Notes: a model not told the origin generated them from the sequence alone. Counted from the first letter of the stretch, positions 1-45,116 are shown. The stretch is 45,116 nt of DNA from Thiotrichaceae bacterium (GCA_026989145.1 JALSJU010000105.1:1-45116), one strand, 5' to 3'. Translations and numbers: made by a program.

Positions 1-159
1 ATGGACTCTATGAGCGCATCACTTCCACATAGTATGTCTTTAACAACCACAGAATTACAAGACTTTCGCAATAAAGCCGTAAATTTAGTTTTACAGTTAA
101 ATGTTCTTCACCGCTTTGTAAAAGCTAAGATTGATATTAGTAGTAACATTGGAGGTTAA
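1..159 (+). CDS. C-terminal tail of probable M23-family peptidase (partial)
   Basis: An open frame runs from base 1 to a TAA at 157-159, so at most 52 residues are visible and the true start probably lies outside the window. The tail has the spacing D-S-x4-LP, then F, then L-x2-QL-x2-L. From memory this resembles the end of OapA/MepM-type M23 peptidoglycan endopeptidases (DP-x4-LP...F...L-x2-QL). That family commonly sits just upstream of anmK in gammaproteobacteria, and anmK is the next gene. No catalytic domain is visible, so the call rests on a short tail and on synteny. In-frame ATG codons at 1, 10 and 34 mean a small complete ORF cannot be excluded. Confidence 0.45.
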   Translation: MDSMSASLPHSMSLTTTELQDFRNKAVNLVLQLNVLHRFVKAKIDISSNIGG

Positions 160-178
160 TCTACAAAATATAATATAA

Positions 179-1288
179 GTGTCTAATTACTATATTGGCC
201 TAATGTCCGGCACAAGCATGGACGGAATAGATGCTGTGGTAGCAGACTTTAGCGACAATAGAGCCAATTTAGTTGCGTCTTATTCTCACCCTTTCCCAAA
301 GGAAACCAAGTTAGAACTTTTAAACACAATTCAACCAGACTGGCAAGGATCTCTTATGCAGTTTGGAACTCTAGATCAAAAGTTAGGGGAATTATTTGCC
401 GAGGCTGTGAACCAATTATTAGAGCAGGCACCTGTAGACAAAAAACAAATACAAGCTATCGGAACTCACGGTCACACACTTTGGCACCAGCCTACAGGCA
501 AGCATCCTTTTAGCTTGCAGCTAGGCAACGCAAACAAAATTGCAGAGCTAACAGCAATAACAACTGTTGCTGACTTTCGTGGGCGTGACATTGCCGCTAG
601 CGGACAGGGCGCACCTCTTGTACCTGCTTTTCATGCAAAGTATTTAACCCACTCCACACGTAACCGCATCATTTTGAATGTCGGAGGTATAGCTAATATC
701 ACGTACTTACCTTCTAATGATAATCACATTGATGAAATCAGCGGATTTGATACCGGCCCTGGAAACGGGCTAATCGATGCTTGGGTAAAAAAACATAGGA
801 ATAAGACTTATGATAAATCAGGACAGTGGGCTAGGTCTGGAAAAATACTACCTAGACTATTAGAACACTTATTGACTGAACCATACTTTTCTTCGCTCCC
901 TCCAAAAAGCACAGGTAAAGAATATTTCAACCTAAACTGGCTACACAATAAACTATCTAATAAGTTTTCATCTCATAAACCTAATGATATACAGGCAACA
1001 ATCACCGCTTTAACGGCTTACACAATTGCCAAAAACTGCAATAAGGGCGATGAGGTACTAGTCTGCGGTGGTGGCATCCACAATGAATATTTAATAGAAC
1101 TCTTATCAGGATATTTAGAAAATAAACCTACCGTATTATCCACCGCATCAGCAGGGATTGACCCTGATTGGATGGAAGCGATAGCCTTTGCCTGGCTAGC
1201 CAAGCAAAGGTTAGAGAAACAACCAGGAAACTTACCCTCAGTAACTGGAGCAAAAGGCCTACGTGTTCTTGGATCTATTTACTATTAA
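179..1288 (+). CDS. anmK: Anhydro-N-acetylmuramic acid kinase
   Basis: AnmK phosphorylates and opens 1,6-anhydro-MurNAc to MurNAc-6-phosphate in the cytoplasm during peptidoglycan recycling. The 369-residue length is normal for the family. Visible motifs are the N-terminal phosphate loop GLMSGTSMDG, the substrate segment ADFRGRDIAASGQGAPLVP, NVGGIANITYL, GFDTGPGN and the late CGGGIHN. The start is GTG at 179: an in-frame stop lies immediately upstream at 176-178 and the N terminus aligns with the family pattern. The only purine-rich box (GGAGG, 151-155) is about 23 bases upstream, too far for a normal ribosome site. It lies in the last codons of the preceding gene, so translation may be coupled. 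The usual neighbour erpA does not follow here. Confidence 0.95.
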   Translation: MSNYYIGLMSGTSMDGIDAVVADFSDNRANLVASYSHPFPKETKLELLNTIQPDWQGSLMQFGTLDQKLGELFAEAVNQLLEQAPVDKKQIQAIGTHGHTLWHQPTGKHPFSLQLGNANKIAELTAITTVADFRGRDIAASGQGAPLVPAFHAKYLTHSTRNRIILNVGGIANITYLPSNDNHIDEISGFDTGPGNGLIDAWVKKHRNKTYDKSGQWARSGKILPRLLEHLLTEPYFSSLPPKSTGKEYFNLNWLHNKLSNKFSSHKPNDIQATITALTAYTIAKNCNKGDEVLVCGGGIHNEYLIELLSGYLENKPTVLSTASAGIDPDWMEAIAFAWLAKQRLEKQPGNLPSVTGAKGLRVLGSIYY

Positions 1289-1305
1289 CCACCCAACTCT
1301 CAGTG

Positions 1306-3333
1306 CTATTTCACAAGTGAAAATGTTGCCTCTTTTAAACGATCTAAATTATTAAGAAAATGTGCAGGCGTAATTCTTAATCTATCATAAAACCCATTTA
1401 GGTTATTCTCAAAACCAGGAGCCAACAACATATCATACCGCAATCTATTTTGAGTTGGATGAGCCGGATCTTTAATAGTTGTTTCAAGCCCATAACCAAA
1501 GCTTGGCGAGCCCTTAATAACCATACTGCCTAATTTTCTATCTTTCCTTGGCGTTAAAGGTAAGCTGATTGACATCCCACCGCTTAAGTCATCCTTCGCA
1601 AGGCCTTTCATATAGACCGAAAGCTCAGTATCGCCAAAATATCGTGAAACTGCAGCTGTAATACCTCTATCTTTATTATAGTACTGACCATAGGTTATTC
1701 CTCCAGTAGTATTATACCCATCATCCCAGTTTCTTTTATAGGAAACCAAAGCCATTGTTTCATCTTCTACGTTTTTTTCAATTGACTTCATATGGGTAAT
1801 TCTTACCGCTACTTGATTATTACCCTGCTCTGGCTGCCATAAAGCTACTGATTCACCAGCGATAAAGCTATCATCGCCAACCGACCCATAACCAAGCCCA
1901 GATAGTATTGATAGTGATGCAGTTGGTTTTGTGAATTTTTGAATGGCAACTTGATTAACTTTTGCCGCCAACCTTCTTAGACCGAATATTTTACCATTAT
2001 TAAAGTTACTCGTATTTGATATAGGCAGTGTAGCTGATGCAACAATATTAGTACCTTCTGCAATTGGAATATCCAGCTTCGTCGTTACACCCAAAGAATA
2101 GTCAAATACTCCAAACTCTGTTCCAACAGCAGTGTTTAACTCTGGGCGCATTTCTATATTTATAGGACTTTTATTTTGCGTAACTGAACTTGGGACCCAA
2201 TTAATGTTATTTAGATAATGTCTACTTACATAAAATGCTTTGGTTGATTTTTTTAACTTACTACTTCCAACCTTACCCCGAATAAATTCAACATAATTTT
2301 CCATATTCATTTTAACTGCAAAAACTGGCACCTGCTGTTTTAACATTACAGCCGTAAAACTTGAGTCACCTCCCAAGTAACGATACGCATTAGCAAAAAC
2401 TAAAGCAAAAGGGTCTATATAACTATGATTAAAGAGGTGATTTTCAAATACAATGATATTAGCTTGTGGCGACCTCCCTAGTTTGACACCAGAGAAACCC
2501 AACTCTCTCATTTTTGCTAAAAACTTATTCGTATCTTTGTTTTCTTTTTTAAGCGTAAAGAGCTTTCTTTCCTTTAGGATTTCATCCTTACCCATAGATA
2601 AGGGTAGCAAAAGGGAAAGACCTACTATATTTTCCCACTTATTATTTTCTCTATGAGTCAAGCCTTGAAATAAGACTGACGACTTATTAAAAGTATTAAC
2701 TTTATACCTAAAGCCAGCACTAATATCTTTCGACACATAATCTGTCATTAAAGATAAATTTTGCGTTAAATCAACTTTAGCATTAGCAAACTCCCCTGAA
2801 AAAACTCTTTGATGCTTATACCGAGATGAAGCATTTTTTGCGTACCCAACGCTAAATTGAAACGCGCCTAACTGCTTAGTTGCCACACCATAAGCCGTTT
2901 TGAAGTTAACAGCCAACCCTGCAAAGTCAGTCATCCCAACGGCTAAGTCGGGAAAGCCAGGGTAGTTTGACAGAGGCAGTTTAAACTTGAAGTTTCCAGA
3001 GAGATCCCTTTTCCCAATTAACTGCCCATCTTTACCGCTTCTTGCATACCCGCCCGAAACTACCACTCTATCATCATTATACCAATCTGTTAATCGCCCT
3101 CCTAGCTCAAAATTTGAACCTATACCTACTGTAAACACATGGTTATAGTGTTTATCATCCTTCGTACCTAGGTCATTATAATTATTAAACTGATAGCTAT
3201 AGCGCCCTTTTGGAGCGATCTCAGCAGTCGGAGTTCTTAATACACCTGTAAAACCAGGGAACGCTAAATCGTTAGCGAATAACGGGGCAACAAAAAATAG
3301 ACTAGGCACACTAACAATAATTCTTTTAATCAT
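1306..3333 (-). CDS. YjbH-like exopolysaccharide outer-membrane protein
   Basis: This 675-residue protein begins with a signal peptide (about residues 1-20, ending LFAND). It continues with a GFTGVLRTPTAEIAPKG segment typical of the N terminus of the YjbH family (PF06082). The rest is rich in alternating, aromatic beta-strand-like segments, consistent with an outer-membrane barrel. It also contains a soluble part at about residues 255-385. YjbH proteins are linked to extracellular polysaccharide production, but their molecular role is unresolved. The gene runs tail-to-tail with anmK (17 bp apart). A strong terminator separates it from the lipoprotein gene upstream, so it probably has its own promoter. 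The wza-wzb-wzc genes 18 kb away may serve the same pathway; that link is inference. Confidence 0.75.
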   Translation of the reverse strand: MIKRIIVSVPSLFFVAPLFANDLAFPGFTGVLRTPTAEIAPKGRYSYQFNNYNDLGTKDDKHYNHVFTVGIGSNFELGGRLTDWYNDDRVVVSGGYARSGKDGQLIGKRDLSGNFKFKLPLSNYPGFPDLAVGMTDFAGLAVNFKTAYGVATKQLGAFQFSVGYAKNASSRYKHQRVFSGEFANAKVDLTQNLSLMTDYVSKDISAGFRYKVNTFNKSSVLFQGLTHRENNKWENIVGLSLLLPLSMGKDEILKERKLFTLKKENKDTNKFLAKMRELGFSGVKLGRSPQANIIVFENHLFNHSYIDPFALVFANAYRYLGGDSSFTAVMLKQQVPVFAVKMNMENYVEFIRGKVGSSKLKKSTKAFYVSRHYLNNINWVPSSVTQNKSPINIEMRPELNTAVGTEFGVFDYSLGVTTKLDIPIAEGTNIVASATLPISNTSNFNNGKIFGLRRLAAKVNQVAIQKFTKPTASLSILSGLGYGSVGDDSFIAGESVALWQPEQGNNQVAVRITHMKSIEKNVEDETMALVSYKRNWDDGYNTTGGITYGQYYNKDRGITAAVSRYFGDTELSVYMKGLAKDDLSGGMSISLPLTPRKDRKLGSMVIKGSPSFGYGLETTIKDPAHPTQNRLRYDMLLAPGFENNLNGFYDRLRITPAHFLNNLDRLKEATFSLVK

Positions 3334-3354
3334 AGAGTAATATCAAGTTAAAAA

Positions 3355-3379
3355 AAAAGAGGGCAAATTGCCCTCTTTT
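3355..3379 (-). terminator. Rho-independent terminator after the lipoprotein gene
   Basis: An 11-bp perfect stem (AAAAGAGGGCA paired with TGCCCTCTTTT) closes a 3-base loop. On the minus strand it is followed by about ten T residues (complement of the A run at 3349-3358). It lies downstream of the minus-strand lipoprotein gene ending at 3465, before the start of the YjbH-like gene at 3333. Confidence 0.85.
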
Positions 3380-3464
3380 AAGTTTATAGTATTTAAGTTA
3401 GTTATTCATCAATTACTACAACCGAAGTTCTCACTACTATAGTTGCAGACAAAACTGACGAGTA

Positions 3465-4664
3465 TTACTGACTTCCTGATCCATTATTTGCCGAGCCTGC
3501 GGTTGTGCCAGTACTGCCTGTACCACCAGTGCTGCCTGTACCACCAGTACTACCTGTACCACCAGTACTACCTGTACCACCAGTACTACCTGTTGGAATA
3601 TGACAAGGCATATCAACAATAAGCTCCATATTACCTGATACATTACTACTAGGGATTTTAATATATTTTTCTACATAACTAAATGTTCCAGGCTTGTCCT
3701 GAATATAAAATAAGTATTCACCTTCTGGTAAATCATTAAATGAAGCTACACCATTACTACTCGTTTGCGCACTATAATCATATTCTAATGCATCTGGATA
3801 CGCATTAACAAATACCCACATACCTTCAACAGGAGCTTGCCCATTAGCATTATTACACTGTGCAGTTACAGTTACATTGACATCATAGTTCGTATAACCA
3901 TAAGGATTCGTTGTTGAGCTTGCTGGCGATGTAGTAGAACCTGAATTTGTTGATTGTGTAGGAGTATTTGTAGGCATAGTAACAATAACATCATGAGTTC
4001 CATTATTGCTACACATGTTGAAAGTAGCAGAACTAACTTTAACAGCCTCGCCCGTCATCGTTTTTAAGCTCAACGTTACATCATTAGATCTTGGCGCACC
4101 ATCAACTGTAATAAAACCAGTTCCTCCTACGTACTCAACAGTTTCTTCGAATCCTTTTCCTTTAATAGTACCTTGTAGTGATTCACCATCATCCCCATTG
4201 ACGCCAATATATGACGTACAAGTTTTTGCTGAGGCAACCCCTAGGCTTGTAATCGTGATTTTCTCTAAGTTTGATTTTCCTTTAACTACATCAAACAGGA
4301 CACTTCTTGTCGTATAACCATCTTTTGATACTTTAATCTGGATAGATTGCTTTTCTTCAGAAAGATCGTTCAAGGTGTAACCCACTATTCCTGCGATAGC
4401 ACCATTTGTGATGGTGGTTTCTTGATTAGCTGGAATAATATCGGCCTCATCAGTGACCACTTCAACCTTTGCGGACTTTACGGGTTTTCCTGATGCATCA
4501 ATTACCATTATTCTTAAAGCTGTGGCTTTTGCTAGCCCAGAAGTATTCGGTACTACTGCTGTACCAGTATCTTTCCCACCACACCCTCCAAGTAAGAAAG
4601 TGCTTAGCAAAAGAGCTGTTGCAGAAGAAGCCAATAGCTTGGGGTTTGTTATACGGGTTTTCAT
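3465..4664 (-). CDS. Repeat-tailed lipoprotein with carboxypeptidase-regulatory-like domains
   Basis: This 399-residue protein has a lipoprotein signal peptide: basic start, hydrophobic run, then lipobox LGGC with the acylated Cys near residue 28. Residues about 45-140 and 260-350 look like two beta-sandwich carboxypeptidase-regulatory or Cna-B-like domains. Supporting segments are 'DASGKPVKSAKVEV...DGYTTRS' in the first and 'GVASFNDLPEGEYLFYI' in the second. A Ser/Thr-rich linker sits near residue 235. The C terminus is a glycine/serine/threonine tail built from five GSTGGT-type repeats. I do not recognise a named family. A cell-envelope or matrix role is plausible given the YjbH-like neighbour, but a strong terminator separates the two. 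The residue after the lipobox Cys is Gly, so outer-membrane sorting is likely. Confidence 0.7.
   Translation of the reverse strand: MKTRITNPKLLASSATALLLSTFLLGGCGGKDTGTAVVPNTSGLAKATALRIMVIDASGKPVKSAKVEVVTDEADIIPANQETTITNGAIAGIVGYTLNDLSEEKQSIQIKVSKDGYTTRSVLFDVVKGKSNLEKITITSLGVASAKTCTSYIGVNGDDGESLQGTIKGKGFEETVEYVGGTGFITVDGAPRSNDVTLSLKTMTGEAVKVSSATFNMCSNNGTHDVIVTMPTNTPTQSTNSGSTTSPASSTTNPYGYTNYDVNVTVTAQCNNANGQAPVEGMWVFVNAYPDALEYDYSAQTSSNGVASFNDLPEGEYLFYIQDKPGTFSYVEKYIKIPSSNVSGNMELIVDMPCHIPTGSTGGTGSTGGTGSTGGTGSTGGTGSTGTTAGSANNGSGSQ
3508..3597 (-). repeat. Five tandem 18-bp repeats encoding GSTGGT units
   Basis: Five consecutive 18-bp units of the form ccagtactacctgtacca (plus strand) occupy 3508-3597. 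Two units are identical and the others differ at one to three positions. They encode the Gly-Ser-Thr tail of the lipoprotein. Because 18 is divisible by three, copy-number change would alter tail length without shifting frame. Confidence 0.9.
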
Positions 4665-4689
4665 TAGATTATTCCTTGTTAAATATTAA

Positions 4690-4931
4690 TTAATTTTTCC
4701 TTTTAGAATCACATGCTTATACTTTACAAGCAAACAATAACATGAATTCACATAAGCATAGATTATCAAATTGGTTTTGCAACTATAAAGAAATTATAGC
4801 ACTCAAGCCCTATATTACACTACATTGCTCAAAATTTAACCACTTTTATTGCATACTAACTACCAAAGAAGTTGATAAGCTCACATTATTATCATTTGAA
4901 TGTTATTGGTATTCTAAAAACTGAGTTCAGG
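4690..4931. other. Intergenic stretch without a supported gene
   Basis: AT-rich DNA upstream of the lipoprotein gene. The only open frame of note (60 codons, plus strand, from 4742) has no ribosome site, odd composition and no recognisable family, so I do not call it. An 8-bp inverted pair (ATGCTTAT near 4713, ATAAGCAT near 4752) is the only structure I see. The lipoprotein promoter presumably lies at the lower end. Confidence 0.5.
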
Positions 4932-5242
4932 TTAAGCTTTATTGACATCATAATATGCAAGACCCCGACTAGTGGTAGTGTTTTTAATAACGAAAAGCAC
5001 CTTCTTAGGATCATAGCTATCTGAGTAGGCTAAAAAGAAACTTACTTTAGCAGTACCATGTTAAGGAAATCCTGATTAAGTTCAATTATTTTTAGCTTGC
5101 CAAATCCGCTGATATTTCCACGAAGGTCGACGCAATATTTCGTGCTTTGCTTGTCAAATGACTTAATCAGATACCTTAAGCGGATAACTCGATTAGAGCT
5201 TTAGCCGTTTTTTCGCCAGTGACTCATGAATCGCCTTATCAT
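4932..5242 (-). pseudogene. Probable decayed gene downstream of panD
   Basis: On the minus strand an ATG at 5240-5242 overlaps the panD stop (ATGA). It opens a 13-codon frame that hits a stop, then runs open for about 52 more codons to a TAA near 5042. A different frame then carries about 42 coding-like codons to a stop at 4932-4934, containing SDSYDPKKVLFVIKN and GLAYYDVNKA. Other frames across 5100-5240 also contain coding-like pieces. The pattern suggests a gene broken by a nonsense change and at least one frameshift. I cannot name the ancestral family; a degraded transposase is one possibility without firm support. Confidence 0.35.
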
Positions 5243-5622
5243 GATTTAGGCTGGACATCTATACAACTCAGAGTTCGCGCAACCTTATTTTTACTTTCAG
5301 CGTAAACAAGTACAGGCTTAAAAGCATTAGCCTCAACTTCAGTCATCATTGCGTAGGTACAAATAATCAATGTATCCCCAACACTTGCTTTATGCGCGGC
5401 GGCACCATTGACAGATATAATCCCAGAGCCTTTTTCAGCGATGATAGTATAAGTAACAAACCGCTCACCATTGGTTACATTATAAATATGCAGTTGCTCA
5501 AAATCTCGGATTCCCGCAGCATCCAATAAATCTTTATCAATTGCACAAGAACCTTCGTAGTCGAGCTCAGAGTGCGTCACCGTTACACGATGTAACTTTG
5601 ATTTAAGCAAAGTAATATTCAT
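5239..5622 (-). CDS. panD: Aspartate 1-decarboxylase precursor
   Basis: PanD decarboxylates aspartate to beta-alanine, the amine half of pantothenate. The proenzyme cleaves itself between Gly24 and Ser25 to create a pyruvoyl group. Here the site is intact as YEGSCAID with G24-S25. The 127-residue length matches the family, and Lys9, Tyr58-type active-site neighbours and the [12 protein letters not shown] segment are present. It is the last gene of the panB-panC-panD set, 46 bp after panC. Self-processing also needs PanM/PanZ in enterics; no such gene is in the window. Confidence 0.95.
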
Positions 5623-5668
5623 ATTAGATTTTCTCTTCTAAGAATTTTGGGTTGTAAATAAACCAACT

Positions 5669-6517
5669 TTAAAGACTTACTCTCAAATTATCTATTAAAC
5701 GTGCTTTTCCCAACCATGCGGAAGCTAAAATAACGAGTTCCTTATCGCATTTTGTTGCTATTGATAAATCATTGGCATTGCGAATTTCAATATAGTCTGT
5801 CCTAAAACCAAGCTTATCCAAGCTTTCGGCCGTAGATTCCTGCAACTCAGAATAGCCAGAATTCTTAAACTCTACAATGTTACGTTTGATTTCTTGAAGC
5901 GCTTGATGCAAATGTGGGGCAATTATGCCTCTTTGCTCTTCCGTCAGATAATTATTTCGCGAGCTCATCGCCAAGCCACTTTTTTCACGAGCAGTGGGAG
6001 CCGAGATTATTTCAATACCATAATCCAAATCTGCTTCCATTCGTCTAATAAGCATTAACTGCTGATAGTCTTTTTCGCCAAAAATAGAGATATCTGGTTG
6101 AACCAAATTAAACAGTTTAGCGACGATAGTAGCAACACCCGAAAAATGACCCGGCCGTGAATCACCTTCTAAAATATCACTAATTCCATCAACTTCAACA
6201 CGCGTTGTGCCACCTTCGGGGTACATTTCGTCAGCGCTCGGCAAAAACACTGAGTCAACATTTTCTTTTTTTAGTAATTCTAAATCATTTTTTAAGGTTT
6301 TCGGGTAATTTGCCAAATCTTCAGGCTTATCAAACTGCGTAGGATTTAAGAATATTGATACAACCACCCTATCCGCTACTTCTTTTGCTTTACGCACAAG
6401 TGACAAATGCCCCTCATGCAGATTACCCAAGGTCGGCACAAAAGCGGTTGTTTCAGAATTTGAGCGGTAACCACGCATAACCACTCGCAAGGCATCTTTA
6501 TCAGGTGCTTGAATCAT
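5669..6517 (-). CDS. panC: Pantothenate synthetase (pantoate-beta-alanine ligase)
   Basis: PanC joins pantoate and beta-alanine using ATP, through a pantoyl-adenylate intermediate, in the cytoplasm. The 282-residue length is standard. The nucleotidyl-transferase HxGH signature is seen in PTLGNLHEGH at residues 29-38 (Leu replaces the usual Met in PTMG). FLNPTQF, FGEKDYQQL and MSSRNNYL follow in the expected order. It lies 18 bp after panB and 46 bp before panD, so co-transcription is very likely. Confidence 0.97.
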   Translation of the reverse strand: MIQAPDKDALRVVMRGYRSNSETTAFVPTLGNLHEGHLSLVRKAKEVADRVVVSIFLNPTQFDKPEDLANYPKTLKNDLELLKKENVDSVFLPSADEMYPEGGTTRVEVDGISDILEGDSRPGHFSGVATIVAKLFNLVQPDISIFGEKDYQQLMLIRRMEADLDYGIEIISAPTAREKSGLAMSSRNNYLTEEQRGIIAPHLHQALQEIKRNIVEFKNSGYSELQESTAESLDKLGFRTDYIEIRNANDLSIATKCDKELVILASAWLGKARLIDNLRVSL

Positions 6518-6535
6518 TTTTACAACCTCAAAGAC

Positions 6536-7333
6536 TTAATAAAAACATTGCTGATCTGTAGGAAAAGACCCATCACGCACAGCTTGTGCATAGGCTTTAA
6601 TTGCATCAGGAATATTTCGCCCATCGCTCAAAAAGTTAGCGGTGAATTTAGGCGCAAGCGATGAAATACCAATCATATCTTGTAGGACTAACACTTGCCC
6701 ATCACACACTCGCCCAGCACCAATCCCGATTGTGGGGATTTCTAATTCTTGAGTAATTTTTTCAGCTAAATCAACCGGCACACACTCCAAGACCACCGCA
6801 TCAGCACCAGCATCTTGAAGTGCTAAAGCATCTGCTCGCATCTGTTTTGCATCATCATTCTCACGCCCCTGCACCCGGTAGCCACCTAGCTTATGCACTG
6901 TTTGTGGCGTTAAACCTAAGTGCGCACATACTGGCACACCGTGTCGCGTCATATGTCTAACCGTATCAAGCTGTGCTTCACCACCTTCCAGCTTTACAAT
7001 ATGCGCCAAGCCTTCTTGCATCAATCTTGCCGCATTGGTAATTGCTTGATCCGGATTTGTATAACTCATAAAAGGCAAGTCTGCCATCACCAAAGCCCGT
7101 TGACATTGAGGCACAACAGACTTGGCGTGATAAATGATATCATCAACACTCACTGGCACGGTTGAATCATGCCCTTGCATGACCATACCGAGCGAATCAC
7201 CCACCAAAATAACATCCACACCCTGCTCATCAATCACCCGCGCGAAGCTAGCATCGTAGGCAGTCAGTGAGACTATTTTTTCATCATTTTGCTTCATACT
7301 CCGAAGCGTTTTAACCGTTACGCGTTTAGTCAT
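6536..7333 (-). CDS. panB: 3-methyl-2-oxobutanoate hydroxymethyltransferase
   Basis: PanB transfers a hydroxymethyl group from methylene-tetrahydrofolate to alpha-ketoisovalerate, giving ketopantoate. The 265-residue protein has LTAYDASFA at residues 23-31. The metal-binding aspartates D46 (VGDSLGM) and D85 (MADLPF) and the catalytic glutamate E183 (VLECVP) match D45, D84 and E181 of the E. coli enzyme. Its start codon overlaps the folK stop by 4 bp (ATGA), which suggests translational coupling. The pairing with folK makes sense because PanB consumes a folate cofactor. Confidence 0.97.
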   Translation of the reverse strand: MTKRVTVKTLRSMKQNDEKIVSLTAYDASFARVIDEQGVDVILVGDSLGMVMQGHDSTVPVSVDDIIYHAKSVVPQCQRALVMADLPFMSYTNPDQAITNAARLMQEGLAHIVKLEGGEAQLDTVRHMTRHGVPVCAHLGLTPQTVHKLGGYRVQGRENDDAKQMRADALALQDAGADAVVLECVPVDLAEKITQELEIPTIGIGAGRVCDGQVLVLQDMIGISSLAPKFTANFLSDGRNIPDAIKAYAQAVRDGSFPTDQQCFY

Positions 7334-7902
7334 AAGCAGAGAGAGATATCCTTTAGTGCAGATTCAGGTAATGCATCAATACAAGACTCTATGGTGCTGC
7401 TGGTGCTTTTTTTCAAGACGAGCTCCAAATCAATATCTAAATCTGCTTGTAAATCACGCAATGGGAGCAACACAAAAGCACGTTCACAGATTCTGGGATG
7501 AGGCACTGTTAAGCGTTTTGTATTGATTGTTTCCTCCCCAAAAAATAATAAATCTAAATCCAAGGTTCTTGCTCCCCAGCGAACCACGCCTTTCCTCACT
7601 CGCAGATTATTATTTTCAATATTCTGCAAGAAATCTAACAATGACTCTGATTGATACGTCGTCATAAAACGAACTACCGCGTTTAAATAGTCTGGCTGAT
7701 CTTGTGGTCCATGTGGTTTACTTTTATAAAAGGGGGAAACTTCGAGCTGCTTAATAAGAAGTGACGACTTCAAAGCATCAATAGCATTATTCAAATAGGT
7801 CTGCGAATCACCCAAATTACTTCCCAGTGCTACATAACAAGTAATATTCTCAACAGAATCTTTTTCTTTGCTGTTATCAGCCACCTGCTCGCGCGTACTC
7901 AC
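7330..7902 (-). CDS. folK: 6-hydroxymethyl-7,8-dihydropterin pyrophosphokinase
   Basis: FolK transfers pyrophosphate from ATP to 6-hydroxymethyl-dihydropterin in folate synthesis. Family marks are ALGSNLGD at about residues 25-32, the RWGARTLDLDLLFFG metal/ATP segment and VPHPRICERAFVLLPL. The 190 residues include an N-terminal extension of about 20 residues before the first strand. The start GTG at 7900-7902 abuts the pcnB stop directly; a second GTG seven codons later is an alternative. The gene sits between pcnB and panB as in many gammaproteobacteria. Confidence 0.95.
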   Translation of the reverse strand: MSTREQVADNSKEKDSVENITCYVALGSNLGDSQTYLNNAIDALKSSLLIKQLEVSPFYKSKPHGPQDQPDYLNAVVRFMTTYQSESLLDFLQNIENNNLRVRKGVVRWGARTLDLDLLFFGEETINTKRLTVPHPRICERAFVLLPLRDLQADLDIDLELVLKKSTSSTIESCIDALPESALKDISLCL

Positions 7903-9204
7903 TCAACTATTCTTTTTACGTCGCCTGGTGCGCCCACGGCTTTTATTATTACCCTGTGAGAGTGCCGCCTGACACATTGCCAACTTTTCAGGCTCATCCA
8001 CTTCTTGAATTAGCGTCCACCATTCACAATCATCTGAATCTATCTCACCGGCATGTGCGCGTAAGCACATAAAATCATAAGCCGCACGAAAACGGCGGTG
8101 ATCCATAAACCCCATAACTCGGCGCATATTTTTAAATTGGAAGCGCCCTTGCATCGTCCAAATCTCACGCGTCATATTACTAAATCGTCGTGGCACGGAA
8201 AGTGACTTTACTTGTTCAGAAAAGACATCAGTTGCTGCCAAATGAACAGACTGTAGTGCTGGGTTACCCAACTCACGGTACATTTTAGAGCCATCATTTA
8301 CCCTTTTCCATAGCAATACCGCAAATAAAAACGCGGGCGTTACAGGCTTACCTGCACGAATTCGTTTGTCAGTATTTTTTAAAGCTGCTGCCACTAAGCG
8401 TGTATACGATGCGCTTTCAGAATCACCTGCTTCATCTTCTAATAAACTGGATTCGGCTTGCGGGAATAACCATACAAAAAGATCATACTTACGAAGAGTA
8501 TCCAACGTCTTTTGTGCTTGACCGCCGTGAAATAATTTTAAAACTTCATCGAATAACCGCGCAGGCGCAATATTCTCTAATAAACCAGAAAGCTCTTTAA
8601 TCGGCGCTTCAGAAGCAGGCTCAATGGTTAAATTCAATTTAGCCGCAAACCTCACCGCGCGCAACATTCTTACCGGGTCTTCACGATAACGCACCACAGG
8701 ATCACCGATCATCCGCAGCTGGCGTTTTTCTAAATCATCCATCGCGCCAACAAAATCAATCACATCGCCCGACTCTAAATCATAAAACAAGGCATTAACG
8801 CTAAAGTCACGGCGCAAGGCATCCTCTTCAACCGTGCCATAAACATTGTCGTGAATTATGCGCCCGTGATCACCTGTCTGCCCTTTGTCGCTTTCATCGT
8901 GCGGCGCACGAAAAGTCGCCACTTCAAAATATTCTCGACCAAAGTGGACATGCGCCAAACGAAATCGGCGACCAATAATGCGGGTTGAAGGGAGTACTTG
9001 CTTAATTTGTTCTGGGGTGGCACTCGTAGCAATATCAAAATCTTTAGGGTGCTTAGCCAATAATAAATCACGTACCGCACCACCTACTAAATAAGCCTCG
9101 TAGCCTGCACCTGTCAATGCTTGCAGGATTGACCGTGCCTTTTTATCGATTTCTCTCGGGTTAAGACCGTGCTGTGTAGCTGGTACGCGTAAGGGTTTAC
9201 TCAT
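7903..9204 (-). CDS. pcnB: Poly(A) polymerase I
   Basis: PcnB adds 3' poly(A) tails that promote RNA decay. The nucleotidyltransferase domain shows LVGGAVRDLLL (residues 39-49) and catalytic aspartates D55 and D57 in KDFDIATS. RIIGRRFRLAHVHFG, found in bacterial poly(A) polymerases, follows. The C terminus is very basic (RGRTRRRKKNS), typical of PcnB rather than the CCA-adding enzyme. The 433-residue length fits. It is the first gene of the pcnB-folK-panB-panC-panD run. The 84 bp upstream to pdxJ show no clear terminator. Confidence 0.93.
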   Translation of the reverse strand: MSKPLRVPATQHGLNPREIDKKARSILQALTGAGYEAYLVGGAVRDLLLAKHPKDFDIATSATPEQIKQVLPSTRIIGRRFRLAHVHFGREYFEVATFRAPHDESDKGQTGDHGRIIHDNVYGTVEEDALRRDFSVNALFYDLESGDVIDFVGAMDDLEKRQLRMIGDPVVRYREDPVRMLRAVRFAAKLNLTIEPASEAPIKELSGLLENIAPARLFDEVLKLFHGGQAQKTLDTLRKYDLFVWLFPQAESSLLEDEAGDSESASYTRLVAAALKNTDKRIRAGKPVTPAFLFAVLLWKRVNDGSKMYRELGNPALQSVHLAATDVFSEQVKSLSVPRRFSNMTREIWTMQGRFQFKNMRRVMGFMDHRRFRAAYDFMCLRAHAGEIDSDDCEWWTLIQEVDEPEKLAMCQAALSQGNNKSRGRTRRRKKNS

Positions 9205-9288
9205 TCAGGCTAAAAAATTCCAAACAGACAAAAAGAAGTCTAGCTTAACATAGTCAGGGGTACTTTAGCGATACCAGCCGTTGATGAT

Positions 9289-10014
9289 TTATTGGCAGAT
9301 TTGTAAATAACGCGAAACAACTAGTGCCATACCTTGCTCGATAGCCTCAATGGTTAGCGCATGTCCAATAGATACTTCCAAAATAGAATCAATGGTTAAG
9401 AATTGTTGCAGATTCGACAAGTCCAAATCATGCCCTGCATTCACACCAATATTTAATGACTGCGCAAGTTCTGCTGATTTCTTGTATTGATTAAACACCT
9501 CACCATGCTGCTCCGTCGAATAACTATTTGCGTATGACTCGGTATACAATTCAATCCGTTGCGCCTTTGTTTGCGGCACTTGCTTTATCTGCTCAAAATC
9601 AGGATCAATAAACAACGCACTACGAATGCTTTTAGCGTTTAAAGACTCACAAACACCGAGCAAAAACGAGCTGTTTTGACTTATATTCCAACCATGATCT
9701 GAGGTTAATTGTTCTGGGCTATCAGGCACTAAGGTACATTGTGATGGCTTTAATTCATGCACCAAAGCCAGAAAACTATCCGAAGGATAACCCTCAATGT
9801 TAAACTCGAGCTGCGGCTTAGACTTTAAAAAAACTGCTAAATCATAAGCATCTTTCCGGGTAATATGACGCTCATCGTCACGCGGATGAATTGTAATACC
9901 CTGTACCCCTAAATCAATAAACTTCTTCGCAAATTCAACAACATTGGGGTAATCCCTACCCCGTGAGTTTCTTAACAATGCTATTTTATTCAGGTTTACG
10001 CTTAGTTTTGTCAT
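9289..10014 (-). CDS. pdxJ: Pyridoxine 5'-phosphate synthase, Bacteroidetes-like type
   Basis: PdxJ condenses 1-deoxyxylulose 5-phosphate with 3-amino-2-oxopropyl phosphate to make pyridoxine 5'-phosphate. The 241-residue TIM barrel shows VNLNK (6-10), HPRDDERHI (43-51), FNIEGYPS (71-78), VNAGHDLDL (about 195-203) and SIGHAL near the end. The usual gammaproteobacterial pattern is NIDHIATLRN and VHLREDRRHI. The forms here, especially NKIA, HPRxDERHI and FNIEGYPS, match what I recall of Bacteroidetes-type PdxJ. It is also not beside recO or acpS, its usual gammaproteobacterial neighbours, but 4 bp after an aminotransferase. A horizontally acquired or second pdxJ is likely. DXP, its substrate, comes from dxs, also in this window. 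Confidence 0.9.
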   Translation of the reverse strand: MTKLSVNLNKIALLRNSRGRDYPNVVEFAKKFIDLGVQGITIHPRDDERHITRKDAYDLAVFLKSKPQLEFNIEGYPSDSFLALVHELKPSQCTLVPDSPEQLTSDHGWNISQNSSFLLGVCESLNAKSIRSALFIDPDFEQIKQVPQTKAQRIELYTESYANSYSTEQHGEVFNQYKKSAELAQSLNIGVNAGHDLDLSNLQQFLTIDSILEVSIGHALTIEAIEQGMALVVSRYLQICQ

Positions 10015-10018
10015 AAGT

Positions 10019-11218
10019 TTAACCTCTTTTTGTGTTCGCTAAGATTTGATTAATGCAATCTGCAAGCACCTTGATTCCTTTGTTAATAGCAACCTCATCC
10101 ATCGTGACATAGCTTAATCTCAAGGTATTATCTACCTCATCATCACCAATATAAAAAGGCTTGCCAGGCACAAAAGCTACTTTTTGTTTAATGGCTTGAT
10201 CAAACAAAGCCATCGCCGACACCCCTACCGGCAAAGTAAGCCATAAAAACATCCCGCCCTCAGATTCTGCAACTGTTACTGACGCAGGAAAGTATTGTTT
10301 AATTGATTGCATCATCGCTGCTTTTTTAGAAGCATAAAACTGACTGATTTTTTCTATATGTAAATCAATCGAATTATCCTGCAGGTATTGAAAAATAATC
10401 CGTTGCGAAAAATAATTGGTATGTAGGTCTGCTGCTTGTTTGGCAATAACCAAAGGTTTAATAAGCCAATCTGGAGCCACCACCCATCCCAGCCTAAATG
10501 AAGGCGTGATAACTTTTGAAAATGAGCCAAGTAAGATGGTTTGCTCAGGCAACAACGACATAAAATTAGATTTTTTTTGCCCTGAAAAGCGTAATTCACC
10601 ATAAGGATCATCTTGAATCAATAACGTTTTTGAACCTAAAACTAAAGTTACTAACTGCTCCCTGTTTTGTTGCGAATATGAAACCCCCGTTGGGTTTTGA
10701 AAGTTTGGCACAGTATAAACAAGCTTGGGCTGATGCTTTGTAAGTACGTGCTCTAGCTCAGATAAAATCATCCCTTGATTATTAATAGATACGCTGTGCA
10801 TTGTCGGTTGATACAATGAAAAAGCTTGAATCGCTCCGAGATAGCCGGGGCGCTCTATCACGATTGAATCGCCTTTATCAAGCAGCACCTTACCCAACAA
10901 ATCCAATGCCTGCTGCGAACCATTAGTGATTAAAATATTATTAGGAGAAATAGTTAAGCTCTGCTGAGACAAGTAACGCCCAGCAATCCACCTTCTAAGC
11001 TGATCATCACCCTCGCTACTTGCATATTGAAGTGCCTGCTTCCCGTTATTTTTTAAGACTTTGGCGCACGCCTTTTCTAGCGCATCAATCGGGAACAACT
11101 CCGCACTGGGTAAGCCGCCCGCAAATGAAATGACATCAGGCTGATTGGCTACTTTGAGGATACTCCTAATAAAGGACTCCGGTACTTCTTGTATCCTTTT
11201 TGATAATAACTGTTTCAC
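10019..11218 (-). CDS. PLP-dependent class I/II aminotransferase
   Basis: This 399-residue fold-type I aminotransferase has no DNA-binding domain. Visible marks are SFAGGLPSAELFP (31-43), the NPTG cofactor motif (175-178), DDPYGELRF (203-211) with the pyridine-nitrogen Asp, and GSFSK with the Schiff-base Lys235 followed by RLGW. It resembles the 2-aminoadipate/valine-pyruvate (LysN-like) group and the catalytic half of MocR regulators. Substrate cannot be read from sequence. It overlaps the upstream EamA gene by 4 bp and precedes pdxJ by 4 bp, so the three are surely co-transcribed. The pairing with a PLP-precursor enzyme is notable. Confidence 0.88.
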   Translation of the reverse strand: MKQLLSKRIQEVPESFIRSILKVANQPDVISFAGGLPSAELFPIDALEKACAKVLKNNGKQALQYASSEGDDQLRRWIAGRYLSQQSLTISPNNILITNGSQQALDLLGKVLLDKGDSIVIERPGYLGAIQAFSLYQPTMHSVSINNQGMILSELEHVLTKHQPKLVYTVPNFQNPTGVSYSQQNREQLVTLVLGSKTLLIQDDPYGELRFSGQKKSNFMSLLPEQTILLGSFSKVITPSFRLGWVVAPDWLIKPLVIAKQAADLHTNYFSQRIIFQYLQDNSIDLHIEKISQFYASKKAAMMQSIKQYFPASVTVAESEGGMFLWLTLPVGVSAMALFDQAIKQKVAFVPGKPFYIGDDEVDNTLRLSYVTMDEVAINKGIKVLADCINQILANTKRG

Positions 11219-12090
11219 GTTTGCTCACCCTTTTTTACACAGTTGCTTAATACAAAAACGACTAAACCCAATAAAATCAACCCCGATGATAACAATTTAG
11301 TTGCCGTTAGCTCTTCCTGAAAAATAACCGCTGAGCCTATAAAGCCAAACACAGGAACCAGTAACGAAACAGGAGCTACGGTTGATATCGGATATTTCTT
11401 TAACAAATTATTCCAAACCCAATACGCAAACAAAGTAGTAATGTACACTTGAAATAAAATCGAAAAAACACCCCAGCCGTCTATAGAAGAAAAAGCGGAA
11501 GCTAACGTCAGATTTTTATTCGTCCATACAGCCAGCAGCAATAAAGGAATTGGCGCAAATAAACTTGACCAAGCCATGAATGAAAAAACATTTTTGGGAG
11601 AAATCTTTTTAATCATCACATTACTTAAGCCCATTGAAACAGCGCCAAAAATTACAAACAACAAAGCCACTAAATTAGATGATGTATTACTTGAAAAAAT
11701 AAGAATTGCTAAACCACAAAGTGAAACTAGCATAGCCACAATTTGCTTGCTATTCAGTTTTTCAGAAAAGAAAAAGTAGCCAAAAATAATCGTAAAAAAA
11801 GCACTCAGCTGCAATAACAGCGATGCCACTCCCGGTGAGGCTCCCAAATGAATACCTAGGTTCACCATCCCCCACAAGCCTACACCAAATAATAGTCCGT
11901 AAAGAACAAGCATGGAAAGTTTCACCTCAGGTCGGGGTAAGAAGAAAACCAACGGGATAGCAGTGAGAAAAAAACGTAACGAGGCCAGTATAAAAGGATC
12001 CATACTGCCTAAGCCTAACTTGATAACTGAAAAATTAATCCCCCAAATAAACGTCACCAGTAATGCTAATACACCGTCTTTTTTAGTCAT
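11215..12090 (-). CDS. EamA/DMT-family transporter (first of two)
   Basis: A 291-residue inner-membrane protein with about ten hydrophobic helices arranged as two EamA halves (about 5-135 and 145-283). Early TFIWGINFSVIKLGL and late VAPVSLLVPVFGFIGS are typical of the drug/metabolite transporter superfamily. Members often export amino acids or metabolites; the substrate here is unknown. It overlaps phzF-like by 8 bp upstream and the aminotransferase by 4 bp downstream, so it belongs to the same transcription unit. Confidence 0.88.
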   Translation of the reverse strand: MTKKDGVLALLVTFIWGINFSVIKLGLGSMDPFILASLRFFLTAIPLVFFLPRPEVKLSMLVLYGLLFGVGLWGMVNLGIHLGASPGVASLLLQLSAFFTIIFGYFFFSEKLNSKQIVAMLVSLCGLAILIFSSNTSSNLVALLFVIFGAVSMGLSNVMIKKISPKNVFSFMAWSSLFAPIPLLLLAVWTNKNLTLASAFSSIDGWGVFSILFQVYITTLFAYWVWNNLLKKYPISTVAPVSLLVPVFGFIGSAVIFQEELTATKLLSSGLILLGLVVFVLSNCVKKGEQT

Positions 12091-12895
12091 TCAGTTCACC
12101 GCTAAAAACAGTTACTGCCTCACCCGACACAATGACCCTATCACCGAGTAGTTCAACACTGAGATCACCGCCTCGTTGAGATATTTGCCGAGCTTTCATT
12201 TTAGTTTTACCTAGTTTCTCAGCCCAATACGGCGTTAATGAGCAATGCGCCGAACCCGTTACAGGGTCTTCATCTATACCCACTTGTGGTCCGAACACGC
12301 GTGATACAAAATCAACTTGACTGCTTTTATTGGCTGACGCGGAATTAGCTAGCGCCGTTACAATCACACAACGCACAGGAATTTGAGCAATTTGCTGTAT
12401 TGAGGGTTGTAAGTTAGCTAGTGCCTCTTCATTTTCTAGCTCAACCAGTAAATCCAAGCCAGCCTCATTGGTCGCTACGACTTGTGCACCTAGCGCCATC
12501 TCTAAACCCACGGGTTGCTTGCATGGCTTTAATGGATCAACGGGGAAATTCATCTCCATTAATGTGTCGATTAAGTTGACCGTTAAGCGACCACTTAACG
12601 TATCAAACAACGCAGTCTTAGTTTTTGATAATAAGCCCTGCTGCCATAAAATATGCGAAGTTGCTAAGGTTGCGTGACCACACAGATCAACCTCGGTTGT
12701 CGGAGTAAACCACCGCAGAGAAAAGCAGCCATCAGGCTGTGCTTGCACGAAAGCGGTTTCTGAAAGATTCATTTCTGCCGCCAGCGTCTGCATCCATTTC
12801 TCTGCGGCGATATAACCCTCAGGCAACACACAGACACAGGCTGGATTGCCTTTAAACTTCTCATGGGTGAATGTATCCACTTGATATATTTTCAT
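12083..12895 (-). CDS. PhzF-family isomerase/epimerase
   Basis: 270 residues with the PhzF fold: YQVDTFTHEKFKGNPACVCVL at the start and a catalytic-type Glu in MNLSETAFV (about residue 46). The repeated-half motif is RWFTPTTEVDLCGHATLA, and the signature GIDEDPVTGSAHC lies near residue 210. PhzF proteins isomerise small metabolites (for example a phenazine precursor), and most homologues have no known substrate. The gene is 23 bp after the DUF711 gene and overlaps the EamA gene, placing it in the MocR-linked cluster. A detoxifying or amine-metabolite role is possible but is inference. Confidence 0.9.
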   Translation of the reverse strand: MKIYQVDTFTHEKFKGNPACVCVLPEGYIAAEKWMQTLAAEMNLSETAFVQAQPDGCFSLRWFTPTTEVDLCGHATLATSHILWQQGLLSKTKTALFDTLSGRLTVNLIDTLMEMNFPVDPLKPCKQPVGLEMALGAQVVATNEAGLDLLVELENEEALANLQPSIQQIAQIPVRCVIVTALANSASANKSSQVDFVSRVFGPQVGIDEDPVTGSAHCSLTPYWAEKLGKTKMKARQISQRGGDLSVELLGDRVIVSGEAVTVFSGELND

Positions 12896-12918
12896 GTTTA
12901 ATTCCTAGTTTAAAACAT

Positions 12919-14097
12919 TTAGGGGACAGCCAAGACTGCGCAGTTACAAAGGTCATCACTTTCAAATGCCGTCATGTCACCCGCGTTTAAATTTGGCACA
13001 GGAAATACGCGAACCGTTAAAGGCTTGTTCAATCGAAATGCCATTGTGCCCGTATCTCGCATCAGTGCTGCTATCTTCTCGATGGATGTATCACCTGGAA
13101 TCGGCACGGTATCTAAACCAATCCCGCACACTGCACTATAGGTTAGCAGTGATCGAATATCAAAATGATTATCAATCGTACCTTGAGCCAAACCAATATC
13201 CTCGGTTAATGCCAACATCAAACCTGAAAATCCGACTAAATCCACACCTTTAATGGATTTAAATACTTTCGTTAATAACGCCGATGCTTCAACCGTGCCT
13301 GACGCACCAAAATATTCAATGCCCATCGCCTCATAAACTTCAACCATACTCGCACAATCTTTTGAAGGCGCTGCCGAACTATCAAAGCCTGAAAATTTAA
13401 ATTCACTGCTAGCTGATTGCTTTACAAGCTTGTTGATTTCATCAATGTGGTATTGCAACGCGCTATTCATCACATCAAAATACGCTTTGAAATTATTGTT
13501 GTGGTCTTTTGTATCTGCCGCCTCGTTATAGTCATTTAAAACGGCAACCAAAAGGTCAGGTGTTTCCAATCCAATAACAAAACGATTACCCAGTTCACGC
13601 TTATGATAACTTGCAGGAAAGTAAGGAATTAACGGATTACAGTTAAAATTAACCGTGAAATTAAAGTTACCCTCGCCTCTTGGAGTGATCTGGCTGATGC
13701 ACTCAACTGCTTTTGCAGAATATTGAATCAACTCATTATTCAATACGCCAAACTCATCCATGCCCACATTGACACAAACATTGCACAAATCACCAAACTC
13801 TTTTACTAGCTCTGGCAAAAGCTGAATCTCATGTTTATTAACTGCCTCACCAATAGCAAAACGAATGCGTAACCCTGATGAGTTAGTCGATTCCAATAAC
13901 TCACTGAGATAGCGAAGGTCTTTTCTTGCAGTTACTAAATTATCGGTATTTAAATATTCACCAAACGGATTGCTTACAATACGAATTGATTGCACCGTAT
14001 AATTTTCAACAGCTAAGGATTTAGATAATTCACTACAAAACTTGGAAGCTTTTTGGATCGCTGCTTCCCATGTCGCTGTATTTTTTTCAAGAGACAA
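12919..14097 (-). CDS. DUF711 family protein with a disrupted or non-canonical start
   Basis: The C-terminal half is clearly DUF711 (PF05167): KFSGFDSSAAP, MGIEYFGASGTVEASALLT, FSGLMLALTEDIGLAQG and CGIGLDTVPIPGDTS. PLTVRVFPVPNLNAGDMTAF follows. Function is unknown. The open frame as given starts at a TTG (14095-14097). The same frame continues upstream without a stop to 14146 and encodes VRTITTFLSL, which matches the first strand expected in this family (IRTIT-x-ISL). No ATG, GTG or TTG lies in that added part. A good ribosome site and ATG are present at 14147-14160 but one base out of frame. Either a one-base frameshift, a sequencing error or an unusual start is involved. Confidence 0.85.
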   Translation of the reverse strand: MSLEKNTATWEAAIQKASKFCSELSKSLAVENYTVQSIRIVSNPFGEYLNTDNLVTARKDLRYLSELLESTNSSGLRIRFAIGEAVNKHEIQLLPELVKEFGDLCNVCVNVGMDEFGVLNNELIQYSAKAVECISQITPRGEGNFNFTVNFNCNPLIPYFPASYHKRELGNRFVIGLETPDLLVAVLNDYNEAADTKDHNNNFKAYFDVMNSALQYHIDEINKLVKQSASSEFKFSGFDSSAAPSKDCASMVEVYEAMGIEYFGASGTVEASALLTKVFKSIKGVDLVGFSGLMLALTEDIGLAQGTIDNHFDIRSLLTYSAVCGIGLDTVPIPGDTSIEKIAALMRDTGTMAFRLNKPLTVRVFPVPNLNAGDMTAFESDDLCNCAVLAVP

Positions 14098-14146
14098 AAA
14101 AGTAGTAATGGTTCTTACTTTGCATAATTTTTTATTTTTAATAACT

Positions 14147-14160
14147 CATGGTAATTCCTC
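14147..14160 (-). promoter_or_regulatory. Ribosome site and ATG, out of frame with DUF711
   Basis: On the minus strand GAGG (14157-14160) is followed by a 7-base spacer and ATG (14147-14149), an ideal arrangement immediately after the stop of the upstream EamA gene. That ATG gives only Met-Ser-Tyr-stop. Shifting by one base would read into the DUF711 frame, starting M-V-I-K-N and continuing to VRTITTFLSL. This supports a one-base insertion between 14142 and 14147 relative to the ancestral gene. Confidence 0.6.
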
Positions 14161-15047
14161 TAGCTATTTACGCCCATTTTACGGCTAACCGCGATGGTTA
14201 AAACAACGGCCAAGGCAAATATGTATGTCATTGCATCCACACTTTCACCTAAAATAATAATCGCTGCAATTATGCTTAAAAACGGTTGGAGCAGCTGAAT
14301 TTGACTGACTCGGGCAATGCCACCTAAGACTAATCCTTTATTCCAAAAGAAGAATCCAAATAACTGGCTAGCTAATGCCAAATATAAAAAACTGAGATAA
14401 ACATAGCCTGGAAAGCTGAAGAAATCATCCGGCTTTAGCATCCAAGCACCACTAAAGGTAATTGGAAACGATAACACTAACGCCCAACAAATAACCTGCC
14501 AGCCCCCAATTTCTTTAGATACTTTGCCACCAAAAGCATAACCCATGCCACCTATAATGCTAGAACCGATAAGGTATAAATGCCCCGTGTTAATCTCAAA
14601 CCCTCCTTTGATAAAAGAGAAACTGATAACCAATCCTGCACCAATAAAAGCAGCAATCCAAAAACCCACACTGGGGACCTCTTTGGTAATCATTGTGGCA
14701 AAAATTGCGGTTATTAATGGCAACAAACCACTCACTACACTGCCATGTGATGCTGGGACAGTCTGCATACCTAAAGCTGATAAGATAGGAAAGCCCCAAA
14801 CAACTCCACAGGCTGTTAGTAGCAATAACCCCACTTGCCTCTTTGTGGGCAATGGTTGCTTTAGGAGTAATAAAATAATAGCGGCTACGACTCCTGCAAT
14901 AACTGAGCGCCCCAAGCCAAGAAAAATAGGATTCATAAATGGAACAATCAAGCGCGTAACCGGTAACGTCAATGAGAACACAAGCACGCCCATTAATCCC
15001 AGAAACATGCCTTTGTTAATATGTTTTTGCCCTATTACATCACCCAT
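14160..15047 (-). CDS. EamA/DMT-family transporter (second)
   Basis: 295 residues with about ten transmembrane segments in two EamA repeats (about 12-140 and 152-290). Recognisable pieces are VFSLTLPVTRLIVPFMNP, a GRSVIAG segment at the end of helix 2 and RVSQIQLLQPFLSII in the second half. It differs clearly from the EamA protein at 11215-12090, so the two are paralogues rather than a recent duplication. Substrate is unknown. It follows the GNAT gene by 117 bp and its stop lies within the ribosome-site region of the DUF711 gene. Having two exporters in one cluster suggests that import or export of a metabolite is a main task. Confidence 0.87.
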   Translation of the reverse strand: MGDVIGQKHINKGMFLGLMGVLVFSLTLPVTRLIVPFMNPIFLGLGRSVIAGVVAAIILLLLKQPLPTKRQVGLLLLTACGVVWGFPILSALGMQTVPASHGSVVSGLLPLITAIFATMITKEVPSVGFWIAAFIGAGLVISFSFIKGGFEINTGHLYLIGSSIIGGMGYAFGGKVSKEIGGWQVICWALVLSFPITFSGAWMLKPDDFFSFPGYVYLSFLYLALASQLFGFFFWNKGLVLGGIARVSQIQLLQPFLSIIAAIIILGESVDAMTYIFALAVVLTIAVSRKMGVNS

Positions 15048-15164
15048 TAATCTAAACCTTTAATTATCTTGCCAATAAACATTCTAATGATGATTTTACA
15101 CAGTACCTCCACATCCATAGCTTGATCCTAATATTCTTTTATCATCCTGCATGAAACTTGCATA

Positions 15165-15854
15165 TCATTTAAAAAAGGCACTTAACTTAGATCTTTGGCG
15201 ACCTTCAGCATCAAAATTTTCTGGCTTAAGCCATAATTTAAACGCTTTTTTAGCATGTGGCCACTCACTATCCAGCATGGAAAACCAAGCAGTGTCACGG
15301 TTTCTACCTTTTACAACTAGCGCCTGACGAAAAATGCCTTCAAAGCTAAAGCCAAACCGTAAGGCTGCATTCTTAGATTTTTCATTAAGCGCATTACATT
15401 TCCATTCATAACGCCTATAACCAAGCTCATCAAATATATACTGCATCATCAAAAACATGGCCTCTGTTGCTATGGGGGTTTTTTGTAGCTGAGGGGAAAA
15501 CTGTAGATGCCCTACTTCAATAACGCCGTGCAATGGGTTAATACCCAAGTACCCTGCTAGACCAATTGCTTCATTATTTTGTTGGTTTATAATGACGTAA
15601 AACACAGGGTCACTTCCTCTTGAAGCATCTATCAACCATTGTTGATAAGCACTAAAATTTTCAAAAGGCAAATAAGTCCAATTTTTGTTCTCAATATCTT
15701 GGGAAAACGAACCAAATAAAGCTTCAGCATGCTTATCAATATTGAGCGCTTCGAGCCTACTGTACCGACCAACCATAATGACTTTCTCTAGTCTGCAAAC
15801 ACCAGACCAATTATCAACTAGTCTTCCTAATATTTGATTTCCTTCATCCTGCAT
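15165..15854 (-). CDS. GNAT-family N-acetyltransferase (RimL-like)
   Basis: 229 residues matching the RimJ/RimL-type acetyltransferase fold (Acetyltransf_3). The N-terminal GRYSRLEALN...HAEALF and the acetyl-CoA region around TPIATEAMFLMM are visible. YRRYEWKCNALNEKSKNAALRFGF and FEGIFRQ follow, all in family order. The start ATG at 15852-15854 keeps the conserved N-terminal strand complete, although no good ribosome site is seen. This group usually acetylates small amines, antibiotics or protein N termini; the target is unknown. It is the first minus-strand gene facing the divergent MocR regulator, so it is the prime candidate for direct control. Confidence 0.87.
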   Translation of the reverse strand: MQDEGNQILGRLVDNWSGVCRLEKVIMVGRYSRLEALNIDKHAEALFGSFSQDIENKNWTYLPFENFSAYQQWLIDASRGSDPVFYVIINQQNNEAIGLAGYLGINPLHGVIEVGHLQFSPQLQKTPIATEAMFLMMQYIFDELGYRRYEWKCNALNEKSKNAALRFGFSFEGIFRQALVVKGRNRDTAWFSMLDSEWPHAKKAFKLWLKPENFDAEGRQRSKLSAFFK

Positions 15855-15906
15855 TTAAAATTACCGTATTTATAACTTGCCAACAACTATATCGATATGT
15901 CACATT

Positions 15907-15968
15907 AAGTACAGATTCAAAAAAATATTATTAGAGAAGTACAGTTTTAATAATTTCAAACTGTACTT
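15907..15968. promoter_or_regulatory. Probable MocR-regulator operator (direct plus inverted repeats)
   Basis: The 134-bp gap between the divergent GNAT and MocR genes holds three copies of AAGTACAG. Two are direct (15907-15914 and 15937-15944), exactly 30 bp apart. One is inverted (15961-15968). The second and third extend to a perfect 11-bp inverted repeat, AAGTACAGTTT with AAACTGTACTT, separated by 10 bp. MocR-type regulators such as GabR and PdxR are known to use direct repeats, often with an inverted copy. The site ends 20 bp before the regulator ATG, so autoregulation is likely. Confidence 0.75.
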
Positions 15969-15988
15969 TATATTTTCGAGCACACTGT

Positions 15989-17398
15989 ATGTCAACTCTC
16001 TATCAAAAAGTCGCCGATCACATTAGCGATCAAATCAATAATGGCTTGTTACAAGCGGGGGAAAAAGTGCCTTCGGTACGCCAATGCTCTGCCGAGTTAG
16101 GCATCAGCATGACTACGGTTATTCGAGGTTATGAGTTACTGCAAGATCAACACCTCATTGAACCTCGACCTCAATCTGGGTTTTATGTGCTAGCCCCATT
16201 TGAAAAATCAGCACCACCAGAAATCAGTCAGCCCGAATTGACCCCATCCGAAGTTAACCTTGATGAGTTAGCGGTACGCTTATTGCAAACTTCAAAAGAT
16301 AAAAACATCATCCAACTCGGTACGGCACCGCCACAAACTGAAGTTCCTTCGGTAAAATTGATTAACCGCATCATGATCAAAGTGATTAAAGATGATGACA
16401 GCATTGCCGAATATGACCCGCCTCCCGGTAATGAAAACTTACGTCGGCAAATTGCACGGCGCATGCTCAACGCGGGTGTAAATATAAACCCAAATGAAAT
16501 TGTTATTACCACCGGCTGCCAAGAAGCAATGACACTGTGCTTACGCGCAGTGACTAAACCCGGTGATACCGTTGTTATTGAGTCGCCGAGTTACTTTGGC
16601 ACTTTAAAAGCGATTGAGACCCTAGGCTTAAAGGCCTTAGAAATCCCTACTGATGCTGAAAACGGCATGAGCCTAACGGCGTTAGAGCTTGCTTTACGTG
16701 AATGGGATATTCGCGCCTGCATTCTTACGCCTAATTTTAGTAACCCGCTGGGTTATTGCATGAGCGATGAAAACAAACAAAAATTGCGTACTTTATTAAA
16801 GCAAACCGGGATTCCAATTATTGAGGATGATATTTACTCAGAGCTTAGTTACAGCACACAACGCCCTAAGGCGATTAAGTCATTTGATGAAACAGGGGCT
16901 AACAGTAATGTTTTACTCTGCTCATCCCTTTCTAAATCACTCTCACCAGGCTTGCGTATTGGTTGGGCGATTCCAGGGAAATACCTTAAACAGGTAACTC
17001 AATTAAAAGTTAGCAATAGCATGGCTGGGGCAACTTTACCTGCATTAACGGCTGCATGTTATCTTGAAATGGGGATTTTTGACCGGCACCTACGCCAGAT
17101 GCGCCGTTATTATAAAGAACAGCGCGATTATTTTTTGCACTTAGCTTCAGAGCACTTGCCTAAAACTACACGTTTAACGCACCCACAAGGAGGCTATGTG
17201 ATTTGGCTGGAGTTGGATGAAGGCGTGGATAGCATGAAGCTTTATGAAACAGCCCTTGCTAAAAGAGTAAGCATTGCGCCAGGGCCTTTATTTTCGGCAT
17301 CTGGACAATACAAAAACTTCATCCGCGTAAACTATGGTAAAGCCAGCAAATCTGATTTAGAAAAAGCGATGATTACGCTAGGGGTATTACTAAGTTAG
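15989..17398 (+). CDS. MocR-type GntR/aminotransferase transcription regulator
   Basis: 469 residues. Residues about 5-68 form a GntR winged helix (GLLQAGEKVPSVRQCSAELGIS, then TTVIRGYELL). A linker runs to about residue 95, followed by a complete fold-type I aminotransferase domain. That domain has CQEAMTLCL, PNFSNPLG, EDDIYSEL and SSLSKSLSPGLRIGW, with the PLP lysine at K316. MocR proteins sense PLP or an amino compound and regulate neighbouring genes. The presence of pdxJ in the facing cluster makes a PdxR-like role conceivable. The aminotransferase and transporters equally suggest GabR-like control of amine use. The gene ends 32 bp from the convergent ATPase gene. Confidence 0.92.
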   Translation: MSTLYQKVADHISDQINNGLLQAGEKVPSVRQCSAELGISMTTVIRGYELLQDQHLIEPRPQSGFYVLAPFEKSAPPEISQPELTPSEVNLDELAVRLLQTSKDKNIIQLGTAPPQTEVPSVKLINRIMIKVIKDDDSIAEYDPPPGNENLRRQIARRMLNAGVNINPNEIVITTGCQEAMTLCLRAVTKPGDTVVIESPSYFGTLKAIETLGLKALEIPTDAENGMSLTALELALREWDIRACILTPNFSNPLGYCMSDENKQKLRTLLKQTGIPIIEDDIYSELSYSTQRPKAIKSFDETGANSNVLLCSSLSKSLSPGLRIGWAIPGKYLKQVTQLKVSNSMAGATLPALTAACYLEMGIFDRHLRQMRRYYKEQRDYFLHLASEHLPKTTRLTHPQGGYVIWLELDEGVDSMKLYETALAKRVSIAPGPLFSASGQYKNFIRVNYGKASKSDLEKAMITLGVLLS

Positions 17399-17430
17399 CA
17401 CGACCAAATATCATCTTCCCCATTCCGCAA

Positions 17431-19365
17431 TTAAGCTAAAAGCTCAGCGCTACCCGTTGGGCAATTAATCACTTTATCAACATCCGTCCCTTCAGGAAAC
17501 TCCTGCGCCACAATCCACACTTGCGTAATCACATCACTGATATTTGGCAGGGCATTCAAAGTCGACTGAGTACGCTGAGGATCAAAGAAGGCAAAAGGCT
17601 CATCAAGGAAAATAAATTGCTGTTTATTACCAGTGTTCTTTGCCAGCTCTTCTGACATCGCTAAGCGCAACGCCAGCATGATCTGACGTTGTGTACCTGA
17701 GGATATTTCATCAAAATCCATATAACCACGCTTTTCATCAGAGTAGACCTGCACCGTAAAGTCATCAGCAACGCGTACTTTTTTATAACGCCCATTGGTA
17801 AATTTAGGCAAACTGTTAGCGGTTATTTCGGTAATATTTTTATTAAATAATCCAATTGAATCTTCTGCTGCACGTTGCATCAACCCCATTGAGGTATTAT
17901 TTACCGAGATTTTCCTTTCGCTATCCTTAATTATAGCATTCAGCGATTTTAACGTTGCGCGCAATTTTCCTGCATCATCAGAACGCCTTTTTTCTTTTTC
18001 AATATCCGTGCTTAGTGTTTTAGACAAACTACTAATTTCAACATTTTGCTTATCGAAGGTATCGGATAAACGAAGGACTGCCGCATTAATTTCTTCTGGA
18101 TCTGCCTCATAAGTACTAGCGTTTACAGCTAAAGAATCCAAGTTATTAAATTGCTCTTGTGGAGGTACAGAGAACAAAGACGCACCTTTAACTACTACTG
18201 GCTCTTCATGCGCAGAAGAATCTGTAACTGCAGTGTTCTGGGTGTTTTTTTGCATTAAGCTAACAACACGCTCTGGTAAAACACTTTCAACATCTGAGGT
18301 AACCACACCGTGGCCTTTTTGTAAGCTCTTAGAAAAATCTTCAGCCTTACCAGTCAACGCTTGCATAGTTTGCCTTGCCTTACCACGAACCATTAAGCTA
18401 ATTAAAAATCCAATACCTGTAATAATAGCAACGGGTAATAACCATGTCGAAATAGTACTATGTGTGTTAGCCAACTCATCCAAGCCGAAGATATTGATTA
18501 ACGGATTATCCAATAGCTTGGGGCGAAAATAATTGACTACCCATATTAGAAGTGATGCCAACATAACAGGGAAAAATAAAAAAGATAAAAACCCAAAGAA
18601 ACCACGCTTCTTTCGTGCTCCGAAGAAGCTTGTAGAATTTTCAGTGTACTGTTTTTCGTCCTCTGTTAACTCTGCCAATAAGGTTTCTCGCTGTTGCTTC
18701 TCATTCTCTAAGGTTTGGTCGGCATCCACCAGTTCAGGCAACCAAGTTTCATCGAGTTTTATCTCATCTAAAGCAGATTGTGTTGTAAGCACTTCTGGTT
18801 TGGCAGTATTAATTTTGTCTTGGTTTTTCGTATTATCTTTATCCAGCTCGCTACTAATCGCTGCATAGTCTCCAATACCTGCCATTTTTTTAATGGTAGT
18901 ACTTTGCGGTTCAGGTGTTGTTAGCTCTCGTTGAACTAAATAAAATGAGTTTGCAAAAGCATCGTAATCAAAACCAATGATTTTATTTAAAATTTTACTT
19001 ATTTCGGTATCATCTTCTAATACTTTTGGTGCTTTACCACCACCTAGAAGAAGCCTTTCTAGCTTAACTTTAACGTTGCCTTTGTCATCAACACTGCGGT
19101 ATAAATTAAAATTATTATCATCTGCAGTTGTAAAATTTATGCGCACTTCCGCGGCATCCGCGCCCCAATAAACTAGCTTTGAGAGGTTATTTTTATTTAA
19201 TGAAAAGGTTCGCCCAAACAGTGCAAAACAAATGGCCTCACCAATACTGGTTTTACCAGATTCATTTTTTCCTGAAACCGTAATCGTGCCGTTAGCAGGA
19301 ATATCAGTGACTTCAAGTTTGCTGTACTTACGAAAATTTTCTGCAAAGAGTGAGTTAATCAGCAT
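17431..19365 (-). CDS. Membrane-anchored SMC/Rad50-like ATPase
   Basis: 644 residues with split ABC-ATPase halves as in Rad50/SMC/RecF-type proteins. The N-terminal half has LFAENFRKYS and Walker A GKNESGKTS (32-40), plus a Q-loop region LVQREL. The C-terminal half has signature SSGTQRQ (about 555-561), Walker B FIFLDEP (about 584-590) and a late D-loop-like FFD. Coiled-coil-like segments lie between. Two transmembrane helices (about 257-279 and 307-325) interrupt the coil, so the protein is anchored in the inner membrane, recalling the YhaN-type architecture. No zinc-hook CxxC is seen. No Mre11/SbcD-like nuclease gene adjoins it. It overlaps the small upstream gene by 11 bp. Function is unknown; DNA repair or membrane-linked DNA handling are possibilities only. 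Confidence 0.8.
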   Translation of the reverse strand: MLINSLFAENFRKYSKLEVTDIPANGTITVSGKNESGKTSIGEAICFALFGRTFSLNKNNLSKLVYWGADAAEVRINFTTADDNNFNLYRSVDDKGNVKVKLERLLLGGGKAPKVLEDDTEISKILNKIIGFDYDAFANSFYLVQRELTTPEPQSTTIKKMAGIGDYAAISSELDKDNTKNQDKINTAKPEVLTTQSALDEIKLDETWLPELVDADQTLENEKQQRETLLAELTEDEKQYTENSTSFFGARKKRGFFGFLSFLFFPVMLASLLIWVVNYFRPKLLDNPLINIFGLDELANTHSTISTWLLPVAIITGIGFLISLMVRGKARQTMQALTGKAEDFSKSLQKGHGVVTSDVESVLPERVVSLMQKNTQNTAVTDSSAHEEPVVVKGASLFSVPPQEQFNNLDSLAVNASTYEADPEEINAAVLRLSDTFDKQNVEISSLSKTLSTDIEKEKRRSDDAGKLRATLKSLNAIIKDSERKISVNNTSMGLMQRAAEDSIGLFNKNITEITANSLPKFTNGRYKKVRVADDFTVQVYSDEKRGYMDFDEISSGTQRQIMLALRLAMSEELAKNTGNKQQFIFLDEPFAFFDPQRTQSTLNALPNISDVITQVWIVAQEFPEGTDVDKVINCPTGSAELLA

Positions 19366-19561
19366 TGAAAACCTCCCCTATAGCAATAGAGTCATCTAGT
19401 TTCTCAACCACTTGCTTTATCGCATCTTGATAGACTGAAAAATCAAAGTCATCTTGTTGCGATTGCTTTTTCACATCATCTTTACAAAACTCTGCGAAGC
19501 GTTTTACAGTCCCACTAAGACGCTCAGTTTTTAACCACCGTAACTCTAATTCTGCTGACAT
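19355..19561 (-). CDS. Small acidic protein coupled to the SMC-like ATPase
   Basis: A 68-residue protein beginning MSAELELRW. I choose the ATG at 19559-19561 because AGGAG sits 6 bases upstream; a TTG nine codons earlier (19588) would be the longer reading. Helical, charged composition, with no signal peptide or cysteine. The stop lies inside the ATPase gene (11-bp overlap), so the two are translationally coupled and probably work together. I recognise no family. It is separated from rho by a terminator, so the pair forms its own transcription unit. Confidence 0.7.
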   Translation of the reverse strand: MSAELELRWLKTERLSGTVKRFAEFCKDDVKKQSQQDDFDFSVYQDAIKQVVEKLDDSIAIGEVFNAD

Positions 19562-19611
19562 CCCCTTCTCCTGAAAATTGGCTTTCAATCTGAGTTAGAA
19601 TTTTAGCACAC

Positions 19612-19647
19612 AAAAAAGCCCTGATGAAAAATCATACAGGGCTTTTT
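19612..19647 (-). terminator. Rho-independent terminator downstream of rho
   Basis: An 11-bp stem (AAAAAGCCCTG with CAGGGCTTTTT), extended by ATGA/TCAT with one bulged base, closes a short A-rich loop. The minus strand then has six T residues. It lies 25 bp beyond the rho stop and ends the rho transcript before the small protein gene. The plus-strand version also has a T run, so it could work both ways. Confidence 0.85.
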
Positions 19648-19671
19648 ACAATCGAGACTTTTGTGCTACGC

Positions 19672-20928
19672 CTAGTTTTTCATGGAGTTAAAAAACTCTT
19701 CGTTTGTTTTGGTCTTCTGTAGTTTATCGAATAAGAATTCCATCGCTTCAACTTCACCCATAGGATGTAAAAATTTGCGTAGTATCCAAAGAGACTGTAA
19801 CTCTTCTTCATTAACTAGCAACTCTTCACGACGCGTACCAGAACGATTTACATTAATCGCGGGATAAACACGTTTTTCTGAGATTTTACGATCAAGGTGC
19901 ACTTCTGAGTTACCTGTTCCTTTAAATTCCTCGTAGATAACTTCATCCATTTTAGAACCGGTATCAACAAGCGCTGTAGCCAATATCGTTAAACTTCCAC
20001 CTTCTTCTAGATTACGTGCTGCACCAAAGAAACGTTTTGGCCGATGCAAAGCATTGGCATCGACACCACCAGTTAACACCTTGCCAGATGATGGAACAAC
20101 CGTATTATATGCACGCGCTAAACGAGTAATAGAGTCCAATAAAATTATGACGTCTTTTTTATGTTCAACCAGACGCTTGGCTTTTTCAATCACCATTTCA
20201 GCAATTTGCACATGCCGTGATGCTGGTTCATCAAAAGTAGATGAAACCACTTCGCCACGTACCATGCGTGACATTTCAGTTACCTCTTCAGGACGTTCAT
20301 CAATTAATAAGACAATTAAATGTGCATCTGGATGGTTGGTCGCGATACTCTGAGCGATGTTTTGTAGCATCATCGTTTTACCGGCTTTTGGTGGAGCGAT
20401 TATCAGACCACGCTGACCTTTACCGATCGGGGAAACTATATCAATCACTCGGGCAGTAATATCTTCGGTACTTCCGTTACCGCGCTCCATGCGTAAACGC
20501 TCATCTGGATGTAACGGAGTAAGGTTTTCAAATAAGATTTTGTTACGCGCATTTTCAGGAGGCTCAAAGTTTATGGTATCAACCTTTAGCAGTGCGAAAT
20601 ATCGTTCGCTATCTTTAGGCGTACGGATTTTACCTGCTACGGTATCACCTGTTCTTAAACCAAAACGGCGAATTTGGCTCGGCGACACATAAATATCATC
20701 CGCCCCAGCTATATAGTTACTATTACTTGATCGTAAAAAGCCAAAGCCATCCTGAAGAATTTCTAACACCCCATCACCGTAAATATCTTCTTTTTCTTTA
20801 GCGGCCGCTTTAAGTATGGCAAAGATAATATCCTGCTTACGTGCACGTGACATACCATCAACGCCCTTTTCTTTAGCGATGGCTATAATTTCATTGGGTG
20901 ATTTTTGTTTAAGTTCTGAAAGATTCAT
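19672..20928 (-). CDS. rho: Transcription termination factor Rho
   Basis: Rho is a hexameric RNA helicase that ends transcription. The 418-residue length matches E. coli (419). The N-terminal RNA-binding domain contains GFGFLRS and [10 protein letters not shown]. The motor has [17 protein letters not shown] (Walker A), [16 protein letters not shown] (Walker B), the Q-loop region [25 protein letters not shown] and the arginine-finger segment. The gene stands alone on the minus strand with a strong terminator behind it and a long divergent region before it; trxA, a frequent neighbour, is absent. Confidence 0.98.
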
Positions 20929-21381
20929 AAAGTAAATGTTATTTAATGTATAAGGATAGAATACGGCATGCTGAATAAAAAAAGTAAGTGCTGATGAATA
21001 AATAATTTATATATCAGTAATTGATTTATATATGTATGGAAACTTTGAATAAACCCAGTCTTAGTTAACGAAACTAGCAATTAGTTCGCTCGGCATGAAG
21101 TAGTTTTAGGAAAACTCACATTAGATGAATGCGAATATCCTACTAGCATACCATAACAAACCTCTTTAAGTCTACACGCTAAGCAACTTAAAGCATTTTC
21201 AAAAAAAAATATGCTAACAACAAGAATAATTATAAACTATCATCCCTTCTAGACTACCGTTCATTCTAAATATCAGTGCCTTTTAGAAAGTTTAGCTTTG
21301 GCAAAGCCTTCAGAATAGTTTAAAATCTGACCACTATTTGTACAGTTTATATACATTTTTTAATTTAGCGATACGGAAATT
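20929..21381. other. Long divergent intergenic region between rho and wza
   Basis: 453 bp of AT-rich DNA holding promoters for rho (minus) and wza (plus). I see no gene. An A9 run lies near 21201-21210, and an imperfect palindrome based on CGAA-CTA/TAG-TTCG lies near 21068-21088. No JUMPstart or ops sequence, often found upstream of polysaccharide operons, is visible. The length exceeds what two promoters need, so a long rho leader or additional regulation of the polysaccharide genes is possible. Confidence 0.5.
21327..21355 (+). promoter_or_regulatory. Possible sigma-70 promoter for wza-wzb-wzc
   Basis: CTGACC (21327-21332, four of six matches to the -35 box) and TATACA (21350-21355, four of six to the -10 box) are 17 bp apart. 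They end 26 bp before the wza ATG. The boxes are weak matches, so the call is tentative. Confidence 0.3.
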
Positions 21382-22497
21382 ATGACTATTAAAGCCCTCT
21401 CTCTCGGAATTATTGTCTCGGTTACTACCTTTGTAACAGGCTGCTCAAGCCTATACCCCCCAGGAATGCCTTCACTTGATACTGGAAAATCCGTAAAGCT
21501 TGTGAAAGCAGTACCTGGTAGAGACTATACCGTTGTTCCAATCGACTACAACGTTATAAAGAAAACAAGAGGACGGTACAGACATAACAATAAAATGAGA
21601 GCCACCAGAAAAGGTCATGCTCGGGGCGCTGGTGGTTACAAGTACATTCTTGCACCACAAGATATTTTAAGTATCACTGTATGGGATCATCCAGAACTCA
21701 CGATCCCTGCCGGGGAGTTTAGATCAGCTACCTCTGCGGGACATCAGATCGGCCCTGATGGCACAATCTTTTTCCCTTACGCTGGAAGAATTAAAGCTGG
21801 CGGAAGAACAACAGCTCAGGTTCGCTCAGTACTCGAGAAAAAACTAGCAAAATTCATTACCAAACCTCAAGTAGGTGTCGCTGTAGCAGCTTACAGAAGC
21901 CAAAAAACCTTTGTATCTGGCGAGGTGAATAAACCTGGAACCCACCCAATTAACGACGTTCCATTAACGATTCGAGATATTATCGCAAAATCTGGCGGTC
22001 TTTCTAAAGAGGCTGCTGACACCGCCTTATTTATTCACAACAAAAAACAAATAGCTATAGACTTAGAAGCGTTATACCGTAAAGGAGACAATTCACAAAA
22101 CTACGTTTTACGCAATGGTGACTCACTCCACATCGATAAGCTAGATCCTTACAAGAAAGTATTTGTTATGGGCGAAGTACTCAATCCAGGCAATGTAACA
22201 ATTGACCGCTTCGGTCTATCGCTTGCTGAAGCTTTAAGTACAGCTAAAGGTGTCAATGAAGAAACTGCCAACCCTATGGGTGTATTTGTTGTACGACAAG
22301 TAAATCCTAGAAAACCTACAATCTACCAGTTACAAATGACCTCAGTACATGCGATGGCGTTAGCTGAGCAATTTTCACTTCAGCCACGCGATGTTGTATA
22401 CGTTACTGCAACACCAATCACCCGCTGGAACAGAGTCATAAGCAAACTTCTACCAACGTTCACAAGCGCAGGTGCTGCTCGCGCTGTTGTTAAATAA
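21382..22497 (+). CDS. wza: Wza-like polysaccharide export lipoprotein
   Basis: 371 residues with a lipoprotein signal peptide (lipobox VTGC, Cys near residue 21). The polysaccharide export domain (YKYILAPQDILSITVWDHPEL through KPQVGVAVAAYRSQKTFVSGEV) is followed by two SLBB-type domains (PGTHPINDVPLTIRDIIAKSGG and VFVMGEVLNPGNVTIDRFGLSLAEALSTAKG). Wza proteins form an octameric outer-membrane channel for capsule or exopolysaccharide. The C terminus contains an amphipathic helix near TRWNRVISKLLPTF, as in barrel-forming Wza. It heads a wza-wzb-wzc operon (26 and 24 bp gaps) without glycosyltransferases. Confidence 0.93.
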   Translation: MTIKALSLGIIVSVTTFVTGCSSLYPPGMPSLDTGKSVKLVKAVPGRDYTVVPIDYNVIKKTRGRYRHNNKMRATRKGHARGAGGYKYILAPQDILSITVWDHPELTIPAGEFRSATSAGHQIGPDGTIFFPYAGRIKAGGRTTAQVRSVLEKKLAKFITKPQVGVAVAAYRSQKTFVSGEVNKPGTHPINDVPLTIRDIIAKSGGLSKEAADTALFIHNKKQIAIDLEALYRKGDNSQNYVLRNGDSLHIDKLDPYKKVFVMGEVLNPGNVTIDRFGLSLAEALSTAKGVNEETANPMGVFVVRQVNPRKPTIYQLQMTSVHAMALAEQFSLQPRDVVYVTATPITRWNRVISKLLPTFTSAGAARAVVK

Positions 22498-22523
22498 CTA
22501 AACGTTAGAGTAGATACAAAACA

Positions 22524-22952
22524 ATGTTCAAAAATATCATGGTGGTCTGCATTGGAAATATATGCAGAAGCCCTATTGGAGAGGTATTGCTTAAAGAGCA
22601 ACACCCTCACCTTAATATATTCTCATCGGGACTTGGGGCATTAGTTGGCAAGCCCGCTGACCCTTCATCTGTTGAATTAATGACTGAAAAAGGCATCGAT
22701 TTAACCCAACATCGTGCACAGCAAATTAATACGGTTTTGGTTGGTTCTGCAGATTTAATACTGGTGATGGAACAAAGTCATATTGATCGCATGCATTCTC
22801 AATACCCTGAGTCACGCGGTAAAGTACACTTGATTGGCAAGTGGATTGATAACCAAGAGGTTCCTGATCCCTACAAAAAGGATAAGACAGCATTTTCCAA
22901 CGCTTCTCAACTAATAGAAGCTGGACTCGAAGCTTGGAAAAATAAGCTCTAA
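22524..22952 (+). CDS. wzb: Low-molecular-weight protein tyrosine phosphatase (Wzb-like)
   Basis: 142 residues of the LMW-PTP family. The phosphate loop C-x5-R is C9-IGNIC-R15, followed by SP, and the general-acid aspartate sits in VPDPYKKD near residue 118. In capsule systems Wzb removes phosphate from the tyrosine-rich tail of Wzc, allowing cycling of polymer assembly. Its position between the wza-like and wzc-like genes, with a matching Tyr-rich tail on Wzc, supports that role. Confidence 0.93.
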   Translation: MFKNIMVVCIGNICRSPIGEVLLKEQHPHLNIFSSGLGALVGKPADPSSVELMTEKGIDLTQHRAQQINTVLVGSADLILVMEQSHIDRMHSQYPESRGKVHLIGKWIDNQEVPDPYKKDKTAFSNASQLIEAGLEAWKNKL

Positions 22953-22976
22953 AATAATAATTGGACAAAAATCCGT

Positions 22977-25211
22977 ATGACGGCGCAAACGCAACAAGGC
23001 TTAACTCAATTAAATCCAGAAGATGACGTAAATTTAAGACAACTCTTAAATACTGTATGGCAAGGCAAATGGCCTATACTATTTTTTATCTTAAGCTTTT
23101 TTACGCTCGCGTTTATCTATGCTTATGGAAAAACACCCATCTACCAAGCGGATGCTCTACTCCAAGTTGAAAAGAAAAAAAGCGGTGTTCCCGGTCTTGA
23201 AGACTTGGCCGGCCTCTCTTTGGAGGATGCAACCGTTAGCACTGAACTTGAGCTGATACGATCCAGAAAAATTCTAGGGCTTGCGGTTGAAGCATTAAAG
23301 CTAGATATTGTTGCAGAACCTAGACAGTTCCCGCTTTTAAGTAATGTTTATCGCAAGTTTTTCAGAGCGAGCGACGCCAACCCACTTGGCAAACTCCCCT
23401 CTGTATGGAGTAAGTTTGATAACTACACCCATAAATTTGCTTGGGGAGATGAAAGAATAAGGGTTGAAAGCCTAAAACTCCCGAGAAAACTACGCGACAT
23501 CTCACTAATACTGATCGCAGAAAAAAATAACCACTTTGTTATTCTTGATAAAGATGAAAACCTACTACTAAAAGGTAAAGTAGGTAGCCCTGCAATATCC
23601 AAAAATCGTGAAATAAAAATATTTATTTCTGAACTAAAAGCCTTACCAGGAACCCAGTTCAAACTCGAAAAAAAATCTAAACTCATTGCTATAGAGGCAT
23701 TACAAAAGAAACTACAAGCTGGAGAAAAAGGCAAAAAAACAGGCATCATGCAACTTATTCTTGAAGGACCAGATAAGAAAATAATCAGCCAAATTCTTGA
23801 TCATATATCAAGAACATACCTTGAACAGAACAAGTCACGAAGTTCAGAAGAAGCAAGCAACGCCTTAGGCTTTCTAGAAGAACAAGTGGGCCCAGTAAAA
23901 TCTTACCTTGAAAAGGCTGAAGCCCGTTTAAAACAATACAGAATCGAGAACAAAACAGCTGACCTCTCTTTAGAAACCAGTGCCGTTTTAAACGTAGTTT
24001 CCGCCCTTGATACCGAACTACAGAAACTATCTCTAAAAAAAGACGAACTAAAACAACGCTATACTGACAATCACCCCACGATACAAGCGATTGTTTCCCA
24101 AGAAAGGCAACTCAATAAACGCAAACAGGCAACTTTAGCCAAAATAGAACGTTTACCCAATAAACAACAGCACCTGCTTAAATTTGAACGTGACTTTAAG
24201 GTTGCAAGCTCCATTTATAATGATGTGCTTAATAATATCCAAGAGTTCAAAATAGCCAAAGCTAGTAGTGTTGGCAATGTCTATATCGTCGATACTGCAG
24301 TCACTCATGATAAAGCGGTTAAGCCCAAAAAAGCACTAATAGTTGCTATCGGAACATTACTGGGCGCCATTTTCGGTTTAGGACTTGTCTTTTTAAGAAA
24401 GATGCTCCGAAATACAGTTGAAGACCCTGAAGTCTTAGAAAGAAAAACTGGCATACCTGTTTATGCATCAATCCCCCTAAGTAAAAGTGTCACACTCACA
24501 AGCTTCCTAAGTACAAAAGACCGAAGGCAAAAATCTTTACTTGCTTTAGAGGACCCGACTGATCTTACCATTGAAAGTCTTCGTAGTTTACGCACTAGCT
24601 TACATTTTGCCTTACTTGAAGCTAAAAATAATATCGTGATGATTACAGGCCCATCACCGAATACAGGAAAATCTTTTATCTCATCGAACTTTGCAGCCGT
24701 TCTTGCTACAGCAGAACAACGTGTATTATTAATTGATGCTGATATGCGAAAAGGCTACTTGCAAAATGTACTGGACCTAGATGTATCACCAGGGCTATCA
24801 GAAATGATTAGCGGTAAAGTCGCTATTGAAGATGCTATCCATACTATTGCTATTGGTGAACATAGTTTAGATGTAATTACCCGCGGACAAACACCACCCA
24901 ACCCATCTGAATTATTAATGCACAGTAATTTTGGCGACCTTTTAAATGGCCTTTCTGAACAGTACGACTTAATTCTTATTGATACTCCACCCATTCATGC
25001 GGTAACAGACCCTGCTATTATTGGCAGTCATGCGGGAGTCGTATTCATGGTAGCTTACGCGGGCTTGCACCCAATAAGAGAAATTGAGCATGCTGTCTCT
25101 CGATTGGCTCAAACAGGGATAGAAACAAAAGGCTTTATCTTTAATGGTTATGTACCAAAGAAGGGTGGTTATGATTATGGTTATGGCTACTACTCTTACT
25201 ATAGCGATTAA
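22977..25211 (+). CDS. wzc: Wzc-like bacterial tyrosine autokinase, polysaccharide co-polymerase
   Basis: 744 residues. An N-terminal Wzz domain spans two membrane helices (about 33-52 and 448-468) around a large periplasmic coiled-coil region. The cytoplasmic BY-kinase has Walker A GPSPNTGKS (558-566), Walker A' LLIDADMRKG (about 583-592), Walker B LILIDTPPI (about 663-671) and the tyrosine cluster YDYGYGYYSYYSD at the extreme C terminus. Wzc controls chain length and export with Wza and is dephosphorylated by Wzb. It is the last gene of the operon; the next gene (dxs) is convergent, so polymerase and sugar-transfer genes must be elsewhere. Confidence 0.95.
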   Translation: MTAQTQQGLTQLNPEDDVNLRQLLNTVWQGKWPILFFILSFFTLAFIYAYGKTPIYQADALLQVEKKKSGVPGLEDLAGLSLEDATVSTELELIRSRKILGLAVEALKLDIVAEPRQFPLLSNVYRKFFRASDANPLGKLPSVWSKFDNYTHKFAWGDERIRVESLKLPRKLRDISLILIAEKNNHFVILDKDENLLLKGKVGSPAISKNREIKIFISELKALPGTQFKLEKKSKLIAIEALQKKLQAGEKGKKTGIMQLILEGPDKKIISQILDHISRTYLEQNKSRSSEEASNALGFLEEQVGPVKSYLEKAEARLKQYRIENKTADLSLETSAVLNVVSALDTELQKLSLKKDELKQRYTDNHPTIQAIVSQERQLNKRKQATLAKIERLPNKQQHLLKFERDFKVASSIYNDVLNNIQEFKIAKASSVGNVYIVDTAVTHDKAVKPKKALIVAIGTLLGAIFGLGLVFLRKMLRNTVEDPEVLERKTGIPVYASIPLSKSVTLTSFLSTKDRRQKSLLALEDPTDLTIESLRSLRTSLHFALLEAKNNIVMITGPSPNTGKSFISSNFAAVLATAEQRVLLIDADMRKGYLQNVLDLDVSPGLSEMISGKVAIEDAIHTIAIGEHSLDVITRGQTPPNPSELLMHSNFGDLLNGLSEQYDLILIDTPPIHAVTDPAIIGSHAGVVFMVAYAGLHPIREIEHAVSRLAQTGIETKGFIFNGYVPKKGGYDYGYGYYSYYSD

Positions 25212-25296
25212 TTGGCAAACAACTCAAGAGCTTCAGCGAACGATATCATATCACTTAGGCTGGTTTACTCTTGTAGAGAAAGAAGTAACTAAGGGG

Positions 25297-27186
25297 CTAG
25301 GCCACTGAGACTGACGAAACGTCATCCCACTTGTGATCAATAAAATTGCGTATCTGTTTAACAATACCCTCTGCCGATAAACCTATATCTACCAGCTGTT
25401 CTTCGCGAGTCGCATGTTCGATATAATTATCAGGTATACCTAAATTTATTATTTGCGTTTGCAGACCTTCCTCATTTAAAAACTCGCTAACCCCGCTTCC
25501 TGCACCACCCTGAACGGCATTATCCTCCAAAGTGACTATCAGCTCATGACCGATCAATAACTCCCTTATCAGGCTTTTATCCAATGGCTTTACAAAACGC
25601 ATATTAACCAGTGTTGCATCAAGCTCTTCCGCTGCTGCTGCTGCTTCATTCAACAATGAACCAAAAAGTAATATAGCGATACGTTTATGTGCTTGTTTAT
25701 TAGGCTGGCGAATGACTTCTCCTCTACCTATTTCCATCGCCTTCATCTGTGGCTGAACTTCTGCACCGACCCCAACACCACGAGGATAACGAATCGCTGT
25801 AGGGCTATTTTGCTGGTAGGCTGTGTAAAACATTTGACGACATTCATCTTCATTAGTCGGGGCCATAACAATCATATTGGGTATACAGCGAAGATAAGAT
25901 AAGTCGTAATTACCCGAGTGCGTAGGCCCATCAGACCCGACAAGACCTGCTCGGTCAATTGCAAATACAACCGGTAAGTTTTGTAGCGCAACATCGTGTA
26001 TTAACTGATCATAAGCACGCTGCAAAAATGTAGAATAAATTGCCACTACGGGCTTTAAACCATCACATGCCATACCAGCAGCAAGCGTTACCGCATGTTG
26101 TTCTGCAATAGCAACATCATAATAACGTTCGGGGAACTTTTCAGAGAACTCGACCAGACCTGAGCCTTCTCGCATAGCAGGGGTAATAGCCACAAGATCT
26201 TTTTCTATCTCAGCCATATCACATAGCCACTGCCCGAATACTTGAGTATAAGTCGGCAGTGATTTTTGGGTAGATTTTTTTACACCTGCTTTTAGGTCAA
26301 ACACAGATACCGCATGATATTCAACCGGGTCTCTCTCTGCCGGCTCATAGCCATTGCCTTTTTGAGTCACTACATGCAAGAACTTTGGCTCATTAATATC
26401 TTTGATATTCTCTAAAATATTTACAAGCTCAACAACATCATGACCATCAACAGGACCATAATAAACAAAACCCATTTCTTCAAACAGCGTTGCAGATGGC
26501 ATAATCATACCTTTGGTATGCTCCTCTGCCCTCCTCGCAAAACGCTTCATGCTCGGAGTATTTGATAGTAATTTTTTGCTACTTTCCCGCATACTGGAAT
26601 AGAAGTGACCCGATAATAAGCGTGCTAAATACTTACTTAAGCCACCCACATTTGGTGAAATCGACATATCATTATCATTTAAAACCACCAACATTTCAGT
26701 GTCAATATCGCCCGCATGATTAAGTGCTTCATAAGCCATACCTGCCGTCAATGCACCATCACCAATGACAGCAATTGCATGTCGATCTTTGCCTTGTTGT
26801 TTTGCTGCTAATGCCATCCCCAAGGCAGCACTTATGGAGGTACTTGAGTGCCCGACACCGAAAGCATCATAGTTACTTTCATTGCGACTAGGAAAACCAC
26901 ACAAACCACCCTTCTTTTTTATACTACCAAGCTCAGCACGGCGACCGGTAAGGAGCTTATGCACATATGCTTGATGTCCAACATCCCATATTAAGCGATC
27001 ATTTGGTGTATCATAAACATAGTGAAGCGCGACTGTGAGTTCTAAAGCACCAAGTCCTGACGCCAAATGCCCGCCAGATTCTGATACCGACTTTAATAAA
27101 AACTCCCTCACGTCTTTACAGAGTTCCGGCAAATCCTCTACCTCAAACTGTCTTAAATCGTGCGGTGTGTTTATTTTATTTAGCAT
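25297..27186 (-). CDS. dxs: 1-deoxy-D-xylulose-5-phosphate synthase
   Basis: Dxs condenses pyruvate and glyceraldehyde 3-phosphate with thiamine diphosphate, the entry step of the non-mevalonate isoprenoid pathway; DXP also feeds PdxJ. The 629 residues contain [15 protein letters not shown], the ThDP motif [18 protein letters not shown]...NDN and [23 protein letters not shown] follows, with Glu of the transketolase pyrimidine domain. The gene is 11 bp after ispA in the xseB-ispA-dxs order. It ends convergently with wzc. Confidence 0.98.
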
Positions 27187-27197
27187 TTATCAAGGTC

Positions 27198-28100
27198 TCA
27201 AGCGATACGTTTTACAATAAAAGCAGCAATATCACGTAGTAAGTCTGCCTCCTTGCCAAAGTTTACAACAGAATCAATCGCCTGTTGATGCAGTAAAAAT
27301 AGCTTTTCTTTTGCTTTATCCATCCCCATAATCGACGGGTAAGTGGGCTTGTCCGCAGCTATATCAGCACCTTGTTGCTTACCTAAAGTTTCAGTATCAC
27401 TTTGAATATCTAAAATATCATCGCGCACCTGAAAGGCTAAGCCGATTGCTTCAGCATAATTTTTTAAAGCACAACGCTGATCCATTAACTTTTTATTCCT
27501 CTCTTCGCTAGAGCAATGGCTCGCCATCAAAACACTTCCGCGTATTAATGCACCTGTTTTGTGACTATGCATTTTCTCTAGCTGTTGTTCCGTCAAAACT
27601 TGACCCACTGCAGCTAAATCAATAGCCTGCCCTTGCACCATACCTGAGTTTCCAGATACTTTTGCCAGAATATTAAGCATCGTAAGCTGGTTCTGTAGTG
27701 AAATATCTGGGTCTTGTTGCGATAAAACCTCAAAGGCTAAAGCCTGCAAAGCATCACCTGTTAATACTGCAGTTGCTTCATCAAAAGCCTTATGTACTGT
27801 TTTTTTGCCACGTCGCAGCTCATCATCATCCATGCAAGGCAAATCATCATGCACCAATGAATAAGCATGCATTAACTCTATTGCCACTGCAGGTTTATCC
27901 AATGAGCCCAAGGAAAATCCTAAAGCTTCACCGGTCGCATAAACCAATAATGGCCGAACACGTTTGCCACCATCTAGCACCGCGTAACGCATAGCTTCTT
28001 CTAATTTATTTGGCGACTTATGATCAGTTGCTACAGGCAATATGCTCTCTAACGCTTTTTCAATCCGCTGTTGATAAGGATTATTTTTCTGATCAAGCAT
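27198..28100 (-). CDS. ispA: Farnesyl diphosphate synthase
   Basis: IspA elongates DMAPP with IPP to farnesyl diphosphate. Both aspartate-rich motifs are present: HDDLPCMDDDELRRG and the second in FQVRDDILDI. LDGGKRVRP is also seen. I take the ATG at 28098-28100 (MLDQKNNPY), giving 300 residues, the usual length. The frame stays open to 28139, but that extra part lies inside xseB. The chosen start overlaps the xseB stop by 8 bp, implying coupling. Confidence 0.95.
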   Translation of the reverse strand: MLDQKNNPYQQRIEKALESILPVATDHKSPNKLEEAMRYAVLDGGKRVRPLLVYATGEALGFSLGSLDKPAVAIELMHAYSLVHDDLPCMDDDELRRGKKTVHKAFDEATAVLTGDALQALAFEVLSQQDPDISLQNQLTMLNILAKVSGNSGMVQGQAIDLAAVGQVLTEQQLEKMHSHKTGALIRGSVLMASHCSSEERNKKLMDQRCALKNYAEAIGLAFQVRDDILDIQSDTETLGKQQGADIAADKPTYPSIMGMDKAKEKLFLLHQQAIDSVVNFGKEADLLRDIAAFIVKRIA

Positions 28101-28335
28101 TATCAATAGCCGGTGAAAAATCATTCTCGCTTTCACCATCCTCAGACAGTATTTTTACTCTTTGTTCAGCATTCGTTAAGGCTTTCTGGCAAACGCGGCT
28201 TAAGGTTATACCCTTTTCGAATTCTTTTAAGGATTCCTCCAGGGAAAGGTTTCCCGCTTCGATTTTGGTGACTAAGCTTTCCAGCTCTGTCATAGCTGAC
28301 TCAAAATTAAGCGAATCTGTATTTTTTGCATTCAT
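28093..28335 (-). CDS. xseB: Exodeoxyribonuclease VII small subunit
   Basis: XseB is the small helical subunit that, in several copies, joins XseA to form single-strand exonuclease VII. The family core is visible as FESAMTELESLVTKIEAGNLSLEESLKEFEKGI followed by the second helix with LTNAEQRV. I use the ATG at 28333-28335 (MNAKNTDSL), which gives 80 residues. The frame is open to 28419, but the upstream part overlaps the terminator of rpoH and looks non-coding. First gene of xseB-ispA-dxs; xseA is not in the window. Confidence 0.95.
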   Translation of the reverse strand: MNAKNTDSLNFESAMTELESLVTKIEAGNLSLEESLKEFEKGITLSRVCQKALTNAEQRVKILSEDGESENDFSPAIDNA

Positions 28336-28384
28336 GCGTAGAATAGTGTTACTTCGAGAACAGAAATGCAAGTAAAACGCACAT

Positions 28385-28413
28385 AAAAAAAAGCTACGTT
28401 TCGTAGCTTTTTT
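28385..28413 (-). terminator. Rho-independent terminator after rpoH
   Basis: GCTACG (28393-28398) pairs with CGTAGC (28402-28407) around a 3-base loop. The stem extends through A/T pairs on both sides, and the minus strand continues with a run of T. It lies 36 bp beyond the rpoH stop and separates rpoH from xseB. Confidence 0.85.
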
Positions 28414-28448
28414 ACACATTTATATCCGACTGAGAAGAAGATAAACTA

Positions 28449-29309
28449 TCAGGCGGTAATCGTTGCCTTTAGTTTATTTATTGCATTATTTTCAATTTGA
28501 CGAATCCTTTCAGCAGATATTTGATACTTATCCGCTAAGTCTTGCAGGGTGGCTTTTTTATCAACTAGCCAGCGACTTGCTATAATATCTTTACTTCTTT
28601 CATCTAATGTTGACAAGGCATTCTTAAATAGTGTCTGTGTATGATTATCCCAATCTGCTGATTCTAAGGCCTCTGAAGGATCAACCGTTTCAGACTGCAA
28701 ATATTGACTTGGGTGATATGCGCTTTCATCATCTTCTTGCCCTGGCGATAAGTCAAAACCTATATCTTGACCTGACATACGTTTTTCCATTTCCATGACA
28801 TCTTTGCTGGTCACACCTAGATCCGAAGCAATATCCTTAACTTCCGCCTCATTCATCCACGCTAATCTTTTCTTTTTGCTTCTAAGGTTAAAAAACAGTT
28901 TGCGCTGTGCTTTGGTCGTTGCTACTTTTACAATTTTCCAATTTTTTAGGATAAATTCATGAATCTCGGCACGAATCCAATGCACCGCGAATGATACTAA
29001 ACGTACATTTACCGATGGATCAAAACGTTTTACCGCTTTCATTAAACCCACATTACCTTCTTGCACGAGGTCTGCCAATGGCAAACCATAACCACTGTAA
29101 CCACGTGCGACTTTAATCACAAAACGCAGGTTATGCATAATAAGCTGACGAGCAGCTTCTAAATCATCGTTTTCACGAAGCTTAATGGCTAATTCTTGCT
29201 CTTCGGATTTTTTTAAAACAGAAATCTCACTGACCGACTGCATATAATTTTCTATGCTTCCTGCAAGAACAGGTAAGGTAGTATCAGGTATTGTAAGTGT
29301 ATGTGTCAT
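28449..29309 (-). CDS. rpoH: RNA polymerase heat-shock sigma factor RpoH (sigma-32)
   Basis: 286 residues with the sigma-70 group 3 layout: region 1.2/2.1 (ENYMQSVSEI...AARQLIMHNLRFVIKVA) and region 2.2-2.4 (LADLVQEGNVGLMKAVKRFDPSVNVRLVSFAVHWIRAEIHEF). The diagnostic RpoH box QRKLFFNLR sits at 135-143. Region 4 ends with a helix-turn-helix (LQDLADKYQISAERIRQIENNA). It is preceded by AGGAG and a short leader. A CIRCE element overlaps its promoter, so transcription is likely HrcA-controlled. The usual neighbours ftsX/ftsE are absent. Confidence 0.97.
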   Translation of the reverse strand: MTHTLTIPDTTLPVLAGSIENYMQSVSEISVLKKSEEQELAIKLRENDDLEAARQLIMHNLRFVIKVARGYSGYGLPLADLVQEGNVGLMKAVKRFDPSVNVRLVSFAVHWIRAEIHEFILKNWKIVKVATTKAQRKLFFNLRSKKKRLAWMNEAEVKDIASDLGVTSKDVMEMEKRMSGQDIGFDLSPGQEDDESAYHPSQYLQSETVDPSEALESADWDNHTQTLFKNALSTLDERSKDIIASRWLVDKKATLQDLADKYQISAERIRQIENNAINKLKATITA

Positions 29310-29344
29310 ATCATCTCCTCAATATAAACGATAAATCTTGTGCT

Positions 29345-29374
29345 ATTTTAGCACTCTTATGGTTAGAGTGCTAA
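29345..29374 (-). promoter_or_regulatory. Likely sigma-70 promoter of rpoH embedded in the CIRCE element
   Basis: Read on the minus strand, TTAGCA (29369-29374, four of six -35 matches) and TAAAAT (29345-29350, five of six -10 matches) are 18 bp apart. The boxes coincide with the outer edges of the CIRCE arms, so repressor binding would block RNA polymerase. Transcription would start about 30 bp before the ATG. Confidence 0.5.
29348..29374. promoter_or_regulatory. CIRCE element (HrcA operator)
   Basis: A perfect match to the CIRCE consensus: TTAGCACTC (29348-29356), nine bases, GAGTGCTAA (29366-29374). HrcA represses chaperone genes through this site in many bacteria. It lies 39 bp upstream of rpoH in the 102-bp gap behind hemL, which also reads on the minus strand, so rpoH is the only gene it can sensibly control. 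hrcA itself is not in the window. Confidence 0.93.
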
Positions 29375-29411
29375 TCACACATAAAGTTCCGGATAATTGG
29401 TAGAAAATTGA

Positions 29412-30701
29412 TTACACCATCAAACCAGAGAAAGCATCCGAGGCTACATCTAATGTATCATTGATATCTTTTTCTGTATGCGCACTGGAGAGAAAACCTG
29501 CCTCATAAGCTGATGGTGCAAGGTTAATACCCGAATCCAACATCTTATGGAAGAAATAATTAAAGGAATCAATATTACAAGCCGAGACTTGCGCAAAATT
29601 TTCAATTTTACTTTCATCACTAAAAAACAAGCCAAACATACCGCCCACTTGGTTACTTGTTAATGGAACTCCTTGCTGATCAGCACGACTCATTATCCCT
29701 GAAACAAACATCTCAGTTTTCGCAGTCAATTCATTATAAAACCCTTCACGAGAGATTACCTCTAACATTTTCAGGCCAGCAGTCATCGCTAATGGGTTTC
29801 CTGACAATGTACCCGCTTGATAAACAGGCCCTAACGGTGATAACTTTTGCATAATATCTTTACGACCACCAAATGCTGCAGCGGGCATTCCTGCGCCAAT
29901 AATTTTACCTAAAGTGGTTAAATCTGGTTTAATATTATAAATCGATTGTGCACCACCTAGCGCCACACGAAAACCTGTCATAACCTCATCAAAAATTAAT
30001 ATTGCTCCCGACTCATCACACACTTCGCGCAATGTTTCTAAAAAACCTTCGGTGGGTGGAATGCAGTTCATATTGCCAGCGACAGGCTCAACAATAATAC
30101 AGGCGATTTTATCGCCCATTTTTGAAAAGAGTTCTCGGACTTGTTGTGGGTTATTGTAATCCAGCGTGATGGTATGCTTGGCTAAATCAGCAGGCACACC
30201 CGGTGAGTTTGGCTCACCAAAGGTCAGCATGCCCGAGCCAGCTTTCACCAATAAAGAGTCTCCATGACCGTGATAGCCACCCTCAAATTTAACGATGTCA
30301 TCTCTACCTGTAAAGCCGCGTGCCAAACGAATGGCTGACATGGTCGCTTCAGTACCAGAGCTGACCATTCGTACCATTTCGATTGCCGGCATCAATTCAC
30401 AAATCTTTTGCGACATAGTAACTTCGATTTCAGTTGGCGCTCCGTAACTTAGTCCTTTCTCAGCTGCTAGTTTAACAGCTGCCACAACTTCTGGATGTGC
30501 ATGACCTGCAATCATAGGCCCCCATGAGCCAACATAGTCGATATAACGATTACCATCGACATCATATAAATAAGCACCTTCTGCGCGCTCGATAAAGGGC
30601 GGCGTCCCCCCAACACTTTTAAAAGCACGAACGGGGGAGTTAACGCCACCGGGGATAGTTTTTTTTGCTTGCTCAAATAAGCTTTCGGACTTTGTCATCA
30701 T
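29412..30701 (-). CDS. hemL: Glutamate-1-semialdehyde 2,1-aminomutase
   Basis: HemL is a PLP enzyme that converts glutamate-1-semialdehyde to 5-aminolevulinate for tetrapyrrole synthesis. 429 residues with [16 protein letters not shown], the substrate loop [37 protein letters not shown] and FDEVMTGFR. The PLP lysine lies in [18 protein letters not shown]. It begins Met-Met with a purine-rich site in the end of the dynamin-like gene, whose stop is 8 bp away. It is thus probably read from the module upstream, an unexpected partner for a haem gene. Confidence 0.97.
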
Positions 30702-30709
30702 ATTCTTAA

Positions 30710-32137
30710 TTACTCTTCCTTACTGCCCGCAGGGCTGGTGTAACGATCATTTAATGTTTGTACAAATTGGTCAATATCATTGCGAATACCATCTAATTTT
30801 TTGCGCACCCCATTACCCCAACCTACTGGATTAGCCCTAAAGAGGCTACGATACCAACGCGTATTCTTTCGAAATGCGGTTGCAATGTTGCCATAGGTGT
30901 CTTCGGTGTTTAAAGTTTTAGCAACACCATTTACTAAAGATTTCCTGATGAAAAGGTGTAACAAGTAGGCAAGAAAAGCCAATACCCCAATAGCTACAAT
31001 CCCCATAACTGTATTATTTTGCAACTGCAATAACCAAGGATGATTTAATAAATCAAACGAATAAACCAGTGCTAACAAGCCAATAAATAACGGTATAAAA
31101 ACAAACAAGTCAGTTATAATGACACGTTTTCTCCAGCGCCTCATTGCCACCTTAATCTGCGGAACAGCTTGTTGTTCAATTTGATTAGTGAGTGATTCCA
31201 TACTACCAATTATTCGATAAACACGCTCAACATTGATATCTTCCATACGCTTAGTAAGCTCAGCATAATCAGTATCGGATTTAGATTGATAACGCTCCCA
31301 AACGGCTTGATTTTCAACCGGTGTTGCTAATTGTTTATTAAAAATGACATAAAAGCGCCCAGCATTTAATCCACTTTGTACTAATGACTTCTGCCAAGCT
31401 CCAACTATATCTTCCATGTTGTCATCTTTAGCAGAGCTATCTATTTGATTTAAAATAAACAAAAACTTGCTGCTATCATTGCGTCGTTGCGAACCTTCAA
31501 CCAGGTGCTTCAACGTATCCTGCATCGCTCCCGGCTCTGGGTGCCTAGCATCAAATAAAACCAACACCAAATCAGATAAATCAATAATATGGTCGGTTAT
31601 TTTTAAGGTGGCTTTACGTTGTTCATCAGCATCAAAACCAGGGGAATCAATAATGATTTTTCCACGAACCGCTTCACTAGGGACAGCCTTCATTTGCAAA
31701 TAGTTATCAATTTTAGCGCCTTCACCCTGAACTACATTTTCCAGGTCATCACTAATTTGATAAAAAGGAAAGCGAGGATCTCCGTCCAATGCGATACCCG
31801 GCAATGTGCGCACTTCTTGATTCGTTGAGTCACCTGAATAAGTAATCACCGTAAATCGATCATCAACGGCTTGATTTCCTGTGTTTTGAACAGGCAAACC
31901 AAGATAGCTATTGATAAAACTTGATTTACCTGCTGAGAATGTACCTAGAATAGATATTAATGGCCACCATGAGATCTGAGTCGCATAGGATTCATCCGCT
32001 TGAATGAGGCCCATTTTTGCAGATATTTTATCGAGCTGGCGATAACGCCCAACGACAGAAACAAGGATGGGGTTTTCTGTTTCCAGATGATTTTGCAAGC
32101 GCTCTAAACGGCTTTGCATTCTTTTGGCAGGGGTCAT
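30710..32137 (-). CDS. Dynamin-like GTPase with two transmembrane helices
   Basis: 475 residues. The GTPase has G1 GTFSAGKS (65-72), a G2 threonine near 96, G3 DSPGFD (164-169) and G4 NQID (230-233). The [12 protein letters not shown] form is typical of bacterial dynamin-like or EHD-like proteins. Two membrane helices follow (about 339-361 and 376-398), then a basic cytoplasmic tail. The pattern recalls bacterial dynamins that remodel or tether membranes, but the protein is short and lacks long coiled-coil stalks. It is the last gene of a five-gene minus-strand module, 75 bp after the methionine-heptad protein and 8 bp before hemL. Confidence 0.8.
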
Positions 32138-32212
32138 ACAACATCCTCTTTAGCCTAATAATTTAGCCAAAGATTAGCATAAAATGAATGTAATTATTCT
32201 AATTTTAGATGT

Positions 32213-32989
32213 CTAATTTAATGTTACCGCATTAGACGTTGTCTCTACAAAAACCTCTCTAGAACTCTGATCATTTGATTCAACCACACCACTTGGACTC
32301 CCAACAGGTATAGGTACAGAGTTTACAGCTGGTACTGGCTGTTGTTGCATATAAGGTTGTACCGATGGAGGGGGCATTATCATATTTTGCCCTGTATTTT
32401 GTGCTCCATAGCCAGATTCATACCCCTGTTGGGCAGGGTATGCATAATAGGACTGAGGCAATGGCGAGGTTGAGCCTTGGAAGGGTAAATTTTGATCATC
32501 TTTCCATGGTAGAAAATTATTCATGAAGCTCAACGGTGTTGAAATATTTTTATTCAAACTCCAAAAGTCACGTTGCATATTATTGGTTGAGGCCGCCATA
32601 TCGTATATTGCGGGCTTCATTCCACTAATAGCACCAGACATTTTGTTGGTGGTAGCCGTCATCTTACCGACATTATTAGACATATTTTCTGTAGAGGCAC
32701 CTAGTGTATCCATAGTGCCAGACATATGATTCATGGTACCTGAAATAGACGTCATATTTTCATCAACTGATTTACCCATATGAACAATTGTGTCAGCCAT
32801 ACGATTAACATCAGAGGTCAAAGAATAAATAAGGAAAAAGCCAAATGCCGCCAATATAAAAAAGGCAACCATCGCAGGGTAAACCAACATTTTCATTCGT
32901 TTTGTTGCATCGTCCGCCTTTGCTTCAAACTCTTGCAATTCACTTTCTAATTCAAGAATATAATCTTTATGCAATTCACTTTTTGCCAT
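32213..32989 (-). CDS. Single-pass membrane protein with methionine-heptad coil
   Basis: 258 residues, no recognised family. A short N-terminal coil (about 7-33) precedes one transmembrane helix (about 34-56). A long probable helix with regular methionines follows. Met occurs at 103, 110, 117, 124, 131 and 138, exact seven-residue spacing, and also at 64/71 and 86/93. Asn, Ser and Thr fill the other positions, somewhat like methyl-accepting chemotaxis signalling coils. A Pro/Gln-rich C-terminal segment (about 170-240, with YPAQQGYESGYG and QPYMQQQPVPAV) is probably disordered. It is 17 bp after the TPR gene and 75 bp before the dynamin-like gene, so the three likely act together at the inner membrane. 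Confidence 0.7.
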   Translation of the reverse strand: MAKSELHKDYILELESELQEFEAKADDATKRMKMLVYPAMVAFFILAAFGFFLIYSLTSDVNRMADTIVHMGKSVDENMTSISGTMNHMSGTMDTLGASTENMSNNVGKMTATTNKMSGAISGMKPAIYDMAASTNNMQRDFWSLNKNISTPLSFMNNFLPWKDDQNLPFQGSTSPLPQSYYAYPAQQGYESGYGAQNTGQNMIMPPPSVQPYMQQQPVPAVNSVPIPVGSPSGVVESNDQSSREVFVETTSNAVTLN

Positions 32990-33006
32990 GATTTTTTCCC
33001 ACCATT

Positions 33007-33729
33007 TTAATTATTATTACTTCGTTCAAGCCTATCCATTATTACTTCCACCCTCTCTGGGTAAAATAACTGGATAAACCCAACCATATTCGACACTCTA
33101 TCAGATGAACCCGACTCGATTAAAGGAATCGCTATTTCTGAGTAAAGCTCTGCGGCCTTTTTAGGGTAACCTTGTCGCCAATAGACATTGCCCAGCTCTC
33201 CTTTATGCTCAATGACTTGAGGTTCTCTTTTAATAAGCTGTTGATATATTTGTGCGGCTTCATCCAAGCCATTATTCCAATAGGCTTCACGCGCCATTAG
33301 TAATAATTCATCTGTTTCCAGCTGAGCTAAATCTTCCGCTTCTACGGCATTTTTTTCTGGCAACTTATTACTATTGTTAGCACTATGTGTTGCTGTACCT
33401 GCAAATGGCTCAGGGCTGTTTTGTAGCTTTGTACGATGATGATCTACTGGTTCAGTTTTTATAACAGCTGGCGGTATAACCGTTTTATTATGAATTCTCA
33501 TTTCTGGCATAGCCTTTGATTCAATTACTTTCCTAGCTAGACTAGCGTCATGATTTAGAGGTTTTTTTACAGCTTTGCCAATTTCTACGATTTCATTTTT
33601 TAAAACGTGATTATTGCTATCAGCCTCACGTTGCTTATTCCCCGAAGCCACAGTCAAAAGAATTGCAATCGCTCCTAACACCCATATAGCAATAAGTGGA
33701 CGAGCCAATATCCATTTAACAATATTCAT
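33007..33729 (-). CDS. Membrane-anchored TPR protein
   Basis: 240 residues. An N-terminal signal anchor (about 8-28, WILARPLIAIWVLGAIAILLTVA) is followed by a low-complexity linker of roughly 110 residues. Two tetratricopeptide repeats lie at about 143-200 (AREAYWNNGLDEAAQIYQQLIKREP, then GNVYWRQGYPKKAAELYSEIA). The soluble part probably faces the periplasm. TPR units mediate protein contacts, so it may be the scaffold of the module. It lies between the ParA-like gene (75 bp gap holding a possible weak terminator) and the methionine-heptad gene (17 bp). Confidence 0.7.
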   Translation of the reverse strand: MNIVKWILARPLIAIWVLGAIAILLTVASGNKQREADSNNHVLKNEIVEIGKAVKKPLNHDASLARKVIESKAMPEMRIHNKTVIPPAVIKTEPVDHHRTKLQNSPEPFAGTATHSANNSNKLPEKNAVEAEDLAQLETDELLLMAREAYWNNGLDEAAQIYQQLIKREPQVIEHKGELGNVYWRQGYPKKAAELYSEIAIPLIESGSSDRVSNMVGFIQLFYPERVEVIMDRLERSNNN

Positions 33730-33782
33730 TAATTTCTTCCTCTTCTACATCTTTGATCAAACAACGATGATTATCGCATATT

Positions 33783-33809
33783 TAAAAACTGATATTATCA
33801 TAAATCAGT
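33783..33809 (-). terminator. Possible weak terminator or attenuator at the ParA-like stop
   Basis: Minus strand: ACTGAT and ATCAGT pair over a 10-base loop, followed by TTTTT. The hairpin overlaps the stop of the ParA-like gene. The stem is AT-rich and only six pairs, so it may lower, not end, read-through into the TPR gene. Confidence 0.3.
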
Positions 33810-34425
33810 ATAATAATTCGCCTAGCGCTTCCATTTCAAGTGCAGCTTTAGATTTTGGGTCGAGTTCAAATACTGCCATACCTTCGCTAAACGAACGACG
33901 GTATACTGTTCGCTGAAATAGTCGTTGTTCCAACATTGTAAGCCCCTCTAACGTACATAACGCATCAAATGCATCATCTGTTTCCCTTACCGCACGATGT
34001 GTATCTGAACGATTCATGAAACCTAAAACCTCAGGCTTAGAGGCACTTTTACATGTTTTATCGATAATTTTCAAAAAACGCTGTGTTGACCACACATCGG
34101 CCTGACTAGGTGCTATTGGAATCAAAATACGATCAGCTCGCTGTAAAGCAGCCGTCATTGCCTCATTGTCCGACAAACCTATATCTACGATAACCTCTGT
34201 ATACTTACCTTCACTACCAAGCTGACTCACGAAATGCTGAGGTGTAATAGTTGGGGTATGACCATCCTCAGCCCTGATTTCTAATGCATCAGTAATCGTT
34301 GCTTGAGGATCAAGATCATAAACCGATACGTGGACATTTCTACGTGTAGCTACCCAAATTGATAAATTAAAGGCAACCGTACTTTTACCCGTACCACCCT
34401 TTAGGTTTCCGACAACTGTTATCAT
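33805..34425 (-). CDS. ParA/MinD-like ATPase
   Basis: 206 residues of the ParA family: deviant Walker A KGGTGKST (9-16), Walker A' VYDLDPQATI (about 36-45) and IVDIGLSDNEA in place of the usual Walker B aspartates. Residues IAPSQADVWSTQRFL follow. It is short and lacks a DNA-binding N-terminal domain, like the orphan ParA proteins that position large protein assemblies. No ParB gene or parS-like site is visible nearby. Neighbours are a proline-rich secreted protein (46 bp upstream) and membrane proteins, suggesting it positions or regulates a membrane complex; this is inference. Confidence 0.85.
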   Translation of the reverse strand: MITVVGNLKGGTGKSTVAFNLSIWVATRRNVHVSVYDLDPQATITDALEIRAEDGHTPTITPQHFVSQLGSEGKYTEVIVDIGLSDNEAMTAALQRADRILIPIAPSQADVWSTQRFLKIIDKTCKSASKPEVLGFMNRSDTHRAVRETDDAFDALCTLEGLTMLEQRLFQRTVYRRSFSEGMAVFELDPKSKAALEMEALGELLY

Positions 34426-34471
34426 TTCACTTCCTGTTATTTGTTTGCTTGTAACATGGGTTGTTGTGTAA

Positions 34472-35149
34472 CTATTTTAGTTTATTCTGCTCAGCTCCAG
34501 AAGGAAATTTAGGTGTGGTTAATGATTTTGATAATGGCAGAGAATGAGTAGTCGCCATTGGCATCTGTGGCACTTGCGGATACCTATCAATAGGCGTAGG
34601 CATATTCCGCTGCATTTGAGGGGCAATAGGCGGCGCAGAAAATAGTTCAGGTACTTTTAATACAGGTGCCCGAGGCTTTGTTAACCTTTTAAAAGGCGCA
34701 TTCAACTTATCAACTGGCAGACCTGGCTCTAATTTCTGGATCCGTATTTCTTTCGGTGACTGAGGCGAGTATTGATTCATTCTTTTAATCACCGGAGCTC
34801 TAGGCGGCTTCATATTATGACTAAAGGGCATAACAACTGTTTTCTGCTGTAGCATACTTGACGATCTAAAGGAGCCATCAGACTTCTTTAATAATTTAAA
34901 CATATTTGGCTGCGCAACCTGAAAAGGCCCTATAGGTGGAGGCGACAAGGGAGTAACTGGTGTTTTTTTCAAATTGCTTTTCTGCAACTTCGGCACCTTA
35001 TTCTTTGAAGGCTGATTAATAATAGCAGGAGGATTTACAGAAAATTTCCTTTCAGCTTCTGCCGTGCCCCCCCCCGAAAACAGAATCAAAACAGATGCAA
35101 AAGCAGTCACACTAATCACACTCAAAACACCTTTTTGTAAAACGCTCAT
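34472..35149 (-). CDS. Secreted proline-rich protein of unknown function
   Basis: 225 residues. An N-terminal signal peptide or anchor (about 6-30, GVLSVISVTAFASVLILFSGGG) precedes a Pro/Lys/Gln-rich, probably disordered chain. It carries loosely repeated motifs of the type PRAPV (three copies: PPRAPVIKR, KPRAPVLKV and a related RAP region) and PPI. No domain is recognised. The ribosome site AGAGG precedes the ATG at 35147-35149. A run of nine G/C in the signal-peptide codons could slip. It is the first gene of the module that ends in the dynamin-like GTPase. Confidence 0.65.
   Translation of the reverse strand: MSVLQKGVLSVISVTAFASVLILFSGGGTAEAERKFSVNPPAIINQPSKNKVPKLQKSNLKKTPVTPLSPPPIGPFQVAQPNMFKLLKKSDGSFRSSSMLQQKTVVMPFSHNMKPPRAPVIKRMNQYSPQSPKEIRIQKLEPGLPVDKLNAPFKRLTKPRAPVLKVPELFSAPPIAPQMQRNMPTPIDRYPQVPQMPMATTHSLPLSKSLTTPKFPSGAEQNKLK
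35067..35075. repeat. Nine-base C/G homopolymer in the signal peptide of the proline-rich protein
   Basis: Nine C on the plus strand (nine G in the coding strand) encode consecutive glycines at about residue 26-28. It is the only homopolymer of this kind that I noticed in this AT-rich window. Gain or loss of one base would truncate the protein just after the signal peptide. Confidence 0.8.
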
Positions 35150-35205
35150 AGATTATTACCTCTTATAGCATTATGAATATCTAGCACAAACCAAAAACTG
35201 CTAAT

Positions 35206-35232
35206 CTATAAAATAGTTATTAGTAGTAACTA
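35206..35232 (-). terminator. Possible weak terminator after the RND pump gene
   Basis: Minus strand: TAGTTA pairs with TAACTA over a 7-base loop, then TTTTA, starting 2 bp past the RND stop. The stem is weak and AT-rich, but its position suggests a break between the pump operon and the dynamin/ParA module. Confidence 0.35.
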
Positions 35233-35234
35233 GA

Positions 35235-38200
35235 TTAAATATCTTTTTTCAGACGGATGCCTCTACGGGCTTTTTTATCGACCGATTTCGACTTTAAAAC
35301 AGACTGTTGCGATTCAGAAGTTTTTGGCTTTGTCGTAGCTTTTGACTTTGTCGTTGCTTTTGAGTTGGTTACAGCTTTATTATTTTTCATTTTTGGCTTA
35401 GCCACTATCGTTTTATTTGAATCATTTAGCGATTCAGTTTTAGCCACTACTTTATTGACCGGTTTACGTGGTGACGGTACCCAATCATCATCGTCGTCAT
35501 CTTTGCTAGCACGATTGAAAATCAAACTAAACAATCCCTTAACACTTGAAATTACCAGTGTTGCTGCCATACCTACTATGCCAAATAAGGTAGAAAAAAC
35601 ATCGCTAACTTTTTCACCAAAACTTTCCTCATAGTCAGAGTTACCCGTTGAAGATTTAGCTTGCTCTGCTGCCTTTTTATCTTTGGGATTAAAATCAGGC
35701 GGTACAATACTATTTCCATCACCATCAACACATAATGCTTTGCCTGCACTAATACACCCTAATGGCACAACCAATAACGTTAATAACGTCGAAATTAAAC
35801 CACCAAATACTAATGACACCGCCATTCCTTTAAAAATTGGATCAGTAATAATAACTAATGACCCGCCAATCAATGCAAATGCCGTTATTGCAATCGGTCT
35901 AGTTCGTGCCTCACAGGAATAAATAGCTGCATCTACGACACTCATACCCTCATTGATCACAGCGTTTTTGGTAAAATCAATTAACAATATTGAGTTTCTA
36001 ACCACTATACCGGCCAAAGCGATAAAGCCAATCATGGAGGTAGCCGTAAAATCAGCACCCCAAATCCAATGCCCTGGAATAATACCAATTAAGGTTAAAG
36101 GAATTGGGGCAATCGCAATAGCAGGAAGCAAGAAGTTTCCAAACAAGCCTACGATCAGCATGTAAATTAAAACTAAGGCAGCCATAAAGGCAATACCCAT
36201 ATCACGGAAAGTTTCAAACGTTACGGTCCACTCACCACCCCACTCGAAATTGGTTTTATCTGCATTATCCTCACGTCCAAACCAATTACCACCAGTAACA
36301 ACTGCACCATCTGGAGCGATATAGCCTTTGCCATCATTAGCAGCATCCAATAAATCACCCACTTGGAACATACCATAAACAGGGGCAGCCAAATCACCAA
36401 CTGTTTCCGCAGTCACGAACTCTACTGCGCGTAAATCTTTATGGTAGATAGGTTGATCAGCACGCTCAGAAACAAAACCTCCTAACTCAGACAACGGTAA
36501 TGTCTTCCCCATACGATTCGTAACTGGCAACTGAATTAAGCGGTTAATTTGCGAGCGAGCACTGAGAGGAACTTGCATCATTATAGGGGTTGGGTTAATC
36601 AACGCATTACGCTTTATATCACCTAAAACATAACCACCCATTGCCATTTCAAGTGTGGCATTAATATCCTCAACGCTAATTCCATTCCGCTGTGCTTTTG
36701 CTGCATCAACCTTAAAGCGTAAGATATCGTGAGGCTCTTCCAAGAAATTATCCACATCACCTAAATTGGGTGCATCTTCAAATATTTGAGTTAAATCTTT
36801 GGCTACTTGCCTACGCACTGCTGCACTTGGGCCATAAATTTCTGCTACCACAGACTGCAAAACAGGTGGACCTGGTGGCATTTCAACAACTTGGATTTTA
36901 GCGCCTAGCTTTTTCGCAATTGGCGTAAGTAATGCGCGTGCTTGTTCGGCAATTTCATGGCTCGATCGTTCACGATCATGCTTATCGGTTAACTGAACTT
37001 GGACATCGCCCTGCCATGAATTTTTACGCAAATAATAGTGCCGTACCAAACCATTGAAATTGAAGGGTGATGCTGTTCCTGAATACGTTTGCACAGCGGT
37101 AACTTCATCAATCTGTTGCATTTCGGTAGCAACTCTACTAATAAAATTAGCCGTTGTTGGTAATGACGTGCCCTCAGGAAAGTTCACCACAATATTAAAT
37201 TCAGGCTTATTGTCCAAAGGTAGCATTTTTACTTTTACACCATTGGTATAAAATAGTACTAACGTTAAAAGCAATACGCCGACTAGACCATAAATCAACA
37301 ACTTACCTTTCTTTCTATTTTGTATAAGAGGAATAATAATACCTCTAAAAAACTTCTCCAGAGTGGCTGCTTGACGGTGCTCTTTCTCCTCCATTTCTTC
37401 CAGCTGTTCTAAGCTCGGTTTAAACTTATTAGTTAACCACGGGGTAAATGCAAACGCTGCAAACAAAGAGAATATCATCGCTACCGAACCTAAGATTGGA
37501 ATCGGCGACATATAGGGGCCCATCATACCGCTTACAAAACCCATTGGGAGTAATGCTGCAATAACCGTCATGGTTGCTAGTATCGTCGGATTACCTACTT
37601 CACGCACCGCATCAACAGCGACATCGACATCGAGGCTCCCTGATAATAACCAACGCCGATAAATATTTTCCACCACTACAATGGCATCATCAACCAATAT
37701 TCCGATTGAGAAAATTAAGGCGAATAAGCTTACTCGATCAATCGTTAAACCTAGCATCCATGCTGCAAACACCGTTACAGTAATTACCACGGGGATAATA
37801 ATAAAGGTCACCAAGGAAGCGCGCCAGCCTAAGAACAGCAATACTAAAACTGTCACCATCATCGTCGCTTCAAATAACTTAAATAGAAGTTCGTTTACCT
37901 TACCTTTAGCTGATTCACCATAATTTCGTGTAATTGCCACATGCACATTATCAGGAATAATGCGGCCTTTTAAATATTCTACTTTTTCAAGTACAGCCTC
38001 TGCAACATCAACGCCGTTAGTACCATGTTTTTTTGCTATCGCCACGGTTACTGCTGCCGCTCCGTTAGCTCGCTCACTACCATCATCAACCGTTGCTTTA
38101 CCGGTGTAATAAGATACTGTTTTTGTTGCCTCATTTGGCCCCTCAACCACAGTTGCAATATCACGAACATAAACAGGCCGTCCATCAACCACTGCCACCA

Positions 38201-39014
38201 TCAAGCGCTTAACATCTTCAGCTGACTTTAGAAACGAGCCAGTAATGACATTGATAAATTTGTCGCTCGGCTCAATGGAACCGGCTTGACGCTCTGAGTT
38301 TGCCATGCGAATTGCATTTGCTACTTGCCCCAAAGACACACCATAGGTTGCTAAACGCTCAGGTAGCACTTCAATTAATAGCTGATCAGTTCTCCCATCT
38401 ACGATAAAACTTTGACTAGCATTTGGCACCTCACGGAGTTTTTGCAATAAATCCAGTGCAACCAGTTTTAATGATGCATCATCAACATCATTCGACCAAA
38501 GAGTGACTGTCACGACAGGTACATCATCTACACCCACTGGCTTAACTAAAAAACCAGTAATCCCTTGCGGCATTCTATTTTTATTAGAATTGAGTTTATC
38601 GTTAAGTTTTACAATGGATGATTCAAAATTCTCACCCACTTTAAACTGAACAGTGACCATTGCGTTACCACGGCTTGATGCAGAATAAACATGCTTAACG
38701 CCCGTGATTTCAGACATTATCCCTTCAAGCGGCCGTGCCACCTGTGACTCTACCTCTTTTCCCGTAGCACCTGGGTAACTGACAAAAATATCCACCATCG
38801 GCACAGAAATTTGCGGGTCTTCCTGCCTCGGCGTCATTTTCATGCCAAGTAAACCTAATGCTAAAAACGCGAACAATAGTAATAAAGCTAAAGGTGAGGT
38901 AATAAACATTTTAGCCATGCCACCAGCAATGCCTAAGTTTTTGGGCTCTTTCTCGGTACGCTTTGGAGAGTTATTTTCAACAGTGTTAGCAGTTTTATTG
39001 TCGTGATCGGTCAT
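35235..39014 (-). CDS. RND efflux transporter (AcrB-type) with C-terminal extension
   Basis: 1259 residues. The RND core has TM1 (SPLALLLLFAFLALGLLGM), then RQEDPQISVPMVDIFVSYPGAT and RPLEGIMSEITGVKHVYSAS. The TM4 charged motif lies in GILVDDAIVVVENIYRR (paired Asp). FIALAGIVVRNSILLIDFT stands near the second half. This HAE/AcrB-like group exports hydrophobic or cationic compounds. After the core ends at about 1110 there is a roughly 147-residue extension with one extra hydrophobic segment (about 1144-1166), six consecutive Asp (about 1172-1177) and a Lys/Ser/Thr-rich basic tail. A cytoplasmic N-terminal leader of about 30 residues is also long. Its adaptor is encoded 60 bp upstream; no TolC-type gene is present. 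Confidence 0.92.
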   Translation of the reverse strand: MTDHDNKTANTVENNSPKRTEKEPKNLGIAGGMAKMFITSPLALLLLFAFLALGLLGMKMTPRQEDPQISVPMVDIFVSYPGATGKEVESQVARPLEGIMSEITGVKHVYSASSRGNAMVTVQFKVGENFESSIVKLNDKLNSNKNRMPQGITGFLVKPVGVDDVPVVTVTLWSNDVDDASLKLVALDLLQKLREVPNASQSFIVDGRTDQLLIEVLPERLATYGVSLGQVANAIRMANSERQAGSIEPSDKFINVITGSFLKSAEDVKRLMVAVVDGRPVYVRDIATVVEGPNEATKTVSYYTGKATVDDGSERANGAAAVTVAIAKKHGTNGVDVAEAVLEKVEYLKGRIIPDNVHVAITRNYGESAKGKVNELLFKLFEATMMVTVLVLLFLGWRASLVTFIIIPVVITVTVFAAWMLGLTIDRVSLFALIFSIGILVDDAIVVVENIYRRWLLSGSLDVDVAVDAVREVGNPTILATMTVIAALLPMGFVSGMMGPYMSPIPILGSVAMIFSLFAAFAFTPWLTNKFKPSLEQLEEMEEKEHRQAATLEKFFRGIIIPLIQNRKKGKLLIYGLVGVLLLTLVLFYTNGVKVKMLPLDNKPEFNIVVNFPEGTSLPTTANFISRVATEMQQIDEVTAVQTYSGTASPFNFNGLVRHYYLRKNSWQGDVQVQLTDKHDRERSSHEIAEQARALLTPIAKKLGAKIQVVEMPPGPPVLQSVVAEIYGPSAAVRRQVAKDLTQIFEDAPNLGDVDNFLEEPHDILRFKVDAAKAQRNGISVEDINATLEMAMGGYVLGDIKRNALINPTPIMMQVPLSARSQINRLIQLPVTNRMGKTLPLSELGGFVSERADQPIYHKDLRAVEFVTAETVGDLAAPVYGMFQVGDLLDAANDGKGYIAPDGAVVTGGNWFGREDNADKTNFEWGGEWTVTFETFRDMGIAFMAALVLIYMLIVGLFGNFLLPAIAIAPIPLTLIGIIPGHWIWGADFTATSMIGFIALAGIVVRNSILLIDFTKNAVINEGMSVVDAAIYSCEARTRPIAITAFALIGGSLVIITDPIFKGMAVSLVFGGLISTLLTLLVVPLGCISAGKALCVDGDGNSIVPPDFNPKDKKAAEQAKSSTGNSDYEESFGEKVSDVFSTLFGIVGMAATLVISSVKGLFSLIFNRASKDDDDDDWVPSPRKPVNKVVAKTESLNDSNKTIVAKPKMKNNKAVTNSKATTKSKATTKPKTSESQQSVLKSKSVDKKARRGIRLKKDI

Positions 39015-39074
39015 AAGAAGGCTCTTTGTTCAATGGTTAGTTTATGTAATGAAATATTCCTCGCTACTACTGAC

Positions 39075-40199
39075 TTATGAACCCGGATACCACCCAGAAT
39101 TAACGCCTACCGGCGGATTATCGATAATTTTTTCGCCCTGCTTAAGGCCCGATACTACAGCAATACTTCTACCATCACTTTGCACTGCACCTAGTCTTAA
39201 CAACCTTAACGAAGTGGTTCGTTTCGCTTCATCAGCAACTAGCACCGTCGGCAAGCTCCCCCCTTTAATTAGTGCGGACTGAGGAATAACTATAATTGAT
39301 TTACCACCTGGCGTTGTGTCTGGCAAAAATACTTCTGCATACATCCCTGGGTTTGCAGGGTAACCCACTTTCAAATCAAACTTTACAACAACAGTGTGCC
39401 TGACAGGATCTGCAATTGGGTAAATTTGTGAAATTCGCGCAGTGGTCATCGACTGCCCAACACGTGCATTAACGGTCATACCTTTCTTTAGACTAGACAC
39501 TAACACTGAAGGTACATCCGCTTTTAGACGCAAGTACTTTATAAAACCAAACTTCATTAAAGGTTGCCCAGGCTGAACTGCATCTCCAACTTCTACCATT
39601 TTTGACATTATAATGCCTTCAAAAGGAGCTACTGAGATAGTGTCCTTTATTTTGGTATTGAGCTCGTTCATTTGCGACCAAGCCATCATAACTTGGCTTT
39701 CGGCCTGAGATACACCCGTAGCACTATTCATTAAATCAGAGTAACGATTATAATCACTGTTGGTTTCTCCCATCATGTTATACATAGGCCGCGTGAAATA
39801 TATATCCATCATCGAAGGCAGACCCATGCCTGGCATCCCTGTTATATCTTTGCTTCGAGGTGATACAACTTCACGTTGATATTGTGCTTGGGAGTTTTTA
39901 AGTGCTGCCTGAGCGGAGGTAATCTGCGACCACAAAGTATTTCGTTTTGCCATCAAAGATGAGTCATCTATTTTAACAAGCACGTCTCCTTTTTTTAATG
40001 AAGCCCCAACCTCGCCACCTAAAGAGATAACTTTCCCAGGTATTTGAGCAGTGACGGTTGTTTCTTTGTAAGGAACAACTGTACTCCCCAAAATAGTTTG
40101 CGAGCTTGAAAAAGAGCTACTTACGGTAATAATTTCTGAAGCATTCGCTAAAAACGAAAGCATTAAAGCACTTGAGGCAAGGACTGATCTCAGCCACAT
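39075..40199 (-). CDS. RND efflux periplasmic adaptor (membrane-fusion protein)
   Basis: As annotated from ATG 40197-40199, 374 residues: signal peptide MWLRSVLASSALMLSFLANA, barrel-sandwich (VTAQIPGKVISLGGEVGASLKKGDVLVKID) and a helical hairpin (about 85-185). The beta-barrel with IVIPQSALIKGG and a C-terminal membrane-proximal domain follow. The frame is open to 40355. An ATG at 40250 with AGGA upstream would add 17 residues before the signal peptide and is the main alternative. The hairpin is unusually Met-rich (eleven Met between about 122 and 177). It pairs with the RND pump 60 bp downstream. Confidence 0.88.
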   Translation of the reverse strand: MWLRSVLASSALMLSFLANASEIITVSSSFSSSQTILGSTVVPYKETTVTAQIPGKVISLGGEVGASLKKGDVLVKIDDSSLMAKRNTLWSQITSAQAALKNSQAQYQREVVSPRSKDITGMPGMGLPSMMDIYFTRPMYNMMGETNSDYNRYSDLMNSATGVSQAESQVMMAWSQMNELNTKIKDTISVAPFEGIIMSKMVEVGDAVQPGQPLMKFGFIKYLRLKADVPSVLVSSLKKGMTVNARVGQSMTTARISQIYPIADPVRHTVVVKFDLKVGYPANPGMYAEVFLPDTTPGGKSIIVIPQSALIKGGSLPTVLVADEAKRTTSLRLLRLGAVQSDGRSIAVVSGLKQGEKIIDNPPVGVNSGWYPGS

Positions 40200-40573
40200 T
40201 TTGGACAACTGAAAATTCACACAATTCTGAAGACGTTCGACTATAAGCATTATTATTAGTTTCCTATATTTAGTCACTCCGGCTACCGTTTCTTTAACTA
40301 AAGAACCGTTAGTACCACCCGATGTGTTTGGCAAAACCATGTATTCAATAAACACGCGATTTATACCAGAAATAAAGAAAGTAACTGCGTCTCAATGGAG
40401 GTATTAATAAGGGTATTAATGAGAATATTGAAGCAAAGCTACTCCTAGCACCGCCGACTATAGCGTTTTAAGCGGTATTTTTCCAGCTGAAAATATGCAT
40501 TAAAGCGGGCAAGTTACACCTTTTCTCTGAAAGGTAAATACATATTAAATCAGTATATTAGCTACACTTCAGC
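40200..40573. other. Intergenic region between gspJ and the pump operon
   Basis: No gene supported. It carries the probable pump-operon promoter and a direct repeat GGTATTAAT at 40400-40408 and 40412-40420 (12-bp spacing), which could be a regulator half-site pair. A small hairpin ACCTTT/AAAGGT at 40518-40535 lacks a T run and is not called a terminator. The lower part may encode the N-terminal residues of the adaptor if the upstream start is used. Confidence 0.4.
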
Positions 40574-41197
40574 TTACTGAATTGGAATAATACGTTTAAT
40601 TTTTCCCCAGTATTTATGCTCCAGTGTGAATTCTACGGCTTTAGGCAAGCCTTTAGCTCTTTTTCCCCAGTTATCTTGCCACCCCCTTTTTACAGATAAG
40701 AGTCGCAATGTGAACTCATCGACATTATCTAACAATGTCATTTTCACTGGCTCTGCACCCAGATGATCAACCAAATTCCAACTAGAACGTATCAGCTTGT
40801 TATCGTCCAAATCATAACGCACACGCTGCAAGGTGCTGCGCTTCAAGTCCATTGGATTAGAATTACCAGCACGCGTAAATTCCAGCAAGCCATCTTGACC
40901 AAGCCCGTATAAAAACGCTCCTTCACTTTGTCCAAAACCCGCGCTTCTACTACGAAAAACTAACTGTCGCATATCACGCTCTAAAAACATCATGGTTCTT
41001 TTTAAGGATTTAAGCTGGGCTTCTTGAGAGGTTAGAACTTCATTACTTTTAAATATGTTGATCAAACCACCGTATGCCATTAATGACATCATGGAAAAAA
41101 TCATCATCGAAACCAACAACTCAATCAAAGTAAAACCCGATTGCTTGTGGCAAGGTGACTTAAAGCTTCTCTGGCAATTATTTGTTGAGAAATTCAT
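40574..41197 (-). CDS. gspJ: Type II secretion minor pseudopilin GspJ
   Basis: 207 residues. A prepilin leader ends in Gly before FTLIELLVSMMIFSMM, with Glu at +5 of the mature protein. A body of GspJ length contains RDMRQLVFRSR and DEFTLRLLSVKRGWQDNWGK-type features. GspJ forms the pseudopilus tip with GspI and GspK. It is the last of the four pseudopilin genes here, and its ATG touches the gspI stop. gspK, normally next, is missing: the following gene is the pump adaptor on the same strand. Confidence 0.9.
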   Translation of the reverse strand: MNFSTNNCQRSFKSPCHKQSGFTLIELLVSMMIFSMMSLMAYGGLINIFKSNEVLTSQEAQLKSLKRTMMFLERDMRQLVFRSRSAGFGQSEGAFLYGLGQDGLLEFTRAGNSNPMDLKRSTLQRVRYDLDDNKLIRSSWNLVDHLGAEPVKMTLLDNVDEFTLRLLSVKRGWQDNWGKRAKGLPKAVEFTLEHKYWGKIKRIIPIQ

Positions 41198-41580
41198 TAT
41201 GGTCTAGCCAAAAAACCAACAACGGTTACAACAGGATCAGCATCGCTTTTACCCCCTTCTGGCCACACAGAAAGCTCCACCCGTTTAATATTAGCATCAT
41301 CAGTTTTAATAGTCTTTTGCACCCAGTTCCACTTTCGATCAACCATTTCTTGGTCACCTTTAACTTCTCCCAACTTCGGCCATGATTTTTTTATTCTTAA
41401 CTCAGCTAATTCGTTAAGAGCGACCCATTGAGCAAAGGTTCTATCGGAAAGTCTTGCTGAATTTTTTGCCGCAGACCCCATCACTTTTATCACGCCACCC
41501 AATGAAATTGCCACCACAAATAGGGCAACCATCACCTCCAATAAGGTGAAACCTTTAGACTTATTACGACTATTTGGCAT
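41197..41580 (-). CDS. gspI: Type II secretion minor pseudopilin GspI
   Basis: 127 residues from ATG 41578-41580 (MPNSRNKSKGFTLLEVMVALFVVA). The frame is open 15 codons further, but those lie inside gspH and would give an odd leader. The prepilin cleavage site KG|FTLLEVMVAL is canonical, and ARLSDRTFAQWVALNELAELRI is typical of GspI. The gene overlaps gspH by 11 bp and gspJ by 1 bp, so translation of gspH-I-J is coupled. Confidence 0.93.
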   Translation of the reverse strand: MPNSRNKSKGFTLLEVMVALFVVAISLGGVIKVMGSAAKNSARLSDRTFAQWVALNELAELRIKKSWPKLGEVKGDQEMVDRKWNWVQKTIKTDDANIKRVELSVWPEGGKSDADPVVTVVGFLARP

Positions 41581-42070
41581 CTTTCTTTTCAATTCGCTGC
41601 TTAATGAGTCCACCGGCATCAACACTAATATCTAAGTTAATTTTATTAAGATAACTTAAGCGATAACTAAAAGGAGTGACTTCGCCAGTTGATAAAATCA
41701 AAATTTGCGGCGCAATATTTTTCTTCTTGCTTAAGGCTATAGGTTCACCTTCTAAGAAGAGTGCCGGCTTGATCACATCAGGAAAATCGTTTCGTGAAAA
41801 AGCATCTTCTGCGGCTACCCAGCTACTCTGATCATTTAGATAAAATGCATAACCAGTAGCATCTAAAGACAGCGCAAACTCACGAGATTGCAAGGTTGCT
41901 TCATCTTGTGCAAAATTAATTAAGGCGACCAAGCGATCGCCTTCTTTTTCTAGCAACTCATCTGCTTGGTTACTAGGGAATGACAAGGTAACCGCTCCCA
42001 TCATGATCGCGGCGATAACCACCACGACCATCATCTCAATCAGCGTAAATCCTTTTGAGTTATTACTCAT
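41570..42070 (-). CDS. gspH: Type II secretion minor pseudopilin GspH
   Basis: 166 residues with prepilin site KG|FTLIEMMVVVVIAAIMMG. GspH features follow: SFPSNQADELLEKEGDRLVALINFAQDEATLQSREFAL. GspH is a minor pseudopilin that contacts the main GspG pilus in the periplasmic piston. It begins 8 bp after gspG and overlaps gspI. Confidence 0.92.
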   Translation of the reverse strand: MSNNSKGFTLIEMMVVVVIAAIMMGAVTLSFPSNQADELLEKEGDRLVALINFAQDEATLQSREFALSLDATGYAFYLNDQSSWVAAEDAFSRNDFPDVIKPALFLEGEPIALSKKKNIAPQILILSTGEVTPFSYRLSYLNKINLDISVDAGGLIKQRIEKKDAK

Positions 42071-42078
42071 TGATACTT

Positions 42079-42516
42079 TTACTTATCGATAGCCCAATTA
42101 CCAATATCATCATCGCTTTGCACGCCATCAGGACCGAAAGAATAAATATCAAAATCGCCATGCGAACCAGGACTTAAATATTTGTAAGGATTTTCCCAAG
42201 GATCCATCGGCGTTTTATTTAAGTATTGACGCCAATTTTTAGGCGCTGGATCACCTGATGGCTTCGTCACTAGCGCCTCTAAACCTTGATCGGTACTGGG
42301 GTATTGATAATTTTCTGCTTTGTATAATTCAAGTTGTGAACTGATACTTTTAATATCTGTGCCAGCACGAGAAATGCTCGCTTTCTCGATATTGCCTAGC
42401 AGTTTAGGCCCAATTGCCGCTGCCATAATGGCGATAATAACAACCACAACCATGACTTCCAACAAGGTAAAACCTGTTGCGCGCGTTTTTACTCGCTGTT
42501 GAACTAACTGTTTCAT
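42079..42516 (-). CDS. gspG: Type II secretion major pseudopilin GspG
   Basis: 145 residues, the main pseudopilus subunit. The leader ends at TG|FTLLEVMVVVVIIAIMAA, followed by the GspG signature YQYPSTDQGLEALVTKPSG, and DPWENPYKYLSPGSHGDFDIYSFGPDGV with the calcium-binding C-terminal loop. First of gspG-H-I-J. gspC-F, gspK-N and the ATPase are not in this window. It diverges from the rhombosortase gene, with their start regions under 100 bp apart. Confidence 0.96.
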   Translation of the reverse strand: MKQLVQQRVKTRATGFTLLEVMVVVVIIAIMAAAIGPKLLGNIEKASISRAGTDIKSISSQLELYKAENYQYPSTDQGLEALVTKPSGDPAPKNWRQYLNKTPMDPWENPYKYLSPGSHGDFDIYSFGPDGVQSDDDIGNWAIDK

Positions 42517-42613
42517 TCTATATTCCCTAATTACTTGTTATCTTTAATTATCTACTGTTATGATTATTTCACCATTCTGCCACAACTACGTCTATTACCA
42601 AAACACTGATTTG

Positions 42614-43195
42614 ATGAGAAAAATACTACCTACTCTGCTCGCACTGAGTTTACTCATGATTACCTTGCAATTTTTTCAAGATGCTTTGGTGTTTAAAAAA
42701 GGCCATATCACTAATGGTGAGTGGTGGCGTCTTATCACTGGCAACTTCGTCCATACTAACTATCCACACCTTGCGCTTAACTTAACAGGGTGGTGGATTA
42801 TGGGCTTCTTGTTTGTGGACACCTTTCAAAGCAAAAAAATCCTTTTAAGTACGATTTTTTTAAGTCTATTCACAGGTATTTGCCTTTATTTGTTTAGCCC
42901 AAACCTAGAATGGTACGCCGGATTTTCAGGCGTTCTATATGGTTTATTTTTAGTCGGTGCGATAACTGCCATCCTACAAAAAGACTATTTATTTGGCTTT
43001 GGCATTGCTGCACTAATTGTTGGCAAAGTACTCTGGGGTCACTTTATAGGTGAGAGCGAAACCAGTGCGGAACTTATCGGCGTGCCTGTTGCTACCGATG
43101 CTCATTTGTTTGGTATAACAGGTGCAACCATTATAGGAATAATTTTAAGTCTCACCCATTGGCTTCACGAACGTTCGCGATCAACCGCACGATAA
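42614..43195 (+). CDS. rrtA: Rhombosortase (rhomboid-family intramembrane protease)
   Basis: 193 residues from ATG 42614 (MRKILPTLLALSLL); the frame is open to an ATG at 42560 (18 extra residues), with no clear ribosome site for either. About six membrane helices. The catalytic serine is in WYAGFSGVLYG and the histidine in ATDAHLFGITGA, the rhomboid Ser/His dyad. EWWRLITGNFVHTNYPHLALNLTGWW is the early family motif. Rhombosortases cut C-terminal GlyGly-CTERM tails of proteins exported by type II secretion, and the gene here stands beside gspG-H-I-J. The 3' end overlaps purD by 31 bp, convergently. Confidence 0.87.
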   Translation: MRKILPTLLALSLLMITLQFFQDALVFKKGHITNGEWWRLITGNFVHTNYPHLALNLTGWWIMGFLFVDTFQSKKILLSTIFLSLFTGICLYLFSPNLEWYAGFSGVLYGLFLVGAITAILQKDYLFGFGIAALIVGKVLWGHFIGESETSAELIGVPVATDAHLFGITGATIIGIILSLTHWLHERSRSTAR

Positions 43196-44451
43196 GCAAT
43201 ATCAGTACGGTAAAACACACCTTCCCAGCTAATTTTACTGACTGAATCATACGCTACTTTCTGCGCTGCTGTGACGTTCTCACCTAAACCCACTACACAT
43301 AATACACGCCCTCCGCTAGTAGTAATTTCACCATTGTTATCCCTAGATGTACCCGCATGAAATACTTTACTCGTCGCAGATTCAGGAAACAACCCCGATA
43401 TTACTTTACCTTTTGCATAATTATCAGGGTAGCCATCCGCTGCCAGAACAACCCCGACTGCTGAGCGAGAATCCCACTGAATGCTTTCTTGATCTAAGTT
43501 GCCGTCAAGCGCAGACTCCATCAACATCACAATATCAGATTGTAAGCGCATCATTACTGGCTGTGTTTCAGGGTCTCCAAAACGCACATTATATTCCAGC
43601 ACCTTAGCATCACCGTTTGCATCAATCATAACGCCTGCGTATAAAAACCCAGTAAACGGATGACCTTCATCAATCATACCTTGTATGGTTGGCTCAATCA
43701 CAGTACGCATGATTTTTTCACTAATTTCAGGGGTAACAACTGGCGCAGGTGAATACGCGCCCATGCCACCAGTATTTGGACCGTTATCACCATTATCACG
43801 GGCTTTATGGTCTTGCGAAGTTGCCATTGGTAAATAGTTTTCACCATCTGCAATAACAATGATGCTAGCCTCTTCACCGCTTAAAAACTCTTCAATTACC
43901 ACCCGATGGCCCGCTTCACCAAAGGTATTCCCTGCTAGCATATCCTTAACCGCAGCAACCGCGTCATTTTCAGTTTGCGCTAAAATCACCCCTTTTCCCG
44001 CTGCTAAACCATCCGCTTTTATAACAATGGGCGCACCCTGTTCTTTTATATATGCAATGGCTTGATCAATATCGGTGAAATTTGCATATGCTGCCGTAGG
44101 GATGTTATGACGCGCAAAAAAATCTTTTGAAAATGCTTTTGAGCCTTCAAGCTGAGCAGCGGCTTTGGTTGGCCCGAAACATCGCAAACCCTCCTTGGTA
44201 AATGTGTCAACCACGCCTAGCACCAAAGGCACTTCAGGCCCCACAACAGTTAAGCCAATCTGATTTTCTTTTGCGAAATCAACTAAACCTTGAATATCCT
44301 CAACCGCAATTGAGGTATTTTCTACTTTATCTTCAAGTGCTGTTCCCGCATTCCCCGGAGCTACAAAAATCTTTTCGACTTTAGGAGACTGTGCCATCTT
44401 CCACGCTAATGCATGTTCGCGTCCACCACTACCGATTAAAAGTATTTTCAT
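43165..44451 (-). CDS. purD: Phosphoribosylamine-glycine ligase
   Basis: PurD makes glycinamide ribonucleotide in purine synthesis using ATP. 428 residues with N-terminal MKILLIGSGGREHALAWK and GPEVPLVLGVVD. The ATP-grasp lies through VIKADGLAAGKGVILA, then HKARDNGDNGPNTGGMGAYSP and LEYNVRFGDPETQ. I choose ATG 44449-44451 with GGTAGG nearby; the frame opens two codons earlier at a TTG. It is convergent with the rhombosortase gene and divergent from ispH. purH, a common partner, is not seen. Confidence 0.97.
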   Translation of the reverse strand: MKILLIGSGGREHALAWKMAQSPKVEKIFVAPGNAGTALEDKVENTSIAVEDIQGLVDFAKENQIGLTVVGPEVPLVLGVVDTFTKEGLRCFGPTKAAAQLEGSKAFSKDFFARHNIPTAAYANFTDIDQAIAYIKEQGAPIVIKADGLAAGKGVILAQTENDAVAAVKDMLAGNTFGEAGHRVVIEEFLSGEEASIIVIADGENYLPMATSQDHKARDNGDNGPNTGGMGAYSPAPVVTPEISEKIMRTVIEPTIQGMIDEGHPFTGFLYAGVMIDANGDAKVLEYNVRFGDPETQPVMMRLQSDIVMLMESALDGNLDQESIQWDSRSAVGVVLAADGYPDNYAKGKVISGLFPESATSKVFHAGTSRDNNGEITTSGGRVLCVVGLGENVTAAQKVAYDSVSKISWEGVFYRTDIAYRAVDRERS

Positions 44452-44542
44452 AATCAACCTACCCTTACTTTTTCTGTGTTTCGTGCATTATAAGGAATAC
44501 TGTTCTAACATGTAGTGAATTATTCACCAGTAGAAAAATAAT

Positions 44543-45116
44543 ATGGCTAAAACTGTAACCCTTGCTAACCCTCGTGGCTTTTGTGCGGGCGTTGACCGCG
44601 CCATTGAAATTGTCGATCGTGCTTTAGATTTATTAGGCGCACCCATCTATGTCCGCCATGAAGTCGTACACAACCGTTTTGTGGTTAATAATTTACGAGA
44701 TAAAGGCGCTATTTTTGTACAAGAGTTAGATGAAGTACCAGATGATGCTACCGTTATTTTTAGTGCTCACGGTGTATCTCGAGCCGTTCAAGACAAAGCC
44801 AAAGAGCGTGGTTTAAAAGTCTTTGACGCGACCTGCCCATTGGTTACAAAAGTCCACATGGAGGTTTTACGCTATAGCAAAAAAGGTATTGAAACGGTAT
44901 TAATTGGTCACAAAGGACACCCTGAAGTTGAAGGCACCATGGGGCAATATGATAAAAACTTTGGTGGTGATATTTATCGAGTCGACTCACCACAAGAAGT
45001 TGAAAACTTAACAGTAAAAAATCCAGAAAAATTAAGCTTTGTCACCCAAACAACTTTATCAATGGATGATACTGCAATAATCATTGATCAACTTCGTGAG
45101 AAATTTCCAAAAATCA
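44543..45116 (+). CDS. ispH: 4-hydroxy-3-methylbut-2-enyl diphosphate reductase (partial, 5' part)
   Basis: ATG at 44543-44545; the frame stays open to the window edge, giving 191 residues of a protein of usually about 310. IspH is the last non-mevalonate pathway enzyme, forming IPP and DMAPP through a 4Fe-4S cluster. Visible are the first cluster cysteine C14 in [12 protein letters not shown], then [16 protein letters not shown], the second cysteine C98 in [11 protein letters not shown] and the substrate histidine region [14 protein letters not shown]. The third cysteine would lie beyond the edge. With dxs and ispA it is the third isoprenoid gene here. Confidence 0.96.

Follow-up and report, generated by a model that had tools for sequence, protein, structure and literature searches.

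The window analyzed in this study is a 45,116-nucleotide stretch of DNA from a Thiotrichaceae bacterium (GCA_026989145.1, JALSJU010000105.1:1-45116), whose nearest named relatives are Cocleimonas. Based on a sequence-only reading of this window, five adjacent genes on the minus strand had been singled out at positions 30,710–35,149, and all five ORFs were present exactly there.

Organization of the Locus

The five genes encode an exported Pro-rich low-complexity protein (PRO, 34472..35149), a ParA-type ATPase of 206 aa (33805..34425), a TPR protein with one N-terminal transmembrane segment (33007..33729), a single-pass membrane protein with a methionine heptad (HEP, 32213..32989) and a short EHD/mitofusin-like GTPase of the dynamin family with a transmembrane hairpin (30710..32137). 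The TPR protein was assigned on a TPR_16 match below the cut-off (E 7e-6) and on its conserved slot. The gaps between the five genes are 46, 75, 17 and 75 bp.

Two further genes lie upstream on the minus strand, encoding an RND transporter of the AcrB/AcrD/AcrF family (35235..39014) and an RND periplasmic adaptor (MFP, 39075..40355). The latter exceeds the cut-off of RND_mfp (TIGR01730) and is the conserved first gene of the module; it is listed with a GTG start, and the true start may lie further downstream. A weak terminator after the RND gene had been proposed as the module boundary. This boundary did not hold: the stretch between RND and PRO contains no terminator-like site, and such sites are no more frequent in the region than in shuffled sequences. 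The short gaps and the absence of a terminator-like site between RND and PRO fit one transcription unit starting upstream with MFP and RND. As the gene order is conserved, RND and MFP are assigned to the unit, which on this comparison of sequences is larger than five genes. At the other end, the GTPase gene is followed by hemL after only 8 bp, so the module does run into hemL here, as had been suggested, but hemL is not its general neighbor: hemL-rpoH is found downstream only in some genera of the family, and a different gene follows the GTPase in Thiothrix-like genomes.

Conservation Across Genomes

The order MFP–RND–PRO–ParA–TPR–HEP–GTPase is kept in members of the family and recurs across Gammaproteobacteria. 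A scan of named genomes yielded 80 loci, including those of Cocleimonas, Thiothrix, Thiofilum, Sedimenticola, Thiohalomonas, Candidatus Thiodiazotropha and Chromatiales MAGs. Many of them share the same order, and in the Sedimenticola and Thiodiazotropha types it is split into two divergent arms. Further loci carry one to four extra exported low-complexity proteins, a DUF4412 protein, which we take to be LolA-like, and, between TPR and HEP, a DUF302 protein (about 196 aa). Since the arrangement is conserved across genera and orders, a chance arrangement is excluded, and the unit is no curiosity of this window.

The pattern of loss is informative. In one genus (g7), as in two MAGs of Cocleimonas (L048/L051), RND, ParA and HEP are jointly gone from the locus, and a PRO-like gene, TPR and the GTPase are retained. 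In two members of the family, G003 and G011, dsrA is kept but RND, ParA and HEP have disappeared from the locus. Within the family, ParA and dsrA are both absent from G017, G022 and G033, while G003, G011, G014 and G028 lack ParA and have dsrA. The losses of the two genes thus agree only in part and are not taken as support.

The occurrence of three of the genes was then counted in 369 genomes of the class; the counts depend on the similarity thresholds used, and some of the genomes are incomplete. ParA was present in 65 genomes, HEP in 76 and the GTPase in 90, almost always as a single copy in the last case. ParA and HEP occur together in 61 genomes, that is, in 61 of the 65 with ParA (p=4e-50); they lie within 10 kb of each other in 37 genomes, always on the same strand (37/37). 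Nine ParA genomes lack the GTPase, and HEP is present in every one of them. Of the 56 genomes with both GTPase and ParA, 36 have the two genes no more than 10 kb apart, 34 times on the same strand. The GTPase is also found in 23 genomes that have neither ParA nor HEP, which suggests that it has a role of its own as well.

ParA-Type ATPase and the RND Tail

The ATPase matches ParA-type models of Pfam (E 4e-12) and NCBIfam (E 2e-35, below the cut-off); against ParA_partition (NF041546) it reaches 122 bits, short of the curated cut-off of 180. The residues of the deviant Walker A and Walker B motifs, namely the signature Lys K9, K14 and D81, are invariant over 21 homologues, and the nearest solved structure by sequence is ParF. 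As the sequence-only reading had noted, no ParB-like ORF was seen among the module genes and the conserved neighbors. A role in chromosome or plasmid partition was rejected, as there is no ParB and ParA sits among membrane genes.

The RND protein matches ACR_tran with 490 bits, and the proton-relay Asp pair D442-D443 is invariant in the RND alignment. It falls far below the cut-offs of all NCBIfam subfamilies (279 bits against 940 for TIGR00915) and, judged from these profiles, belongs to the AcrB fold family but to no curated subfamily. Its cytosolic tail of about 175 aa is of low complexity, rich in Lys and Ser, and ends in RRGIRLKKDI (35238..35267). After removal of duplicates, a motif of this kind (RG[IVL]x[LI][KN] near the C-terminus) was found in all 67 distinct RND proteins with ParA on the locus, and it was missing in four of the seven without (an exact calculation gives about 3e-5). 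No other ORF of the loci carries it. The tail-less proteins come from Thiofilum flexile and G028, genomes without this ParA, and from G016, which has two tail-less paralogues. G016 is an exception in that ParA is kept though both of its RND proteins are tail-less; the loci of these RND proteins have no ParA.

Stimulation of a ParA ATPase frequently comes from a short basic peptide on its partner protein. For this reason, the RND-tail peptide is proposed as the candidate that recruits ParA, and we consider the odds of such a contact to be even.

GTPase and HEP

The GTPase matches Dynamin_N (58 bits, cut-off 27, E 1e-15, Pfam), and its motifs, including NQxD, are invariant or nearly so across homologues. 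In the structure model (pLDDT 81), helices span residues 3–42, 277–360 and 442–467, and a helical neck or stalk is packed on the G domain. The model is closest to EHD4 (Z 23.7, 351 aligned residues, rmsd 4.5, 14% identity), followed by mitofusin, IniA (Z 16.9) and BDLP. Motifs, profile and the modeled neck agree in placing the protein in the EHD/DLP branch of the dynamin superfamily. The profile matches bear out both enzyme identities, ParA and dynamin-like GTPase, given in the sequence-only reading.

HEP is predicted by AlphaFold2 to form one continuous helix of 145 residues (aa 4–148), followed by a disordered tail. Its topology, deduced from the charge pattern, would place a short part in the cytosol and about 90 residues in the periplasm, on either side of a membrane span. 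The membrane segment (about aa 36–58, 32816..32884), with VYPxxxAFxxLAxYGFYLIY conserved in the alignment, is the best-conserved part of the protein. The methionine heptad described earlier withstood shuffling: seven of the 12 Met of the periplasmic segment fall in a single heptad register (p=0.001). Matches of HEP to DUF948, NheC and similar models are coil-driven and below the cut-off, and were rejected. In addition, HEP paralogues were seen by eye within about 7 kb of dsrA in four genomes of two families, too few to make a claim.

Exported Proteins and Sulfur Globule Proteins

PRO has an N-terminal hydrophobic signal and 15% Pro, which, together with its slot, makes it a candidate globule-coat protein. 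It matches nothing in Pfam, including the sulfur globule protein family (SGP, PF17228), and PF17228 has no match in the host genome, which does have dsrA. PRO contains the motif PPPIGPF (34922..34942). Of 71 distinct RND loci, 34 have a protein with PPP(x)GP[FY] just after RND, and the motif is carried by 52 of 3347 distinct ORFs overall; among the 34 loci are L184 and L200, whose other exported proteins are of the SGP type.

In relatives, the exported slot is often occupied by genes that Pfam names sulfur globule proteins. In two different families, exported neighbors of ParA pass PF17228 (cut-off 26.7), with 56 bits in L200 and 34 bits in L184; a search of the exported neighbors against NCBIfam gave nothing. 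The MFP/RND pair of G028, a genome without this ParA, adjoins an exported 369-aa protein rich in Asn, Gly and Trp, SGP-like by eye and without a Pfam match. As relatives place SGP genes in the exported slot, globules are the probable cargo of the module.

PF17228 was found in 62 of the 369 genomes, of which 58 have HEP, 53 ParA and 55 the GTPase; 18 of the 76 HEP genomes have no SGP match. None of the 23 genomes with the GTPase and neither ParA nor HEP has SGP. In 14 genomes, which belong to 11 families, ParA has an SGP match no more than 3 kb away, against an expectation of about 0.5. Counting once per family, HEP is present in 30 of 31 SGP families (p=5e-26, assuming 176 families in the sample). 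The PF17228 model is compositionally biased; it matched none of the 14 control genomes and 8 of the 250 dsrA-negative genomes.

Two other explanations of the link were considered and rejected. The first is that it is a by-product of sulfur oxidation. The association remains after stratification on dsrA, which is present in 119 of the 369 genomes: among the dsrA-positive ones, HEP occurs in 51/54 with SGP versus 15/65 without (p=2e-16), and among the dsrA-negative ones in 7/8 versus 3/242 (p=9e-11). The other is circularity through counting the module's own exported genes. Most SGP genomes also match on other contigs, and by our reading of the matches the sole one lies beside ParA only in a few (G113, G257 and G067). 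The association of the unit with SGP is strong and survives its main confounder, and we regard it as quite probable that the unit is globule-associated.

Proposed Role of the Unit

Based on the above results, we suggest that the locus encodes a trans-envelope machine serving periplasmic sulfur globules, a reading that we hold, with its mechanism, at a probability of roughly 0.55. Coating or nucleation of the globule would fall to the exported proteins rich in Pro, Gly and Tyr, namely PRO in this genome and SGP-type proteins in relatives. RND and MFP would act as an envelope-spanning transporter at the globule site and may carry hydrophobic sulfur species, lipid or coat material. Globules occupy the periplasm or invaginations of the cytoplasmic membrane (PMC12481199, PMC10386293). 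As they lie outside the cytoplasm, a cytosolic ParA would need a handle that crosses the membrane, for which the candidates among these genes are the RND tail and HEP. ParA, a gradient-forming ATPase, would position the complex by contacting the Arg/Lys-rich RRGIRLK that ends the RND tail, a peptide standing in for ParB, and HEP would span the inner membrane and tie the cytosolic side to the globule through its long Met-studded periplasmic helix. Since globules can sit in invaginations of the inner membrane, an EHD/dynamin-like GTPase would have a natural role in remodeling the membrane around them; that it shapes the inner membrane at globules is possible, at somewhat less than even odds. The fullest form of the proposal is tentative: a dedicated and widely conserved organelle machine, in which cytosolic ParA positions and segregates a periplasmic body via the RND peptide and the GTPase shapes the membrane. 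In Allochromatium vinosum, the gene for the globule protein SgpD adjoins a gene for an exporter of hydrophobic or amphiphilic compounds (PMC10386293), which may or may not be the RND of this unit.

Several observations count against the globule machine. SUP05 bacteria, which make periplasmic globules, reportedly have no dynamin (PMC6509183), so globules do not need the GTPase in all organisms, and deletion of sgpD does not stop globule formation (PMC10386293). To these we add the lack of a PF17228 match in the host, the HEP genomes without SGP, the retention of dsrA in G003 and G011, the exception of G016 and the bias of the SGP model.

The GTPase raises the question of whether the locus is one system or two. 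RND, MFP, the exported protein, ParA and HEP could serve globules, with the GTPase, and perhaps TPR, clustered beside them by chance for independent membrane maintenance. Its occurrence in 23 genomes without ParA or HEP would agree with this, as would its survival with TPR and the PRO-like gene in g7 and L048/L051. Its proximity to ParA in most genomes with both, nearly always on the same strand, points the other way, and we find such a division somewhat unlikely. It is less likely that the unit carries out transport of envelope lipids or hydrophobes by RND and lipid-binding periplasmic partners, positioned by ParA as general upkeep in sulfur oxidizers with no tie to globules. An AcrB-type RND with an MFP and the DUF4412 and other small proteins at relatives' loci would suit that role, but a general envelope function predicts neither the SGP association within dsrA-positive genomes nor SGP genes beside ParA. 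A drug- or stress-tolerance module like mycobacterial iniBAC, in which an efflux pump is accompanied by an exported structural protein and the GTPase supports the surrounding membrane or repairs it, seems improbable: IniA is among the nearest folds, and in iniBAC dynamin-like proteins are joined to a structural-type protein rich in Gly (PMC6715688, a paper that refers to studies of iniA and an efflux pump), but iniBAC has neither ParA nor HEP, and the distribution here follows SGP genes.

Comparison with Known Systems

As the sequence-only reading had supposed, the gene set corresponds to no named system, nor do its genes each trace to unrelated known systems. Its description as an envelope or inner-membrane organizing machine was a good one, although the membership of RND and MFP and the SGP genes in the exported slot had been missed. 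A search of the open literature gave no description of this system and no paper joining globules with ParA or this GTPase. The novelty is in the system, as each enzyme belongs to a known superfamily.

Like SgpA-D of A. vinosum, the proteins in the exported slot are periplasmic and of low complexity and occur in globule-forming Gammaproteobacteria, with SGP-type genes at relatives' loci; the known work concerns coat proteins, with no ParA/RND/GTPase machinery described, and PRO is not a Pfam SGP. The unit shares with ParA/McdAB-type positioning a signature-Lys ATPase and, as a candidate, a short basic peptide through which the cargo would activate it, but no ParB was found, the candidate adaptor is the RND tail and the cargo would be periplasmic. 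The GTPase resembles EHD ATPases, mitofusin and bacterial dynamin-like proteins in its EHD4-like fold, GTPase motifs and helical neck; at 475 aa, it is shorter than BDLP, IniA and SynDLP, lacks an EH domain and has a transmembrane hairpin. The iniBAC operon (iniB-iniA-iniC) likewise combines an exported structural-type protein with dynamin-like GTPases and has an efflux link, but it also lacks TPR and RND, and its gene content is unlike that of this unit. Finally, the RND protein has the fold, the MFP partner and the proton-relay Asp pair of AcrB/MexB-type pumps, but differs in falling below every NCBIfam subfamily cut-off, in its unusual RRGIRLK cytosolic tail and in that the unit has no outer-membrane channel gene.

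Sulfur globules are a long-known storage body, and the papers found describe their coat proteins only. By following globule proteins, and not just sulfur oxidation, this conserved gene set supplies a gene list for the building, placement and inheritance of globules. If the proposal is true, ParA positioning would be extended to cargo outside the cytoplasm, and a dynamin-family GTPase would be tied to a bacterial organelle. This unit may supply the machinery, missing so far, for building or placing the sulfur stores.

Genes beside the module and elsewhere in the window

Genes resembling those for type II secretion pseudopilins (40574-42516) were located immediately upstream of the MFP (adaptor) gene, and a gspJ-like gene was also found close to the module in several relatives. 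A single plus-strand cluster (21382-25211) included a polysaccharide-export-type gene, a low-molecular-weight phosphatase gene and a gene for a Wzc-like kinase, all named by eye. In several lineages, the RND/MFP pair was adjoined by a conserved protein of 132-146 aa (L154:8945-9352; loci L165, L180, L181 and L199), which had no match in Pfam or NCBIfam and, judging by eye, may be SCP2-like.

Module components in other genomic contexts

The same mini-dynamin GTPase was found apart from the module in many Gammaproteobacteria (loci L145, L123, L126, L148 and L191-L195), unaccompanied by ParA, HEP or SGP. A more distant member of the ParA family occupied another neighbourhood in L186, L187, L188 and L190 (genomes G266, G150, G363 and G242), with genes for proteins of ~128 and ~840 aa adjoining it in three of the four loci.

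HEP-like genes were retained in three small dsrA-positive genomes of family f109 (G143, G260 and G358; 1.4-1.6 Mb), in which neither the module-type ParA nor the GTPase was present. Furthermore, dsrA, a sulfur-oxidiser marker, was located ~6 kb from HEP paralogues in four genomes of two families (G334:C384, G097:C122, G230:C150 and G092:C25).
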